From contig CAIXHE010000107.1 in the NCBI GenBank assembly GCA_903919205.1, positions 1 through 64,000 on the forward strand: a stretch of 64,000 nt of DNA, written 5' to 3'. The notes under the pieces are model-generated. The model saw only the letters and a list, made by a program, of their open reading frames with translations. It was not told the DNA's origin and made no database searches. Within the stretch, counting starts at the first letter, position 1, and every line of letters starts with the position of its first letter. Below are positions 1-64,000 of this stretch, piece by piece. The DNA comes from an uncultured Opitutaceae bacterium. Its GTDB lineage: Bacteria > Verrucomicrobiota > Verrucomicrobiia > Opitutales > Opitutaceae. The translations under genes were made by a program, and so were the position numbers.

Positions 1-2157
1 GCGCTTGGCCTCCTCGAGCACCTTCTCGCGCATCTTCTCCGCGTCGTTGAAGCTCGTTGTGGCAGCGGCGAAGCCCATCGAGGTCTGCCGCTGCAAGAGC
101 TGCGCCCCGACGTTCGAGGTCATGATGATGATCGTGTTGCGGAAATCGACCGTGCGGCCGAGCGAATCGGTGAGGCGACCGTCCTCAAGGATCTGCAGGA
201 GGATCTGAAGAACGTCCGGATGGGCCTTCTCCACCTCGTCAAAGAGGATGACGGCGTAGGGACGGCGGCGGACGGACTCGGTCAATTGCCCGCCCTCCTC
301 GTAGCCCACATAGCCCGGAGGCGACCCGATCAGGCGCGACACGGAGAACTTCTCCATGTACTCGCTCATGTCGATCTGAACCAGCGCGTCCTGCTTGCCG
401 AACATCTGCGCGGCGAGCTGCTTTGCGGTCTCCGTCTTGCCGACACCGGTCGGGCCGACAAAAAGGAACGAGCCTATGGGTCTGCGGGGGTCCTTCAGGT
501 CCGCCCGGGAGCGGCGCAGGGCGCGCGCAATCGAGCTGGCCGCAAGGCCCTGCCCAATGACGGCCTTCGATATCTCGCCCTCCAGGTTCAGCAGCTTCTC
601 GCTCTCGCGTTTCTCCATCCTGGAAAGAGGGATTCCTGTCCAGTCCGCGACGACCTGGATCATGAGCTCCTCGTCAATCGTGACGCGCTTCTCCTCGCGG
701 GCCTTCTTCCACTGCTCTGTGGCCTGCTCCTGCTTGGTGCGCAGCTGCTTCTCCTTGTCGCGGAATTTTGCGGCCTCCTCGAAGTGCTGCTCGCTGATGG
801 CCTTCTCCTTCTGGGCGCAGACCTCCTCGATCTCCTTGGAAAGGCTCTCGATGTCGGGCGGGCGGCTGAGCGCGGCTATGCGCGCACGGGAGCCGGACTC
901 GTCCATGACGTCGATCGCCTTGTCAGGCAGGAATCGCCCGGTGATGTAGCGGTCGGAAAGCTTGGCCGCAGTCTCAAGGGCGAGGTCTGTGAAGACCACC
1001 TTGTGGTGGTCCTCGTACTTACCCCGGATGCCCTTAAGGATCGTGATCGTGTCCTCGACGGACGGCGGCTCGACCTTGACCGACTGGAATCTGCGGTCCA
1101 GGGCGCTGTCCTTCTCGATGTACTTGCGGTACTCGTTAAGCGTCGTGGCGCCCACGCACTGGAGCTCGCCGCGGGAGAGCGCGGGCTTGAAGATGTTGGA
1201 GGCGTCCATGGCGCCCTCGGCGGCCCCGGCGCCCACGATCGTGTGCAGCTCGTCGATGAAGAGGATCACGTTCCTCGCCCTCTTGATCTCGTCCATCACG
1301 GCCTTGATGCGCTCCTCGAACTGGCCGCGGTACTTGGTGCCGGCCACCATGAGCGCCAGGTCCAGGGTGTTGACCTTCTTCTCAAGGAGGATCTCCGGCA
1401 CGTTGCCGGCGGCGATCTCCTGGGCCAGGCCCTCGACGATGGCGGTCTTGCCGACCCCGGCCTCGCCGATCAGGACCGGGTTGTTCTTCGTGCGCCTGCA
1501 GAGGATCTGGATCACGCGGCGGATCTCGTTCTTGCGACCCACGACGGGGTCCATCTCGCCCTTGCGGGCGAGCTCGGTCAGGTCGCGGCCGAACGCCTTA
1601 AGGGCGGGCGTCTTCACCTCCTTCTTGTCGTCTGCCTGGATCCCGGCGCGCTGCGGGTTGCCCGCGGCGGCCTCCTCGCCGCCGCTCCCCTCGGCGTTGC
1701 CCGAGAACTGTGGGTCGAGCTCGCGGAGGATCTCGTTGCGCGTGCGCTCGATGTCGACGTCGAGCGACTTGAGGACGCGCGCGGCGACCCCCTCGCCCTC
1801 GCGAAGGAGGCCGAGCAGGATGTGCTCGGTGCCGACGTAGGAATGGTTGAGGGCCTTCGCCTCCTTGCCGGCGAGCGCCAGCACCTTCTTCACCCGCGGG
1901 GTGTAGGGGATGCTGCCCTGGGCCTTGGCCTCCTGGCCGGTGCCCACCTGCTTCTCGACCGCAGCCCGGACCGTCTCCAGGTCGAGGCCCATCTTCTGGA
2001 GCACGCTCACGGCCACGCCCTGGCCCAGCTTGATCAGCCCGAGCAGGATATGCTCGGTGCCGACATAGTTGTGGTGGAAGCGGTCGGCTTCCTTGCGGGC
2101 CAGCGCGAGCACCTGCTGGGCGCGCGGCGTGAAGTTGTTCATCGGTTCCTGCGACAT
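1..2157 (-). CDS. clpC: ATP-dependent Clp protease ATP-binding subunit ClpC (C-terminus runs off the left edge)
   Basis: Reverse-strand translation from ATG at 2157: [41 protein letters not shown] (Clp_N repeats), Walker [16 protein letters not shown] and [18 protein letters not shown]-type motif [14 protein letters not shown]. Confidence 0.95.
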
Positions 2158-2176
2158 AGTTACTTTGGAAGCCGTC

Positions 2177-3268
2177 TTAGTTGTTTCCGTTCGCTGAGAG
2201 AGTGAAATCCGGGCGGGCGAAATTGGCAAACTCCGAACGCAGTCTTTCGGCCCGCAGGATGTCCCGCTGGCCGGCCTCGAACTCGCCCTTCTGGGCCCTC
2301 TGGAGGTGTCCGGGCTGGGCCTCGATGAAGAGCCGGTCGGTGACCGAGCGCTTGCCGTCGGGGAACATCCCCAGGTCGACGCCGAGGCGTATGAGGGAGA
2401 GGAGGTTCATGGCCTCGTTGGAGCTCAGCACGTGGCCGTTCTGGAGGATGCCGTAGGCGCGGCCGATCTTGTCGAAGAGCTTGCCCGGGTCGGCCTCGAG
2501 GAGGCGCGCGCGGGCGTTGAGCTCGTGCTCGATGATCGACTGGAGGACGCCGGAGAGCCTCTTCAGGATCTGCTCCTCGGACTCGCCGAGCGTCGTCTGG
2601 TTGGAGATCTGGAAGATGCTGCCGCTCGCGTCCGAGCCCTCGCCGAAGAGGCCGCGCACCACCATGCCGAGCTGGTTCACCGCGCGCACCACCTTCTCCA
2701 TCTGGTTGGCGATCACGAGCGCGGGCAGGTGCATCATGGCCGAGGCCCTCATGCCGGTGCCGAGGTTGGTCGGGCAGGCGGTCAGGTAGCCCAGGTCGGC
2801 CGAGAACGCGAAGTCGAGGGACTCCTCGAGGAGCGAGTCCATCTCGTTGATGGCCGCCCACGCCTTCTTCAGCTGGAAGCCGGCGCGCAGCACCTGCACG
2901 CGCAGGTGGTCCTCCTCGTTGATCATCACCGAGAAGGCCTGGTCCTTGCTGATCACGACGCCGCTGCCCTGCTTCGAGCCGCTCAGCTCGCGGCTGATCA
3001 GGTGGCGCTCGACCAAGATGCGCTTCTCCAGCTCGCCAAGCTCGTCGAGGCCCACGCCGAGGCCCTTTTTCATGAAGGCGGTGGCGCCGACGGCCTCGCG
3101 GCAGGCCTCGAGCACGCGCTCGCGCTGGGCCGGCTTGGCCCAGCCGGGGAAGGGATGCCCCGCCAGGTTGCGGGCCAGGCGGATGCGCGTCATCAGGACG
3201 ATGGCCGACTTGCTGCTCGACGAATCGGTCAGTTCGGACGGCGAGTCGATCAGCGAGGCGATGGTCAT
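2177..3268 (-). CDS. mcsB: protein arginine kinase McsB (phosphagen kinase family)
   Basis: Motifs [29 protein letters not shown] and C-terminal RDILRA; lies directly between mcsA-like and clpC. The ORF track extends to 3322, but MTIASLID at 3268 sits 4 nt after the mcsA stop. Confidence 0.9.
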
Positions 3269-3272
3269 CGGC

Positions 3273-3806
<534 letters not shown>

Positions 3807-3916
3807 TTAACGTGCCATACCTTTCGAAATGGGCAAGCAGGCTTGAGCCTAGGAAGCCCCTATATATGTCATCGGCGCAATCCCGGGCCGCTGGAGCCCC
3901 CGGCGGGCGGCAACGC

Positions 3917-4783
3917 TCAGATCCGGGTGCCCTCGACCAGCACCCTCCTGCGGAAGTCGGCAAGCACCCTGCGGGTGACGGGGCCCGGCTCGCCGGTGCC
4001 GATCGTGCGCCCGTCCAGCTTGACGACCGGGATCACCTCGGCGCCCGAGCCCGTGAGGAAGCACTCGTCGGCGCACCACAGGTCGTAGCGCGTCAGGTCG
4101 GCCTCCGACTCCCGTATCCCGAGCTCGCGGGCGATGTCGATGATGGTGCCGCGGGTGACGCCCTTCAGCGCCCCCTGGGACGTCGACGGGGTCAGGAGCT
4201 CGCCCTTGCGCACGATGAAGACGTTGTCGGCGGTGGCCTCGGCCACGTAGCCCTGGTCGTTCAGCATGATGGCCTCGAGCGCGCCCGCCTGGCGGGCCTC
4301 GATCTTGGCCAGGATGTTGTTCAGGTAGTTGAGCGACTTGACCGTGGCCGGCACGGCCCCGGGTCCGACCCGGCGGGTGGGCACGGTCACGATCGCCAGG
4401 CCCTTCTCGTAAAATTCTGGGGGATATAGGGATATCTTGCTCGCGATCACGAAGTACGAGGGCTTGGCGCAGAGCCAGGGCGCGAGGCCGAGGTCCCCCA
4501 CCCCGCGGGTGATCACCGCCCGGATGTAGCCGTCCGTCAGGCCGTTGGCCCGGCAGGTCTCGCAGATGGCCGCGCTCCACTCGGTCCGGGTGAGCGGGTT
4601 GTCGAGCATGATGGCGCGGGCCGAGTGCTCGAAGCGCTCGAGGTGCTCGTCCAGCCTGAACACGTTGCCGCCGTAGAGGCGGATGCCCTCGAAGACCCCG
4701 TCCCCGTAGAGCAGGCCATGGTCGAACACCGACACGACCGCGTCCGCCTCGTCGACGAGCTTTCCATTGAGGTAGATCTTCAT
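3917..4783 (-). CDS. ilvE: branched-chain amino acid aminotransferase
   Basis: MKIYLNGKLVDEADAVVSVFDHGLLYGDGVFEGIR, SLNYLNNILAKIEA, GYVAEATADNVFIV typical of class IV PLP aminotransferases. Confidence 0.9.
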   Translation of the reverse strand: MKIYLNGKLVDEADAVVSVFDHGLLYGDGVFEGIRLYGGNVFRLDEHLERFEHSARAIMLDNPLTRTEWSAAICETCRANGLTDGYIRAVITRGVGDLGLAPWLCAKPSYFVIASKISLYPPEFYEKGLAIVTVPTRRVGPGAVPATVKSLNYLNNILAKIEARQAGALEAIMLNDQGYVAEATADNVFIVRKGELLTPSTSQGALKGVTRGTIIDIARELGIRESEADLTRYDLWCADECFLTGSGAEVIPVVKLDGRTIGTGEPGPVTRRVLADFRRRVLVEGTRI

Positions 4784-4860
4784 CCGCTCGAGCCTACGAT
4801 TCGCTCCAAAGCCTTGTCGAGTTCCTTGAAATCGGGCCCTTTACCGCCCACGATCTCCCA

Positions 4861-6552
4861 ATGACGAACGCGCCCTTCGCGCCCTCCGCCGACACCACCT
4901 ACGTCATCGGGCACCGCAACCCCGATGCCGATTCCATTTGCTCCGCGATCGCCTACGCGGCGCTCAAGGACGCGCGCGGCCAGCCGGGCCACGTGGCCGC
5001 CCGCTGCGGCAACTCGAACGTGCGCATCGACACGATCCTCGGGCGCTTCCACCAGCCGCTGCCCGTGTACCTGAGCGACGTCTGGCCGCGGGTGCGCGAC
5101 CTGATGGTCTCCAACGTGGTGACGGTGCCCGAGAATGCGACGTGCGCCGAGGCGCTCGAGCTGATCGACCGCCACGACATCGCGCTCTTGCCCGTCCTGA
5201 ACGCGGCCGGCCGGGTCGTCGGAACGATCTCCCTGCCCCACCTGGGCGGCATCTTCATCCCGCGCATCGACCGCGCGAAGTTCCTGCGCCAGGTACACGG
5301 GACCCTCGCCAACATCGCGCGCTCGCTGAAGGCCACCGTGGTCCACGCGGTCGACGCGGAGCGCCCCGAGGAGTTCTACGTGCGCCTGGGTACGATGGAC
5401 ATCCGCTCCTTCTGGAAGATCTCCGAGCGCGAGGGAATCCCCGCCGCGCAGTCGCTCATCATCGTCGGCGACCGCAAGGACATCGTGCTGCGCGCGATCG
5501 AGCTCGGGCTAAGGGGCATCATCATGACGAGCGGCCTCACGGTCGACGAGGACGTGGCCGCCGAGGCGCGCCTGAAGGGGGTCAGCATCATGGTGAGCCC
5601 CTACGACTCGGCGACCACGGCCTGGGTCGTGCGCACGGCCTCGAGCATCGAGCGCGTGGTGGACCGCGAGTACAGCTCGGTCGGCCGCGACACGCGCATC
5701 AGCGACGTGCGCCGCAAGATGGCCACGCTGGCGGCCCGCTCGGTGATCGTGCTGGACGACGCGGGCAGCCTGTCGGGGCTCCTCTCGAAGAGCGACCTCC
5801 TGAAGCCGATCAGCACCCGCCTGATCCTAGTCGACCACAACGAGATCACCCAGGCGGTGCCGGGCGCCGAGGAGGTCGTCATCTCCGAGATCATCGACCA
5901 CCACCGCCTCGGCCCCATGAGCACGCAGACGCCCATCCTCTTCATCAACGAGCCGGTGGGCTCGACCTGCACGATCGTGGCCGACCAGTTCCGCTCGTCG
6001 GGGCTGCGACCGTCCCCGGACATCGCCGGCATCATGATGTCGGGGCTCATCTCCGACACGCTCCACCTGAACAGCCCCACGACGACCCCCAAGGACGCGG
6101 ACATCCTCGCCTGGCTCTCTGGCATCGCGGGCGAGGACCCCCGCGTCCTCGCCGAGGCCATCTTCTCGTCGGGATCGGTGATCCAGGCCAACAGCCCCGA
6201 GGCGATCGTGCAGAGCGACCACAAGGTCTACGACGAGGAGGGCGTGCGCTTCGCGGTGTCCCAGGTCGAGGAGCTCGGCTTTGGGAACTTCTGGAACCAT
6301 GCGAAGGGCATCGCCGCGGCGCTCGAGGCGCTCCGCCAGAGGGAGCGCCTCTCCTTCGCGATGCTGCTCGTGACCGACATCAACACCCAGAACTCGCTCC
6401 TTCTCGTGAAGGGCGACCCGCTCCTGATCGAGCGGATCACCTACGCCCATGTGGAGAAGGACGAGATCTTCGACCTGCCGGGGATCGTAAGCCGCAAGAA
6501 GCAGCTGATCCCCTACCTGACCACGCTCCTGCGCGAAATGCGGGCCGCCTAG
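4861..6552 (+). CDS. Mn-dependent family II inorganic pyrophosphatase with CBS and DRTGG domains
   Basis: N-terminal GHRNPDADSICSAIAYA (DHH), CBS repeats (VSNVVTVPENATCAEALELI; ISDVRRKMATLAARSVIVLDDAGSLSGLLSKSDLL), IIDHHRLGP motif, DHHA2-like C-terminus. Confidence 0.88.
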   Translation: MTNAPFAPSADTTYVIGHRNPDADSICSAIAYAALKDARGQPGHVAARCGNSNVRIDTILGRFHQPLPVYLSDVWPRVRDLMVSNVVTVPENATCAEALELIDRHDIALLPVLNAAGRVVGTISLPHLGGIFIPRIDRAKFLRQVHGTLANIARSLKATVVHAVDAERPEEFYVRLGTMDIRSFWKISEREGIPAAQSLIIVGDRKDIVLRAIELGLRGIIMTSGLTVDEDVAAEARLKGVSIMVSPYDSATTAWVVRTASSIERVVDREYSSVGRDTRISDVRRKMATLAARSVIVLDDAGSLSGLLSKSDLLKPISTRLILVDHNEITQAVPGAEEVVISEIIDHHRLGPMSTQTPILFINEPVGSTCTIVADQFRSSGLRPSPDIAGIMMSGLISDTLHLNSPTTTPKDADILAWLSGIAGEDPRVLAEAIFSSGSVIQANSPEAIVQSDHKVYDEEGVRFAVSQVEELGFGNFWNHAKGIAAALEALRQRERLSFAMLLVTDINTQNSLLLVKGDPLLIERITYAHVEKDEIFDLPGIVSRKKQLIPYLTTLLREMRAA

Positions 6553-7127
6553 GGCGACGACTGGGCCTCGAGCTCCTGGAGCCGCGGCCCGACCACGCTC
6601 CCGATCTTCAGGCCCGCCGTGTAGAGCACCCAGACGAACCCAGCCAGGAAGAGGACCAGCACGATCGAGGCCGCGGCGTGGTGCGACTCGAAGCGCTCGA
6701 GCGAGCGAAGGTAGGCGCACAGCCCCATCACCGCCGCGATGATGATGACCGCGTCCACGCTCGCCCGCTGCCAGTAGCTGCCGCCGAGGTGAAGCCACAT
6801 GCCGAACTCGTCGAACGTGAGCGCCATCGCGACCCCATAGAGAAGCGCCGCCAGCTCTGCGGCGCGCCCCGCCGGCCGGCGGAAGACCGCGAAGCCGCCG
6901 ACCACAGAGAGGAGCAGGATGCCGTAGTTGAGGTGGTGCACATGGTTGCCCTGCACGAAGAAGTACATGTTGGGCACCGTCTTGGCCATGATCAGGAACA
7001 CGACGGCCCGCGCCAGCATGAACGTCAAAAGGAACCCGAAGAGCCCCAGGCGCGCCAGCTTGTGCGCGGAGACGCGGGGATGTGAGGCGTGCGACGGGTG
7101 TCCGGCGTCGTTCACCGTGTCCGTCAC
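6549..7127 (-). CDS. conserved integral membrane protein of unknown function
   Basis: Several hydrophobic segments; NHVHHLNYGILLL and ALTFDEFGMWLHLGGSYW motifs. Probable GTG start at 7127 (VTDTVNDAG), just after the lpdA stop. Confidence 0.7.
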   Translation of the reverse strand: MTDTVNDAGHPSHASHPRVSAHKLARLGLFGFLLTFMLARAVVFLIMAKTVPNMYFFVQGNHVHHLNYGILLLSVVGGFAVFRRPAGRAAELAALLYGVAMALTFDEFGMWLHLGGSYWQRASVDAVIIIAAVMGLCAYLRSLERFESHHAAASIVLVLFLAGFVWVLYTAGLKIGSVVGPRLQELEAQSSP

Positions 7128-7134
7128 GGCAGGG

Positions 7135-8532
7135 TCAGATATGGATCGCCGAGTCCAGGGAGGCCGCAGCGGCCTCCATGACGGCCTCGCTGAGCGTCGG
7201 ATGCGCGTGGATCGTCTGGTGGATCTCCTCCACCGAGGCCTCCAGCTCGATAGCGAGGCCATACTCGGCGATCAGCTCCGTGGCCTCGGAGCCGATGATG
7301 TGGGCCCCGTAGATCTCGCCGGTCTTCGCGTCGGTGACGACCTTGACGAAGCCCTCGGTGTCGGCGGAGGCGACGGCCTTGCCCGAGGCCGTGAAGGGAA
7401 ACTTGCCGACCTTCACGTTGAGGCCCTTGTCGCGGGCGGCCTTCTCGGTGAGCCCGGTGCTGGCCACCTGCGGCTGGCAGTAGGTGCATCCAGGGAACTT
7501 GGTGACGCGAACCGGCTTTGAGTAGCCGAACATGCCGTTCACGGCGCTGATTGCCTCAAACGTGGCGACGTGGGCGAGCCACGGCGGCCCGATGATGTCG
7601 CCCGCGGCGTAGATGCCCGGGATCGTCGTCTGGTAGTCCGGGCCGACCTTGAGGTAGTTGCGGTCGAGCTCCGGCTTGACCGCGGGGGCAAGCGCCCCCT
7701 CCAGGTTGGCGACGACGCCGATTGCCGAGAGGACGACCTCGGCCTCGACCGAGCTGCGGGACTCGCCCGAGACCAGGTCCACCTTGACCGAGTCCTTGCC
7801 GACCTGGAAGTTCTCGCACTTGGTGTTCAGGTGCACCTTGATCCCCTGCTTCTCGAAGGAACGCAGGAGGGTCTTCGAGACCTCCTCGTCCTCGACCGGC
7901 AGGATCTGGCCGAGCATCTCGACCAGTGTCACGTGCGTGCCGAAGGCGTTGTAGAAGTAGGCGAACTCGACGCCGATCGCGCCCGCCCCCACGATCACGA
8001 CCGACTTCGGGAGCACCTTGGAGCCGAGCGCCTCCCGCGAGGTCATGACGCGCGTGCCGTCCAGCTCGAGCCCGGGGATGCGGCGCATCTTGCAGCCGGT
8101 CGCAAGCAGTATGTTCTTTGTCTTGAAGAACTTGCCCTTGTGCTCGCCCTGGGTGATGGAGACCATCCCGGGCGCGTTCACCTGGCCCGCGCCGACGAAG
8201 TAATCGACCTTGTTCTTGCGCAGGAGGAACTCGACGCCCTTGGCCATCTGGCCCGCGACCGTGCGCGAGCGCTCCATCACCTTGCCGATGTCGAAGGAGA
8301 CGCCCGTGGCGCTGAGGCCGAACGCCTCGGCCTTCTTCATCTTCTGGTAGAGGTCCGCGCTCTTCAGGAGCGCCTTCGTCGGGATGCAGCCCCAGTTGAG
8401 GCACGTGCCCCCCGCCCGCTCCATCTCGATGCAGGCGACCTTCTTGCCAAGCTGGCCGGCGCGGATGGCCCCGGCGTAGCCCGCGGGGCCTCCCCCGACG
8501 ACAATGAGATCGTATTCGGTCAATTCAGCCAT
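7135..8532 (-). CDS. lpdA: dihydrolipoyl dehydrogenase (E3)
   Basis: MAELTEYDLIVVGGGPAGYAGAIRAGQLGKKVACIE...GGTCLNWGCIPTKALL; C-terminal HAHPTLSEAVMEAA. Confidence 0.96.
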   Translation of the reverse strand: MAELTEYDLIVVGGGPAGYAGAIRAGQLGKKVACIEMERAGGTCLNWGCIPTKALLKSADLYQKMKKAEAFGLSATGVSFDIGKVMERSRTVAGQMAKGVEFLLRKNKVDYFVGAGQVNAPGMVSITQGEHKGKFFKTKNILLATGCKMRRIPGLELDGTRVMTSREALGSKVLPKSVVIVGAGAIGVEFAYFYNAFGTHVTLVEMLGQILPVEDEEVSKTLLRSFEKQGIKVHLNTKCENFQVGKDSVKVDLVSGESRSSVEAEVVLSAIGVVANLEGALAPAVKPELDRNYLKVGPDYQTTIPGIYAAGDIIGPPWLAHVATFEAISAVNGMFGYSKPVRVTKFPGCTYCQPQVASTGLTEKAARDKGLNVKVGKFPFTASGKAVASADTEGFVKVVTDAKTGEIYGAHIIGSEATELIAEYGLAIELEASVEEIHQTIHAHPTLSEAVMEAAAASLDSAIHI

Positions 8533-8566
8533 GAAAGCAACGTGCGTCGCGAGCGCCCGGTCGCAA

Positions 8567-8983
8567 CTAAATATCGATCACGTCGCCCCCGGCTCCCCGG
8601 CCACCGCGGGGCGGCCCGGGCGGCCTGTCCGAGGGGCGCATGAAGCGGCTCATCACGAAATTGGTGATGCTGAGGACAAGCGAGCCCCCGACGGCGGGCC
8701 AGAAACCCGCCACCGTGAAGCCCTCGACCAGCCTTCCGACAAACAGGAAAAGGAAGGCATTGATTACGAGAATCCCGAGCCCCATCGTGACCAGGATGAA
8801 CGGCAGCGTCACCAACACCAGTACGGGCCTGAGCACCGCGTTGAAGAAGCTCAGCAGCAGCACGGCGAGCACGAGCGAGCCCAGGTCGCTGCAGTGGATG
8901 CCAGGCACCAGTCGGGTCGCGATCAACACCCCGATGGCGAGGATCGTCCATCGCACGAGGAGTTGAGCGAACGGTGAGTTCAT
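8567..8983 (-). CDS. phage holin family 4-like / small membrane protein
   Basis: MNSPFAQLLVRWTILAIGVLIATRLVPGIHCSDLGSLVLAVLLLSFFNAVLRPVLVLVTLPF...; typical 4-TM YvlD-like pattern. Confidence 0.8.
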   Translation of the reverse strand: MNSPFAQLLVRWTILAIGVLIATRLVPGIHCSDLGSLVLAVLLLSFFNAVLRPVLVLVTLPFILVTMGLGILVINAFLFLFVGRLVEGFTVAGFWPAVGGSLVLSITNFVMSRFMRPSDRPPGPPRGGRGAGGDVIDI

Positions 8984-9020
8984 GGAACCGACGAGTGTCC
9001 CTCCCCCCGAGCCGCGGGCA

Positions 9021-10127
9021 ATGAAAATCCTCATCCTCCAGGACCAGCTCCGGAGTGGCGGGACCGAGCGCCATTCGATCCTTCTGAGCCGGGAATTCGC
9101 CGCCCTCGGCCATGGCGGCGAGTTGGTGGTGTTCCGGCCCGGCGGCCGGCTGGCGGCGTCCGCCCCCGCCCACCAGGTCCTGCAGCCCTTCGACACCGGC
9201 CTCGACTGGCTGGCGCCCGGGCTCACGCGCGCGGCCCTCGGGGGAGCGCCCGACATCGTGCTCTGCATGGGCAAGACCGCCAACTGCTTCGCCGGGCCGC
9301 TGCAGGGCCGGGCGAGGACGCGCGGCCTCGCCACCCGCGTCGTCGCCACCCTTCGCGCGGGCGACAGGCTCCCCTGGTTCTACTACGCCTCCGTGCGTAG
9401 AGCGGCCCACCTGGTCGCTAACAGCCACGAGGCCGCCACCGAGCTGGTCAACAACCACGGGCTCGACCGCGGCCACGTGAGCGTGATCCACAACTCCCTC
9501 GTGTTCCCCGAGGGCGGCGCCCCGCGCGACGAGGCCCTGCGCGCCCGGCTCGGGGCGGGACCGGGGACCACCGTGCTCCTGAACGTCGCCATGTTCCGGC
9601 CCTCCAAGAACCAGCGCGACCTGCTGAAGATTGCCGCGGGCCTTCCCAAGGGCTGGGACTGGCGCCTGTGGCTGGTCGGCGACGGCGTCGAGCGGCGGGT
9701 CTGCGAGCGCCTCGCCACGGCGCTCGGCATCTCCGAGCGGGTGAGCTTCCTCGGGTTCCAGCAGGACCCGGCCCCCTACTACCGCGCGGCCGACATCGCC
9801 GTCCACGCCTCGCGCGAGGAGGCGCTCTCGAACTTCCTGATTGAGGCCCAGTCCCACGGGCTGCCGGTGGTCGCCTGCAAGGCCCTCGGGATCAGCGAGT
9901 GCTTCGTGCGGGGACGCACGGGCTGGGTCGTGCCCCAGGGGGACCCGGCGGCCTTCCGCGCCGCCCTGGCGACCCTCGCCGACGACACCCCGGCCACCCG
10001 GGCGCAGCGGGCCGCCGAGGCCCGCAGGTTCGCGCAACGGGCATTCGACCCCCAGGTCCAGGTCCGCGCGTACATAGGCCTGTTCAAAACCCTCGTAAGG
10101 GACACGCTCCCCGCCTCCGCCCTGTGA
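9021..10127 (+). CDS. glycosyltransferase, group 1 (GT4-like)
   Basis: MKILILQDQLRSGGTERHSILLSREFAALGHGGELVVF; C-terminal VHASREEALSNFLIEAQSHGLPVVA. Confidence 0.88.
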   Translation: MKILILQDQLRSGGTERHSILLSREFAALGHGGELVVFRPGGRLAASAPAHQVLQPFDTGLDWLAPGLTRAALGGAPDIVLCMGKTANCFAGPLQGRARTRGLATRVVATLRAGDRLPWFYYASVRRAAHLVANSHEAATELVNNHGLDRGHVSVIHNSLVFPEGGAPRDEALRARLGAGPGTTVLLNVAMFRPSKNQRDLLKIAAGLPKGWDWRLWLVGDGVERRVCERLATALGISERVSFLGFQQDPAPYYRAADIAVHASREEALSNFLIEAQSHGLPVVACKALGISECFVRGRTGWVVPQGDPAAFRAALATLADDTPATRAQRAAEARRFAQRAFDPQVQVRAYIGLFKTLVRDTLPASAL

Positions 10128-13100
10128 AGGTGGCGAACGGGGGGTCGGCCGGGCCCCGCAGCCGGCCCGAGTGCATCCGCCTTCGCGGCGTGCGACAGAA
10201 CAACCTCAAGGGATTCGACCTCGACGTTCCCCTCGGCCGCTACGTGGTCGTCACCGGGCTCTCCGGGGCGGGGAAAAGCTCGCTCGTGTTCGACACGCTG
10301 CACGCCGAGGGGCAGCGCCGCTACGTGGAGACCTTCAGCGCCTACACGCGCCAGTTCCTAGAGCTCCTCGCCAAGCCGCGCGTCGACTCGATCGAGAACA
10401 TCCGTCCCTCGATCGCGATCGAGCAGACCAACACCGTCAAGAGCTCGCGCTCGACCGTGGGCACGATGACGGAGCTGACCGACTTCTTCAAGGTGTGGTT
10501 CAGCCATGTTGCGCAGTGCTTCGACCCCGCCACGGGCGAGCAGGTCGAGGACGACAGCCCCCAGAGCGTCTGGCGCAAGGTGCTGGCCGCCAAGGCCGGC
10601 TCGACCGTGGTCGTGGCCTTCGAGGTGGCGCGCCCCGAGAAGCTCTCCTGGGCCGAGATCCTGCCGAGCCTGAAGAACCAGGCCTACGTGCGCCTGCTGG
10701 CCGAGACCGCGCCGGGCGCGGGCCTCTCGGCGCTGCGGGTCGACGACCTGCTGGCCGACCCCTCGCCGATCGCCTCGTCGCGCAGCGTCTTCGTGGCGCA
10801 GGACCGCGTCCGCGTCGAACCCGCGGCGATGGCCCGCTTCACCGAGGCCGTCGAGACGGCGATGCACTTCGGAAAGGGCGAGGTGCGGGTCTTCGACGGC
10901 GCTGACTTTGCCGAGGTGGGACACTACTCGCGCGGGCTTCACTCGCCGAAGACCGGCCGGCGCTTCCGGCCGGCCACCCCGCCGCTCTTCTCCTTTAATT
11001 CCCCGCTCGGGGCGTGCCCGGCCTGCCGCGGATTCGGGCGCGTGATCGAGATCGACTACCGGCTCGCGATACCCGACCCCTCGCTCTCGATCGACCAGGG
11101 AGCCATCCGCTGCTGGGAGGGCGAGGTCTACAGCGCGTCAAAGGACGACCTGCGGAAGTTCACCCGCAAGCTGAAGATCCCCACCGACGTCGCGTTCGAG
11201 AAGCTGACGGCGGAGCAGCGCGCGTTCATCGTCGAGGGCGAGCCCGGCTACGGCGCCGAGAACGGCAGGGAGTGGCCGAAATACTGGTACGGGGTGAAGG
11301 GCTTCTTCCGCTTCCTGGAGAAGAACACGTACAAGATGCACGTGCGGGTGTTCCTGTCGCGGTACCGCTCGTACAACACCTGCCCGGCCTGCGGCGGCGC
11401 GCGGCTCCAGCCCGAGGCCCTCTGCTGGAAGTGGCGCGGCCGCACCCTGCCCGAGCTCTACGCCCTGCCGGTCGACACGCTCCTCGAGCTCGTGCGCGGC
11501 GCGAAGGCTCCTGCGGCCGAGCGCCCCGCGGCGCTCGCCTACGACTCGATCGTCACGAGGCTGAGGTACCTCCGCGAGGTGGGCCTGGGCTACCTGACGC
11601 CGGACCGGCCCTCGCGCACCCTCTCGGGCGGCGAGGTCGAGCGCGTCAACCTGACCGGCTGCCTCGGCACGTCCCTCGTCGACACGCTCTTCGTCATGGA
11701 CGAGCCGAGCGTGGGGCTTCACCCGCGCGACATCGACCGGCTGATCGGGATCATCCGCTCGCTGGTCGACGCGGGCAACTCGGTGGTCGTCGTCGAGCAC
11801 GACGAGGCGATGATACGCGCCGCCGACCACGTGATCGAGATAGGGCCGGAGCCGGGTCACCGCGGGGGAAACGTCGTCTTCGAAGGCACGGTCGGGCAGA
11901 TGCTCCGCTCCGAGGCGAGCATCACCGGGGACTACTTCTCCGGGCGGCGCACGATCGCCGCCCCGCAGAGGCGGCGCCCGGTCGAGGCCGGCCTCCCCCA
12001 CCTCGAGTTCCTGGGGGCCCGCAAGCACAACCTCGCGGGGGTCGACGTGCGCATCCCCCTCGGGCGGTTCGTGTGCCTGAGCGGCGTCTCCGGCTCGGGC
12101 AAGTCCACGCTGCTCGACAACGTGATCTACCAGGGCCTGCTCGCCCACCGCGGCAAGCCGGCCGAGGACCCGGCGAGCGTGACGGCGGTCAGGGGCGCCG
12201 GGCTCGTCTCGGAGCCGGTGCTCGTGGACCAGGGGCCCCTCTCGCGCACGCCCCGCTCCAACCCGGCCCTGTACGTCGAGGCCTGGGACCTGATCCGCGA
12301 GCTCTTCGCGGCCACGCCCGAGGCGCGCGAGGCGGGCCTGGGCGCCTCGAGCTTCTCCTTCAACGGCGGCGACGGCCGCTGCGACAGCTGCCAGGGCCTC
12401 GGCTACGAGCGCGTCGAGATGCAGTTCCTCTCGGACGTCTATGTGCCCTGCCCCGTCTGCGAGGGCCGTCGCTTCAAGCCGGAGGTGCTCGCGATCGCCT
12501 GGAACGGGGTGTCGGTCGCGGGGATCCTGGACATGAGCGTCACCGAGGCGATGCGGCACTTCGCGGCCTCGCAGCAGATACGTCACCGCCTGGCCCCGCT
12601 CGAATCGGTGGGTCTGGGCTACCTGACGCTCGGCCAGCCGCTCAACACGCTCTCCGGGGGCGAGTCCCAGAGGCTCAAGCTCGTGCGCTACCTGGGCGCC
12701 CTGCCCGGCCAGGCCGGGGCGCTGCTGCTCCTGGACGAGCCAACCACGGGCCTGCACCGCCACGACGTCGCCCGGCTCCTCGCGGTGCTCCAGGCGCTCG
12801 TCGAGCGCGGGCACAGCCTGGTCGTGATCGAGCACAATCTGGACGTCCTCAAGTCGGCCGACTGGATCATCGAGGTGGGGCCCGAGGCCGGGGCAGGCGG
12901 CGGCCGGATCGTGGCCGAGGGCACCCCGGAGGCGGTCGCGCTCGCCGGGGCCGCGACCTCGGGGTTCCTCGCGGCGGCCCTGGGCGGCCCCGCCGCGGCT
13001 CCGCCCGAGCCGTCGGGCGCGGAGCAGGCCGAGCCGGCGCCGCCGTCCACGACGATCGAGGTGGTGGGGGCCCGCGAGAACAACCTGAAGAACCTCTCGG

Positions 13101-15718
13101 TCTCGATCCCGCTGCGGCAGCTGACGGTGGTGACGGGCGTCTCCGGATCGGGCAAGTCCACCCTCGCCTTCGACATCATCTTCGCGGAGGGCCAGCGCCG
13201 GTTCATGGAGTCCATGTCGCCCTACGCGCGCCAGTTCGTCGAGCAGATGCCCCGGCCCGCGATAGACCGGCTGACCGGCATCCCGCCGGCGGTCGCGATC
13301 GAGCAGCGCGTCACGCGGGGCTCGCTCAAGTCGACGGTGGCCACGATCACGGAGGTGGCGCAGTACCTGCGGCTGCTCTACGCCCGGCTGGGCGTGCAGC
13401 ACCACCCGGAGACGGACCGGCCCGTGCGGCCGCTCTCGGCCGGGGCGCTGCGGGCGCTCTTGAAGCGGGTCATGTCGAGCGCCTCCGCTCGCCGCTCGAA
13501 GCACCTGTACCTCTGCGCCCCCCTCGTGCGCGGCCGCAAGGGCCACCACCAGCCGATCGCCGACTGGATCGCGAACCAGGGCTACGAACTCATGCGCGCG
13601 GACGGGAAGCTCGGCAGGGTCGACGCCTTCCAGAAGCTCGACCGCTACAAGGAGCACGACATCGAGGTGGTCGTGGCCGACGTGAAGGGCGCGCCCCGCC
13701 CGGGCCTGGCGCTCGACCGCGCGCTCGCCGTCGGCAAGGGCTCGTGCTTCCTGCTGACGCCCTCGGGAGAGGTGCTCTCGTGGTTCTCTACCACCCGCAC
13801 GGACATCGAGTCCGGCGAGTCGTTCCCGGAGCTCGACCCGAAGGACTTCTCGTTCAACTCGTCCCGTGGCTGGTGCCCGACCTGCCGGGGCTACGGCCAC
13901 ATCCACCCGTGGATGCTCGACCCCGACGCAGGCGAGGAGGACGAGACCGTCCAGCGCCTGAGGCAGCTCGGCCTCGCGGCCGGCGAGGAGCGGGCCGAGG
14001 GGGGGATGCCCTGCCCGGACTGCCACGGCGAGCGACTGAACCGCATCTCGCGCGCGGTGAAGCTCCACTTCAAGGGCAGGCAGGAGCCCCTGTCGCTGCC
14101 GGCGCTCCTGCGCCGCCCGCCGGCCGAGCTGATCGAAACCCTGGCGGCCATGGAGCTCGACGAGCGGGGCCGGCTGGTGACGCGCGACATCGTGCCGCAG
14201 ATCCGCGAGCGGCTGCTCTTCATGGACCACGTCGGGCTTGGCTACCTCTCTCTCGACCGGGCGACGAAGACCCTGTCCGGAGGCGAGGCCCAGCGCATCC
14301 GCCTGGCGGCCCAGCTCGGAACGAACCTGGCCGGCGTCCTCTACGTGCTCGACGAGCCGAGCATCGGCCTGCACGCGCGCGACAACCAGCAGCTGATCTC
14401 GACGCTCCTGTCGCTGCGCGACAAGGGCAACACGCTGGTCGTGGTCGAGCACGACGACGAACTGATGGAGCAGGCCGACCTCATCATCGACCTAGGGCCC
14501 GGCGCGGGCGTGCACGGGGGCGCCCTCCTGGCGCGGGGCACCCCGGCCGAGATCCGGGCGAACGACTCGTCGCTGACCGGCGTCTTCCTCGCCCGCGGCA
14601 TCCCGCACCCGCTGCGGGGCTCCTACCGCGGGATCGCGAAGGCGGACATCACGGAGCCCTGGATCGAGCTTCGCGGCGCCCACCTGCGCAACATCCGCGC
14701 GCAGGACCTGCTCGTGCCCCCGGGACGCCTCACGATGGTCGCGGGACCGAGCGGCGCCGGCAAGTCGACCCTGTTCCGGGACCTGCTTGGGCCGGCGGTC
14801 TCCTGCGCCATCAAGGAGCGGGCGAAGAGGCTGAGCGGCCGCGCGTATGCAAAGGCGTGCCCGGCCGCCGAGGGCGGATTCCGCGAGCTGCGGGGGGCGA
14901 GCGCCTTCCGCTCGGTGATCGAGGTGGACCAGTCGCCGATAGGCAAGACGCCGCGCTCCACGCCCGCCACCTACCTCGGCATCTTCGATCTGATCCGCAA
15001 GTTCTTCGCCTCGCTGCCCGAGTCGAAGATCCGGGGCTACACGGCCTCGCGGTTCTCGTTCAACACCGAGGGGGGCCGCTGCCCCGCCTGCGAGGGCGCG
15101 GGGCGCATCCGGCTCGAGATGGCGTTCATGCCCGACACCTACCTGCCGTGCGACGACTGCCAGGGCCTGCGCTACGGGCCGGAGCTGGCGGACGTCACCT
15201 GGCGCGACCGCTCGATCGGGCAGGTGCTCCAGCTCACTTTCGACGAGGCCGCCGGGTTCTTCAGCTTCCATTCCGAGCTCGGGGCCGTCTGCCAACTCAT
15301 GTCGGACTGCGGCCTGGGTTACCTGACGCTCGGCCAGAGCTCGTCCACGCTCTCGGGCGGCGAGGCCCAGCGACTCAAGCTCGTCACCGAGCTCTCGAAG
15401 GGACTGGCGAGCTTCAAGGAGCGCAACCGCGGGCTCTCGCCGCGCAACCTCTACATCCTCGAGGAGCCCACGATCGGCCTGCACCTGAGCGACTGCGAGA
15501 AGCTGATAAAGGTACTGCACTCGCTGGTCGACCAGGGGCACACCGTGGTCGTGATCGAGCACAACCTGGACCTGATCGCCGAGGCCGACTACGTGGTCGA
15601 GCTCGGGCCGGGGGGCGGCCCGAAGGGCGGCAAGATCACCTATCAGGGGACTCTGAGGGGGCTCATGAGCTCGAAGTCGAGCTCGACCGCCCCTTACCTG
15701 CGGGCCCGGGCCCGCTAG
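10124..15718 (+). CDS. uvrA: tandem-duplicated excinuclease ABC subunit A (four ATPase modules)
   Basis: Four P-loops ([36 protein letters not shown]), four signatures ([36 protein letters not shown]) and repeated CxxC zinc modules in a single ORF. Start inferred at a GTG around 10124-10130 overlapping the upstream stop. Confidence 0.93.
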
Positions 15719-16124
15719 GGCTCCACCCGACGAGGGCGGCGCGCACGGCCCCGGCGATCTCCGAAGCCCTCGCGGGCTTCAGCAGGCAGGCCGAGAGCCC
15801 CGCCGTCTCAATGCCGCGCGCGATGAAGTCCGGGTTCGAGTAGCCCGTGACCAGGATCCGCTTCGCGGCCGGGTAAGCGGCCTTGGAGCGCTCGAGGAAG
15901 TCGAGCCCCTGCTCCCCGGGAAGCACGTGGTCGCAGACGATCACGTCGACGGGGTGCGCGGCGAGGATGGCGTCGGCCTTCACGGCGTCCGCGGCCGTGT
16001 GGAGCCTGAAGACGCCCTCGAGGTGCCTGCTGAGTGCGTCGAGCAGCATGGGCTCGTCGTCAACCAGGAGCACCGCCGGCCGGGAGGACGGCGCGGGGGC
16101 GCCCTTTGAGGGGCCCCGGGCCAT
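15663..16124 (-). CDS. single-domain response regulator
   Basis: VLLVDDEPMLLDALSRHL...VIVCDHVLPGEQGLDF...RILVTGY...LLKP receiver domain. Confidence 0.85.
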   Translation of the reverse strand: MARGPSKGAPAPSSRPAVLLVDDEPMLLDALSRHLEGVFRLHTAADAVKADAILAAHPVDVIVCDHVLPGEQGLDFLERSKAAYPAAKRILVTGYSNPDFIARGIETAGLSACLLKPARASEIAGAVRAALVGWSPSGPGPAGKGRSSSTSSS

Positions 16125-16522
16125 CAGCCTGCGGCGCGGGCCGCCTCACCCACCACCTTGACCAGCTCGGCGAAGGCCACCGGCTTCAGGAGATAGCGAA
16201 AGAGCGCCGCCTCGTTGACGCTGCGGATCAGCATCTCGGGCTTCATGTAGCCGGTGATCAGGATCCTCTGCATGTTGGGGTACTCCTCGCGCGCCCGCAC
16301 CAGGAAGCTCATGCCGTTGCCGCCGGGCATCAGGTGGTCGCTCACGAGCACCTTGAAGGCCTTCTTGCGCAGGATGAAGTCGGCCTCGCGGGCCGACGAC
16401 GCGCTCGAGACGTCAAAATAGGGGCTCAGGGCGGCGGCGTAGGCCTCGACGAGGGGCTTTTCGTCGTCGACAACAAGGACCGCCAACTTCTTTTCCTGCG
16501 GGCTCGACTCGGCTGGGGGCAT
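16124..16522 (-). CDS. single-domain response regulator (paralogue of the neighbour)
   Basis: VLVVDDEKPLVEAYAAAL...VLVSDHLMPGGNGMSFL...RILITGY...LLKP; probable start MPPAESSPQEKK. Confidence 0.85.
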   Translation of the reverse strand: MPPAESSPQEKKLAVLVVDDEKPLVEAYAAALSPYFDVSSASSAREADFILRKKAFKVLVSDHLMPGGNGMSFLVRAREEYPNMQRILITGYMKPEMLIRSVNEAALFRYLLKPVAFAELVKVVGEAARAAG

Positions 16523-16650
16523 GCGGTTGCGAACCTGCCCATGGGGTCCGGGGTTGGCAAATCGAAACCCTGCGGGGGGCTCCCGTTTCAACCGGCCTTT
16601 TGAATTGCTTCAGTTGTGGGGCCGCGGTTCGATGGATACGCAGAGCAGCC

Positions 16651-17628
16651 ATGGCCGATCCCGCATCATCCCCCTCAGCCATCGCCGTGGAGCGCAACGC
16701 CGCCGGCCACACCCGGATCCATCGTGCCGCCCGCTATGGCGAGCTCTCCACGCTGCCGCCCGAGGCGCTGACCGAGGCCCTGCTGACCCAGAGGAACGAC
16801 GCCGGGTACACGCCCCTCCACCATGCCGCCATCGGGGGGCACCTAAGCCAGGTTCCGGCCGCGATCCTGACGGTGGGCAACCTCTCGCTGCGCAGCAACG
16901 CGGGCTACACAGTGTACCATGCGGCGGCCGCCTACGGGACCCTGGGACAGATCCCCGCCCCCCTGCTCACGGACGACATCTTTCACATCAAGAACGATAT
17001 GGGAAACACGGTGCTGCACGAGGCCGCCGAGAACGGCACGCTCGACAAGATCCCCGTCGAGCGCGTGACCCCCGATAACCTCAGCCTGCGCAACCTGAGC
17101 GGAGAGACCGTGCTGCACGTGGCGGCCTTCAACGGGCACCTGGACCAGGTTCCCGCGGCGTTGCTCACCCAGGCGGCGCTGCGCGAGGCGACCTCGGCGG
17201 GGGACACCGTGTTTCACGCGGCGGCCATATCGGGGCACCTGGAGCAGGTCCCCGGCTCGCTCCTCGTGCTCGAGAACCTCTCGATCCCGAGCAAGGCAGG
17301 CTTCACCCCGGCCCACGCGGCCGCCGAGACCGGCCAGCTCCGCAAGATCCCCGCCGAGCGCATCACCGGCGAGATGCTCATGAGCCGCAACGACAACGGG
17401 GACACCCCGCTCCATGCAGCCGCCTCCGAGGGTCACCTGGACCAGATCCCCCCGGCCCTCCTGACCCGCGAGCGCGTCTCGACCCGCAACTACGACGGGC
17501 TATCGGTGCTGAGGCTGGCGACCGAGCGCGGCTTCCTGGAGCAGATCCCGCCGGACGCCCGCCCGCGCGAGTACGGGCCGGTCTCCCGCATCCTGCGCAA
17601 GCTCAGCAGTACCCGCTCGCCGTTCTGA
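16651..17628 (+). CDS. ankyrin-like repeat protein (nine 33-aa units, non-canonical second half)
   Basis: Exact 33-aa periodicity in the translation, e.g. NDNGDTPLHAAASEGHLDQIPPALLTRERVSTR; start ATG at 16651. Confidence 0.85.
   Translation: MADPASSPSAIAVERNAAGHTRIHRAARYGELSTLPPEALTEALLTQRNDAGYTPLHHAAIGGHLSQVPAAILTVGNLSLRSNAGYTVYHAAAAYGTLGQIPAPLLTDDIFHIKNDMGNTVLHEAAENGTLDKIPVERVTPDNLSLRNLSGETVLHVAAFNGHLDQVPAALLTQAALREATSAGDTVFHAAAISGHLEQVPGSLLVLENLSIPSKAGFTPAHAAAETGQLRKIPAERITGEMLMSRNDNGDTPLHAAASEGHLDQIPPALLTRERVSTRNYDGLSVLRLATERGFLEQIPPDARPREYGPVSRILRKLSSTRSPF
16696..17587 (+). repeat. nine 99-bp units encoding 33-aa ankyrin-like repeats
   Basis: Units split cleanly every 33 residues, from NAAGHTRIH... 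to NYDGLSVLRLATERGFLEQIPP... Confidence 0.8.
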
Positions 17629-17722
17629 GGCGGCCGGCGCGCGCCCCACAAAGTGGCGCGGGGGTCACTTTGGACTTTCCCAAGGGGCCACTCTCGGGTG
17701 GACTCGACTCTCCTCTTCCTAG

Positions 17723-19009
<1,287 letters not shown>

Positions 19010-19033
19010 GCGGTTCTGACGGGGCGGCGCCGG

Positions 19034-19456
19034 TCAGGCCGGCGCCGCGGTTCCGGCCGCCGGGGGATCCTCGGTCTCCTCGGCGATGTTGTCGAAGGCG
19101 TCGGAGAGCATCTGCAGCACCTCGGACTTGGGCGCGTGCTTCAGCACGTAGGCCTCGGCTCCCAGCTCGCGGGTCTGCATCACCGTCTTCATCGTGCTCT
19201 GAGAGGAGACGATGATCACCGGCATGTCCGGGTGCGCGGCCTTGAGCTTCGCAAGGACCTGCAGGCCGCCCATCTGCGGAAGGTTGATGTCGAGCAGCAC
19301 GACGTTCGGCTTGTGTGCGCCCGCCAGCTCGAGGGCGGTGGTTCCGTCTCCGGCCTCCCAGACGGTGGTGATCCCAAGCTGCTTCAGAAGCGTCTTGATG
19401 AGCAGTCGAACGTGGGGCTCGTCGTCGACGAGCAGGGCATTAACCGGCCTGGGCAT
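19034..19456 (-). CDS. CheY-like single-domain response regulator
   Basis: ALLVDDEPHVRLLIKTLLKQLG...VVLLDINLPQMGGLQVL...VIIVSS...VLKHAPKSEVLQML. Confidence 0.88.
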   Translation of the reverse strand: MPRPVNALLVDDEPHVRLLIKTLLKQLGITTVWEAGDGTTALELAGAHKPNVVLLDINLPQMGGLQVLAKLKAAHPDMPVIIVSSQSTMKTVMQTRELGAEAYVLKHAPKSEVLQMLSDAFDNIAEETEDPPAAGTAAPA

Positions 19457-19516
19457 GCGACCAATGTCATACCGACCGGCCGTTGTTGCAAGCCTCTGCC
19501 TGCGACGGGGCGGCGC

Positions 19517-20680
19517 CTAATCCACCCTCAGGATGTAGCCGCGCAGGTACTCGCTCTCCGGCATCGACACCATCACCGGGTGGTCCGGGGGCTGGTGGCA
19601 GAACTCGAGGACCTGCACCCGGCGCCGGGAGTCGGCGGCTGCGCCCGCGAGGACCGAGCGAAGCTCGGCATCCTGCATGTGGTGCGAGCAGGTGTAGGTG
19701 GCGAGGACGCCCCCGGGGGCGAGGCGCTGCATGGCGCGAAGGTTGATCTCCTTGTAGCCCCGGAGGGCCCCCTCCAGGGCGGACTTCGACTTGGCGAAGG
19801 GCGGAGGGTCGAGGATGATCACGTCCCAGGGGGGGCCGGCCTTGTTCGCCGGGTCGTTGAACCAGTCGAAGACGTTCGCGACCGCGAACTCCGCCGACAC
19901 GCCGTTTTTCTCGGCGTTTCGGCGTGCGGCCTCGACCGCGTCCGGGGCGCTGTCGAGCCCGAGCACGTGGGAGGCGCCCGCGCGCGCGGCGTGGATCGCA
20001 AACGATCCCTGGTTGCAGAAGGCGTCGAGCACCCGCTTGCCGGCGCAGTAGAGGGCGACCGCCGGGTGCTGGGCCCGCTGGTCCAGGTAGAATCCCGTCT
20101 TCTGGCCGCCCATCAGGTCGAGCCACACGTCGAAGCCGTCGATCCGGACCCAGCGCGCGGGCCAGTCTGCCCCGGAGCGGGTGTGCGTCTCCAGGCGGAG
20201 GCCCTCCAGGCGGCGGATGGGGGCGTCGTTTCGGAAAATGATCTCGGCCGGGCGAAGATGGGCGTCCAGGGCCTCGGTCAGGAGCCCGGTGCGCTTCTCC
20301 ATGGCCAGGCTCTGGATCTGCACGACCAGCACGTCGCCGTACTGGTCGACGACCAAGCCCGGCATGTCGTCGGACTCGGACCAGACCAGGCGCCGGTAGG
20401 CGCCCGGGGCCCGCCGCGAGACCGCCCGGGCTAGCGCCGCCGACAGGTAGGCGCCGTCCAGCACCACCCGCTCCCGGGAGAGCCTGCGCCAGACGATCTG
20501 GGAGCGACCGTTGCAGATCCCGGTGCCGAGCAGGCGGCCCATGCGGTCGCGGCACTCCACCACCTCGCCGTCGAACTCCGGGGGCAGCGGCGCCTCGACC
20601 TCGTTCGCGAACACCCAGGGGTGCCCGTAGAGCACACGCGCGTTGGCGTTGGGCTTGAGCTTGAAGGCGGCGACCGACAT
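19517..20680 (-). CDS. class I SAM-dependent rRNA methyltransferase (RlmI/PUA family)
   Basis: VLYGHPWVFANEVE, VLDAFCNQGSFAIHAARAGASHVLGLD, ILDPPPFAKSKSA. Confidence 0.88.
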   Translation of the reverse strand: MSVAAFKLKPNANARVLYGHPWVFANEVEAPLPPEFDGEVVECRDRMGRLLGTGICNGRSQIVWRRLSRERVVLDGAYLSAALARAVSRRAPGAYRRLVWSESDDMPGLVVDQYGDVLVVQIQSLAMEKRTGLLTEALDAHLRPAEIIFRNDAPIRRLEGLRLETHTRSGADWPARWVRIDGFDVWLDLMGGQKTGFYLDQRAQHPAVALYCAGKRVLDAFCNQGSFAIHAARAGASHVLGLDSAPDAVEAARRNAEKNGVSAEFAVANVFDWFNDPANKAGPPWDVIILDPPPFAKSKSALEGALRGYKEINLRAMQRLAPGGVLATYTCSHHMQDAELRSVLAGAAADSRRRVQVLEFCHQPPDHPVMVSMPESEYLRGYILRVD

Positions 20681-20793
20681 CCTCCCATCATCCGCCGCCC
20701 CCGCCCTGCGTAGAAGCCCAAAGTGCGCGGCCGGGCCGGATTCCCGAAAAGGCTTCCAAGGGGCCCCCGGGGGGATTTTACTGGCCAGTTCCG

Positions 20794-22410
20794 ATGTCCA
20801 TTCCCTCCGAAATCGCGCGCCGGCGCACCTTCGCGATCATCTCGCACCCGGACGCCGGAAAGACGACGCTCACCGAGAAGTTCCTGCTCTACGGCAACGC
20901 GATCCACCTGGCGGGCGCGGTCAAGGACCGCAAGAACCAGCGGGCAACGACCTCGGACTGGATGGAGCTCGAGAAGCAGCGCGGCATCTCGATCAGCTCG
21001 ACCGTGCTCCAGTTCGACTACAACGACCGGGTGGTCAACCTGCTCGACACCCCCGGCCACAAGGACTTCTCCGAGGACACCTACCGCGTGCTGACCGCGG
21101 TCGACGCGGTCCTGATGGTGATCGACGCCGCAAAGGGCGTGGAGACCCAGACCCGCAAGCTCTTCGAGGTCTGCCGGCGCCGCGGCACCCCCATCTTCAC
21201 GTTCATGAACAAGTGCGACCGGCCCACGCGCAACCCGATCGCGCTCCTGGACGAGCTCGAGGGGGTTCTCGGCATCCAGGCCTCGCCCGTCATCTGGCCG
21301 CTCGGCAACGGGCCCCAGTTCAGGGGGGTCTTCGACCGCAGGAGCCGCCAGGTGCACCTCTTCGAGCGCGTGCCCGGAGGCGCGTACCGGGCGCCCGAGA
21401 AGGTCGCCTCGCTCGACGACCCGCTCGTGCGGGCCCGCATGGACGACGACACCTACGCCGACGTGGTGGAGCAGCTGGAGATGCTGGACGGCGCCGGCCA
21501 CCCCTTCGACCTGGAGGCGGTGCGGGCCGGCCGCCAGACGCCCGTCTACTTCGGGAGCGCCGTGAACAACTTCGGCATCCAGCTGCTGCTCGACGGCTTC
21601 CTCGAGGACTCGATCCCGCCCCAGCCCCGCCGCTCGGTGGCCGGCGGCACGCTCCGCGAGGTCCCGGTCACCGAGGACAAGTTCTCGGCCTTCATCTTCA
21701 AGATCCAGGCGAACATGGACCCCCGCCACCGCGACCGCATCGCCTTCATGAGGATCTGCTCGGGGAAGTTCGACCGGGACATGGCCGTCCAGCACATGCA
21801 GACCGGCAAGACCGTGCGCCTGTCCTCCTCGCACAAGCTCTTCGGCCAGGACCGCGAGACGGTTGACGAGGCCTTCCCGGGCGACGTGATCGGCCTGGTG
21901 GGGCACGACGCCTTCGGGATCGGCGACACCCTGACCGAGGACCGCTCGATCCTCTTCGACGAAATCCCGAGGTTCCCGCCGGAGGTCTTCGCCTACATCT
22001 CGAACCCCAACCCCTCTGACTCGAAGAAGTTCCGAGCGGGGCTCGACCAGCTGCTCCAGGAGGGCGTCGTCCAGTCGTTCTCGGCGCGCTCGGCGCCGCC
22101 GGGCGCGACGCTGCTGGCGGCCGTCGGCCCCCTCCAGTTCGAGGTCGTGCAGTGGAGGCTCAAGAGCGAGTACGGCGCGGAGTCCCGGCTCGAGATGACG
22201 CCTTGGACGGTCCTTCGCTGGATCGAGCCCCACCCCGCCCTGCGCAACCCGAACGGGCTCGTCGTGGCCTCGGGCGTCAGCTTCGGGGCCGACAAGCTGG
22301 AGCAGCCGGTCGTCCTCTTTCCGAACGACTGGACGATGCGCTACTTCGTCGAGAAGAACCCGGAGCTCAAGCTCCGTGAACTGCCGCTTGAGCAGGCGGC
22401 CCCGGCGTAG
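20794..22410 (+). CDS. prfC: peptide chain release factor 3
   Basis: RRRTFAIISHPDAGKTTLTEKFLLYGNAIHLAGAVK, DTPGHKDFSEDTYR, FMNKCDR. Confidence 0.95.
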   Translation: MSIPSEIARRRTFAIISHPDAGKTTLTEKFLLYGNAIHLAGAVKDRKNQRATTSDWMELEKQRGISISSTVLQFDYNDRVVNLLDTPGHKDFSEDTYRVLTAVDAVLMVIDAAKGVETQTRKLFEVCRRRGTPIFTFMNKCDRPTRNPIALLDELEGVLGIQASPVIWPLGNGPQFRGVFDRRSRQVHLFERVPGGAYRAPEKVASLDDPLVRARMDDDTYADVVEQLEMLDGAGHPFDLEAVRAGRQTPVYFGSAVNNFGIQLLLDGFLEDSIPPQPRRSVAGGTLREVPVTEDKFSAFIFKIQANMDPRHRDRIAFMRICSGKFDRDMAVQHMQTGKTVRLSSSHKLFGQDRETVDEAFPGDVIGLVGHDAFGIGDTLTEDRSILFDEIPRFPPEVFAYISNPNPSDSKKFRAGLDQLLQEGVVQSFSARSAPPGATLLAAVGPLQFEVVQWRLKSEYGAESRLEMTPWTVLRWIEPHPALRNPNGLVVASGVSFGADKLEQPVVLFPNDWTMRYFVEKNPELKLRELPLEQAAPA

Positions 22411-22470
22411 CCCAGGGGGTTTTCTTCTAAACCCTGTTGCCATGCACAGCGGCAGCGTTTGCCTCTCCCC

Positions 22471-23451
22471 ATGCATCTGAAGAGCCTTGTGGTGGCCGCC
22501 CTCGCAGCGGTGATGACGACGGCGCTCCCCGCCCGGACGGTTCCCGCCTACAAGGGGGCGATCGCGGTCGACGCGGCGACGGGAAAGGTGCTCATTGAGG
22601 ACAATGCGGACGCCGTCAGCCCCCCGGCGAGCATGACCAAGCTGATGACGTTCGCGGTGCTCGACGACGCGATCAAGCGGGGCGAGATCACCATGCAGAC
22701 GCCGGTCACGGTGACCGCGGAGGACGCCAAGCTCGCGTTCCTGCCGAAGAGCACCCACGTCGGGCTCCTGAAGGGCGAGGTGTTCCCGGTCGAGGAGCTC
22801 GTGTACGCGATGATGCTCCAGTCGGCCCAGGACGCCGCCTACGCCGTGGCCCATAAGGTCGGGGGAACGGTGCCGGCGTTCGTCGCCGCCATGAACGCGA
22901 AGGCCCGCGAGCTCGGCATGCTGCACACCACCTTCCGCTCGCCGCACGGGTTTCCCCCGCCCAACCACCGGGAGACGGACGGCGACCTGAGCACCCCGCG
23001 CGACTATGCGCTCCTGTGCCGCTACCTGGTGCTGCACACCGACATCCTGAAGTACACGTCGGTGCGCACCCGCCCGTTCGGCGCCGGCATCCGCCTGCAG
23101 CCGCTCCTGATGGGCAACCACAACCGCCTCCTCGGCCGGGTTCCCGGGGTCGACGGTCTGAAGACCGGCTTCACGAACGACGCCGGCTTCTGCATCTCGG
23201 CGACGGCCCTGCGCAACAGGCAGCGGGTGATCGTGGTCTCGATGGACAGCCCGGACCCGAAGACCCGGGACACGAAGGTGGCGGACATGATCGACCGCGC
23301 CTTCGTCCTCATGCCGCTCAACTCGATCTTCGCCCCTGCGCAGGCCGCCGGCGCCCAGCCCGCCGTCCCCGCCGCGCCCACGCGGCCGTCCCCGGCGCCC
23401 GCGGCCCCCGCCGGCCCGGTCATCCACTACAACGGGGCCGGCGGCGGCTAA
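22471..23451 (+). CDS. D-alanyl-D-alanine carboxypeptidase (peptidase S11)
   Basis: Signal-peptide-like N-terminus, SMTK box, GLKTGFTNDAG; the SxN box reads SAQ. Confidence 0.88.
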   Translation: MHLKSLVVAALAAVMTTALPARTVPAYKGAIAVDAATGKVLIEDNADAVSPPASMTKLMTFAVLDDAIKRGEITMQTPVTVTAEDAKLAFLPKSTHVGLLKGEVFPVEELVYAMMLQSAQDAAYAVAHKVGGTVPAFVAAMNAKARELGMLHTTFRSPHGFPPPNHRETDGDLSTPRDYALLCRYLVLHTDILKYTSVRTRPFGAGIRLQPLLMGNHNRLLGRVPGVDGLKTGFTNDAGFCISATALRNRQRVIVVSMDSPDPKTRDTKVADMIDRAFVLMPLNSIFAPAQAAGAQPAVPAAPTRPSPAPAAPAGPVIHYNGAGGG

Positions 23452-24369
23452 ATGCAGCCCGACGCCACAGCCGTGAGGGCCTACCTGCTCGGCCTCCAGG
23501 ACTCCATCTGCTCGGCGCTCGAGTCCGAGGACGGGGGCGCCCGGTTCGTGGAGGATGCGTGGGAGCGCCCCGAGGGCGGCGGCGGGCGCACCCGCATCCT
23601 CTCCGGCGGGGCCGTATTCGAGAAGGCCGGCGTCGCCTTCTCCCACGTCACGGGTTCGACCCTCCCGCCCTCGGCCTCGGCGCGGCGCCCCGACATTGCC
23701 GGCAGGCCCTGGACGGCGCTCGGGGTGTCGCTCGTCATCCACCCGAGCAACCCCTACGCCCCCACGAGCCACGCAAACGTCCGGTTCTTCCTCGCCGGCG
23801 CGGGCGGCCCCGACCCCGCCTGGTGGTTCGGCGGCGGCTGGGACCTCACTCCCTACTACGGCTTCGATGAGGACGCCGTGCACTGGCACCGGACGGCCCG
23901 GGGCTCGGTCGAGGGCTTCGGCGAGGGGCTGCACGCTCGCATGAAGCGCGCCTGCGACGAGTATTTCTTCCTCAAGCACCGGGGGGAGCCCCGGGGCATC
24001 GGCGGCCTCTTCTACGACGACTTCGACGAGCTCGGCTTCGAGCGCAGCTTCGAACTCATGCGCAGCGTGGGCGACGCCTACGTGCCCGCCTACCTGCCGA
24101 TCGTCGCCCGCAGGAAGGCGACGCCCTACGGCGAGCGCGAGCGGCTCCACCAGCTGCGAAGGCGCGGCCGCTACGTGGAGTTCAACCTGCTCCAGGACCG
24201 CGGGACCCTCTTCGGCATCCAGAGCGGGGGACGCACCGAGTCGATCCTGATGAGCCTGCCGCCGCTCGTGCGCTGGGACTACGGCGCCAGGCCCGAGCCG
24301 GGCTCGCCAGAGGCGCGCCTCCTCGACCATTACCTCCAGGCCCGCGACTGGCTGGCCGACACCCCTTGA
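23452..24369 (+). CDS. hemF: oxygen-dependent coproporphyrinogen III oxidase
   Basis: [55 protein letters not shown]. Confidence 0.95.
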
Positions 24370-25394
24370 ACTCCCGAGACCGCTTCCTCTCCGCCTGCGC
24401 CTGCGAACCGCTGGACCGCCCGCCCCTATGGATCATGCGGCAGGCCGGCCGCTACCTGCCCGAGTACCGGGCGCTCAAGGCCGAGCACGGCTTCCTGAAG
24501 ATGGTGCGCACCCCGGAGCTGGCGGCCGAGGTCTCGCTCCAGCCGACGCGGCGCTTCGCCCTCGACGCGACGATCCTCTTCTCGGACATCCTCGTGATCC
24601 CGGAGGCGCTCGGCGTCGGCTACACGTTCCGCGACGAGGGCGGCATCGCGATGGAGCGCCGCCTCCAGGGCCGCGCCGACATCGAGGGCCTGGCACCCGA
24701 GTCCGCGGTGCCCGAGCGCCTCGCCTACGTGGGGCAGGCCCTCTCGCTGCTGCGCAGCGAGATTGCCGGCGCCCGAGCGCTCCTGGGCTTCGGCGGCTCG
24801 CCCTGGACCCTCGCCACCTACATGGTCGAGGGGGGAAGCTCCGAGGACTTCGCCCGGGTGAAGGCGCTCTTCTACGAGGACCGACCGGCGTTCGACCTGC
24901 TCCTGGGCAAATTGACGCGCTCCCTGATCACCTACTTCAAGATGCAGATCCAGAGCGGGGCGGACGCGATCCAGATCTTCGACTCCTGGGGCGGCGCGGT
25001 GGCCGGCCCCGACTACGAGGCGGCGTCGCTGCGCTGGATTCGCGAGATCGTGGCGGCGCTGCCCGAAGGCTTCCCGGTGATCCTCTTCGGCAAGGGTACG
25101 GGGGCGCACCTGGTCGACCAGGCGTTCACGGGGGCGCGCGTCCTGAGCGTCGACTGGTCGAACGACCTGTCGATCGTGCGGCGCAACGTCCCCGACAACG
25201 TCGCCGTCCAGGGAAACCTGGACCCGGCCATCCTGAACACCACGCCGGCCATCGCGCGCCGGGAGGCCCAGCGCCTGCTGGAGTCGATGCGCGGGAGCGC
25301 CGGGCACATCTTCAACCTGGGCCACGGCATCCTGCCCGGCGCCAAGGTCGAGTGCGTCGAGGCCCTGGTCGACGCCGTCACCTCCTGGAAGTGA
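24366..25394 (+). CDS. hemE: uroporphyrinogen decarboxylase
   Basis: [48 protein letters not shown] start overlaps the hemF stop by 4 bp. Confidence 0.95.
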
Positions 25395-25503
25395 CACCGC
25401 CGTCGGGCGCGCCGGAACCGGGCGCGCGCGCGTCGGTCGGAACGCTTCCCGACGAGAGCACGGGCAGGCACGCCGCCCTGACGGCGGCTGCCCTGCGAGC
25501 GTC

Positions 25504-28410
25504 TTGACTCACAGCACCCCCCCTCTACCCTCCCGGACCCTTTTTTTCGTTTTGCCGAAAGACCTCAAAGACACGTTGCAGCTGCCCAGGACCGACTTCC
25601 CGATGCGGGCGGGGCTAGCGCAGCGCGAGCCGGCCCGGGTGGCCCACTGGGAGAAGATCGGTCTCTACGACGCCCTTCAGGAGCGGCGCCGGGCGCAGGG
25701 CGCCCCGGCGTTCGTCCTGCATGACGGGCCCCCCTTCACGAACGGCGACGTTCACATCGGCACCGCCCTCAACAAGACCCTGAAGGACGTGACCTTGCGC
25801 TACAAGGCGCTGCGAGGCTTCCGCACGCCCTACGTGCCGGGATGGGACTGCCACGGCCTTCCGATCGAGCAGAAGGTGGCCCGGGAGCTGCGCGACGCCA
25901 ACCGCCAGGTGCAGACCTCCGAGCTGCGGCAGCTCTGCGACGCCTTCTCGGAGTCCTGGATCGAGAAGCAAAGGGGCCAGTTCAAGCGGCTCGGGGTGCT
26001 CGCCGACTGGGCCCATGAGTACAAGACCAAGGCCCCGGCCTACGAGGCGGACATCCTGCGCGTGTTCGCGGCCTTCGTGGAGCGGGGCCTGGTGTACCGC
26101 AGCAAGAAGCCCGTCTACTGGTCCATCCCGTTCGAGACGGCCCTCGCCGAGGCCGAGATCGAGTACAAGGAGCACTCGTCGCCCTCGATCTGGGTGCGCT
26201 TCGCAGTGCCGGCCTCCGAGGCCGAGCGCTACGGGCTGCCGGCGGACAAGCCCCTGAGCATCGTCATCTGGACCACCACCCCGTGGACGCTGCCCGCCAA
26301 CCTGGCGATCGCCCTCAATCCCGACGTGGAGTACGTGGTCGCCGACTCCGGGGCCGAGCGCATCCTCGTGGCGGCGGCGCTGCTGCCCCAGGTGGCCGCG
26401 GCCGCGGCCCTTGCCACCCCTCCCGTCGTGGTTAAGTCGCTCCCGGGCAAGACCCTGGAGAAGCTCTCCGCCCGCCATCCCTTCATCGACCGCGCGTCGC
26501 CCGTGGTGCTCGCCGACTATGTGACCACCGAGAGCGGCACCGGGGCCGTGCACACCGCTCCCGGGCACGGTGCCGAGGACTACCAGACGGGCCTGAAGTA
26601 CGGCCTCGAGGTGTACTGCCCGGTGGGCGACAACGGCGCGTACCTGGACGACGGCCGGGTGCCCGCCGAGCTGGTCGGGGTCTCGACGCTGGAGAGCGTC
26701 GAGGACCTGGCGAAGAAGCGCACGTCGGCGGCCAACATCGGCGTCCTGCGCATCCTCGACCGCACGGGCACCCTCTTCGCCAAGCAGAAGTTCACGCACA
26801 GCTACCCCCACTGCTGGCGCTCGAAGACGCCCATCATCTTCCGGGCGGTGGACCAGTGGTTTGTCTCGCTGGACACGGCGGGCGTGCGCGCGTCGGCCCT
26901 CTCCGAGATCAGCCGAATCGCCGACGCCGGCGGATGGATCCCCGCATGGGGCGAGGCGCGCATCCGCGGCGCCGTCGAGTCGCGGCCCGACTGGTGCATC
27001 AGCCGGCAGCGCTCCTGGGGCGTGCCGATCCCGGCCTTCTACGGACCCGACAAGCGCGCGCTTCTGGACGCGGGCGTCATCCGGGCCGTTGCCGACAAGG
27101 TCGAGCGCCGCGGAACCAGCCTATGGTATGACGCGACGCCCGCCGAGATCCTGGACGGCGTGGCGCTGCCCGCAGGCTGGCCCGAGGCCGGGCAGGTCAC
27201 ATGCGGTCGCGACACGCTCGACGTGTGGATCGACTCGGGCTCGTCGCACGCCGCCGTGCTGCGCCGCGGCCAGGGCGGGACCTCCTGGCCCGCCGACCTC
27301 TACCTCGAGGGAAGCGACCAGCACCGCGGCTGGTTCCAGTCGTCGCTCTGGACATCGGTCATCGCCTTCGGGGCAGCCCCCTACCGGGCGGTCCTCACCC
27401 ACGGATTCATCGTGGACGAGGAGCAGCGCAAGATCTCGAAGAGCTCCACCTACCAGAAGCCGCAGACGAGCGACGCCTACATCGCCGACTACGGGGCCGA
27501 CGTCATCCGGCTCTGGATCGCCTCGCAGGACTTCCGGGACGACATCCCCATCTCCAAGGAGATCCTCTCGCACGTGGGCGAGACCTACCGGCTCGTGCGC
27601 AACACCCTGCGCTTCCAGCTGGCGAACCTGTTCGACTTCGACGCCGCGAGGAACGCCGTGGCGCCGGAGCGGATGGACGCGCTCGACCGCTGGGCCCTTC
27701 ACCAGACCGCCGAGCTCGTGCGCGCCTGCGGCGCCGCCTACGACGCCTACGAGTTCCACCGGGTCTACCAGCTCTGCAATCAGTTCTGCTCGGTGACCCT
27801 CTCGGCCATGTACCACGACATCCTGAAGGACCGGATGTACACGCTCGGCACCGACCACCCCCTTCGCCGCTCCTCCCAGAGCGCGCTCCACGCCGTCCTG
27901 CACGCGCTGCTGCGCATCCTCTCACCGATCATCCCGTTCACGGCCGACGAGGCCTGGTCGTTCGCGACGTCGGGCACGGAATTCGGCCCGGGCTCGGTCC
28001 ACCTGCAGGACTGGCCCGAGGTGCCGGCCTCGTGGACGCTCCCGGACGTCGACGCGGACGTGGCGTCGATCCTCAAGCTGCGCACCCGGGTCAACGAGGC
28101 GATCGAGCCCCTGCGCGCCGCCGGTCGGGTGGGCAAGTCCCTGGACGCCTCGGTCACGCTCACGGTGGCCGCCGGGCCCCTTCTTGCAAATCTGGAAAGA
28201 CACCTCGTATCCCTGCCGGAATTGTTTATCGTTTCCGACGTGCGAATTGAAGCTTCGGCAGAACCCAGCGAATCGCCGGTGGTCGGAGTGAGGCCGTGCT
28301 CCGAGCTTGGCCATGCGCGCTGCCCACGCTGCTGGCGCTGGGTTCCCGCGCTCGATGCCTCGTCGCCGGACGGCGTTTGCCCCCGCTGCGCCGAGGCGCT
28401 ACGGTCCTGA
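25504..28410 (+). CDS. ileS: isoleucyl-tRNA synthetase
   Basis: HDGPPFTNGDVHIGTALNKTLKD, WDCHGLPIE, KISKSSTYQKPQ, C-terminal CPRCWRW...CPRC zinc motif. True start may be slightly downstream of 25504. Confidence 0.96.
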   Translation: MTHSTPPLPSRTLFFVLPKDLKDTLQLPRTDFPMRAGLAQREPARVAHWEKIGLYDALQERRRAQGAPAFVLHDGPPFTNGDVHIGTALNKTLKDVTLRYKALRGFRTPYVPGWDCHGLPIEQKVARELRDANRQVQTSELRQLCDAFSESWIEKQRGQFKRLGVLADWAHEYKTKAPAYEADILRVFAAFVERGLVYRSKKPVYWSIPFETALAEAEIEYKEHSSPSIWVRFAVPASEAERYGLPADKPLSIVIWTTTPWTLPANLAIALNPDVEYVVADSGAERILVAAALLPQVAAAAALATPPVVVKSLPGKTLEKLSARHPFIDRASPVVLADYVTTESGTGAVHTAPGHGAEDYQTGLKYGLEVYCPVGDNGAYLDDGRVPAELVGVSTLESVEDLAKKRTSAANIGVLRILDRTGTLFAKQKFTHSYPHCWRSKTPIIFRAVDQWFVSLDTAGVRASALSEISRIADAGGWIPAWGEARIRGAVESRPDWCISRQRSWGVPIPAFYGPDKRALLDAGVIRAVADKVERRGTSLWYDATPAEILDGVALPAGWPEAGQVTCGRDTLDVWIDSGSSHAAVLRRGQGGTSWPADLYLEGSDQHRGWFQSSLWTSVIAFGAAPYRAVLTHGFIVDEEQRKISKSSTYQKPQTSDAYIADYGADVIRLWIASQDFRDDIPISKEILSHVGETYRLVRNTLRFQLANLFDFDAARNAVAPERMDALDRWALHQTAELVRACGAAYDAYEFHRVYQLCNQFCSVTLSAMYHDILKDRMYTLGTDHPLRRSSQSALHAVLHALLRILSPIIPFTADEAWSFATSGTEFGPGSVHLQDWPEVPASWTLPDVDADVASILKLRTRVNEAIEPLRAAGRVGKSLDASVTLTVAAGPLLANLERHLVSLPELFIVSDVRIEASAEPSESPVVGVRPCSELGHARCPRCWRWVPALDASSPDGVCPRCAEALRS

Positions 28411-28444
28411 TCCCTTTGTTTTCATAAGAATCCCCAGACTCCCC

Positions 28445-29317
28445 ATGGCTAAGACAAAAAAACCCACACCGCCTGAAAAGAAGCCTACCCGGACCGAGCC
28501 GAAGAAGGGGACCTCCCACGAGGCGCCCCCGACTCCGGCAGCGAGCGCCGGGAAAAGTCCGACCATGGAAAAGCCATCCAAGAAATCCGCCCTTCGCGAC
28601 AGCATCCTGGCCCGCAAGGCCGCCATGAAGCCGATCGCCTTCAGCCTCGAGGAGGTCCGCGCCATCGCAAAGACCGTCACGGCCAAGGCCGAGTCGAGCG
28701 CCAAGGCCCCGAAGGCCGTGGCCAAGCCCTCCGCCGCCGCGCTCAGCGCCGCCCTCGAGAAGCCCGCCAAGCCCAACCACGTCAAGGCGGCCTCGCTCGC
28801 CGACATCCTCGGCTTCAACCCGAAGCGCGCGCGCGCCGCGGAGCTGATCGAGGCCAAGGACGTGCCCGAGAAGTTCAAGCGCTTCCACAAGCTCCTGATG
28901 GACCTGCGCCTGCACCTGACCGAGGGCATCGAGCGCCACTCCGAGGAGACGCTCAAGCGCTCGGCCAAGGACGACGCCGGCGACCTCTCGTCGTACGGCC
29001 AGCACATGGCAGACGCGGGCACCGACACCTTCGACCGCGACTTCGCCCTGAGCCTCGTCTCGAGCGAACAGGAGGCCCTGACCGAGATCGACGCCGCCAT
29101 CAAGCGCATCAAGGACGGGACCTACGGCATCTGCGAGATCACCGCCAAGCCCATCTCGAAGGAGCGCCTGCTGGCGGTGCCGTTCACCCGCTACTCGGCC
29201 GAGGCCCAGAAGCAGATCGAGCGCAACCGCCACCACTCACGCACCCAGGCCGGACTCTTCGGCGAGGCCGGCGAGGAGGGCGGGACGATCATGAGCGACG
29301 ACAGCGGGGAGGAATGA
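28445..29317 (+). CDS. DksA/TraR-like protein with long basic Ala/Lys/Pro-rich N-terminal region and degenerate zinc finger
   Basis: C-terminal IDAAIKRIKDGTYGICEITAKPISKERLLAVPFTRYSAEAQKQIE aligns by eye to DksA/TraR; N-terminus MAKTKKPTPPEKKPTRTEPKKG. Confidence 0.8.
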   Translation: MAKTKKPTPPEKKPTRTEPKKGTSHEAPPTPAASAGKSPTMEKPSKKSALRDSILARKAAMKPIAFSLEEVRAIAKTVTAKAESSAKAPKAVAKPSAAALSAALEKPAKPNHVKAASLADILGFNPKRARAAELIEAKDVPEKFKRFHKLLMDLRLHLTEGIERHSEETLKRSAKDDAGDLSSYGQHMADAGTDTFDRDFALSLVSSEQEALTEIDAAIKRIKDGTYGICEITAKPISKERLLAVPFTRYSAEAQKQIERNRHHSRTQAGLFGEAGEEGGTIMSDDSGEE

Positions 29318-29838
29318 GTTCCTCGCTGGATCCGGGCCCCTCGCTCGCCTGGCGCTTCCTCAAGTACCGGTGGTTTATACCGATCGCCGCCGCCGTGCTG
29401 GCGGCGGACCAGGCCTCCAAGGCCTGGATCATCCGGCACCTGCCGTTCAACAGCTACGGCGAGGCCGGCGGGGCGATCGTGGTGGTCCGCGGCTTCTTCT
29501 ACATCGTGCACGTGGGCAACACCGGGGCCGCCTGGAGCATCCTCTCGGGCCGCAGCCTGGCGCTCGCCGCCCTGGCGGCCGCCACGCTCGCCGCCATCTT
29601 CGTATGGCGGAAGGCGCTCGGCCTCGCGGCCCTTCCGGTGCAGGTGTGCTTCGGGCTCATCTGCGGGGGCATCGCGGGCAACCTCCTCGACCGCCTGCTG
29701 CACGGGCACGTGGTCGACTTCCTGGATTTTCACTTCGGCTCGTACGTCTACCCGTCCTTCAACGTGGCCGACTCGGCGATCTGCGTGGGCGTCATCCTCT
29801 ACACGATCCATTCGGTACGCACGCCGCGGCTCCTCTAG
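29314..29838 (+). CDS. lspA: lipoprotein signal peptidase II
   Basis: NTGAAWSILSG, CGGIAGNLLDRLLHGHVVDFLDFHFG, FNVADSAICVG. Confidence 0.92.
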   Translation: MSSSLDPGPSLAWRFLKYRWFIPIAAAVLAADQASKAWIIRHLPFNSYGEAGGAIVVVRGFFYIVHVGNTGAAWSILSGRSLALAALAAATLAAIFVWRKALGLAALPVQVCFGLICGGIAGNLLDRLLHGHVVDFLDFHFGSYVYPSFNVADSAICVGVILYTIHSVRTPRLL

Positions 29839-29875
29839 GCGTGCCGGTGGACGCGGCCGCTCGCGCTGCCCTTCT

Positions 29876-30210
29876 CTAGCGCCTGGCAATCTCCAGGGTC
29901 CAGAAGACGGTCGACGTTGCGGGGGCGCGCTCTTTTTCACCCAATCGGACTCCGCCCGGGTGGGCGCCGGGACCCTCAGGCCGCTTGCGCCGGGGATCAG
30001 GAGCGTGTCAGGTTGGGGGGAGCTCGCCAAGGTTTCGCTCGCCACGAACGTGACGCGGGAGTCGGCGCGGAAGGGCCGCAAGCCGGGGCCGATGACCGCG
30101 ACCTCATGGTGAACCGGAGCGCCGCAGGGGTTCGCCGAGGCGAAGGCCCCCGAGGGTCCCGCCCGGTCGATCGCGTCGATTCCCTCGCAGCCCAGGATCG
30201 CGATTCGCAC
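29876..30210 (-). pseudogene. truncated/frameshifted DJ-1/PfpI-family (GlxA-type) N-terminal fragment
   Basis: GTG at 30210: MRIAILGCEGIDAIDRAGPSGAFASANPCGAPVHHEVAVIGPGLRPFRADSRVTFVASETLASSPQPDTLLIPGASGLR...DWVKKSA; family resemblance stops near 29930 and the frame then runs antisense through lspA. Confidence 0.6.
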
Positions 30211-30370
30211 GCTCGCGTTCCTCTTCAGGCCCCCAGGACAGCCATCGTCGGCCGAGTTCGCTGGGACCTCATTCCGACATTTTAGGCCATGGTGGGCCCA
30301 CGCGCATGAGGTCTGCCTCCATGCGGCACGGCGGCCGTCCGCGACGTCCGGGGGCGGCCCCCCAGGCCGC

Positions 30371-31243
30371 CTACTCCACGTTGGCCATCTGCTCGCGGAT
30401 GCGCTCGAGCTCGTTCTTGAGCTCGATCACGCCCTTCGAGATCGCCAGGTCGTTCGCCTTGCTGCCGATCGTATTGGCCTCGCGGCCGATCTCCTGGAGG
30501 ATGAAGTCGGCCTTCCGGCCGATCTCGTCGTCGGACTTGAGCAGCGCCGCGAGCTGGTCGGCGTGGCTGCGGAAGCGGGTGATCTCCTCGGAGATGTCGC
30601 TGCGGTCGGCGAAGAGCGCGATCTCGCGCAGCACGCGCTCGTCGTTCACGTCGAGCTCGAGTCCGGCCTCGCGCAGCCGCTTTTGGAGCACCGCCCGGTA
30701 GGCGGGGGCCACGGCCGGCGCCCGCTCGGCAATCGACTCCAGGAGTCGGCGGCAGACCGCCAGGCGCTCGCTGAAGTCGGCGAGGAGGGCCGCGCCCTCT
30801 TTAGCACGCATGGCGCAGAAGGCGCGCAGGGCCTCCCCCAGCACGGACTCAAGCTGGGGTCTTGCGGCGTCCGCGGAGGGCACCTCGGGTTGGCCGCCCT
30901 GCGAGGCGGCGACCCGCCACAGGAGGTCCGCCGTGGGCTCGAAGGGGATACGGCGCTGGTCGGCCAGCGCGGCCAGGCGGTCGAGGGCCTCGCCCACGGC
31001 CGCCTCGTTCCAGGCGAGGCCGGCTGACGCCTTGGCCTGGGTGAACTCCACGTCGACATGGACCTTGCCGCGGGAGGCGGCCTTGCGGACGCGCTCGCCG
31101 ATGTCGCTCTCCAGGCTCTCCCACTCCCCCGGGAGCTTCACGGTCAGGTCCAGGCTCTTGCGGTTCACGCTGCTCACCTGGACGGTGAGCGTTCCCCCGG
31201 CGAAGGCCGCGCTTGCGCGGCCGTATCCGGTCATGCTCCTCAT
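30371..31243 (-). CDS. yicC: YicC family endoribonuclease-like protein
   Basis: [39 protein letters not shown]-terminal [44 protein letters not shown]. Confidence 0.93.
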
Positions 31244-32463
31244 GGGGAGGTGCCGAGGATCTTGGCCACCTGCTGCACGTCCTTGTCGCCCCGGCCGCTA
31301 AGATTGACGATGATGATCTTGTCGGGGCCGAGGGCCCGGGCGCGCTTCATGCCGTGCACGAGGGCGTGGGTGCTCTCGAGCGCCGGGATGATCCCCTCCA
31401 GGCGGGAGCAGAGCTGGAAAGTCTCGAGCACCTCGTCGTCAGTGGCGTAGGCGTAGTCGATGCGGCCCCGGTCGCGGTAGAAGGCGTGCTCCGGGCCCAC
31501 CGCCGCGTAGTCGAGGCCCGCGGAGACGGAATGGGTGAGCTCAATCTGGCCGTCGGGATCCTGGAGGATGAAGGTCTTGCAGCCCTGGAGGACGCCCAGC
31601 TTGCCGCCCGCGAAGCGCGCGGCGTGGTCTCCCCGGGTGATGCCGCGGCCGCCGGCCTCGACGCCGGTCATGCGCACCGCCGGGTCCTGCAGGAACTCGA
31701 AGAAGAGCCCGATCGCGTTGCTGCCGCCGCCCACGCAGGCGATCAATTCATCGGGAAGCCGGCCCTCGCGGGCCAGGATCTGCTCGCGGGCCTCTAGGCC
31801 GATCACCCGGTGGAAGTCGCGCACCATGGCCGGATACGGCTTCGATCCGTAGGCTGTCCCGAGGATGTAGTGGGTGGTGCGCACGTTGGTCACCCAGTCG
31901 CGCATGGCCTCGTTGATGGCCTCCTTCAGCGTCTTCTGGCCGGCCTCGACCCCGCGGACCTCGGCACCCATCAGCCGCATGCGGAAGACGTTCAGGGCCT
32001 GGCGCTCCATGTCGACGGCCCCCATGTAGACCACGCACTGAAGGCCGAACTTGGCGCACACGGCCGCGGTGGCTACGCCGTGCTGGCCGGCGCCCGTCTC
32101 GGCGATCACGCGCTTCTTGCCCATGCGCTTGGCGAGGAGCGCCTGGCCGAGGGCATTGTTGATCTTGTGGGCCCCCGTGTGCAGCAGGTCCTCGCGCTTC
32201 AGGTAGATCTTGGCGCCCCCGCAGTGCTGGGTCAGGCGCTCGGCTAGGTACAGCGGCGTCGGCCTTCCCGCGAATTCCCTCAGGTGGCCGCGAAGCTCCG
32301 CCTGGAACGCCGGGTCCGTGCGCGCCTCGGCGTACACGCTCTCGAGCTCCTCCAGCGCGGCCATCAGGGTCTCCGGCACAAAGATGCCCCCATAGGGCCC
32401 GAAGTGGCCGGCCGCGTCGGGCAGGGAGAAACGGTCGATGGGAGGCTCGGCGGTGGCGGGCAT
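31240..32463 (-). CDS. trpB: tryptophan synthase beta chain
   Basis: [55 protein letters not shown]. Confidence 0.97.
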
Positions 32464-32582
32464 GGGAAAGTCCAGAACGTTGGATTCGAAGCGCTGGGTT
32501 GCAAGAAACCTTGCACAGGCTTCTTTACTTGTACAATCCGAGGGAAACCCCAGTTTCGAACCCGCGCTGACCCGTCGCAGCG

Positions 32583-32604
32583 CCCGGCCAACCCCTTGGC
32601 CGGG
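32583..32604. promoter_or_regulatory. perfect 9-bp hairpin with 4-nt loop upstream of the 32629 CDS
   Basis: CCCGGCCAA-CCCC-TTGGCCGGG in the trpB/isomerase divergent intergenic region. Confidence 0.5.
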
Positions 32605-32628
32605 ATCAACTAGCCCCCACCCCCGAAG

Positions 32629-33474
32629 ATGAAACTAAAGCTGATCGCCGCCGCCTTGCTTGCCACCGCCTCCTCGATCGCCGCCGAGGCGAACCCGCTC
32701 GGGCTCCAGCTCTGGAGCCTGCGCAATCAACTCACCGCGAGCCTCCCGGTCGGCATGGCCGACGCGAAGGACCTCGGCTTCACGCTGGTCGAGTCGGCCG
32801 GCACCTACGGCCACACGGCCAAGGAATTCAAGGCGATCGCCGACGCCCACGGCCTCAAGATCGCCGGATGCCACATCCCCTATGAGCGCCTCCAGGCGGA
32901 CCTGCCCGGGGCGATCGCCGAGGCCAAGCTGCTTGGCGCCTCCTACATCGTTGTGGCCTGGGTCCCCCATCCGGAGACCGGCTTCGACGTGGCGCAGGCG
33001 CGCGTCGCCATCGCCAACTTCAACAAGTGGGGCGCCGCGTGCAAGGCGCAGGGCCTCTCCTTCGGCTTCCACACCCACGGCTACGAGTTCAAGCCGCTCG
33101 CGGACGGCACGTCCGCCTTCGACGTGATGATGAAGGAGTCCGATCCCGCGCTCGTTTTCTGCGAGATGGACGTCTTCTGGGTGGTGCAGGCCGGGATCGA
33201 CCCGGTCGCGCTCCTCAAGCGCTATCCCGGCCGCTTCACGGCCTTTCACATCAAGGATATGAGGAAGGGCGCGCCGACCGGCCTCTACGCGGGCCATGCG
33301 CCTGCCTCCGACAACGTGATCGTGGGCACGGGCATCATGGACTGGAAGGGCATCGTCGGCGCAGGCAAGGCCGCCGGCATCAAGTACTACTTCATCGAGG
33401 ACGAGACCGACGACCCGATGCATAACATACCCCCGAGCATCGCCTTCCTCGCCACCCTCGGCCTGAAGCCCTGA
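32629..33474 (+). CDS. exported sugar phosphate isomerase/epimerase-like TIM-barrel protein
   Basis: Signal-peptide-like [21 protein letters not shown], then [11 protein letters not shown]...FHTHGYEF...FCEMDVFWV...FHIKDM (AP-endonuclease-2-like fold). Confidence 0.85.
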
Positions 33475-33485
33475 ACACGCCGCCC

Positions 33486-34751
33486 ATGAACGCCAAACGC
33501 CTCTTCCTCGCCAGCCGGGTCGCCCTCGTCGTCACCGCCATGAGCTTCGCGCTGCGTGCCGGGGCCGTGGGCTCCTGGGCCGCGGGCTTCCACCTCACCC
33601 TCGAGCAGGTCGGCTGGGTCAACGGGACCGCCTTCTGGGGCTTCACGCTCGCGATGCTCTTCGGGGGGCCGCTCTGCGACGCCCTCGGCCTCGGGCGCAT
33701 CATGGCCATCGCCTTCGTCGGGCACCTGGTCGGCATCCTGCTGACCATCTTCGCCTGGAACTACCTGAGCCTCTACATCGGCACGCTCATCTTCGGCATC
33801 GCCAACGGCTCCGTGGAGGCCGCATGCAACCCTCTCATCACCACCCTCTTCCCGGACGACAAGACGACGAAGCTTAACCACTTCCACGTCTGGTTCCCGG
33901 GCGGCATCGTGATCGGCGGCGTGCTGGCGTACCTGATGGAAAAGGCGGGGCTCGGCTGGAAGGCCGAGTTCGCCACCATGCTCGTGCCGCTCGCGGTCTA
34001 CGGCTTCCTCTTCGTCGGGCAGCCCTTCCCCAAGACCGAGCGCGTGCAGCAGGGCATCTCAACCCTCTCGATGTTCAAGGCCTGCGTGAGCCCGCTCTTC
34101 CTGCTGATGGTCGTCTGCATGCTGATGACCGCCTCGACGGAGCTCGGCAGCACGACCTGGATCCCCAACATCCTGACGAGCGCCGGCGTCCCCGGAATCC
34201 TGGTCCTCGCCTGGATCAACGGCCTGATGGCGATCGGCCGGCAGAGCGCGGGGGCGTTCGTTCATAGGCTCTCGCCGCTCGGCATGCTGCTCTCGAGCAG
34301 CGTCCTGAGCGCGCTCGGCCTCTACGCAATGAGCCAGTCGACCGGCTACACCCTCTTCGCGGCCGCCACGGTCTTCGCCCTGGGGGTCTGCTTCTTCTGG
34401 CCCACGATGCTCGGCTTCGTGAACGAGCGTTTCCCGAGCACCGGGGCGCTCGGGCTCGCGATCATGGGCGGGTGCGGGATGCTGAGCGTGAGCTTCATCC
34501 TGCCCGTTCTTGGCAAGTACTTCGACCTGGGGATCGCCGCCCGTGTCCCGGCCCAGCAGACGGTCGCCAGCCTCTCGGCCGCACCGGACGGAAGCGCGCT
34601 CGCCATCGAGTGGCTGCACATCCAGGCCGCCGCCGGGCTAGAGATGCTGGGACGCATGGCGTACCTGCCGGTCGTGCTGTTCGTCATCTTCCTCGCCCTT
34701 TTCCTGGGTCATCGGGGAAAGTCGCACATCGCGCCCAAGCCGGGCGCCTGA
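33486..34751 (+). CDS. MFS transporter
   Basis: Multiple hydrophobic helices; NGTAFWGFTLAMLFGGPLCDALGLGRIM MFS signature-like loop. Confidence 0.85.
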   Translation: MNAKRLFLASRVALVVTAMSFALRAGAVGSWAAGFHLTLEQVGWVNGTAFWGFTLAMLFGGPLCDALGLGRIMAIAFVGHLVGILLTIFAWNYLSLYIGTLIFGIANGSVEAACNPLITTLFPDDKTTKLNHFHVWFPGGIVIGGVLAYLMEKAGLGWKAEFATMLVPLAVYGFLFVGQPFPKTERVQQGISTLSMFKACVSPLFLLMVVCMLMTASTELGSTTWIPNILTSAGVPGILVLAWINGLMAIGRQSAGAFVHRLSPLGMLLSSSVLSALGLYAMSQSTGYTLFAAATVFALGVCFFWPTMLGFVNERFPSTGALGLAIMGGCGMLSVSFILPVLGKYFDLGIAARVPAQQTVASLSAAPDGSALAIEWLHIQAAAGLEMLGRMAYLPVVLFVIFLALFLGHRGKSHIAPKPGA

Positions 34752-34761
34752 GCGGCACGCT

Positions 34762-36006
34762 TCAGGGCCGGGCCATCGCCCGGCCCGCCTGCCAGCCGGT
34801 GGTCCAGGCGGCCTGGAAGTTGAAGCCGCCGGTCACCCCGTCGATGTCGAGCACCTCGCCCGCAAAATGCAGGCCCGGGCAGGTGCGGCTCTCCATGGTG
34901 GCCATGTCGACGCCGTCCAGGCGGACGCCGCCGCAGGTCACGAACTCCTCCTTGTTCATGCTCTTGCCCTCGACCGCGAGCTCGCAGGCCGTGACCTGGA
35001 GCGCCAGGGAGCGGAGCGCCTCGTTGGACACGTTGGCCCAGGTCGCCGCGGGCGCCACGCCCGCGGCCCCGACCAGCCGCTCCCAAAGGCGGGAGGGGAT
35101 CACGAAACCGTTGGCCGTAGAGACCTGCCGGCGGGGATGGGACGCGCGGTCGGCCTCGAGCGCGGAGCGGGCCTCCTCGGTGGAGGCCGGCTCCGCCCAG
35201 TTGACCACGAGGGTGAACCGGTAGTCCGCCGCATGCAGCTCGCGCGCGCCCCAGGCCGAGAGCTTGAGGATGCAGGGGCCGCTCAGGCCCCAGTGCGTCA
35301 CGAGGACCGGGCCCGCCTGGCGCAGGCGGCTTCCCTTGACGGCGGCGCCGGCCTCCTGCGCGCACAGCCCCTCGAGGCCGCGCAGCCTCGGGTCGTCGAC
35401 GTGGAAGGTGAAGAGGGACGGGACCGGGGGCACGACCGCGTGGCCCAGCGCCTCGGCGAGCGAGGCGCCCGCGCCCCCCTTGGCACCCCCGGAGGCGAGC
35501 AGCACCCTGCCGGCCGCCACCCGCTCGCCGCTCGAGAGTTCCACGTCGAAGCCCCCGGCCTCCCGCCGCTTCACCGAGCGCACGCCGCATCCGGTGACCA
35601 GACGGACCCCGGCCCCCTCGGCGGCGCGCCGCAGGCACTCCACGATCGTCGCCGAGCTGTCGGTGACCGGGAACATGCGCCCGTCCCGCTCGGCCTTGAG
35701 CTCGACGCCCCGCCCCGCGAACCAGGCCACCGTCTCCGCGGGCCCGAAGCGCGTCAGGGGGCCGATCAGCTCGCGCCCCCCTCTCGGGTAGTGGCGCGCC
35801 AGCTCGCGCGGGTCAAAGCAGGCGTGGGTGACGTTGCAGCGCCCTCCCCCGGAGACGCGCACCTTGGCAAGGGGGTGGGCCGTGGCCTCGTAGAGCGTCA
35901 CCTCGGTCCCGGGATCGGCCTCGGCGCAGGCGATCGCCCCGAAGAAGCCTGCGGCCCCCGCCCCGACCACCACCCTGCGCGCCGCGGCGTGAGGTGCTGA
36001 CGGCAT
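34762..36006 (-). CDS. BaiN/HI0933-like NAD(P)/FAD-dependent oxidoreductase
   Basis: VVVGAGAAGFFGAIACAEADPGTEVTLYEA, VSGGGRCNVTHAC, C-terminal GLHFAGEVLDIDGVTGGFNFQAAWTTGWQAGRAM. Confidence 0.92.
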   Translation of the reverse strand: MPSAPHAAARRVVVGAGAAGFFGAIACAEADPGTEVTLYEATAHPLAKVRVSGGGRCNVTHACFDPRELARHYPRGGRELIGPLTRFGPAETVAWFAGRGVELKAERDGRMFPVTDSSATIVECLRRAAEGAGVRLVTGCGVRSVKRREAGGFDVELSSGERVAAGRVLLASGGAKGGAGASLAEALGHAVVPPVPSLFTFHVDDPRLRGLEGLCAQEAGAAVKGSRLRQAGPVLVTHWGLSGPCILKLSAWGARELHAADYRFTLVVNWAEPASTEEARSALEADRASHPRRQVSTANGFVIPSRLWERLVGAAGVAPAATWANVSNEALRSLALQVTACELAVEGKSMNKEEFVTCGGVRLDGVDMATMESRTCPGLHFAGEVLDIDGVTGGFNFQAAWTTGWQAGRAMARP

Positions 36007-36014
36007 GGTCCCCC

Positions 36015-37457
36015 TCAGGCCCGCTTCACCGTGACGAGCGTCAGGTCGTCGCGCTGGGGCGTGTCCCCTGCGAACCGGCGCACGCTCTCGAGAACGCCGT
36101 CGTTGATCTCGCTGGCCGTGCGGTTGTGCAGCGCGCGCACCACGTCCGCCAGCCGGGCGCTCGAGAACTCCTTCTCCTCGTCGTTCGGGGCCTCGGTCAC
36201 GCCGTCGGTGAAGAGGACCAGCGTGTCGCCCGGGCCGAAGGGCTCTATGCGGTCCTCGATCACGGAGGCGAACAGCTCGTCGGGCATGAGACCGAGCGGC
36301 ATCCCCTCTGAGCGCACGAGGTGGGTCTGGTAGGTGCCCGTCGCGGGGTCCGGCCGGGCGAAGAGGGGCATCTCGTGGCCGCCCCGGGCGAACGTCACGG
36401 TGTTGCCGACGGTGTCGATGATGGCGTAAAGCATCGTCACGTAGAGGTCCCCGTGGATGTCTGCCTCCATGGTGCGGTTGAGCTCGATGAGCGCCTGGGC
36501 GGGCGAGACGTGCCGCGAGGCGATCTGGCGCAGGTTGGTGCGGCAGACGGCCATGTAGAGGGAGGCGGCGATGCCCTTGCCGGACACGTCGGCCACGGCC
36601 ACCCCGATGCGCGTGGGCGAGAGCGCGATCACGTCGTAGAGGTCGCCGCCGACCCTCTGGGCCGGCGAATAGCGGGCGTCGAGGTCCAGGCCGGCGAAGG
36701 CGCTCGAGCGCGAGGGCAGCAGCATCTTCTGGATGCCGCTCGCCAGCGCCAGGTCGAGGTCGAGCTGGTTGCGCTCGATCTGGACGCTCAGCGACTCGGC
36801 GTTGTGGAGCGCGAGGGCCGCCTGCTCGGCCAGGGACTGCATGAGCGTGCACTCCGTCTCCGTGAAAAGGCGGTTGTCGACGGGATTGGCCACCGCGAGG
36901 ACCCCGAAGAAGCGGTCGCGGAACCTCATGGGCACCGCGATCACCGAGCGCACGGCCAGGTTCGGGTCGTCGTGCTTGACGATCGAAGGGTCGGCGGCGG
37001 CGTCTGCGATCAACTCGCCGCGCCCCGTCAGGGCGACGCGCCCCGCGATGCCCTCGCCCACCGGGAACTCCTCCGAGCGCAGCACCTGCTCGATGAACTT
37101 CGCGCGCGTGGTGAGCTTGCCCTTCACGTGGTCCGGCAGCGGCTTGTGCGGCGGGAAGAGGCCCTCCACGGCGACGCTGCGCATCATGTTGGCGGGGGTG
37201 CGCTCGAAGATGCACGCGCTCAGCGCCCCGGTGCAGAGGATCGACGCGTGGACGATGCGCTGGTGGAGCTCCTGGCGGGAGAGGCCCTCTCCCAGGGCCT
37301 CGGCCATCAGGTGCATGAAGTCGAGGGCCCGCTGCCGGTCGTGCATCGCGCGCTCGCGCTGCTCCTCGCGCAGGTCGGCCTCGCGGCGGCTCCTGAGATA
37401 CGCCAGGCCGAGCGCCCCGACGCAAGCGGCCAGGCACAGGGTGATGAAGGAGAGCAT
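36015..37457 (-). CDS. GAF domain / PP2C (SpoIIE/RsbU-type) serine phosphatase with N-terminal TM segment
   Basis: N-terminal hydrophobic segment, GAF region, then AQRVGGDLYDVIAL, VADVSGKGIAASLYM, GHEMPLF, LVLFTDGVTEA, QRDDLTLVTVK. Confidence 0.9.
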   Translation of the reverse strand: MLSFITLCLAACVGALGLAYLRSRREADLREEQRERAMHDRQRALDFMHLMAEALGEGLSRQELHQRIVHASILCTGALSACIFERTPANMMRSVAVEGLFPPHKPLPDHVKGKLTTRAKFIEQVLRSEEFPVGEGIAGRVALTGRGELIADAAADPSIVKHDDPNLAVRSVIAVPMRFRDRFFGVLAVANPVDNRLFTETECTLMQSLAEQAALALHNAESLSVQIERNQLDLDLALASGIQKMLLPSRSSAFAGLDLDARYSPAQRVGGDLYDVIALSPTRIGVAVADVSGKGIAASLYMAVCRTNLRQIASRHVSPAQALIELNRTMEADIHGDLYVTMLYAIIDTVGNTVTFARGGHEMPLFARPDPATGTYQTHLVRSEGMPLGLMPDELFASVIEDRIEPFGPGDTLVLFTDGVTEAPNDEEKEFSSARLADVVRALHNRTASEINDGVLESVRRFAGDTPQRDDLTLVTVKRA

Positions 37458-37499
37458 GGGGGGGCCGGGCGCGGCTCAGCCGGGGGGCATGGCCGGGCG

Positions 37500-38008
37500 C
37501 TAGCCCTGCTCGACGCGGTTCTTCATGAACTCGAGCACGTCTTGAAACTTGCCGCGGTTCGTCTCGTCGGCCGACACGAGGCTCTCGTGCGCCTCGAGCA
37601 CCAGGCGGGCGTTCTCAAGCTCTCCGCGCTCCCCCGTCACGAGGGCGGTGTCGCAGGCGTCGACGTTGGCCGAGGTCTCGCCCGAGTCGATCGTGAGCAG
37701 CTTGTGCAGGCCCAGGTTGCGCACGAGCTCGAGGTTGCGCTGGCCCATGCGGGTCAGCACCAGGCTGCCCTTCGGGGTGCGCTTGCGCAGGTCGAGGGCG
37801 ATCCCGGCCAGCACGCCGAGGAAGGTGCTGTCCATGCTGGTGCACCGCAGGAAGTCGATGACGAAGCTTGCCTTGCCGGCCTTCAGCATCTGGGACATGA
37901 AGTCGCGCAGGCAGGCGCTGTTCAGGAAGCTCGCCCTACCCTCGATGCGGACCACCACCGGGTCCGAGTAGGCGTCGACCAGGTAAACGGGCTTTGCCGA
38001 GTCGGGCG

Positions 38009-38012
<4 letters not shown>
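37500..38012 (-). CDS. STAS-domain anti-sigma-factor-antagonist-like protein
   Basis: [57 protein letters not shown] start overlaps the acnA stop by 4 bp (GTGA). Confidence 0.85.
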
Positions 38013-40717
<2,705 letters not shown>

Positions 40718-40730
40718 CGAGTCGGCGGGG

Positions 40731-41204
40731 TCAGCTGGCGAGCGCCGCCTTGACGGCCGCGAAATCGGGGAGGTCCTTCGGGGTGGCGGTCTGCTCGGCG
40801 TACTTGACGACGCCGTCCCTGCCGATGACGAAGGCCGCCCGGGCGCTCGTGTCGCCGATGCCGGCAAGCCCCGGGAACACGACGCCGTAGGCCGCGGCGA
40901 CCTGCTTGTTCAGGTCGCTCAGGAGGGTGACCGTGATCTTGCTCTGCTTGGCCCAGGCGGCCTGGGCGAAGGGGCTGTCGACGCTGATGCCGTAGACCTC
41001 GGCGCCGGTGCCGGCGTACTGCTCGAGGCCCGCGGACACGTCGCACATCTCCTGCGTGCACACGCCGGTGAACGCCAGCGGGAAGAAGAGCAGCACGGTC
41101 TGCTTCTTTCCGAAGTTGTCGCTCAGCTTGACGTCCTTCAGCCCCTCCGGGGCTGCGGTCTTCAGCGTGAAGTCAGGGGCCTTGCTACCTATGGGAATGG
41201 GCAT
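40731..41204 (-). CDS. peroxiredoxin (AhpE/BCP-like)
   Basis: [12 protein letters not shown]...[23 protein letters not shown]. Confidence 0.92.
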
Positions 41205-41387
41205 GGTGAATGAGGGTGTTCTTACGGGACCGGGTATCGGGACCGCTGCCTTTCGGCCGGGATCCAGAGGAAGGGACAGTTTGGTTCACCGGCCCGACCT
41301 CCGCAAATCGTTTTTTACAGTCCCGCCGGCCGGTGCCCATGAAATCCCTTGCGGCCCGGGCCCCGGGGGGGCTTTTTGAGGGGCCCC

Positions 41388-42665
41388 ATGACCATCATCG
41401 AAGAGCTGAAGTGGCGCGAGCTCCTGGCGGACTGCACCGACCTGGAGGGCCTTTCCTCACGCCTCGCCACGGGGCCGACGACCCTCTACTGCGGCTTCGA
41501 CCCGACGGGGGACTCCCTCCATGTGGGCAACCTGGTCGGGCAGCTCACGCTGCGGCGCTTCCAGCTCCACGGGCACCGGCCCCTCGCCCTGGCGGGCGGG
41601 GCCACCGGCATGATCGGGGATCCCTCCGGCAAGTCCGCCGAGCGCAACCTGCTCTCCCGGGAGCAGCTCGACCAGAACGTGGCCAGCATCAAGTCCCAGC
41701 TCGCCAGGATCCTGGACTTCGACTGCGCCGTGAACCCGGCCCGGTTGGTCGACAACGCCACCTGGACCGCCGGGCTCGGCTACCTCGATTTCCTCCGGGA
41801 GGTGGGCAAGTATTTCTCGGTCAATATGATGGTGGCCAAGGACAGCGTGCGCTCGCGCATGGAGGGGGACGCCGGGATCAGCTACACCGAGTTCAGCTAC
41901 ATGCTGCTCCAGGCCCATGACTTCTACCACCTGCGAAAGACGCTGGAATGCGAGCTGCAGGTCGGCGGTTCCGACCAGTGGGGAAACATCACCGCCGGAA
42001 CCGACCTGATCCGCAAGAAGCTCGCCGCCACCGCCTGGGGGCTCACCTTCCCGCTGATCACCAAGGCCGACGGCACCAAGTTCGGGAAGACCGAGGCCGG
42101 CGCGGTGTGGCTCGACCCGAGGAAGACGAGCCCGTACCGATTCTACCAGTTCTTCGTCAACACCGAGGACGCGATGGTGCCCTCCTACCTGAGGAAGTTC
42201 ACGCTCCTCTCCCCGGCCGAGATCGCCCCGCTCGAGGCCGCCCATGCGGCCAACCCCGGGGCCCGCGAGGCCCACAAGGCGCTGGCCCGCGAGGTCACGA
42301 CGATCGTACACGGAAGGAGCGCGAGCGACGACGCGGTGCGCGCAAGCGAGATCATGTTCGGCGGCGGCCTCGATGGGATCACCGAATCGCTGTTCAGCGA
42401 CGTCGCCGGGGAGATCCCGACGAAGCCGCTCGAGCGCGACCGGCTCTCCGGGGCGGGCCTTGCGCTGACCGAGGTGCTCCTGCACAGCGGGCTAAGCCCC
42501 TCGAAGGGACAGGCCCGCAAGGACATCGAGGGCGGAGGAATCTACGTGAACAACGTGCGCGCCGCGGACGCCTCCCGCCAGGTGAGCGCCGCCGACCTGC
42601 TCTTCGGCCGCTACGTCCTTCTGCGCAAGGGCAAGCGCAGCTACGTGCTGCTGAGCGTCGCCTAG
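41388..42665 (+). CDS. tyrS: tyrosyl-tRNA synthetase
   Basis: TTLYCGFDPTGDSLHVGNLVG, GGSDQWGNITAGTDLIRK, KFGKTEAGAVWLDP, C-terminal S4 domain. Confidence 0.96.
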   Translation: MTIIEELKWRELLADCTDLEGLSSRLATGPTTLYCGFDPTGDSLHVGNLVGQLTLRRFQLHGHRPLALAGGATGMIGDPSGKSAERNLLSREQLDQNVASIKSQLARILDFDCAVNPARLVDNATWTAGLGYLDFLREVGKYFSVNMMVAKDSVRSRMEGDAGISYTEFSYMLLQAHDFYHLRKTLECELQVGGSDQWGNITAGTDLIRKKLAATAWGLTFPLITKADGTKFGKTEAGAVWLDPRKTSPYRFYQFFVNTEDAMVPSYLRKFTLLSPAEIAPLEAAHAANPGAREAHKALAREVTTIVHGRSASDDAVRASEIMFGGGLDGITESLFSDVAGEIPTKPLERDRLSGAGLALTEVLLHSGLSPSKGQARKDIEGGGIYVNNVRAADASRQVSAADLLFGRYVLLRKGKRSYVLLSVA

Positions 42666-42679
42666 GGGCTCCCCGAGGC

Positions 42680-43663
42680 CTAAAAGAACATGGCCTCGCT
42701 CAGGGCCGCCTCGGGCGACAGGAGCGAGACCGTGGCGGGCATGGTCGTGCGGCCTGAGCCGAAGTCGGCGTCGAACACCGCGTGCGAGGTGGCCACGTCG
42801 GCCTTCCACGAGAATGACTTGGCGCCTCCGTAGTCGAACCGCAGCGAGAAGCCCTTCGGGGGGCCCTGCACGTCGAGCGCGAGTTCGGCCGACTCGCCCG
42901 AGGCGCCGCAGCGGTTCAGCCGGCCGCGCACCCACTGCAGGAGGGCGCGGGCCTCGGGCTCGACCTGCCCGCCGTGGGAGAGCCGCAGCGAGGTGAGGCC
43001 CTTGGCAAGCGCCTCCACCGGGTAGCGCCCGAGGAACTGGCCGATCGACTGGCGCACCGGCAGCAGGCGCGCGTACGCCAGGTCCCTCACGTTCTCGGGG
43101 CGCGGCCAGCGGTAGCTGAACGCGTCGGTGGGCGCCGTGGCGCTGTCGATCAGGACACGGCGGGCCGCCGTCAGCAGGTAGCGGTAGTCCGCGAGGCGCA
43201 CCGACTCGCTGAAGCGGTGGGCCCAGTAGTACAAGGGCAGGTCCGTCGACAGGCAGATCGAGACCTGGCTCTCCAGGAACGCGCGCGCGCTGCGCGGGTA
43301 GCTCAGGAGCACGAACTCGCAGCAGCGCATGTCGTCGGGGGTCTTCCCGATCGAGCACTCTCCGTAGACCTTCGCGCGGATGTCGTGCACGCCCTCGTCG
43401 TTGGCGAGCGGGCAGAGCACGACGACGCGGCTCGGGTGCCGGCGCGAGAAGCGCACCGCCGTCTCGAACTGGCGCACGGCGTCGTCCGCGTCCGTCATCA
43501 GGCCCAGGTGCAGCACGAAGTTCACCTGGATCGCCTTGGCGCGCTCGCCCTCCGGCGACGGCTTCCCCTCGGCCGCGTTGCCCTCCCACATCTGGGCGAG
43601 GCCCTTCGATATGGTGCCTACGGGCACCTCGATGCCCGGGAGCGCTTCAAATATGCCGGACAT
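42680..43663 (-). CDS. opcA: glucose-6-phosphate dehydrogenase assembly protein OpcA-like
   Basis: MSGIFEALPGIEVPVGTISKGLAQMWEG..., RVVVLCPLANDE, VLIDSATAPTDAFSYRWP; directly downstream of zwf. Confidence 0.8.
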   Translation of the reverse strand: MSGIFEALPGIEVPVGTISKGLAQMWEGNAAEGKPSPEGERAKAIQVNFVLHLGLMTDADDAVRQFETAVRFSRRHPSRVVVLCPLANDEGVHDIRAKVYGECSIGKTPDDMRCCEFVLLSYPRSARAFLESQVSICLSTDLPLYYWAHRFSESVRLADYRYLLTAARRVLIDSATAPTDAFSYRWPRPENVRDLAYARLLPVRQSIGQFLGRYPVEALAKGLTSLRLSHGGQVEPEARALLQWVRGRLNRCGASGESAELALDVQGPPKGFSLRFDYGGAKSFSWKADVATSHAVFDADFGSGRTTMPATVSLLSPEAALSEAMFF

Positions 43664-43674
43664 GTGCGGCTCGC

Positions 43675-45207
43675 TCAGGGCTGGCGCCAGGTGTGCCCCC
43701 TCGAGGTGAGCAGCAGGTCCGCGGCCTCGGGCCCCCACGAGCCGGCCGGGTACGAGGCCATGCCCGTTCGGCCCTGGGACTGCCAGTGCTCGAGGAGCGG
43801 GGTGTAGAGGGTCCAGGAGGTCTCGGCCTCGTCGCCGCGGATGAAGAGCGTGCCGTCGCCGATCATCGCGTCGAGGACGAGCCTCTCGTAGGCCTCGGGG
43901 GTGTTCGAGCCGAAGGTGGTCGCGTACCGGAAGCTCATCTTCACCGGCTGCGTGCGCGTCTCGAGCCCGGGGACCTTTGCGTTGAGTATCAGGCTGAGGC
44001 CCTCGTCCGGCTGGATCTGGAACGAGAGCGTGTTGGCGGCGAGGTCGAAGCCGCCGGTGTGGGGGAAGATGGTTCCGGGCGGGCGCTTGAACTGCACGGC
44101 GATCTCGGAGACGCGGCGCGGCATGCGCTTGCCGGAGCGCAGGTAGAAGGGGACCCCCTGCCATCGCCAGTTGTTGATCGAGAGGCGGATCGCCGCGTAG
44201 GTCTCGGTCGTCGAGTCCGGCGCGATCCCGGCCTCCTCCAGGTAGCCGGGGACCGCCTTGCCCGCGGTCATTCCGGCCGCGTACTGCGCCCGCGCGGCAT
44301 CGGTATCGAGCGAGATCGCCTCGACGGCGCGCAGCACCTTCACCTTCTCGTCTCGGAGCGCCTCCGCCTCGAACGAGCCCGGCGGCTCCATGGCGGTCAG
44401 CGCCAGGAGCTGCGTGGTGTGGTTCTGGATCATGTCGCGCAGGCAGCCGCTCTGCTCGTAGTAGCCGGCCCGCGTGCCCACGCCCTGGTCCTCCGCCACC
44501 GTGATCTGGACGCTGTCGATGTAGTTGCGGTTCCAGAGAGGCTCGAAGATCGAGTTGGCGAAGCGCTGCACGAGGAGGTCCTGCACCGTCTCCTTGCCGA
44601 GGTAGTGGTCGATGCGGAAGACCTGGTTTTCGTCGAACACCGAGCGCAGCTCGGCGTTCAGGGCCCGGGCCGAGGCGAGGTCGCGCCCGAACGGCTTCTC
44701 GATGATCACCTTCGACTGGTGGGCCTTGCCCAGATAGCGCCCGCCGAGGCCGCTCGCCCCCAGGTTCTGGATGATCGGGCTGAACACCGAGGGCGGGGTC
44801 GAGATGTAGAAGAGGGACTGCACCTGGCTGCCCGCCGACTTCTCGATCTCGGCGATGTGGGCCGCCAGCCGCTCGAAGCCCGCCTTCTCGTCGTAGCCGC
44901 CCGAGACGTAGGTGGTGTTGGCCGCGACCCGGCCCCAGACCTCGGCGTCGAGCTCCCGGCGCGAGAAGTCGGCGACCGCCTTGGAGGCGATGGCCCTGAA
45001 TTCCTCGTCGGGGATCGGCTTGCGCCCGTAGCCGACCAGGTGGAAGTCGGCAGGCAGCAGGTTGTCGAAGCTCAGGTTGTAGATGGCCGGGATCAGCTTG
45101 CGGGCGGTCAGGTCGCCGGAGGCGCCGAAGATCACCACCACGGTGGGGGGGGCCCCGCGATGCTTGCTGAGCCCCTGGAGAAACGGGTGTCTTTCTGGGT
45201 CGGCCAT
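43675..45207 (-). CDS. zwf: glucose-6-phosphate 1-dehydrogenase
   Basis: VVIFGASGDLTARKLIPAIYNL, RIDHYLGKETVQDLLVQRFANSIFEPLWNRNYID; start 45207 or 45231. Confidence 0.95.
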   Translation of the reverse strand: MADPERHPFLQGLSKHRGAPPTVVVIFGASGDLTARKLIPAIYNLSFDNLLPADFHLVGYGRKPIPDEEFRAIASKAVADFSRRELDAEVWGRVAANTTYVSGGYDEKAGFERLAAHIAEIEKSAGSQVQSLFYISTPPSVFSPIIQNLGASGLGGRYLGKAHQSKVIIEKPFGRDLASARALNAELRSVFDENQVFRIDHYLGKETVQDLLVQRFANSIFEPLWNRNYIDSVQITVAEDQGVGTRAGYYEQSGCLRDMIQNHTTQLLALTAMEPPGSFEAEALRDEKVKVLRAVEAISLDTDAARAQYAAGMTAGKAVPGYLEEAGIAPDSTTETYAAIRLSINNWRWQGVPFYLRSGKRMPRRVSEIAVQFKRPPGTIFPHTGGFDLAANTLSFQIQPDEGLSLILNAKVPGLETRTQPVKMSFRYATTFGSNTPEAYERLVLDAMIGDGTLFIRGDEAETSWTLYTPLLEHWQSQGRTGMASYPAGSWGPEAADLLLTSRGHTWRQP

Positions 45208-45333
45208 GGGAGTGAGGGACTTTTTTGGCATCCGGCACCCTAGGCAAGGGAAATGGAGCCCGTCGGGCGCCGGAGCCGTGGTTTCTCGTTGCGGGTTGCT
45301 CAATCGACTGGCTTCGTTAACGTAATTCCCAGT

Positions 45334-47520
45334 ATGGCAGCCCCCTCCATTGCGAACGCCCTGCGTCGGTCGCTACTGATCAAGATCATCTCGAAGCCGG
45401 CTCCGAGCAAGGAGGACGTGGCCTCGGTGATCGAGCTTACGGCGTCGAAGGTGGTGGAGGCGCTTCAGGCGCAGTCGATGACCGTGTACCTGGTCGAGGG
45501 CAACGACATCGCCTTCAAGTATGTCTACTACTCGCCCTCGCTATGGATGAGCGACGCCTCCAAGGAGGCCAAGTTCAAGGAGATGGAAAAGAAACTGGTC
45601 GCCCTCAAGATCCCCGTGGGAACCGGCATCGTGGGCAAGGTGATCCAGACCGGGGAGCCCGTTTTCTTCCAGAACACGGCGGCTCAGGCGACGATGATGC
45701 AGTCGATGGCCAAGACCACCGGCTTCGACGTGCGCTCGATGCTGACGGTGCCACTAAAGACGACCATCACCCTCGGCGCCATCCAGACCCTCAACAAGGA
45801 GTCGTCGGCGGGCACGAACGGCGAGTTCACGGAGTCCGACCTCAAGCTCCTGAGCGAGGTGGCCGAGTACTCCTCGACGCTCATCCACCGGATGATCGAC
45901 CCGAAGTTCCAGCTGGGGCCCGACGACACCGCCCGGTTCGTTTCGCGGCTCACCGACCTGCCCCTCGTGCACAAGATCGAGGAGCTGGACGTGGACGACA
46001 AGCTGGCCGAGAGCATCGGCGACGCGATCATCCGCAGGGAGGGCGTCTTCCCCTTCAAGCGGCTCGGCACCGGCTCGGCGGCGGTCGTGATGACCAACCC
46101 GCTCGACTACGCCAAGCGCGAGGCCTTCACGCAGGCCACCGACCTGAGCATCGACGAGGTCAAGGTGGTCTCGGCGACCCTCTTCGAGCAGCTGATAAAG
46201 AAGTACTTCAAGGACTCGAAGCAGCCCGGCGCGGACACCGACGTGGAGCTCGGCAGCGTCGCAAGCGAGATCAGCGAGACCTACGAGAGCGAGTCCGAGC
46301 TCACCGACTTCAAGGCGGCCGACCTGGAGAGCGAGGACTCGGCCCCGATCATCCAGCTGGCCAACCGCATCGTCGAGGACGCGTACATCAGCGGCGCCTC
46401 CGACATCCACATCGAGCCGATGGAGAAGGACCTCCTGATCCGCTACCGGATCGACGGCCTCTGCCAGGAGAAGCTTCGGTTGCCCAAGCAGGTCTGCACG
46501 GCGCTCGTCACGCGCCTGAAGATCATGTGCAACCTGGACATCTCGGAGAGGCGCCTGCCGCAGGACGGGCGCATCGTCTTCAAGAAGTACACGAAGAAGA
46601 ACATCGACATCGACCTGCGCGTGGCGACGGGCCCGATGAACTACGGCGAGAAGGTCGTGATGCGCATCCTGGACAAGCAGAAGTCCACCCTGCCCCTCCC
46701 GGCCCTCGGCTTCTCCGAGGAGAACCTCGCCAGGTACCGCGAGTGCATCCGGCAGCCCTACGGGATGATCCTGCACTGCGGCCCGACGGGATCCGGCAAG
46801 TCGATGACCCTCTACTCCGCGCTCGCCGAGGTGAACACCCCGGACATGAACATCCAGACCGCGGAGGACCCGATCGAGTACACCCTGCCGGGCCTGAACC
46901 AGATGCAGATGAACCGCCAGATCGGGCTCACCTTCGCCCGGGCTCTGCGCTGCTACCTGCGCATGGACCCGGACGTGATCCTCGTGGGAGAAATCCGCGA
47001 CGAGGAGACGGCCGGCATCGCCGCCGAGGCGGCGCTCACGGGCCACCTGCTCGTCTCGACGCTCCACACCAACGACGCCCCCTCGACGGTGACCCGCCTG
47101 GCGGAGATGGGCATCGAGCCCTTCAACATCTCCGCCTCGCTCGTGTGCGTGTGCGCCCAGCGCCTGCTGCGCCGCGTGTGCAAGAACTGCAAGATGCCCT
47201 ACACGCCCGAGGGCCGGGAGAAGGACATCATCGAGAAGGCGATCGGCTGGAGCGGCCAGATCTTCAAGCCGAACCCCCAGGGCTGCCCGACCTGCAACGG
47301 CCAGGGCTACAAGGGCCGCGTGGGCATCCACGAGCTCATGGTGAACAACGAGGAGCTCACCGAGGGCATCAACAAGGAAGTCGAGGTCGCCCAGCTGAAG
47401 CGAATCGCCATGAAGACGGGCATGAAGACGCTTCACCAGGACTCGATGCTCAAGGTGAAGATGGGGCTCACGACCGTCGAGGAGGCCCTCGCCAACGTTC
47501 CCCCGGACCTTGTCCTCTAG
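45334..47520 (+). CDS. GAF-fused type II/IV secretion ATPase (GspE/PilB family)
   Basis: N-terminal GAF-like region ([23 protein letters not shown]...MLTVPL), MshEN-like middle, ATPase [64 protein letters not shown], Cys4 zinc motif. Confidence 0.92.
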
Positions 47521-47538
47521 GCAGGCGCCGAGCAGCCG

Positions 47539-48063
47539 ATGGCCGACGCCCTGCCGTACAAGATCGCCGTCCTCGTGTTCCTGGAGAACGCGGCCGGCGA
47601 GCACCTGCTGCTCCTGCGCGCGAAGCCGCCGAACCTGGGGGTATGGAGCCCGATCGGCGGCAAGCTCGAGATGGCGACGGGGGAATCCCCGTTCGAGTGC
47701 GCCGTCAGGGAGACCCGGGAGGAGACCGGCTTCGAGGTCGCCACGGCCGACCTGCACCTCTTTTCGGTGATCGCCGAGAAGGCCTACGAGGGCCAGTCGC
47801 ACTGGCTCATGTTCCTGTTCCGCTGCCGCAGGCCGGTCCCGTCGCTCCCCCCGGACATGTCCGAGGGCCGCTTCGGGTTCTTCAGCCGGGCCGCCGTGGA
47901 GGCGCTGCCGATACCCGAGACCGACCGCACGGCGCTCTGGCCCACCTATGACCGGCACCGGGACCATTTCGTGGCCCTGAGGGCCGATTGCGCCCCCGGA
48001 ATGCCGGTGCACGTCGAGGTCGAGGAGATCACCCCGGCCCCGGCGGGGCAAAACCACGCTTGA
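47539..48063 (+). CDS. NUDIX hydrolase
   Basis: GGKLEMATGESPFECAVRETREETGFEV NUDIX box. Confidence 0.9.
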   Translation: MADALPYKIAVLVFLENAAGEHLLLLRAKPPNLGVWSPIGGKLEMATGESPFECAVRETREETGFEVATADLHLFSVIAEKAYEGQSHWLMFLFRCRRPVPSLPPDMSEGRFGFFSRAAVEALPIPETDRTALWPTYDRHRDHFVALRADCAPGMPVHVEVEEITPAPAGQNHA

Positions 48064-48106
48064 TTTCCGGCGTATCCGGCTGGAATACTGGACCCTTCCA
48101 ACAACC

Positions 48107-49204
48107 GTGAGCAAGAAACCAAGCGCCGCCACCGAGAGACCCAGCGAACCAGGCCTGGACAAGGCCAACGCCGCGCTGGCCCCAGCCAACGCCTCGCTCT
48201 CCGCAGAGGGCAAGATCGAGCTCTACCGCCTGATGGTGCGCATCCGGCGCTTCGAGGAGCGCAGCCTGCGCGCCTACCAGTCGAAGAAGATCGGGGGCTT
48301 CCTCCACCTGTACATCGGCCAGGAGGCGGTGGCCGTCGGGTGCTGCTCGCTCATGGGCGAGAACGACCACGTGATCACGGCCTACCGCGACCACGGACAC
48401 GCGATCGCGGTCGGCATGGAGCTTAACCCGCTGATGGCCGAGCTCTACGGCAAGGTAACCGGCTGCTCGAAGGGCAAGGGTGGCTCGATGCACTTCTTCG
48501 ATCCGTCGCGCAACTACTGGGGCGGCCACGGGATCGTCGGGGGCCAGGTGCCGCTCGGCACGGGGCTCGCCTACGGCCTCAAGTACAAGGGCCTGAAGGG
48601 CGCCTGCATGACGTTCATGGGGGACGGCGCCGTCAACCAGGGCGCCGTGCACGAGGCCTACAACCTGGCGGCCCTCTGGAACCTGCCCGTCGTGTTCGTG
48701 ATCGAGAACAACGGCTATTCCATGGGCACGAGCCAGGCGCGCAGTTCCGCCGGCGAGCTCGCCAAGCGCGCCGAGGGGTACGGGATGAAGTGGGGCGTCT
48801 GCGACGGCCACAACCTCTACGAGGTGCGGGCCTTCATGGACCACTTCCTGAAGGACGCCCGCGACAACCACCGGCCCTCGGTCGTCGAGATCCGCACCTA
48901 CCGCTACCGCGGCCACTCGGTCGCGGACCCCGACAACACCTACCGCGCCAAGGCTGAGATCGAGGAGTACCGCCGCACGAAGGACCCGATCCAGGTCTTC
49001 CAGAACCTCCTGCTCGAGGAGAAGGTCCTCACCGAGGCCCAGGTCGAGAAGATCGACACGGAGGCCCGCACCGAGGCCGACGTCTCCGCCGACTTCGCGG
49101 AGGCGAGCCCCTTCCCCACCGCCGCCGACCTCCAGAAGGACGTCTACTGGGAGTCCGACAACCCCTCGCAGCGCAAGTCCGAGGGCCGACTCTTCTTCAA
49201 CTGA
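48107..49204 (+). CDS. pdhA: pyruvate dehydrogenase E1 component alpha subunit
   Basis: GFLHLYIGQEAVAVG, YRDHGHAIAVG, GGSMHFFDPSRNYWGGHGIVGGQVPLGTGLA, GDGAVNQGAVHEAYN. Confidence 0.94.
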   Translation: MSKKPSAATERPSEPGLDKANAALAPANASLSAEGKIELYRLMVRIRRFEERSLRAYQSKKIGGFLHLYIGQEAVAVGCCSLMGENDHVITAYRDHGHAIAVGMELNPLMAELYGKVTGCSKGKGGSMHFFDPSRNYWGGHGIVGGQVPLGTGLAYGLKYKGLKGACMTFMGDGAVNQGAVHEAYNLAALWNLPVVFVIENNGYSMGTSQARSSAGELAKRAEGYGMKWGVCDGHNLYEVRAFMDHFLKDARDNHRPSVVEIRTYRYRGHSVADPDNTYRAKAEIEEYRRTKDPIQVFQNLLLEEKVLTEAQVEKIDTEARTEADVSADFAEASPFPTAADLQKDVYWESDNPSQRKSEGRLFFN

Positions 49205-49207
49205 GCC

Positions 49208-50185
49208 ATGCCGATCCTCCAATACCGCGAAGCCATCCGCCAGGCCCTGGCCGAGGAACTCACCCGAGACCCGAACGTCGTCGTCCTTGGCGAGGAGGTG
49301 GCCCAGTTCCACGGCGCCTACAAGGTGACCGAGGGCCTCCTTGAGAAGTTCGGTCCCCAGCGGATCGTCGACACGCCGATCAGCGAGGCCGGCTTCATCG
49401 GCATGGGCATCGGCGCCTCGATGCTCGGCGTGCGCCCCGTCATCGAGCTCATGTTCTGGTCCTTCTACTCCGTCGCCTTCGACCAGATCCTGAACAATGC
49501 CGCGAACGTGCGCTACATGTCCGGCGGCCAGATCCACTGCCCGATCGTGATCCGCGGGCCCGCTAACGGCGGGACGAACGTGGGCGCGACCCACTCGCAT
49601 ACTCCAGAGAACGTGCTCGCGAACCATCCCGGCGTGAAGGTCGTCGTCCCCTGCACGCCCTACGACGCCAAGGGCCTTCTCAAGTCCGCGATCCGCGACA
49701 ACGACCCGGTCATGTTCCTCGAGAACACCATCCTCTACGGCGACCGCGGCGAGGTGCCGGACACGGACTACGTGATCCCGCTCGGCAAGGCCGACGTGAA
49801 GCGCGAGGGCACCGACCTGACGATCGTCAGCTACGGCCGTCCCGTCATCCAGTCTCTCGCGGCCGCCAACCTGCTGCAGCAGGAGCACAACATCTCGGTG
49901 GAGATCGTCGACCTGCGCTCCATCCGCCCGCTCGACATCGAGACGGTGCTGGCCTCGGTCCGCAAGACCCACCGGGTCCTGATCGTCGAGGAGCAGAAGC
50001 CGTTCTGCGGCGTCGGCGCCCAGATCGCGTACATGATCCAGAGCGAGGCCTTCGACGAGCTAGACGCCCCGATCGCGCGCCTCTGCACCATCGACTCCCC
50101 CGCGATCTACAGCCCGCCTGTCGAGGCCGAGCAGCTGCCGAATCCACAGCGCATCCTGCAGGCCGTCATAGACCTGATGGACTGA
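49208..50185 (+). CDS. pdhB: pyruvate dehydrogenase E1 component beta subunit
   Basis: YREAIRQALAEELTRDPNVVVLGEEVAQFHGAYKVTEGLLEKFGPQRIVDTPISEAGFIGMGIGA. Confidence 0.95.
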   Translation: MPILQYREAIRQALAEELTRDPNVVVLGEEVAQFHGAYKVTEGLLEKFGPQRIVDTPISEAGFIGMGIGASMLGVRPVIELMFWSFYSVAFDQILNNAANVRYMSGGQIHCPIVIRGPANGGTNVGATHSHTPENVLANHPGVKVVVPCTPYDAKGLLKSAIRDNDPVMFLENTILYGDRGEVPDTDYVIPLGKADVKREGTDLTIVSYGRPVIQSLAAANLLQQEHNISVEIVDLRSIRPLDIETVLASVRKTHRVLIVEEQKPFCGVGAQIAYMIQSEAFDELDAPIARLCTIDSPAIYSPPVEAEQLPNPQRILQAVIDLMD

Positions 50186-50204
50186 AGTCCGACGCCCCAC
50201 TCCC

Positions 50205-51494
50205 ATGGCCAACATCATAGACATGCCGAAGCTGAGCGACACCATGACCACGGGTACGCTCATCAAGTGGCTAAAGAAAGAGGGCGACGCCGTGAAGACC
50301 GGTGACATGCTCGCCGAGGTCGAGACCGACAAGGCCACGATGGAGCTTGAGAGTTTCTTCGACGGAAGCCTGCTCGCCATCTATGTGCAGGCGGGTTCCC
50401 AGGTCGCCGTGGGCGCCCCCCTCTGCGCGATCGGCAAGCCCGGAGAGAAGGTCGACGCCCCCGCGGCCAAGGCCCCGGAAGCCGCCGCATCGGCGCCCGC
50501 CCCGGCGGCTGCGCCTGCCCCCTCGCCGGCTCCCGCTCCCGCACCCGCACCGGTGGCTGTCGCTGCCCCCGAGCCCGCTCCGGCACCCGCCGCCGCCCCC
50601 GGAACCCGCGCCAAAATTTCCCCCTTGGCCCGCAAGCTGGCCGCCGAACTCGGCGTGGACCCGTCGGGCGTCGCCGGCTCCGGCCCAGGAGGCCGCATCG
50701 TGCGTGCCGACATCACGGCTGCCGCCGCGGGCGGTGCCAAGAAGGCCAAGGCGCCCGCCGGCGCCCCCGCGGCCGCCGCCCGGGTGCTCTCCAAGGGGCC
50801 GATCCAGGAGGAGAGGCTGGTGCCTGTTTCCAATATCCGCGCGGTCATCGCCCGCCGCCTGCTCGAGTCGAAGACGCAGATCCCCCACTTCTACCTCGAG
50901 GTCGAGGTCGACGCGGCGCCGCTCCTCGAGCTCCGCGCGCAGCTCAACGCCGCCCTCGAGGCCGACGGCGTGAAGGTCTCGGTCAACGACTTCGTCCTGA
51001 AGGCCTCCGCCGAGGCCCTGAGGAAGGTGCCCGCCGTCAACTGCTCCTGGGAGGGCGCCGCGGTGCGCCACCACGCGGCCGCGCACGTGTCCTTTGCGGT
51101 CGCGATCGAGGACGGCCTGATCACGCCAGTCATCCGGGACGCCCACCAGAAGACGATCTTCGCCATCAGCACCGAGGCCAAGTCCCTGGGCAAGCGGGCG
51201 CGCGACAAGAAGCTCGCCCCCGCGGAGTTCACGGGGGGCACCTTCTGTGTCTCGAACCTGGGGATGATGGGAATCGACCGCTTCTCAGCCATCATCAACC
51301 CGCCTAACGCGGCGATCCTCGCCGTCGGGGCAACGGTGCGCAAGCCGGTGGTCAAGGGAGACCAGATCGTGATCGGCCAGCGGATGAGCCTCACGCTATC
51401 CACGGACCACCGCGTCGTCGACGGCGCCGTGGGCGCCGCCTACCTGGCCGCGCTCAAGGACCTGCTCGAGAAGCCCGCGCTCCTGCTGCTCTAA
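50205..51494 (+). CDS. pdhC: pyruvate dehydrogenase E2 (dihydrolipoamide acetyltransferase)
   Basis: Lipoyl motif EVETDKATMELESF, Ala/Pro-rich linker, peripheral subunit binding SPLARKLAAELGVDPSGVAGSGPGGRIVRADI, catalytic STDHRVVDGAVGA. Confidence 0.95.
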   Translation: MANIIDMPKLSDTMTTGTLIKWLKKEGDAVKTGDMLAEVETDKATMELESFFDGSLLAIYVQAGSQVAVGAPLCAIGKPGEKVDAPAAKAPEAAASAPAPAAAPAPSPAPAPAPAPVAVAAPEPAPAPAAAPGTRAKISPLARKLAAELGVDPSGVAGSGPGGRIVRADITAAAAGGAKKAKAPAGAPAAAARVLSKGPIQEERLVPVSNIRAVIARRLLESKTQIPHFYLEVEVDAAPLLELRAQLNAALEADGVKVSVNDFVLKASAEALRKVPAVNCSWEGAAVRHHAAAHVSFAVAIEDGLITPVIRDAHQKTIFAISTEAKSLGKRARDKKLAPAEFTGGTFCVSNLGMMGIDRFSAIINPPNAAILAVGATVRKPVVKGDQIVIGQRMSLTLSTDHRVVDGAVGAAYLAALKDLLEKPALLLL

Positions 51495-51495
51495 G

Positions 51496-51858
51496 ATGCT
51501 AAAGACGGTAGCTTATTGGGTCACCACGGGGGTCGTCGTCTTCATCATGGCGAGCGGCGGCGTAGCCGACCTCGTCCGCCCGCAGGGAGTGGTCGAGGGC
51601 ATGGCCCACCTCGGATATCCCTCCTACTTCGTGGCGCTCCTCGGGTTCTGGAAGGTGCTTGGCTCCATCGCGCTGGTGGTTCCGCGTTTCCCGCGACTGA
51701 AGGAATGGGCGTACGCCGGCATCTTCTTTGACCTTACGGGCGCCGCAGTGTCCCACGCCGCTTCCCACGATGCCGCGTGGCACATAGTCGCCACCGCGGG
51801 CTTCGCGATCGTCTCCCTCGTCTCCTGGGCGCTCAGGCCGCAAAGCCGAAGGCTCTGA
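51496..51858 (+). CDS. DoxX-like family membrane protein
   Basis: FIMASGGVADLVRPQGVVEGMAHLGYPSYFVALLGFWKVLGSIALVVPRFPRLKEWAYAGIFFDLTGA. Confidence 0.85.
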   Translation: MLKTVAYWVTTGVVVFIMASGGVADLVRPQGVVEGMAHLGYPSYFVALLGFWKVLGSIALVVPRFPRLKEWAYAGIFFDLTGAAVSHAASHDAAWHIVATAGFAIVSLVSWALRPQSRRL

Positions 51859-51915
51859 GACGCCCCTCCCGGCACGTCCCCTTGAGGGGCCTTCCTAGGG
51901 CGGCGTAGCAACCTG

Positions 51916-52389
51916 CTAGGCCCAGGCGGCCTCCCAGGCCTTGGCAGCCAGGGAGTCGCGGCCCTCGTCGGCGTCGATGTAGTCGAAGCTGGTCTCGATT
52001 CCACGCCCCTCGAGGCCCGACTCAGCCAGCCTCTTGCGCAGGAGCTGCGCGTTCTCGGCAGGGTCGTGGAAGCCGCGCTTCATGAGGAACGCGTTGAACA
52101 TCATGCAGTCGTCGTCGGTGCGGCGGGTGCCCCTCGACTCCGCCCATGCGAGGATCTCCTCGTCCGTACCCCCCTCGAGCGTCCGGGCACGAAGGTCCGC
52201 GAAGGACACGCCGAGAAACCTGCAGGTTCGGGCATCGAAGACGCCCGGCTTGGCGTCCCCCAGGTTGGCGACGTAGTCGGCGGGCAGCAGCCCCTTGTCG
52301 TGGAGGCGGATCTTGTCGAGCATGCGGCCGAAATAAACGAGGCGGCCCGTGCGGGCGTAGGGGGAGCGCAGTCCTGGAACGTGAGGCAT
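51916..52389 (-). CDS. DUF5069-like protein
   Basis: PGLRSPYARTGRLVYFGRMLDKIRLHDKGLLPADYVANLG... pattern. Confidence 0.75.
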   Translation of the reverse strand: MPHVPGLRSPYARTGRLVYFGRMLDKIRLHDKGLLPADYVANLGDAKPGVFDARTCRFLGVSFADLRARTLEGGTDEEILAWAESRGTRRTDDDCMMFNAFLMKRGFHDPAENAQLLRKRLAESGLEGRGIETSFDYIDADEGRDSLAAKAWEAAWA

Positions 52390-52416
52390 GGGATGGGTGG
52401 GATGAGGGGGGTCGGC

Positions 52417-54366
52417 CTAGGCCTCGGCGCGCTCTCGGGCGTCAGCCTCGATCAGCTTCTTCAGGCGGTCGAGCTCTGCGCGCACCTTAGCCTTCACGGC
52501 GGGCAGCGCGGACGAACCCTCCACCTTGTCCGAGGCGAAGAGGTAGAACTTCATCTTGGGCTCGGTGCCGCTTCCGCGCGCCGCGAAGCGGTAGCCGTTC
52601 GATAGCGTCACCACATAGAGGTCCTGCTTGGGGATCTCCTCGCCGTCGGCATCCACGATGTTCTCGCGGCCGAAGTCCTGGAATCCCGTCACGGTCACGT
52701 CGCCGAAGGCGGCCGGGTGGCGGCTGCGGTAGGTCTCGAGGATGCGCTTGATCTTGGCGCTGCCGCTCGCGCCCTCGTAGTAGATGTTGATCGTGTCCTC
52801 GAGGAAGAACCCGTACTTGAGGTAGAGCTCGTCCAGGTACTCGGGCACGGTCAGGCCGCGGCCCCGCACCCACGCGCAGAGCTCGGCAAACATGAGGCAG
52901 GCCGCGTTGCCGTCCTTGTCTCGGACGTAGTCGTTTGGCAGATAGCCGTAGCTCTCCTCCGTTCCGAAGACGTAGAACGTGCTGTGCTTGAGAAGCAGGC
53001 GCGCGCGCTCCTCGAAGGGAGTCTTGTCGTAGCTCCATCCCTCGGGCATCGCGGCCCGCAGCTTCTGCTCGTAGACGCCGATCTTGGCTGCGATCCACTT
53101 GAAGCCCGTCAGCGTGTTGATCACCTTCACGCCGTGCCCCTCGCCGATGGCATCCTGCAGCCGGGTGGTCACAAAGGTCTTGATGATGCACGCGTTCGGG
53201 CTGCCAGCCGAGGGGATCCACCCGAGCTCCTTGTACTTGGTCAATCGATACTCCGCGAGGAGCGAGCCAATCTGGTTGCCGGTAAGGAGCTCCATCTTTC
53301 CCGAGCGGCCCCGGACGGCGACGCCCATCCGGTCGCAGTCGGGGTCGGTGGCCATAACGACGTCCGTTCCGGTGCGGTCCGCGGTCGCCACGGCCATCGA
53401 GAGCGCCTCGGCGTTCTCGGGATTCGGGGACTTGACGGTGGGGAACCTCGGGTCGAACTCGAGCTGCTCGGGGACCTCAACCACGTTGCATCCCGCGTGG
53501 ATCAAGAGCGGGATGGACTGCACGGCCCCGGTCCCGTGGATGTTCGTAAAGACCACCTTAAGGCGCGAGGCGCGCAGCATCGCGGGATCCACGGCGGCGC
53601 GGGCCGCGACGCTCAGGTAGGCGTCGTCCTCGGCGCGGCCGAGGGTGGTCACCCTTGAGAGGTCCTTGCCGAGGAACGCCGAGATGCGCGACAGCGGGAC
53701 CGCCGTCACCTCGGAAACGATGCCCTTGTCATGTGGGGGGATGACCTGGCCGCCGTCCGTGAAGTACGCCTTGAAGCCGTTGTCGTGGGGAGGATTGTGG
53801 CTCGCCGTGATCACCGCCCCGGCGTGGGCCCCCAGGTAGCGCACCGTGAAGCTGAGCTGGGGCGTGGGGCGGGGTCCGTCGAAGATGAACGCCTCGCCGC
53901 CGAGCTTAGACCAGATCGAGGCCGCCAGCTCGCAGAAATGCCGCGAGTAGAACCGCACATCGTGGGCGATCACGAGCCGAGGCGCCGCGGTGTCCCCGAG
54001 GCCCCGGAGATAGCGCTGGGTGTAGTTGAAGAGCCCGACCACGGCCCGCGAGAGCGTAAAATCGTTGAGCATGTTGCTGCCGACAGCGGCGTGCTCGGGC
54101 ACCCCGAAGGCCCCTGGCGACCCCTTCTCGGCTGCGGTTGCAACCGTCGCGATCGTGCGGCCCCGGATCCCGCCCGTTCCGAACTCAAGCTCGCGGTAGA
54201 AGCGGTCGTTCAACTCGCTCCAGGCGCCGGTCTCGACGAGCTCCGCGATGCTCGCCTGCGCCCAGTCAGGCAGCCCTGCCGCTAGGTAGGCGTTCAGGTT
54301 CGCGGCGGCCGAGGGCATGAGGCTGCCCGCGGATACCGCGGAGGTGATCTTATCGGACGGGGTCAT
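52417..54366 (-). CDS. phosphoglucomutase/phosphomannomutase family (phospho-sugar mutase)
   Basis: ELEFGTGGIRGRTI, VITASHNPPHDNGFKAYF, ATDPDCDRMGVAV. Confidence 0.92.
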   Translation of the reverse strand: MTPSDKITSAVSAGSLMPSAAANLNAYLAAGLPDWAQASIAELVETGAWSELNDRFYRELEFGTGGIRGRTIATVATAAEKGSPGAFGVPEHAAVGSNMLNDFTLSRAVVGLFNYTQRYLRGLGDTAAPRLVIAHDVRFYSRHFCELAASIWSKLGGEAFIFDGPRPTPQLSFTVRYLGAHAGAVITASHNPPHDNGFKAYFTDGGQVIPPHDKGIVSEVTAVPLSRISAFLGKDLSRVTTLGRAEDDAYLSVAARAAVDPAMLRASRLKVVFTNIHGTGAVQSIPLLIHAGCNVVEVPEQLEFDPRFPTVKSPNPENAEALSMAVATADRTGTDVVMATDPDCDRMGVAVRGRSGKMELLTGNQIGSLLAEYRLTKYKELGWIPSAGSPNACIIKTFVTTRLQDAIGEGHGVKVINTLTGFKWIAAKIGVYEQKLRAAMPEGWSYDKTPFEERARLLLKHSTFYVFGTEESYGYLPNDYVRDKDGNAACLMFAELCAWVRGRGLTVPEYLDELYLKYGFFLEDTINIYYEGASGSAKIKRILETYRSRHPAAFGDVTVTGFQDFGRENIVDADGEEIPKQDLYVVTLSNGYRFAARGSGTEPKMKFYLFASDKVEGSSALPAVKAKVRAELDRLKKLIEADARERAEA

Positions 54367-55811
54367 GAGGGGTTTGAGTCGAGCACGAGGCCTGGCGCCA
54401 GGGGTGGCTTCTGCGGGAGGAGCGACCAGCTCTGCGCAAAGGAGACCTCGTCATAGCCGAAGAGGGGCGAGATTTCTAGGTCGAATTCCGGGAGCCCGCT
54501 CGGGTCCGCGGCGAACGGGATGCCCGCCGCGGAAAGCCAGCGTCCGTACTGGCGCAGCTGGTCAGCCCGGCACGTGGCCGGGGAATCCACGCCGTCGGCG
54601 TTCTTCACCGGGGAGAAGTCGTCCGAGCGCCGCGTCTCGACCACCACCGGCCCGCGGGCGAAGGGCAGCGCGTCGAAGACAAAGAGCTCGAATTTGACGC
54701 CGTTCGGCGCCGCAGGCCGGACGTCGGCGCCCGAGGCGTCCACGGTGGCGATCTTCTTGTCGGCCCGGTGGAACGGTAGGCCTCCCGAGCCCCGCGACAT
54801 GCGGCGGATGAACTCTCGGTCGATCGCGTGTATGGCAATGCTGCCAGCCTCGTAGCGGAGCGCGCCGCTCGAGGCGTCACGCTCCCTCTGAAGGGCCATG
54901 GGAAGGTCCGAATACTCGATCACCACCAACCGCCCCTGCCTGATGCAGAAGTGGCCGAGCTTCTCCTCGGGATACGCCTTCGGCACCATCTTGCTCGACA
55001 TCTCCGAGCCGCTCGAGACGTGCCAGCCAATGAAGGCGGGGTCGATGCAGCGCACCAGCGGGTTGTCCACCTGGAAGTAGCTGAGGGTGTCGATCCCCTC
55101 GGAGGCCATGAGGTCGAGGGCGCCGCTGCGGTCGAGCGCTCGCAGTGAGCCGCCGTGGCCGTCGGGCGAGAGGGCGATCGAGCCCGGGGACTCGAGGAGG
55201 ATGCGCCCCGAGTAGTCCACGGCAGGCATCCTGCCCTGTCGGAAGAAGTGGACCCTCGAGCGGTCGAGGCCGAAATGCCCGTGCTCCTCGAAGAAGGCCA
55301 CGCTCGCGTCGTGGTTCTGGTGGCTGGTCATGATGAACCAGTGCAGCCTGCAGCCGTAACGCCTTTCGGCCGCCAGAAGCTTCTCTGCGAACACCTGGAA
55401 GAGGGGCTTGCGGCGCACCGGCGTCACCGGGAAGGTGCCCTTGGGTCCGTCGAAGCCGAGCCGGGTTCCCTGTCCGCCGGCGACGGTGAAGGCGGCCACG
55501 CGGCCGGCGCGGATTGCCGCCTCCCCCGCCGCCCGCGCAGCGTCCCAGGAGGGGGCGTCGCCCCCGCGCTCGGGCAGGCGCACGTAGGGAGCGGGCGAGA
55601 GCCCCTCGAGATCGACCCCGGGCGACGAACCCGGGGCGCCCGTCACAAGGGCCCTCACCAGGCCGTCCAGCTCGGGCAGGTCGATCTCGGCGGCCTCGGA
55701 GAGCAGGCGGTCCTGGGCGCTCGCAGATAGCCGGTCGAAAAAGGAGAACACCTGGCGCTGGCCGGCACGGCTGAAGGCCTCGATGAGGCTGGTGGCTCTG
55801 GAGGAGGGCAT
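54363..55811 (-). CDS. UDPGP-family nucleotidyltransferase (UTP-sugar pyrophosphorylase-like)
   Basis: FTVAGGQGTRLGFDGPKGTFPVTPVRRKPLFQVFAEKL, YFQVDNPLVRCIDPAFIG. Confidence 0.9.
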   Translation of the reverse strand: MPSSRATSLIEAFSRAGQRQVFSFFDRLSASAQDRLLSEAAEIDLPELDGLVRALVTGAPGSSPGVDLEGLSPAPYVRLPERGGDAPSWDAARAAGEAAIRAGRVAAFTVAGGQGTRLGFDGPKGTFPVTPVRRKPLFQVFAEKLLAAERRYGCRLHWFIMTSHQNHDASVAFFEEHGHFGLDRSRVHFFRQGRMPAVDYSGRILLESPGSIALSPDGHGGSLRALDRSGALDLMASEGIDTLSYFQVDNPLVRCIDPAFIGWHVSSGSEMSSKMVPKAYPEEKLGHFCIRQGRLVVIEYSDLPMALQRERDASSGALRYEAGSIAIHAIDREFIRRMSRGSGGLPFHRADKKIATVDASGADVRPAAPNGVKFELFVFDALPFARGPVVVETRRSDDFSPVKNADGVDSPATCRADQLRQYGRWLSAAGIPFAADPSGLPEFDLEISPLFGYDEVSFAQSWSLLPQKPPLAPGLVLDSNPS

Positions 55812-55822
55812 AGGCAGAGGTG

Positions 55823-56104
55823 CTATTCCTGGAAGCGGAAGATGAACTCATCCGGCTTTGCGTAGCCAAGCCTCCTGCGGATCACCTCGTCCACAAAATA
55901 GGGGTCCGACCTCAGCCGCTCGAGCACCTTCTCCTGGGCCTTGAGGCGCTCCTGCGCCTCCGCCAGCTTGCGCTGGTTCTGGGCCTCGATCTGCTGGAGG
56001 CGGGTGAACTCCGCCCTGGCGTCCAGGAAGAGGTAGCCGCCAGCGATGCCCAGTCCCGCAAAAAGCAGGAGATAGAGGCTGAGGATGGCTTGGCTCAGTT
56101 TCAC
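55823..56104 (-). CDS. septum formation initiator (FtsB/DivIC-like)
   Basis: Short protein with N-terminal TM, coiled-coil, LRSDPYFVDEVIRRRLGYAKPDEFIFRFQE. Confidence 0.82.
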   Translation of the reverse strand: MKLSQAILSLYLLLFAGLGIAGGYLFLDARAEFTRLQQIEAQNQRKLAEAQERLKAQEKVLERLRSDPYFVDEVIRRRLGYAKPDEFIFRFQE

Positions 56105-56292
56105 GGTCGGCGGAGGCTTGGATGAACAGGGCGCGGGCGAGGGTTCGCAACGCTTTTTAGGGAAACCCGGCCGCGCTCGGAGGGGACGGCCGCGCGGACG
56201 GCGTTATCGCAAAGGTCAATAATCCACGAAACCCGACCCTCATCCCATTTTGGCGTGCGTTTTGGGCCTGTCATGGGCTTACTGAGACGCGC

Positions 56293-57108
56293 ATGTATCA
56301 GAGCTACTACGGATTTAAGGAGATGCCGTTCAACATCACTCCGGATCCGAAATTCCTCTACCTGAGCCCCACGCACCAGGAGGCCCTCCAGCACCTGAAG
56401 TTCGGGGTGCGCGAGAGGAAGGGCTTCATCGTGCTCGTGGGAGAGGTCGGCTGCGGCAAGACGACGCTCTGCAGGCGCTTCCTGAATGAGCTGGACCCGG
56501 CGCACTACGACACAGCCCTGATCCTCAACCCCCGGGTGACCGAGACCCAGATGCTCAAGGCTATCCTCTCCGAGCTCGGCGAGACAAAGATGGCACGCAG
56601 CCAGGTCGACCTCGTGTCCCAGATGAACCGCGTCCTCCTCGACCGCATCGAGAAGGGCCGCGACATCGTGCTCATCATCGACGAGGCCCAGAACCTCTCG
56701 TTCGAGGTGCTTGAGCAGATACGGCTGCTTTCCAATCTCGAGACCGACAAGCAGAAGCTGCTGCAGATCGTCCTCATGGGTCAGCCCGAGCTGAAGGAGG
56801 TGCTCGCCCGCGAGGAGCTGCGCCAGCTGCGCCAGCGTATCCTGGTCCACTACGAGTTGAACGCCCTCTCGCTCAGCGACATGATTCACTACATCCAGCA
56901 CCGCCTGACGCTCGCGGGGGGCTCCGGCCGGCCGGCGTTTACGCCCTGGGCCCTGCGCTCGATCCACAAGGGCAGCCGTGGAATCCCGCGCATCGTCAAC
57001 AACCTCTGCGACAAGGCCATGCTCTCCGCCTTCATCCGCGAGTCCGACGAGGTCAATTACTGGGATGCTCGCAGGGCGATCAAGGACCTGGCTAACCTCA
57101 CGAACTAA
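56293..57108 (+). CDS. ExeA/GspA-like AAA ATPase
   Basis: MYQSYYGFKEMPFNITPDPKFLYLSPTHQEAL, VGEVGCGKTTLCRRFL, VLIIDEAQNL. Confidence 0.9.
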   Translation: MYQSYYGFKEMPFNITPDPKFLYLSPTHQEALQHLKFGVRERKGFIVLVGEVGCGKTTLCRRFLNELDPAHYDTALILNPRVTETQMLKAILSELGETKMARSQVDLVSQMNRVLLDRIEKGRDIVLIIDEAQNLSFEVLEQIRLLSNLETDKQKLLQIVLMGQPELKEVLAREELRQLRQRILVHYELNALSLSDMIHYIQHRLTLAGGSGRPAFTPWALRSIHKGSRGIPRIVNNLCDKAMLSAFIRESDEVNYWDARRAIKDLANLTN

Positions 57109-57116
57109 CGCCCACC

Positions 57117-57824
57117 ATGAGTCTCATCAATGACGCACTGAAGAAGGCTGCGCGGCAGCGGGCGGGCGAGCAGGGCGACCTCCTGCCGCCGATGCCGGGC
57201 GGCGGCAGCCACGGGCCCTCCAGCTCGGGGGGGCCGATGAAGACCCAGACGCTCGTGCTGATCGCCGTCGGCGCCGTCGCTCTCATGGTGGTGTCGGCGG
57301 TGGTGACGGGGCTCTTTCTCTCCGGCAAGTCGGAGGCCAAGGTCGCGTCATCGGCCCGCGCGGCCGGGGCCCCCGCCGCCGTGCCTGCCGCCGCCCAGGC
57401 CGTGTCGGTCACCCCCGTCGCAGCCGCCCCCGTTGTGAAGCCCGCGCCGGTCGTCATCGCGGCGCCCACGGCCGCGCCTATTGTCCTCACTCGCGCCCCC
57501 GCCGCATCCGCGCCCACCCCGACGCCCGTGCCCGTGGTCGCGCGGGTCGAGCCGACTCCGGCGCCCACCCGCGTGGCCGCCTCCGCAGCGGCCCCGTCGC
57601 TCCCCGCCGCCAGCCACACCGACGAGGTGCAGGCCGTGGTGGACCGCTACCACGTCTCCGGCGTGCGAGCGGCCGGCACCGGCAGCAAGGCGCTGATAGA
57701 CGGCCACATCTTCAAGGTGAACGATGTCATCGACAAGACGACCGGCCTCCGGCTTGTCGGAGTCGAGGAGGACCACCTCACGTTCACCGACGCGAACGGA
57801 CAGACCTACGTGAAGAACCTCTAA
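57117..57824 (+). CDS. GspB-like secretion accessory protein
   Basis: MSLINDALKKAARQRA N-terminus, one TM helix, Ala/Pro-rich linker, C-terminal globular region; adjacent to the ExeA-like gene. Confidence 0.7.
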   Translation: MSLINDALKKAARQRAGEQGDLLPPMPGGGSHGPSSSGGPMKTQTLVLIAVGAVALMVVSAVVTGLFLSGKSEAKVASSARAAGAPAAVPAAAQAVSVTPVAAAPVVKPAPVVIAAPTAAPIVLTRAPAASAPTPTPVPVVARVEPTPAPTRVAASAAAPSLPAASHTDEVQAVVDRYHVSGVRAAGTGSKALIDGHIFKVNDVIDKTTGLRLVGVEEDHLTFTDANGQTYVKNL

Positions 57825-57874
57825 GGTCGGCGCGCCCGCGGACATCCGCGGACGGGCCGAGGACCCCGATCACC

Positions 57875-59734
57875 ATGCCTACGCTGCGCCCCATGGCCGT
57901 GCTCCTGTTGGCAGCCGCAGGGCTCGCCGCCCCCACCCTTCGGGCGTCCGAGGGATCCGCCGTGCGGGTGGAGGACAGCGCCGACGCGGTGCGCCTTCGG
58001 TCCCGGTTCCTGGACGTGGCCTTCTCCCGGGACCGGCCCGCGCTGCTTTCGCTGTCGGTAGACAGCCTCGGCAGGGGGCGCACCTCCGACAATGTGCTAA
58101 TGGAGCCCGGACCGTCCCCGGGTGGCCCGACGGGATCGACTCACGTGACCCCGCAATCGGTCCAGGTCGACTTCGCGGGGCCGGCGTCCTCGGGATGGTC
58201 GCTGCGGGCCGACGAACGCGCGCTCCGGTTCTCATCGGCTTGGGGTCCCGGCGCCGGCGGCGACCCCCTCACGCTCGCCCTCAGCACCCACGCGTGCTAC
58301 GGCACCCTCCTGGGTGTCGTCGACCGGCCGGGCTCGATCGCCCTCCCCGCGGTTCTGCATCTGCCTGGATACGGGACGCTGCGCATCACGACCCACTCGG
58401 CGCGTGCCTCGCTTGGGTACGCCTCGGGTGCGGGCTGGGTGCGCGTCACCTTCCCCGCGGCCACCGAGCAGGCCCCGCTGGCTCAGTATGAGCTCGAGGT
58501 CGTGGCGCTCTATCCAAGCCTCACGGCGGAGCAGGAGGCCGACCCGCGCTATGACGGATTCAAGCGGAACTGGCTCAACATCTTTCAGCTGAACCCCAAC
58601 CGGGGGGTCCTTTCCAACAACACAAACAGCGACACCTGCGGCTTCTGCTACTACGAATACGCGGACATCGCCCGGGCGACCCCGCCCCTGGCGCCCGGCT
58701 TGAGCGCGCTCGACATCGTGGCCCAGTCGCTCGACCGCGTGTTCTCCGGAATGAAGACCTACGGCATGCCCGGCTACGGGAACTTCCCAGAGGACTCGGC
58801 GGACACGATTCCTTCGCTTCTGATCGCGGCCGCCGACTACGGAGAGGGCCGCCCGGACGCGGAATGGGTGCGCAACAGCTACGCCGCGCTCTCGGTGCTT
58901 GCCGACAAGATGCTCGCCACGGACACGAAGGGCGACGGGCTCATAAAGTACGTGGCCTCGGGGAACTCGGGGTCTTGGCCCGAGGGGGTGCCCAAGGTGA
59001 GGCCGTCCAACTGGTGGGACACGATCGGATTCGGCTACGAGGACGCGTACGCGAACGCCCTCGCGTACCGGGCCCTGCAGGGAATGCAGCGCATGGCCGC
59101 CACCGCGGGGGAGGCGGAGGACGCCGCCCGCTACGGCGCCGCGGCTGGTAAGCTCCATGACGCCTACCTTACAACCTTCCTGGACCCTGTGACCGGCGTC
59201 CTGGCGGGCTGGAAAAGCGCGGACGGAGCCCTCCACGATGACTATTTTCTCTTCGTGAACGGGATCGCGGTGCTGTACGGCCTCGTCCCTCCGGAGAAGG
59301 GCGCAGCCATCATGGACACGCTCTGGGAGAAAATGCAGTCGGTCGGCTACAAGCGCTTCCGCATGGGCCTGCCGGGCAACCTGGTCCCGGTGCCCCGCCG
59401 GGACTACGCGCACAAGGACCCCCGCTACGGCGGGGGCGAGCGCGAGGACAATGCCGACGGCTTCCAGATCTACGAGAACGGTGGCGCAACCGCCTGCTTC
59501 GCGTACTTCACGATAGCGGCGTTATACAAGACCGGCGAGCCGAGGCGGGCGGACCAGGTGCTCTTTCCGATCCTCGACGCCTTCGACAGGAGGGAGTTCG
59601 AGGGCACAGGGGCCGACGGGCGAACCAATGACTGGCGCAAATGGGACGGGACGGCAGAGGGCTACGAGGGATTCCTTACCGACAACTACTACGTGCTCCT
59701 CGCAGCGGCCCCGCGAGGGACCGAGGCCCATTAA
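57875..59734 (+). CDS. secreted protein with glycoside-hydrolase-like (alpha/alpha toroid) region
   Basis: Signal-peptide-like N-terminus (MAVLLLAAAGLAAPTLRASEG); NWWDTIGFGYEDAYANALAYRALQGM, LHDAYLTTFLDPVTGVLAGWKSADG and DNADGFQIYENGG resemble six-hairpin glycosidases. Confidence 0.6.
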   Translation: MPTLRPMAVLLLAAAGLAAPTLRASEGSAVRVEDSADAVRLRSRFLDVAFSRDRPALLSLSVDSLGRGRTSDNVLMEPGPSPGGPTGSTHVTPQSVQVDFAGPASSGWSLRADERALRFSSAWGPGAGGDPLTLALSTHACYGTLLGVVDRPGSIALPAVLHLPGYGTLRITTHSARASLGYASGAGWVRVTFPAATEQAPLAQYELEVVALYPSLTAEQEADPRYDGFKRNWLNIFQLNPNRGVLSNNTNSDTCGFCYYEYADIARATPPLAPGLSALDIVAQSLDRVFSGMKTYGMPGYGNFPEDSADTIPSLLIAAADYGEGRPDAEWVRNSYAALSVLADKMLATDTKGDGLIKYVASGNSGSWPEGVPKVRPSNWWDTIGFGYEDAYANALAYRALQGMQRMAATAGEAEDAARYGAAAGKLHDAYLTTFLDPVTGVLAGWKSADGALHDDYFLFVNGIAVLYGLVPPEKGAAIMDTLWEKMQSVGYKRFRMGLPGNLVPVPRRDYAHKDPRYGGGEREDNADGFQIYENGGATACFAYFTIAALYKTGEPRRADQVLFPILDAFDRREFEGTGADGRTNDWRKWDGTAEGYEGFLTDNYYVLLAAAPRGTEAH

Positions 59735-61158
59735 ACGGCGGTTTCCGGGGGGCTGAAAACCTGCCACAGCGTGCGGGCCGTGATCTGAAGGTCGAGTCCC
59801 AGTGACCAGTGCGAGATGTAGTAGACATCCCAGTACACACGCTGGCGCACGAGCGTCTCGTCGAGCACCGGTCCGCGGAAGCCGAGGCTCTGGGAGAGTC
59901 CCGTGATCCCGGGCTTCACCAGGTTGCGCGTGCGGTAGCCCTGCGTCTGCTGGCGGAACTCCTCGTCGAGGAGGGGCATGTAGGGCCTCGGACCGACGAT
60001 GCTCATGTCGCCCACCAGCACGTTCCAGAACTGCGGGAACTCGTCGAGGCTGCGGCGGCGCATGAACCGGCCGAAGGGGAAGACGCGGCCGTCGTCGGGG
60101 CCGGACTGGACCGATTCCGCACGCGGGTTGCCCGGCGCCGCGTGCATGGACCTGAACTTGAGCATGCAGAACACTTTCCCCTGCTTTCCTCGGCGCTCCC
60201 GAGCGTGGAACATCGGTCCCGGAGCCTGGATGCGCTGCATGAGCCCTACCCAGGCGCAGAGGGGCGGCAGGATGAGCACCACCACCGGCAGGGAGACCGC
60301 AAGGTCGAACACCCGCTTAACAATCCGGTTCAGGGGATCCTCGAGCGGCTCCTCCTGGAGCGTGTAGAAGTGCCGTCCCTCCTCGGTCACCGGCACGAGC
60401 GGCTGGGTATAGCGCTCCTCGATGTTGCTGTGGATCAGAAGGCGGCAGCCCCGGTCCCGGCAGGCGTTGATGATCTCGGCGGCCTCCGCGTCGCTGGCGG
60501 GCAGCTCTAGCAGGACCACCTGGCCGACCAGGCGCTCCTCGAGCACGCGCCCCAGGTCGGCCTGCGTGCCGAGCCGGGGAATCGCCAGGTTGCCCGCCTC
60601 CCCCGGGGCGGCCTCCGCCGAAAGGACGCCCACGGGGTAGATGCCCAGGGGTTCCTTGTTAGCAATCCAGTCCCGGACCTTGGACAAGGACTCCGGCCTT
60701 CCCACAAATACCGTGGGCAGGCGGTGGCCCTTCTGGAAGATGACGCGCGCGAGCTTTCCCGGAAGCCACGCATTCAGGACCGAAAGGCCCACCCATGTGA
60801 ACACCAGGAACTCTCCGAGGAAGAGGCGGCTGATGCCGTGGTCCTGGGTCGCGAACATCATCGCGAAGATGAGGAGCGCCATCAGGGCCACCTGGCGGAA
60901 CGCAAGCCGGGACGACCTCCCGAGGTCGGGCAGGTGGAAGCGCACGGCAAGCCCGCGGGAGACGTCGCGGGCCGAGAGGAGCACGCCGCCAACCACGCAC
61001 AGGAAGTACGGCATCAGGTTCTGCTTCAGGTTCATGTGCACGAAAGGCACGCGGTAGAACCAGTTGATCGCGGCCCACGCCCAGAAAAGCGCCGAGGCGA
61101 AAAGCGTCACCGCCGCCGCGTGGAGGTTGGCCAGGCCGCGCGCCCGGGCGTCTATCAT
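59731..61158 (-). CDS. exopolysaccharide sugar transferase (polyprenyl glycosylphosphotransferase family)
   Basis: N-terminal TM helices; C-terminal [62 protein letters not shown]. Confidence 0.93.
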
Positions 61159-62921
61159 CGGCGGCTCCTTCGCGCCTCGAGCCAAGCGGCCATCTTGGCA
61201 AGCGGGAGCGTGTTCAGGACGCTGGCGGCCGTCAGCCAGCCCTTGCGCGCGGAGTTGACGCCGGCCAGGACCAGTTGCAGGGCGTTCGCCTCGTGGGCGT
61301 CCGGATTGATCGAGCAGAGCAGGCCCCGCTCGGCGGCCCTCCTCCATAGCCGCCAGTCCATGTCCAGGCGGCGCGGGTTCGCGTTCAGCTCGATCACGAC
61401 GCCGTTGGCAATCGCGGCGTCGATCACCTTCGCGGCGTCGACCCGGTAGGCCTCGCGCTCGAGGAGGAGGCGTCCCGTAAGGTGCCCGAGCATGGTCGTT
61501 CGCGGGTGCTCGACCGCGCGCACGATGCGCGCGGTCATCGCAGCCTCGTCCTGGGAGAAGGCGCTGTGCACGGAGGCGACGACATAGTCGAGCTCGCCGA
61601 GGACCGCGTCGTCGAAGTCGAGCGACCCGTCGGGCAGGATGTCGCACTCGGTTCCCGTGAACACATGGGTGCGGTAGGTTCCCGCCGCGTTGAGGGCACG
61701 GATCTCGGAGACCTGGGCGAGGAGCCGGTCCTCGGCGAGGCCGTTCGCCTGGCGGCTGGACTTCGAGTGGTCGGCGATGCCGAGGTAGTCCCATCCCAGG
61801 GCCTGGGCGGCGGCCGCCATCTCGTGGAGGGTGCTGCGGCCGTCCGACTCGGTCGTGTGGTTGTGGAAGGAGCCCCTAAGGTCCGAGAGCTCGACCAGGC
61901 GCGGCAGCTCCCCCTTCTCGGCGACCTCGATCTCCCCCAGTCCCTCCCGCAGCTCCGGCGGGATGAACGAAAGGCCGAGGGCTGCAAAGAGGGCGCGCTC
62001 GTCCGCGGCCCGCACGCCCTCGCTGCGTGCCGACTTGTCGCGGGCGGTGCCCTCCCCCGAGGCGGGCACAAGTCCCCACTCGCTTAGGCTAAGCCCGCGC
62101 TCAAGCGCCCGTTGGCGCATCTGTACGTTGTGGTCCTTCGAGCCGGTGAAATGATGGAGGGCAAACACGTACTGGTCGGCCGGTACGATTCTCAGGTCGG
62201 CCTGCAGCCCCCCGTCCAGCCGGACGCTTGCTTTGGTGTCTCCGCGCGCGGTCACCTCCACGACGCCGGGGATGGCCGTGAACCAGTCGACGATCGGCCT
62301 GGGCTCCGACGAGGCGACGATGAAGTCCAGGTCACCCACGGTCTCCATCCTCCTGCGCAGGCTGCCGGCGGACTCGGCCGCCTGGACACCGGGAAGGGCC
62401 CGGAGCCCGTGCAGGATGGGGGCTGCCAAGCCGACCGCCTTCCACCAGAGGTGCCTGCGCGAGTAGGCCTCGCGGTTGCGGATCCCCGCAAGGAGCTTCT
62501 CCTGGGTTTTCTCCCCAAATCCCGCAAGGGCCGCCACCTTGCCTTCCTTGCACGCCCGCTCGAGCTCCATGATCGAGGTGACGCCCAGCTCCCGCTTGAG
62601 GACCGCGATCTTCTTCGGCCCCAGGCTCGGTATCTCCAGCATGTCGACCAGGCCCGGCTCGATCGAGGCCTTGAGCGCGTCCAGGAAAGCCAGCCTGCCG
62701 GTCGCGTGGAGCTCCGCAACCTTCGCGGCCAGGGCCTCGCCGATCCCCTTCACGGTGTTCAGCCGGCCCTCCTCGACCATCGAGGCGAATTCGGCGTTCT
62801 CGATCGCCTCGATGGCCCTCGCACCGTTCGCATAGGCACGGACCTTGAATGGGTTCTCACCCTTCAGCTCCATGAGCGTAGCGATCTCGGAGAGCACGTC
62901 CGCGATCTCGTTCTTGGTCAT
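61155..62921 (-). CDS. polX: DNA polymerase/3'-5' exonuclease PolX (PolX + PHP domains)
   Basis: [30 protein letters not shown], Hh[36 protein letters not shown] domain [21 protein letters not shown]. Confidence 0.93.
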
Positions 62922-63039
62922 GCGGCCATCACACACGGGAGCGCGGACGAGTTCAACGCCGGAAGGGGGGGGCCGTGCGCTCTCAAGGATTGCGTCGCGG
63001 GCGGCGTGGCGGTTCGCTGGATTCCCACAAGCCGAGCCC

Positions 63040-63447
63040 ATGCCCTTCACGTACGCAAAGACCGTGCATTTCGGGGATACCGACGCCGCAGGCGTGGTGT
63101 TCTTCGCCAACTACCTGGTATTTTGCCACGAGGCCTACGAGGAGGCGCTCGGGGCCGCGGGGATCGATCTGGGGTCCTTCTTTTCCGACCACGGGGTCGT
63201 CGTGCCCATCGTGAAGAGCGAGGCTGAATACCTGCGCTCCCTCACGTGCGGAGACAAGCTGGCGATCACGGTGACCCCAAGGCTGCTCGGTCCCGATAGC
63301 TTCGAGGTGGCCTACGAGGTCCAGCGCCTATCGCCGACCGCCAAGCGCGCAGCCCGCGTGCGCACCGAGCACGTCTGCATCGCCTCGTCGTCGCGAGCCC
63401 GACAGGCCTTGCCGGCTCCCCTCGCCTCCTTTGTCGGCGCCGCCTGA
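63040..63447 (+). CDS. hot-dog acyl-CoA thioesterase (DHNA-CoA / 4-HBA-CoA type)
   Basis: [31 protein letters not shown] catalytic motif. Confidence 0.85.
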
Positions 63448-63453
63448 GGGTGC

Positions 63454-64000
63454 TCAGCGTGCGGCCGCGAGACGGGCAAGTTCGGACCGGCTGACCTTTC
63501 CCTGGGCGTTGCGGGGCCAGGGCGAGAGCTCCACGTACCGCTTGGGGTGCTTGTAGGGAGCGAGGCCCTCGAGCGAGGACTCCACCCGCTCCCTCAACGG
63601 GGCCGAGGTGCCGCGGGGGTGGCAGGCGACGACCATCTGCCCCCATTCGGGGTCCTGCAGCCCGACCACGACGACGTCCTCGAACTGCCCGCTGGCCCTG
63701 AGAGCCGATTCGACTTCCGCGGGCGACACCTTCTTGCCGCCGGTGATCAGCACGTCGTCGCTCCGGCCAAGGATCGTCAGGTTTCCGGAGGCGTCGAGCG
63801 ACCCCATGTCTCCCGTGTCCCACCAGGGATCGTTGCGGGTGTTGGGATGGTAGCCAAGGTAGAGCGACTCCGCCCGGATGCGCACCAAGCCGTCCACCAG
63901 CTCGATGCGTGCGTGTGGGAGGGCCCTTCCGCATCCGCGCTCGCCCTTGAGGAACTGCTCGGGCGTCAGGGCGGCGACCATCGCAGCCGTCTCGGTTGCG
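63454..64000 (-). CDS. AMP-dependent acyl-CoA synthetase C-terminal part, MenE-like (runs off the right edge)
   Basis: DPWWDTGDMGSLDASGNLTILGRSDDVLITGGKKVSPAEVE and PRNAQGKVSRSEL motifs. Confidence 0.82.
   Translation of the reverse strand, partial: ATETAAMVAALTPEQFLKGERGCGRALPHARIELVDGLVRIRAESLYLGYHPNTRNDPWWDTGDMGSLDASGNLTILGRSDDVLITGGKKVSPAEVESALRASGQFEDVVVVGLQDPEWGQMVVACHPRGTSAPLRERVESSLEGLAPYKHPKRYVELSPWPRNAQGKVSRSELARLAAAR

Follow-up and report, generated by a model that had tools for sequence, protein, structure and literature searches.

A split-helix ankyrin-type repeat protein of the Opitutaceae and its joint inheritance with a single-domain receiver

The window (the whole stretch of DNA analysed, 64,000 nucleotides from an uncultured Opitutaceae bacterium) encodes an ankyrin-like protein in which the second helix of every full repeat is predicted to be split into short turns, and this protein is paired in inheritance with the product of the neighbouring divergent gene, the single-domain receiver RR2. 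The two are kept and lost together across the family, and for this reason they probably constitute a dedicated, undescribed signalling pair. The receiver neighbours, which the original prediction had mentioned for their location only, are the main functional lead. Coordinates of all features are listed in Table 1.

Table 1. Features in and around the ankyrin-like gene; positions are those of the window.
Feature	Coordinates	Strand	Evidence or remark
uvrA-type gene, double-length; far boundary of the conserved neighbourhood	10127..15718	+	
RR1, second receiver, control neighbour	15663..16124	-	Frequently missing where RR2 and the ankyrin gene are kept
RR2, single-domain receiver, divergent from the ankyrin gene	16124..16522	-	PF00072, 58.5 bits; start ATG 16522, TTG 16591 possible
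Intergenic region between RR2 and the ankyrin gene, 128 bp	16523..16650	.	Deleted with both gene starts in G534 (L216)
Split-helix (QIP-type) ankyrin-like repeat gene	16651..17628	+	325 aa; ORF, Ank_2, AlphaFold2, 22-row and 58-row orthologue alignments
Units 1-8, complete, 33 residues (99 nt) each	16696..17487	+	Starts at 16696 + 99k; unit cut and DSSP of the model
Units 4-8, proposed binding site: near-invariant acidic concave face (unit positions 5, 10, 13, 14)	16993..17487	+	
Unit 9, C-terminal cap	17488..17586	+	QIP retained, RP loop instead of the LLT turn
eno (enolase), usual downstream neighbour	17732..19009	+	Also found in genomes without the ankyrin gene
RR3, third single-domain receiver, directly after eno	19034-19456	-	

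The first unit begins at residue 16, the period is 33 residues, and each complete unit follows the pattern GxTxLHxAAxxGHL + DQIPxxLLTxENLxxR. Nine consecutive 33-residue units had been proposed; eight of these are complete, and the ninth is a C-terminal cap, opening NYDGLSVLRLATERGFLEQIPPDARP, in which QIP is present and a capping RP loop takes the place of the LLT turn (R in 90% and P in 97% of 95 orthologues). The division of the unit into an ankyrin-like first half and a QIPxxLLT-type second half is borne out by the composition of 197 units from 22 orthologues: G4 (98%), T6 (89%), H9 (89%), A11 (97%), G15 (98%) and L17 (87%) are conserved in the first half, and Q19 (67%), P21 (100%), L25 (74%), T26 (76%) and L30 (68%) in the second. 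The helix-breaking Pro21 is thus present in 197 of 197 units, and when the comparison is extended to 95 orthologues its conservation is 92-100% in each unit. As originally proposed, there is no additional domain among the Pfam and NCBIfam matches of the 325-residue protein. No signal sequence is recognisable by eye, and we take the protein to be cytosolic. Scans for promoters, terminators and Rfam families gave no matches.

Among Pfam models the protein scores 105.9 bits with Ank_2 (cut-off 27.3), and Ank_4, Ank_3, Ank and Ank_5 are likewise above their cut-offs, which makes it a variant within the ankyrin superfamily and not a new fold. The single-repeat models, however, do not span the 33 positions—the best stretch covers positions 1-16 of 33 with PF00023 and 2-16 of 30 with PF13606—and for the best 60 of 443 matches between the unit profile and all PDB chain sequences the best stretch lies within positions 1-18. 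The variant second half is covered by no named family in Pfam or NCBIfam. In the canonical numbering of ankyrin repeats (PMC8415598), which corresponds to unit position minus 2, Pro21 falls at position 19, inside helix 2; the canonical Leu21 is lost (position 21 is mostly Ala, Glu or Gly), the helix-ending Gly25 is absent (position 25 is mostly Ala, Pro or Arg), and the GADVN loop (canonical 25-29) gives way to (A/P)(E/D)(N/L)Lx, that is, the xENLx type.

AlphaFold2 models of the window protein (22-row alignment) and of a full-length orthologue (58-row alignment) have mean pLDDT values of 92.5 and 95.0, respectively. In every full unit of both models, DSSP assigns 7-8 residues to helix 1 and then three turns, each of 3-5 residues: HLD / PxxL / xENL. 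The region that includes QIPxxLLT, whose packing the original prediction had left to structure prediction, is modelled as these three short helical turns instead of helix 2. The top Foldseek matches are ankyrin proteins; their query TM-scores reach 0.71, and identity is about 25%. Viral matches are generic ankyrins. The protein is thus predicted to form a stacked ankyrin-type solenoid with helix 2 split in every full unit. Two defining canonical features fail although score and fold are those of an ankyrin, and we therefore regard the unit as a variant of the ankyrin repeat. The coherent solenoid of a distinct subtype that had been suggested from the regular period holds up well, given a second half without a named family, PDB relatives of the first half only, and two concordant models.

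Taxonomic spread, proposed earlier as a check, is narrow: in the genomes searched, the split-helix type is limited to Opitutaceae (Verrucomicrobiota). A search of relatives recovered a full-length or near full-length orthologue in 24 of 37 genomes of the window's family, the window genome counted, and a genome-wide scan retained 80 loci, labelled as Opitutaceae, its genera, higher Verrucomicrobiota, or an unassigned bacterial name. Searched for at the DNA level, the QIPxxLLTxENL pattern is present in 14 genomes of Opitutaceae versus one of about 350 other genomes of the phylum, and this last case contains a stop codon. The ankyrin matches inspected from outside Opitutaceae are of the canonical kind and lack QIP units, and phages and plasmids contributed generic ankyrin matches only (about 28-32% identity). 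Viral contigs yielded no relatives with the whole protein as query and one match with the DNA pattern, in a 69-residue frame without repeats, which we take to be chance; a PADLOC match to PDC-M72A (45.8 bits) was read as generic ankyrin similarity.

Across 95 orthologues the number of repeats does not vary and there are hardly any internal indels: 88 have no insertions, the other seven have insertions of 1-2 residues, and in no case were more than three internal deletion columns flagged. Full-length members are usually 341 residues long, those of the window's genus being shorter by about 16 N-terminal residues. In the eight least diverged pairs dN/dS is 0.14-0.32, which indicates purifying selection on the ankyrin gene. 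In the G194 orthologue (L153 1970-2818, + strand; a 283-residue frame), which is outside the set of 95, about two units are gone (model columns 209-265), and RR2 is kept in that genome. The only possible paralogue seen is a 225-residue frame at L149 1230-1904 (+) (G202:C7), in which a single QIP-like unit, ETVIHAAARTGTLSEIPVEFVTE, lies next to a unit of canonical appearance.

The location reported at the outset, between receiver-only genes and eno, is as described, with two receivers upstream on the opposite strand and eno downstream. The recurring gene order is uvrA, RR1 and RR2 (minus strand), ankyrin, eno. At 72 of the 78 loci with enough sequence (80 loci in total) eno lies downstream on the same strand, mostly at a spacing of about 70-290 nt; it is not downstream at six loci with ample right-hand sequence and in G435. 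The uvrA gene is on the left at 65 of 80 loci. Its product, of about 1860-1940 residues, consists of two tandem UvrA copies, and its position is conserved across the family. RR1 has Cys at the Tyr/Phe switch-aromatic position of receivers, and its frame and the RR2 stop overlap by one base in a TGATG-type junction.

Joint inheritance with RR2 is evident at several levels. When the RR2 search was set against the ankyrin searches in 56 Opitutaceae genomes, both genes were present in 38 (including G194, with its shortened ankyrin gene) and neither was intact in 18; one of the 18, G008, is weak evidence as a joint absence because it is 80% complete and also lacks eno. Across 338 genomes of the phylum the RR2-positive and ankyrin-positive sets are the same 22, all Opitutaceae. 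In the search of the 56 genomes, true RR2 matches score at least 163 bits and the next best 108. Where RR2 did not turn up next to the ankyrin gene, it was predicted to lie elsewhere in the assembly, and this held for all nine such genomes (69-75% identity). These nine are draft genomes and probably represent a smaller number of rearrangements; seven have ample flanks, L058 and L106 being contig ends, and three (L100, L105 and L106) are already counted among the 56. In two of the nine, RR2 lies by uvrA, separated from ankyrin-eno.

Mapped onto a 49-genome eno tree, the presence or absence of the pair switches about eight times, and at least six of these switches fall on well-supported branches. 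Remnants of joint loss are seen in G034, where the ankyrin gene is broken and RR2 is a 53-residue remnant, and in G534, where a single deletion joins residue 73 of the ankyrin protein to RR2 at about residue 16 (counted from the ATG); G025 lacks both genes and has uvrA and eno side by side. Of 60 loci that retain uvrA, RR2 and the ankyrin gene, 29 lack RR1, which served as control. The distances show weak co-evolution, with a partial correlation of 0.28 for ankyrin-RR2 versus 0.13 for ankyrin-eno after uvrA correction, and the mirror-tree approach is not discriminating.

Both proteins have a conserved face. In ankyrin units 4-8 the concave positions have entropies of 0.60-0.89 bits versus 2.1-2.5 bits on the back, and this face carries a mean net charge of -6.8 over 25 positions. 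Its near-invariant residues are Asn5, Glu10 and Glu13 of unit 4; Glu5 and Asn14 of unit 5; Asp5 and Ile13 of unit 6; Glu13 of unit 7; and Asp5 and Glu14 of unit 8. Concave positions are the main protein-binding surface of ankyrins and usually among the most variable (PMC8415598), and their conservation here points to one conserved partner. RR2 matches PF00072 at 58.5 bits (cut-off 30.2), and D19, D20, D62, T90, Y110 and K113 are each at least 97% conserved in 88 rows; RR2 thus retains a complete phospho-switch, with Asp62 as the putative phosphorylation site. The alpha4-beta5 stretch, the canonical output face of receivers (PMC1974792), is near-invariant in RR2, where its entropy is 0.24 versus 0.91 in the preceding part of the receiver; the corresponding values for RR1 are 1.09 and 1.52.

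On balance we lean towards a cytosolic ankyrin protein that serves as the dedicated binding partner of RR2, which would be read out through its alpha4-beta5 face. A kinase would phosphorylate RR2 at Asp62; the Thr/Tyr switch would then alter the alpha4-beta5 output face, and the altered face would change binding to the acidic concave face. The ankyrin protein, as an output scaffold or a sequestering adaptor, might in turn relay or block the signal. The fuller proposal, that a CheY-like receiver and phosphorylation-dependent binding to a family-confined split-helix ankyrin solenoid make up an undescribed two-component output module, is a tentative one, which we regard as possible.

The main rival of direct contact is a shared third partner. 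The ankyrin protein and RR2 could act in one pathway without touching, the concave face binding a conserved third protein (a kinase or a structural protein, for example) and RR2 acting upstream. Co-occurrence and separate conserved faces indicate a common pathway and not contact as such, and the two faces would also fit a common third partner. This arrangement, however, calls for a third component of equal conservation, and the conserved neighbourhood offers none, given that each of RR1, uvrA and eno can be separated from the pair; we consider it rather unlikely. Enolase is a weaker candidate. An action of the ankyrin protein on enolase itself or on the expression of eno would account for its usual position just upstream of eno, but genomes that lack the ankyrin gene have an intact eno, and at the loci noted above eno is missing downstream. 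It can thus be uncoupled from the ankyrin gene, its covariation with that gene is weak, and we judge this reading improbable.

Co-occurrence might also reflect hitch-hiking, with RR2 and the ankyrin gene gained and lost as neighbours in one island and without a functional link. The genes are adjacent in most genomes, so that most joint losses could each be the work of one deletion, and the uvrA-eno arrangement of G025, with neither gene, fits this reading. Yet all nine genomes where RR2 did not turn up next to the ankyrin gene had kept it, and RR1, which is equally linked, is often lost; hitch-hiking accordingly seems to us a poor explanation, and slightly poorer than that of enolase. Many bacterial ankyrin proteins are secreted effectors that act on eukaryotic hosts, and there are weak matches here to the effector ankyrin models AnkX (30.4 bits) and AnkY (16.4 bits). 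These scores lie far below the NCBIfam equivalog cut-offs for these Dot/Icm effectors (1400 and 600 bits), there is no apparent signal sequence and no secretion gene in the conserved neighbourhood, and the repeat number is fixed in a protein distributed family-wide in mostly environmental genomes. The family scores and the conservation pattern lead us to set the effector reading aside as very improbable.

The preferred reading, a dedicated pairing with RR2, provides a concrete candidate function for a gene conserved across Opitutaceae, and joint inheritance with one receiver makes for a testable ankyrin-receiver signalling pair. Neither a description of this ankyrin type nor a bacterial receiver-ankyrin pair was found in the titles and abstracts of the open-licence papers that the searches returned. 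Few scaffolds for designed binders have been studied as thoroughly as ankyrin repeats, and helix 2 is regarded as a fixed element of them; a natural solenoid with proline-broken turns for helix 2 in every repeat, at constant length, would represent a new repeat geometry.

With canonical ankyrins (PF00023 / PF12796; ankyrin-1, ankyrin-2 and DARPins) the window protein shares the 33-residue period, the GxTxLHxAA first helix, the hairpin Gly and Asn, and the stacked solenoid, whereas its helix 2 is broken by an invariant Pro and it has neither Leu21 nor GADVN. Rap proteins, for their part, are TPR proteins. The Rap phosphatases with Spo0F (RapH-Spo0F, PMC3035606) resemble the present pair in that a repeat protein is dedicated to a single-domain receiver; the repeat type is unrelated to the window's ankyrin, and we use the likeness as a working analogy only. 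RR2 itself is most like the CheY-like single-domain receivers, being a lone receiver with the full Asp/Thr/Tyr/Lys switch and a conserved alpha4-beta5 face, and it differs from them in that its presumed partner is an ankyrin-type solenoid.
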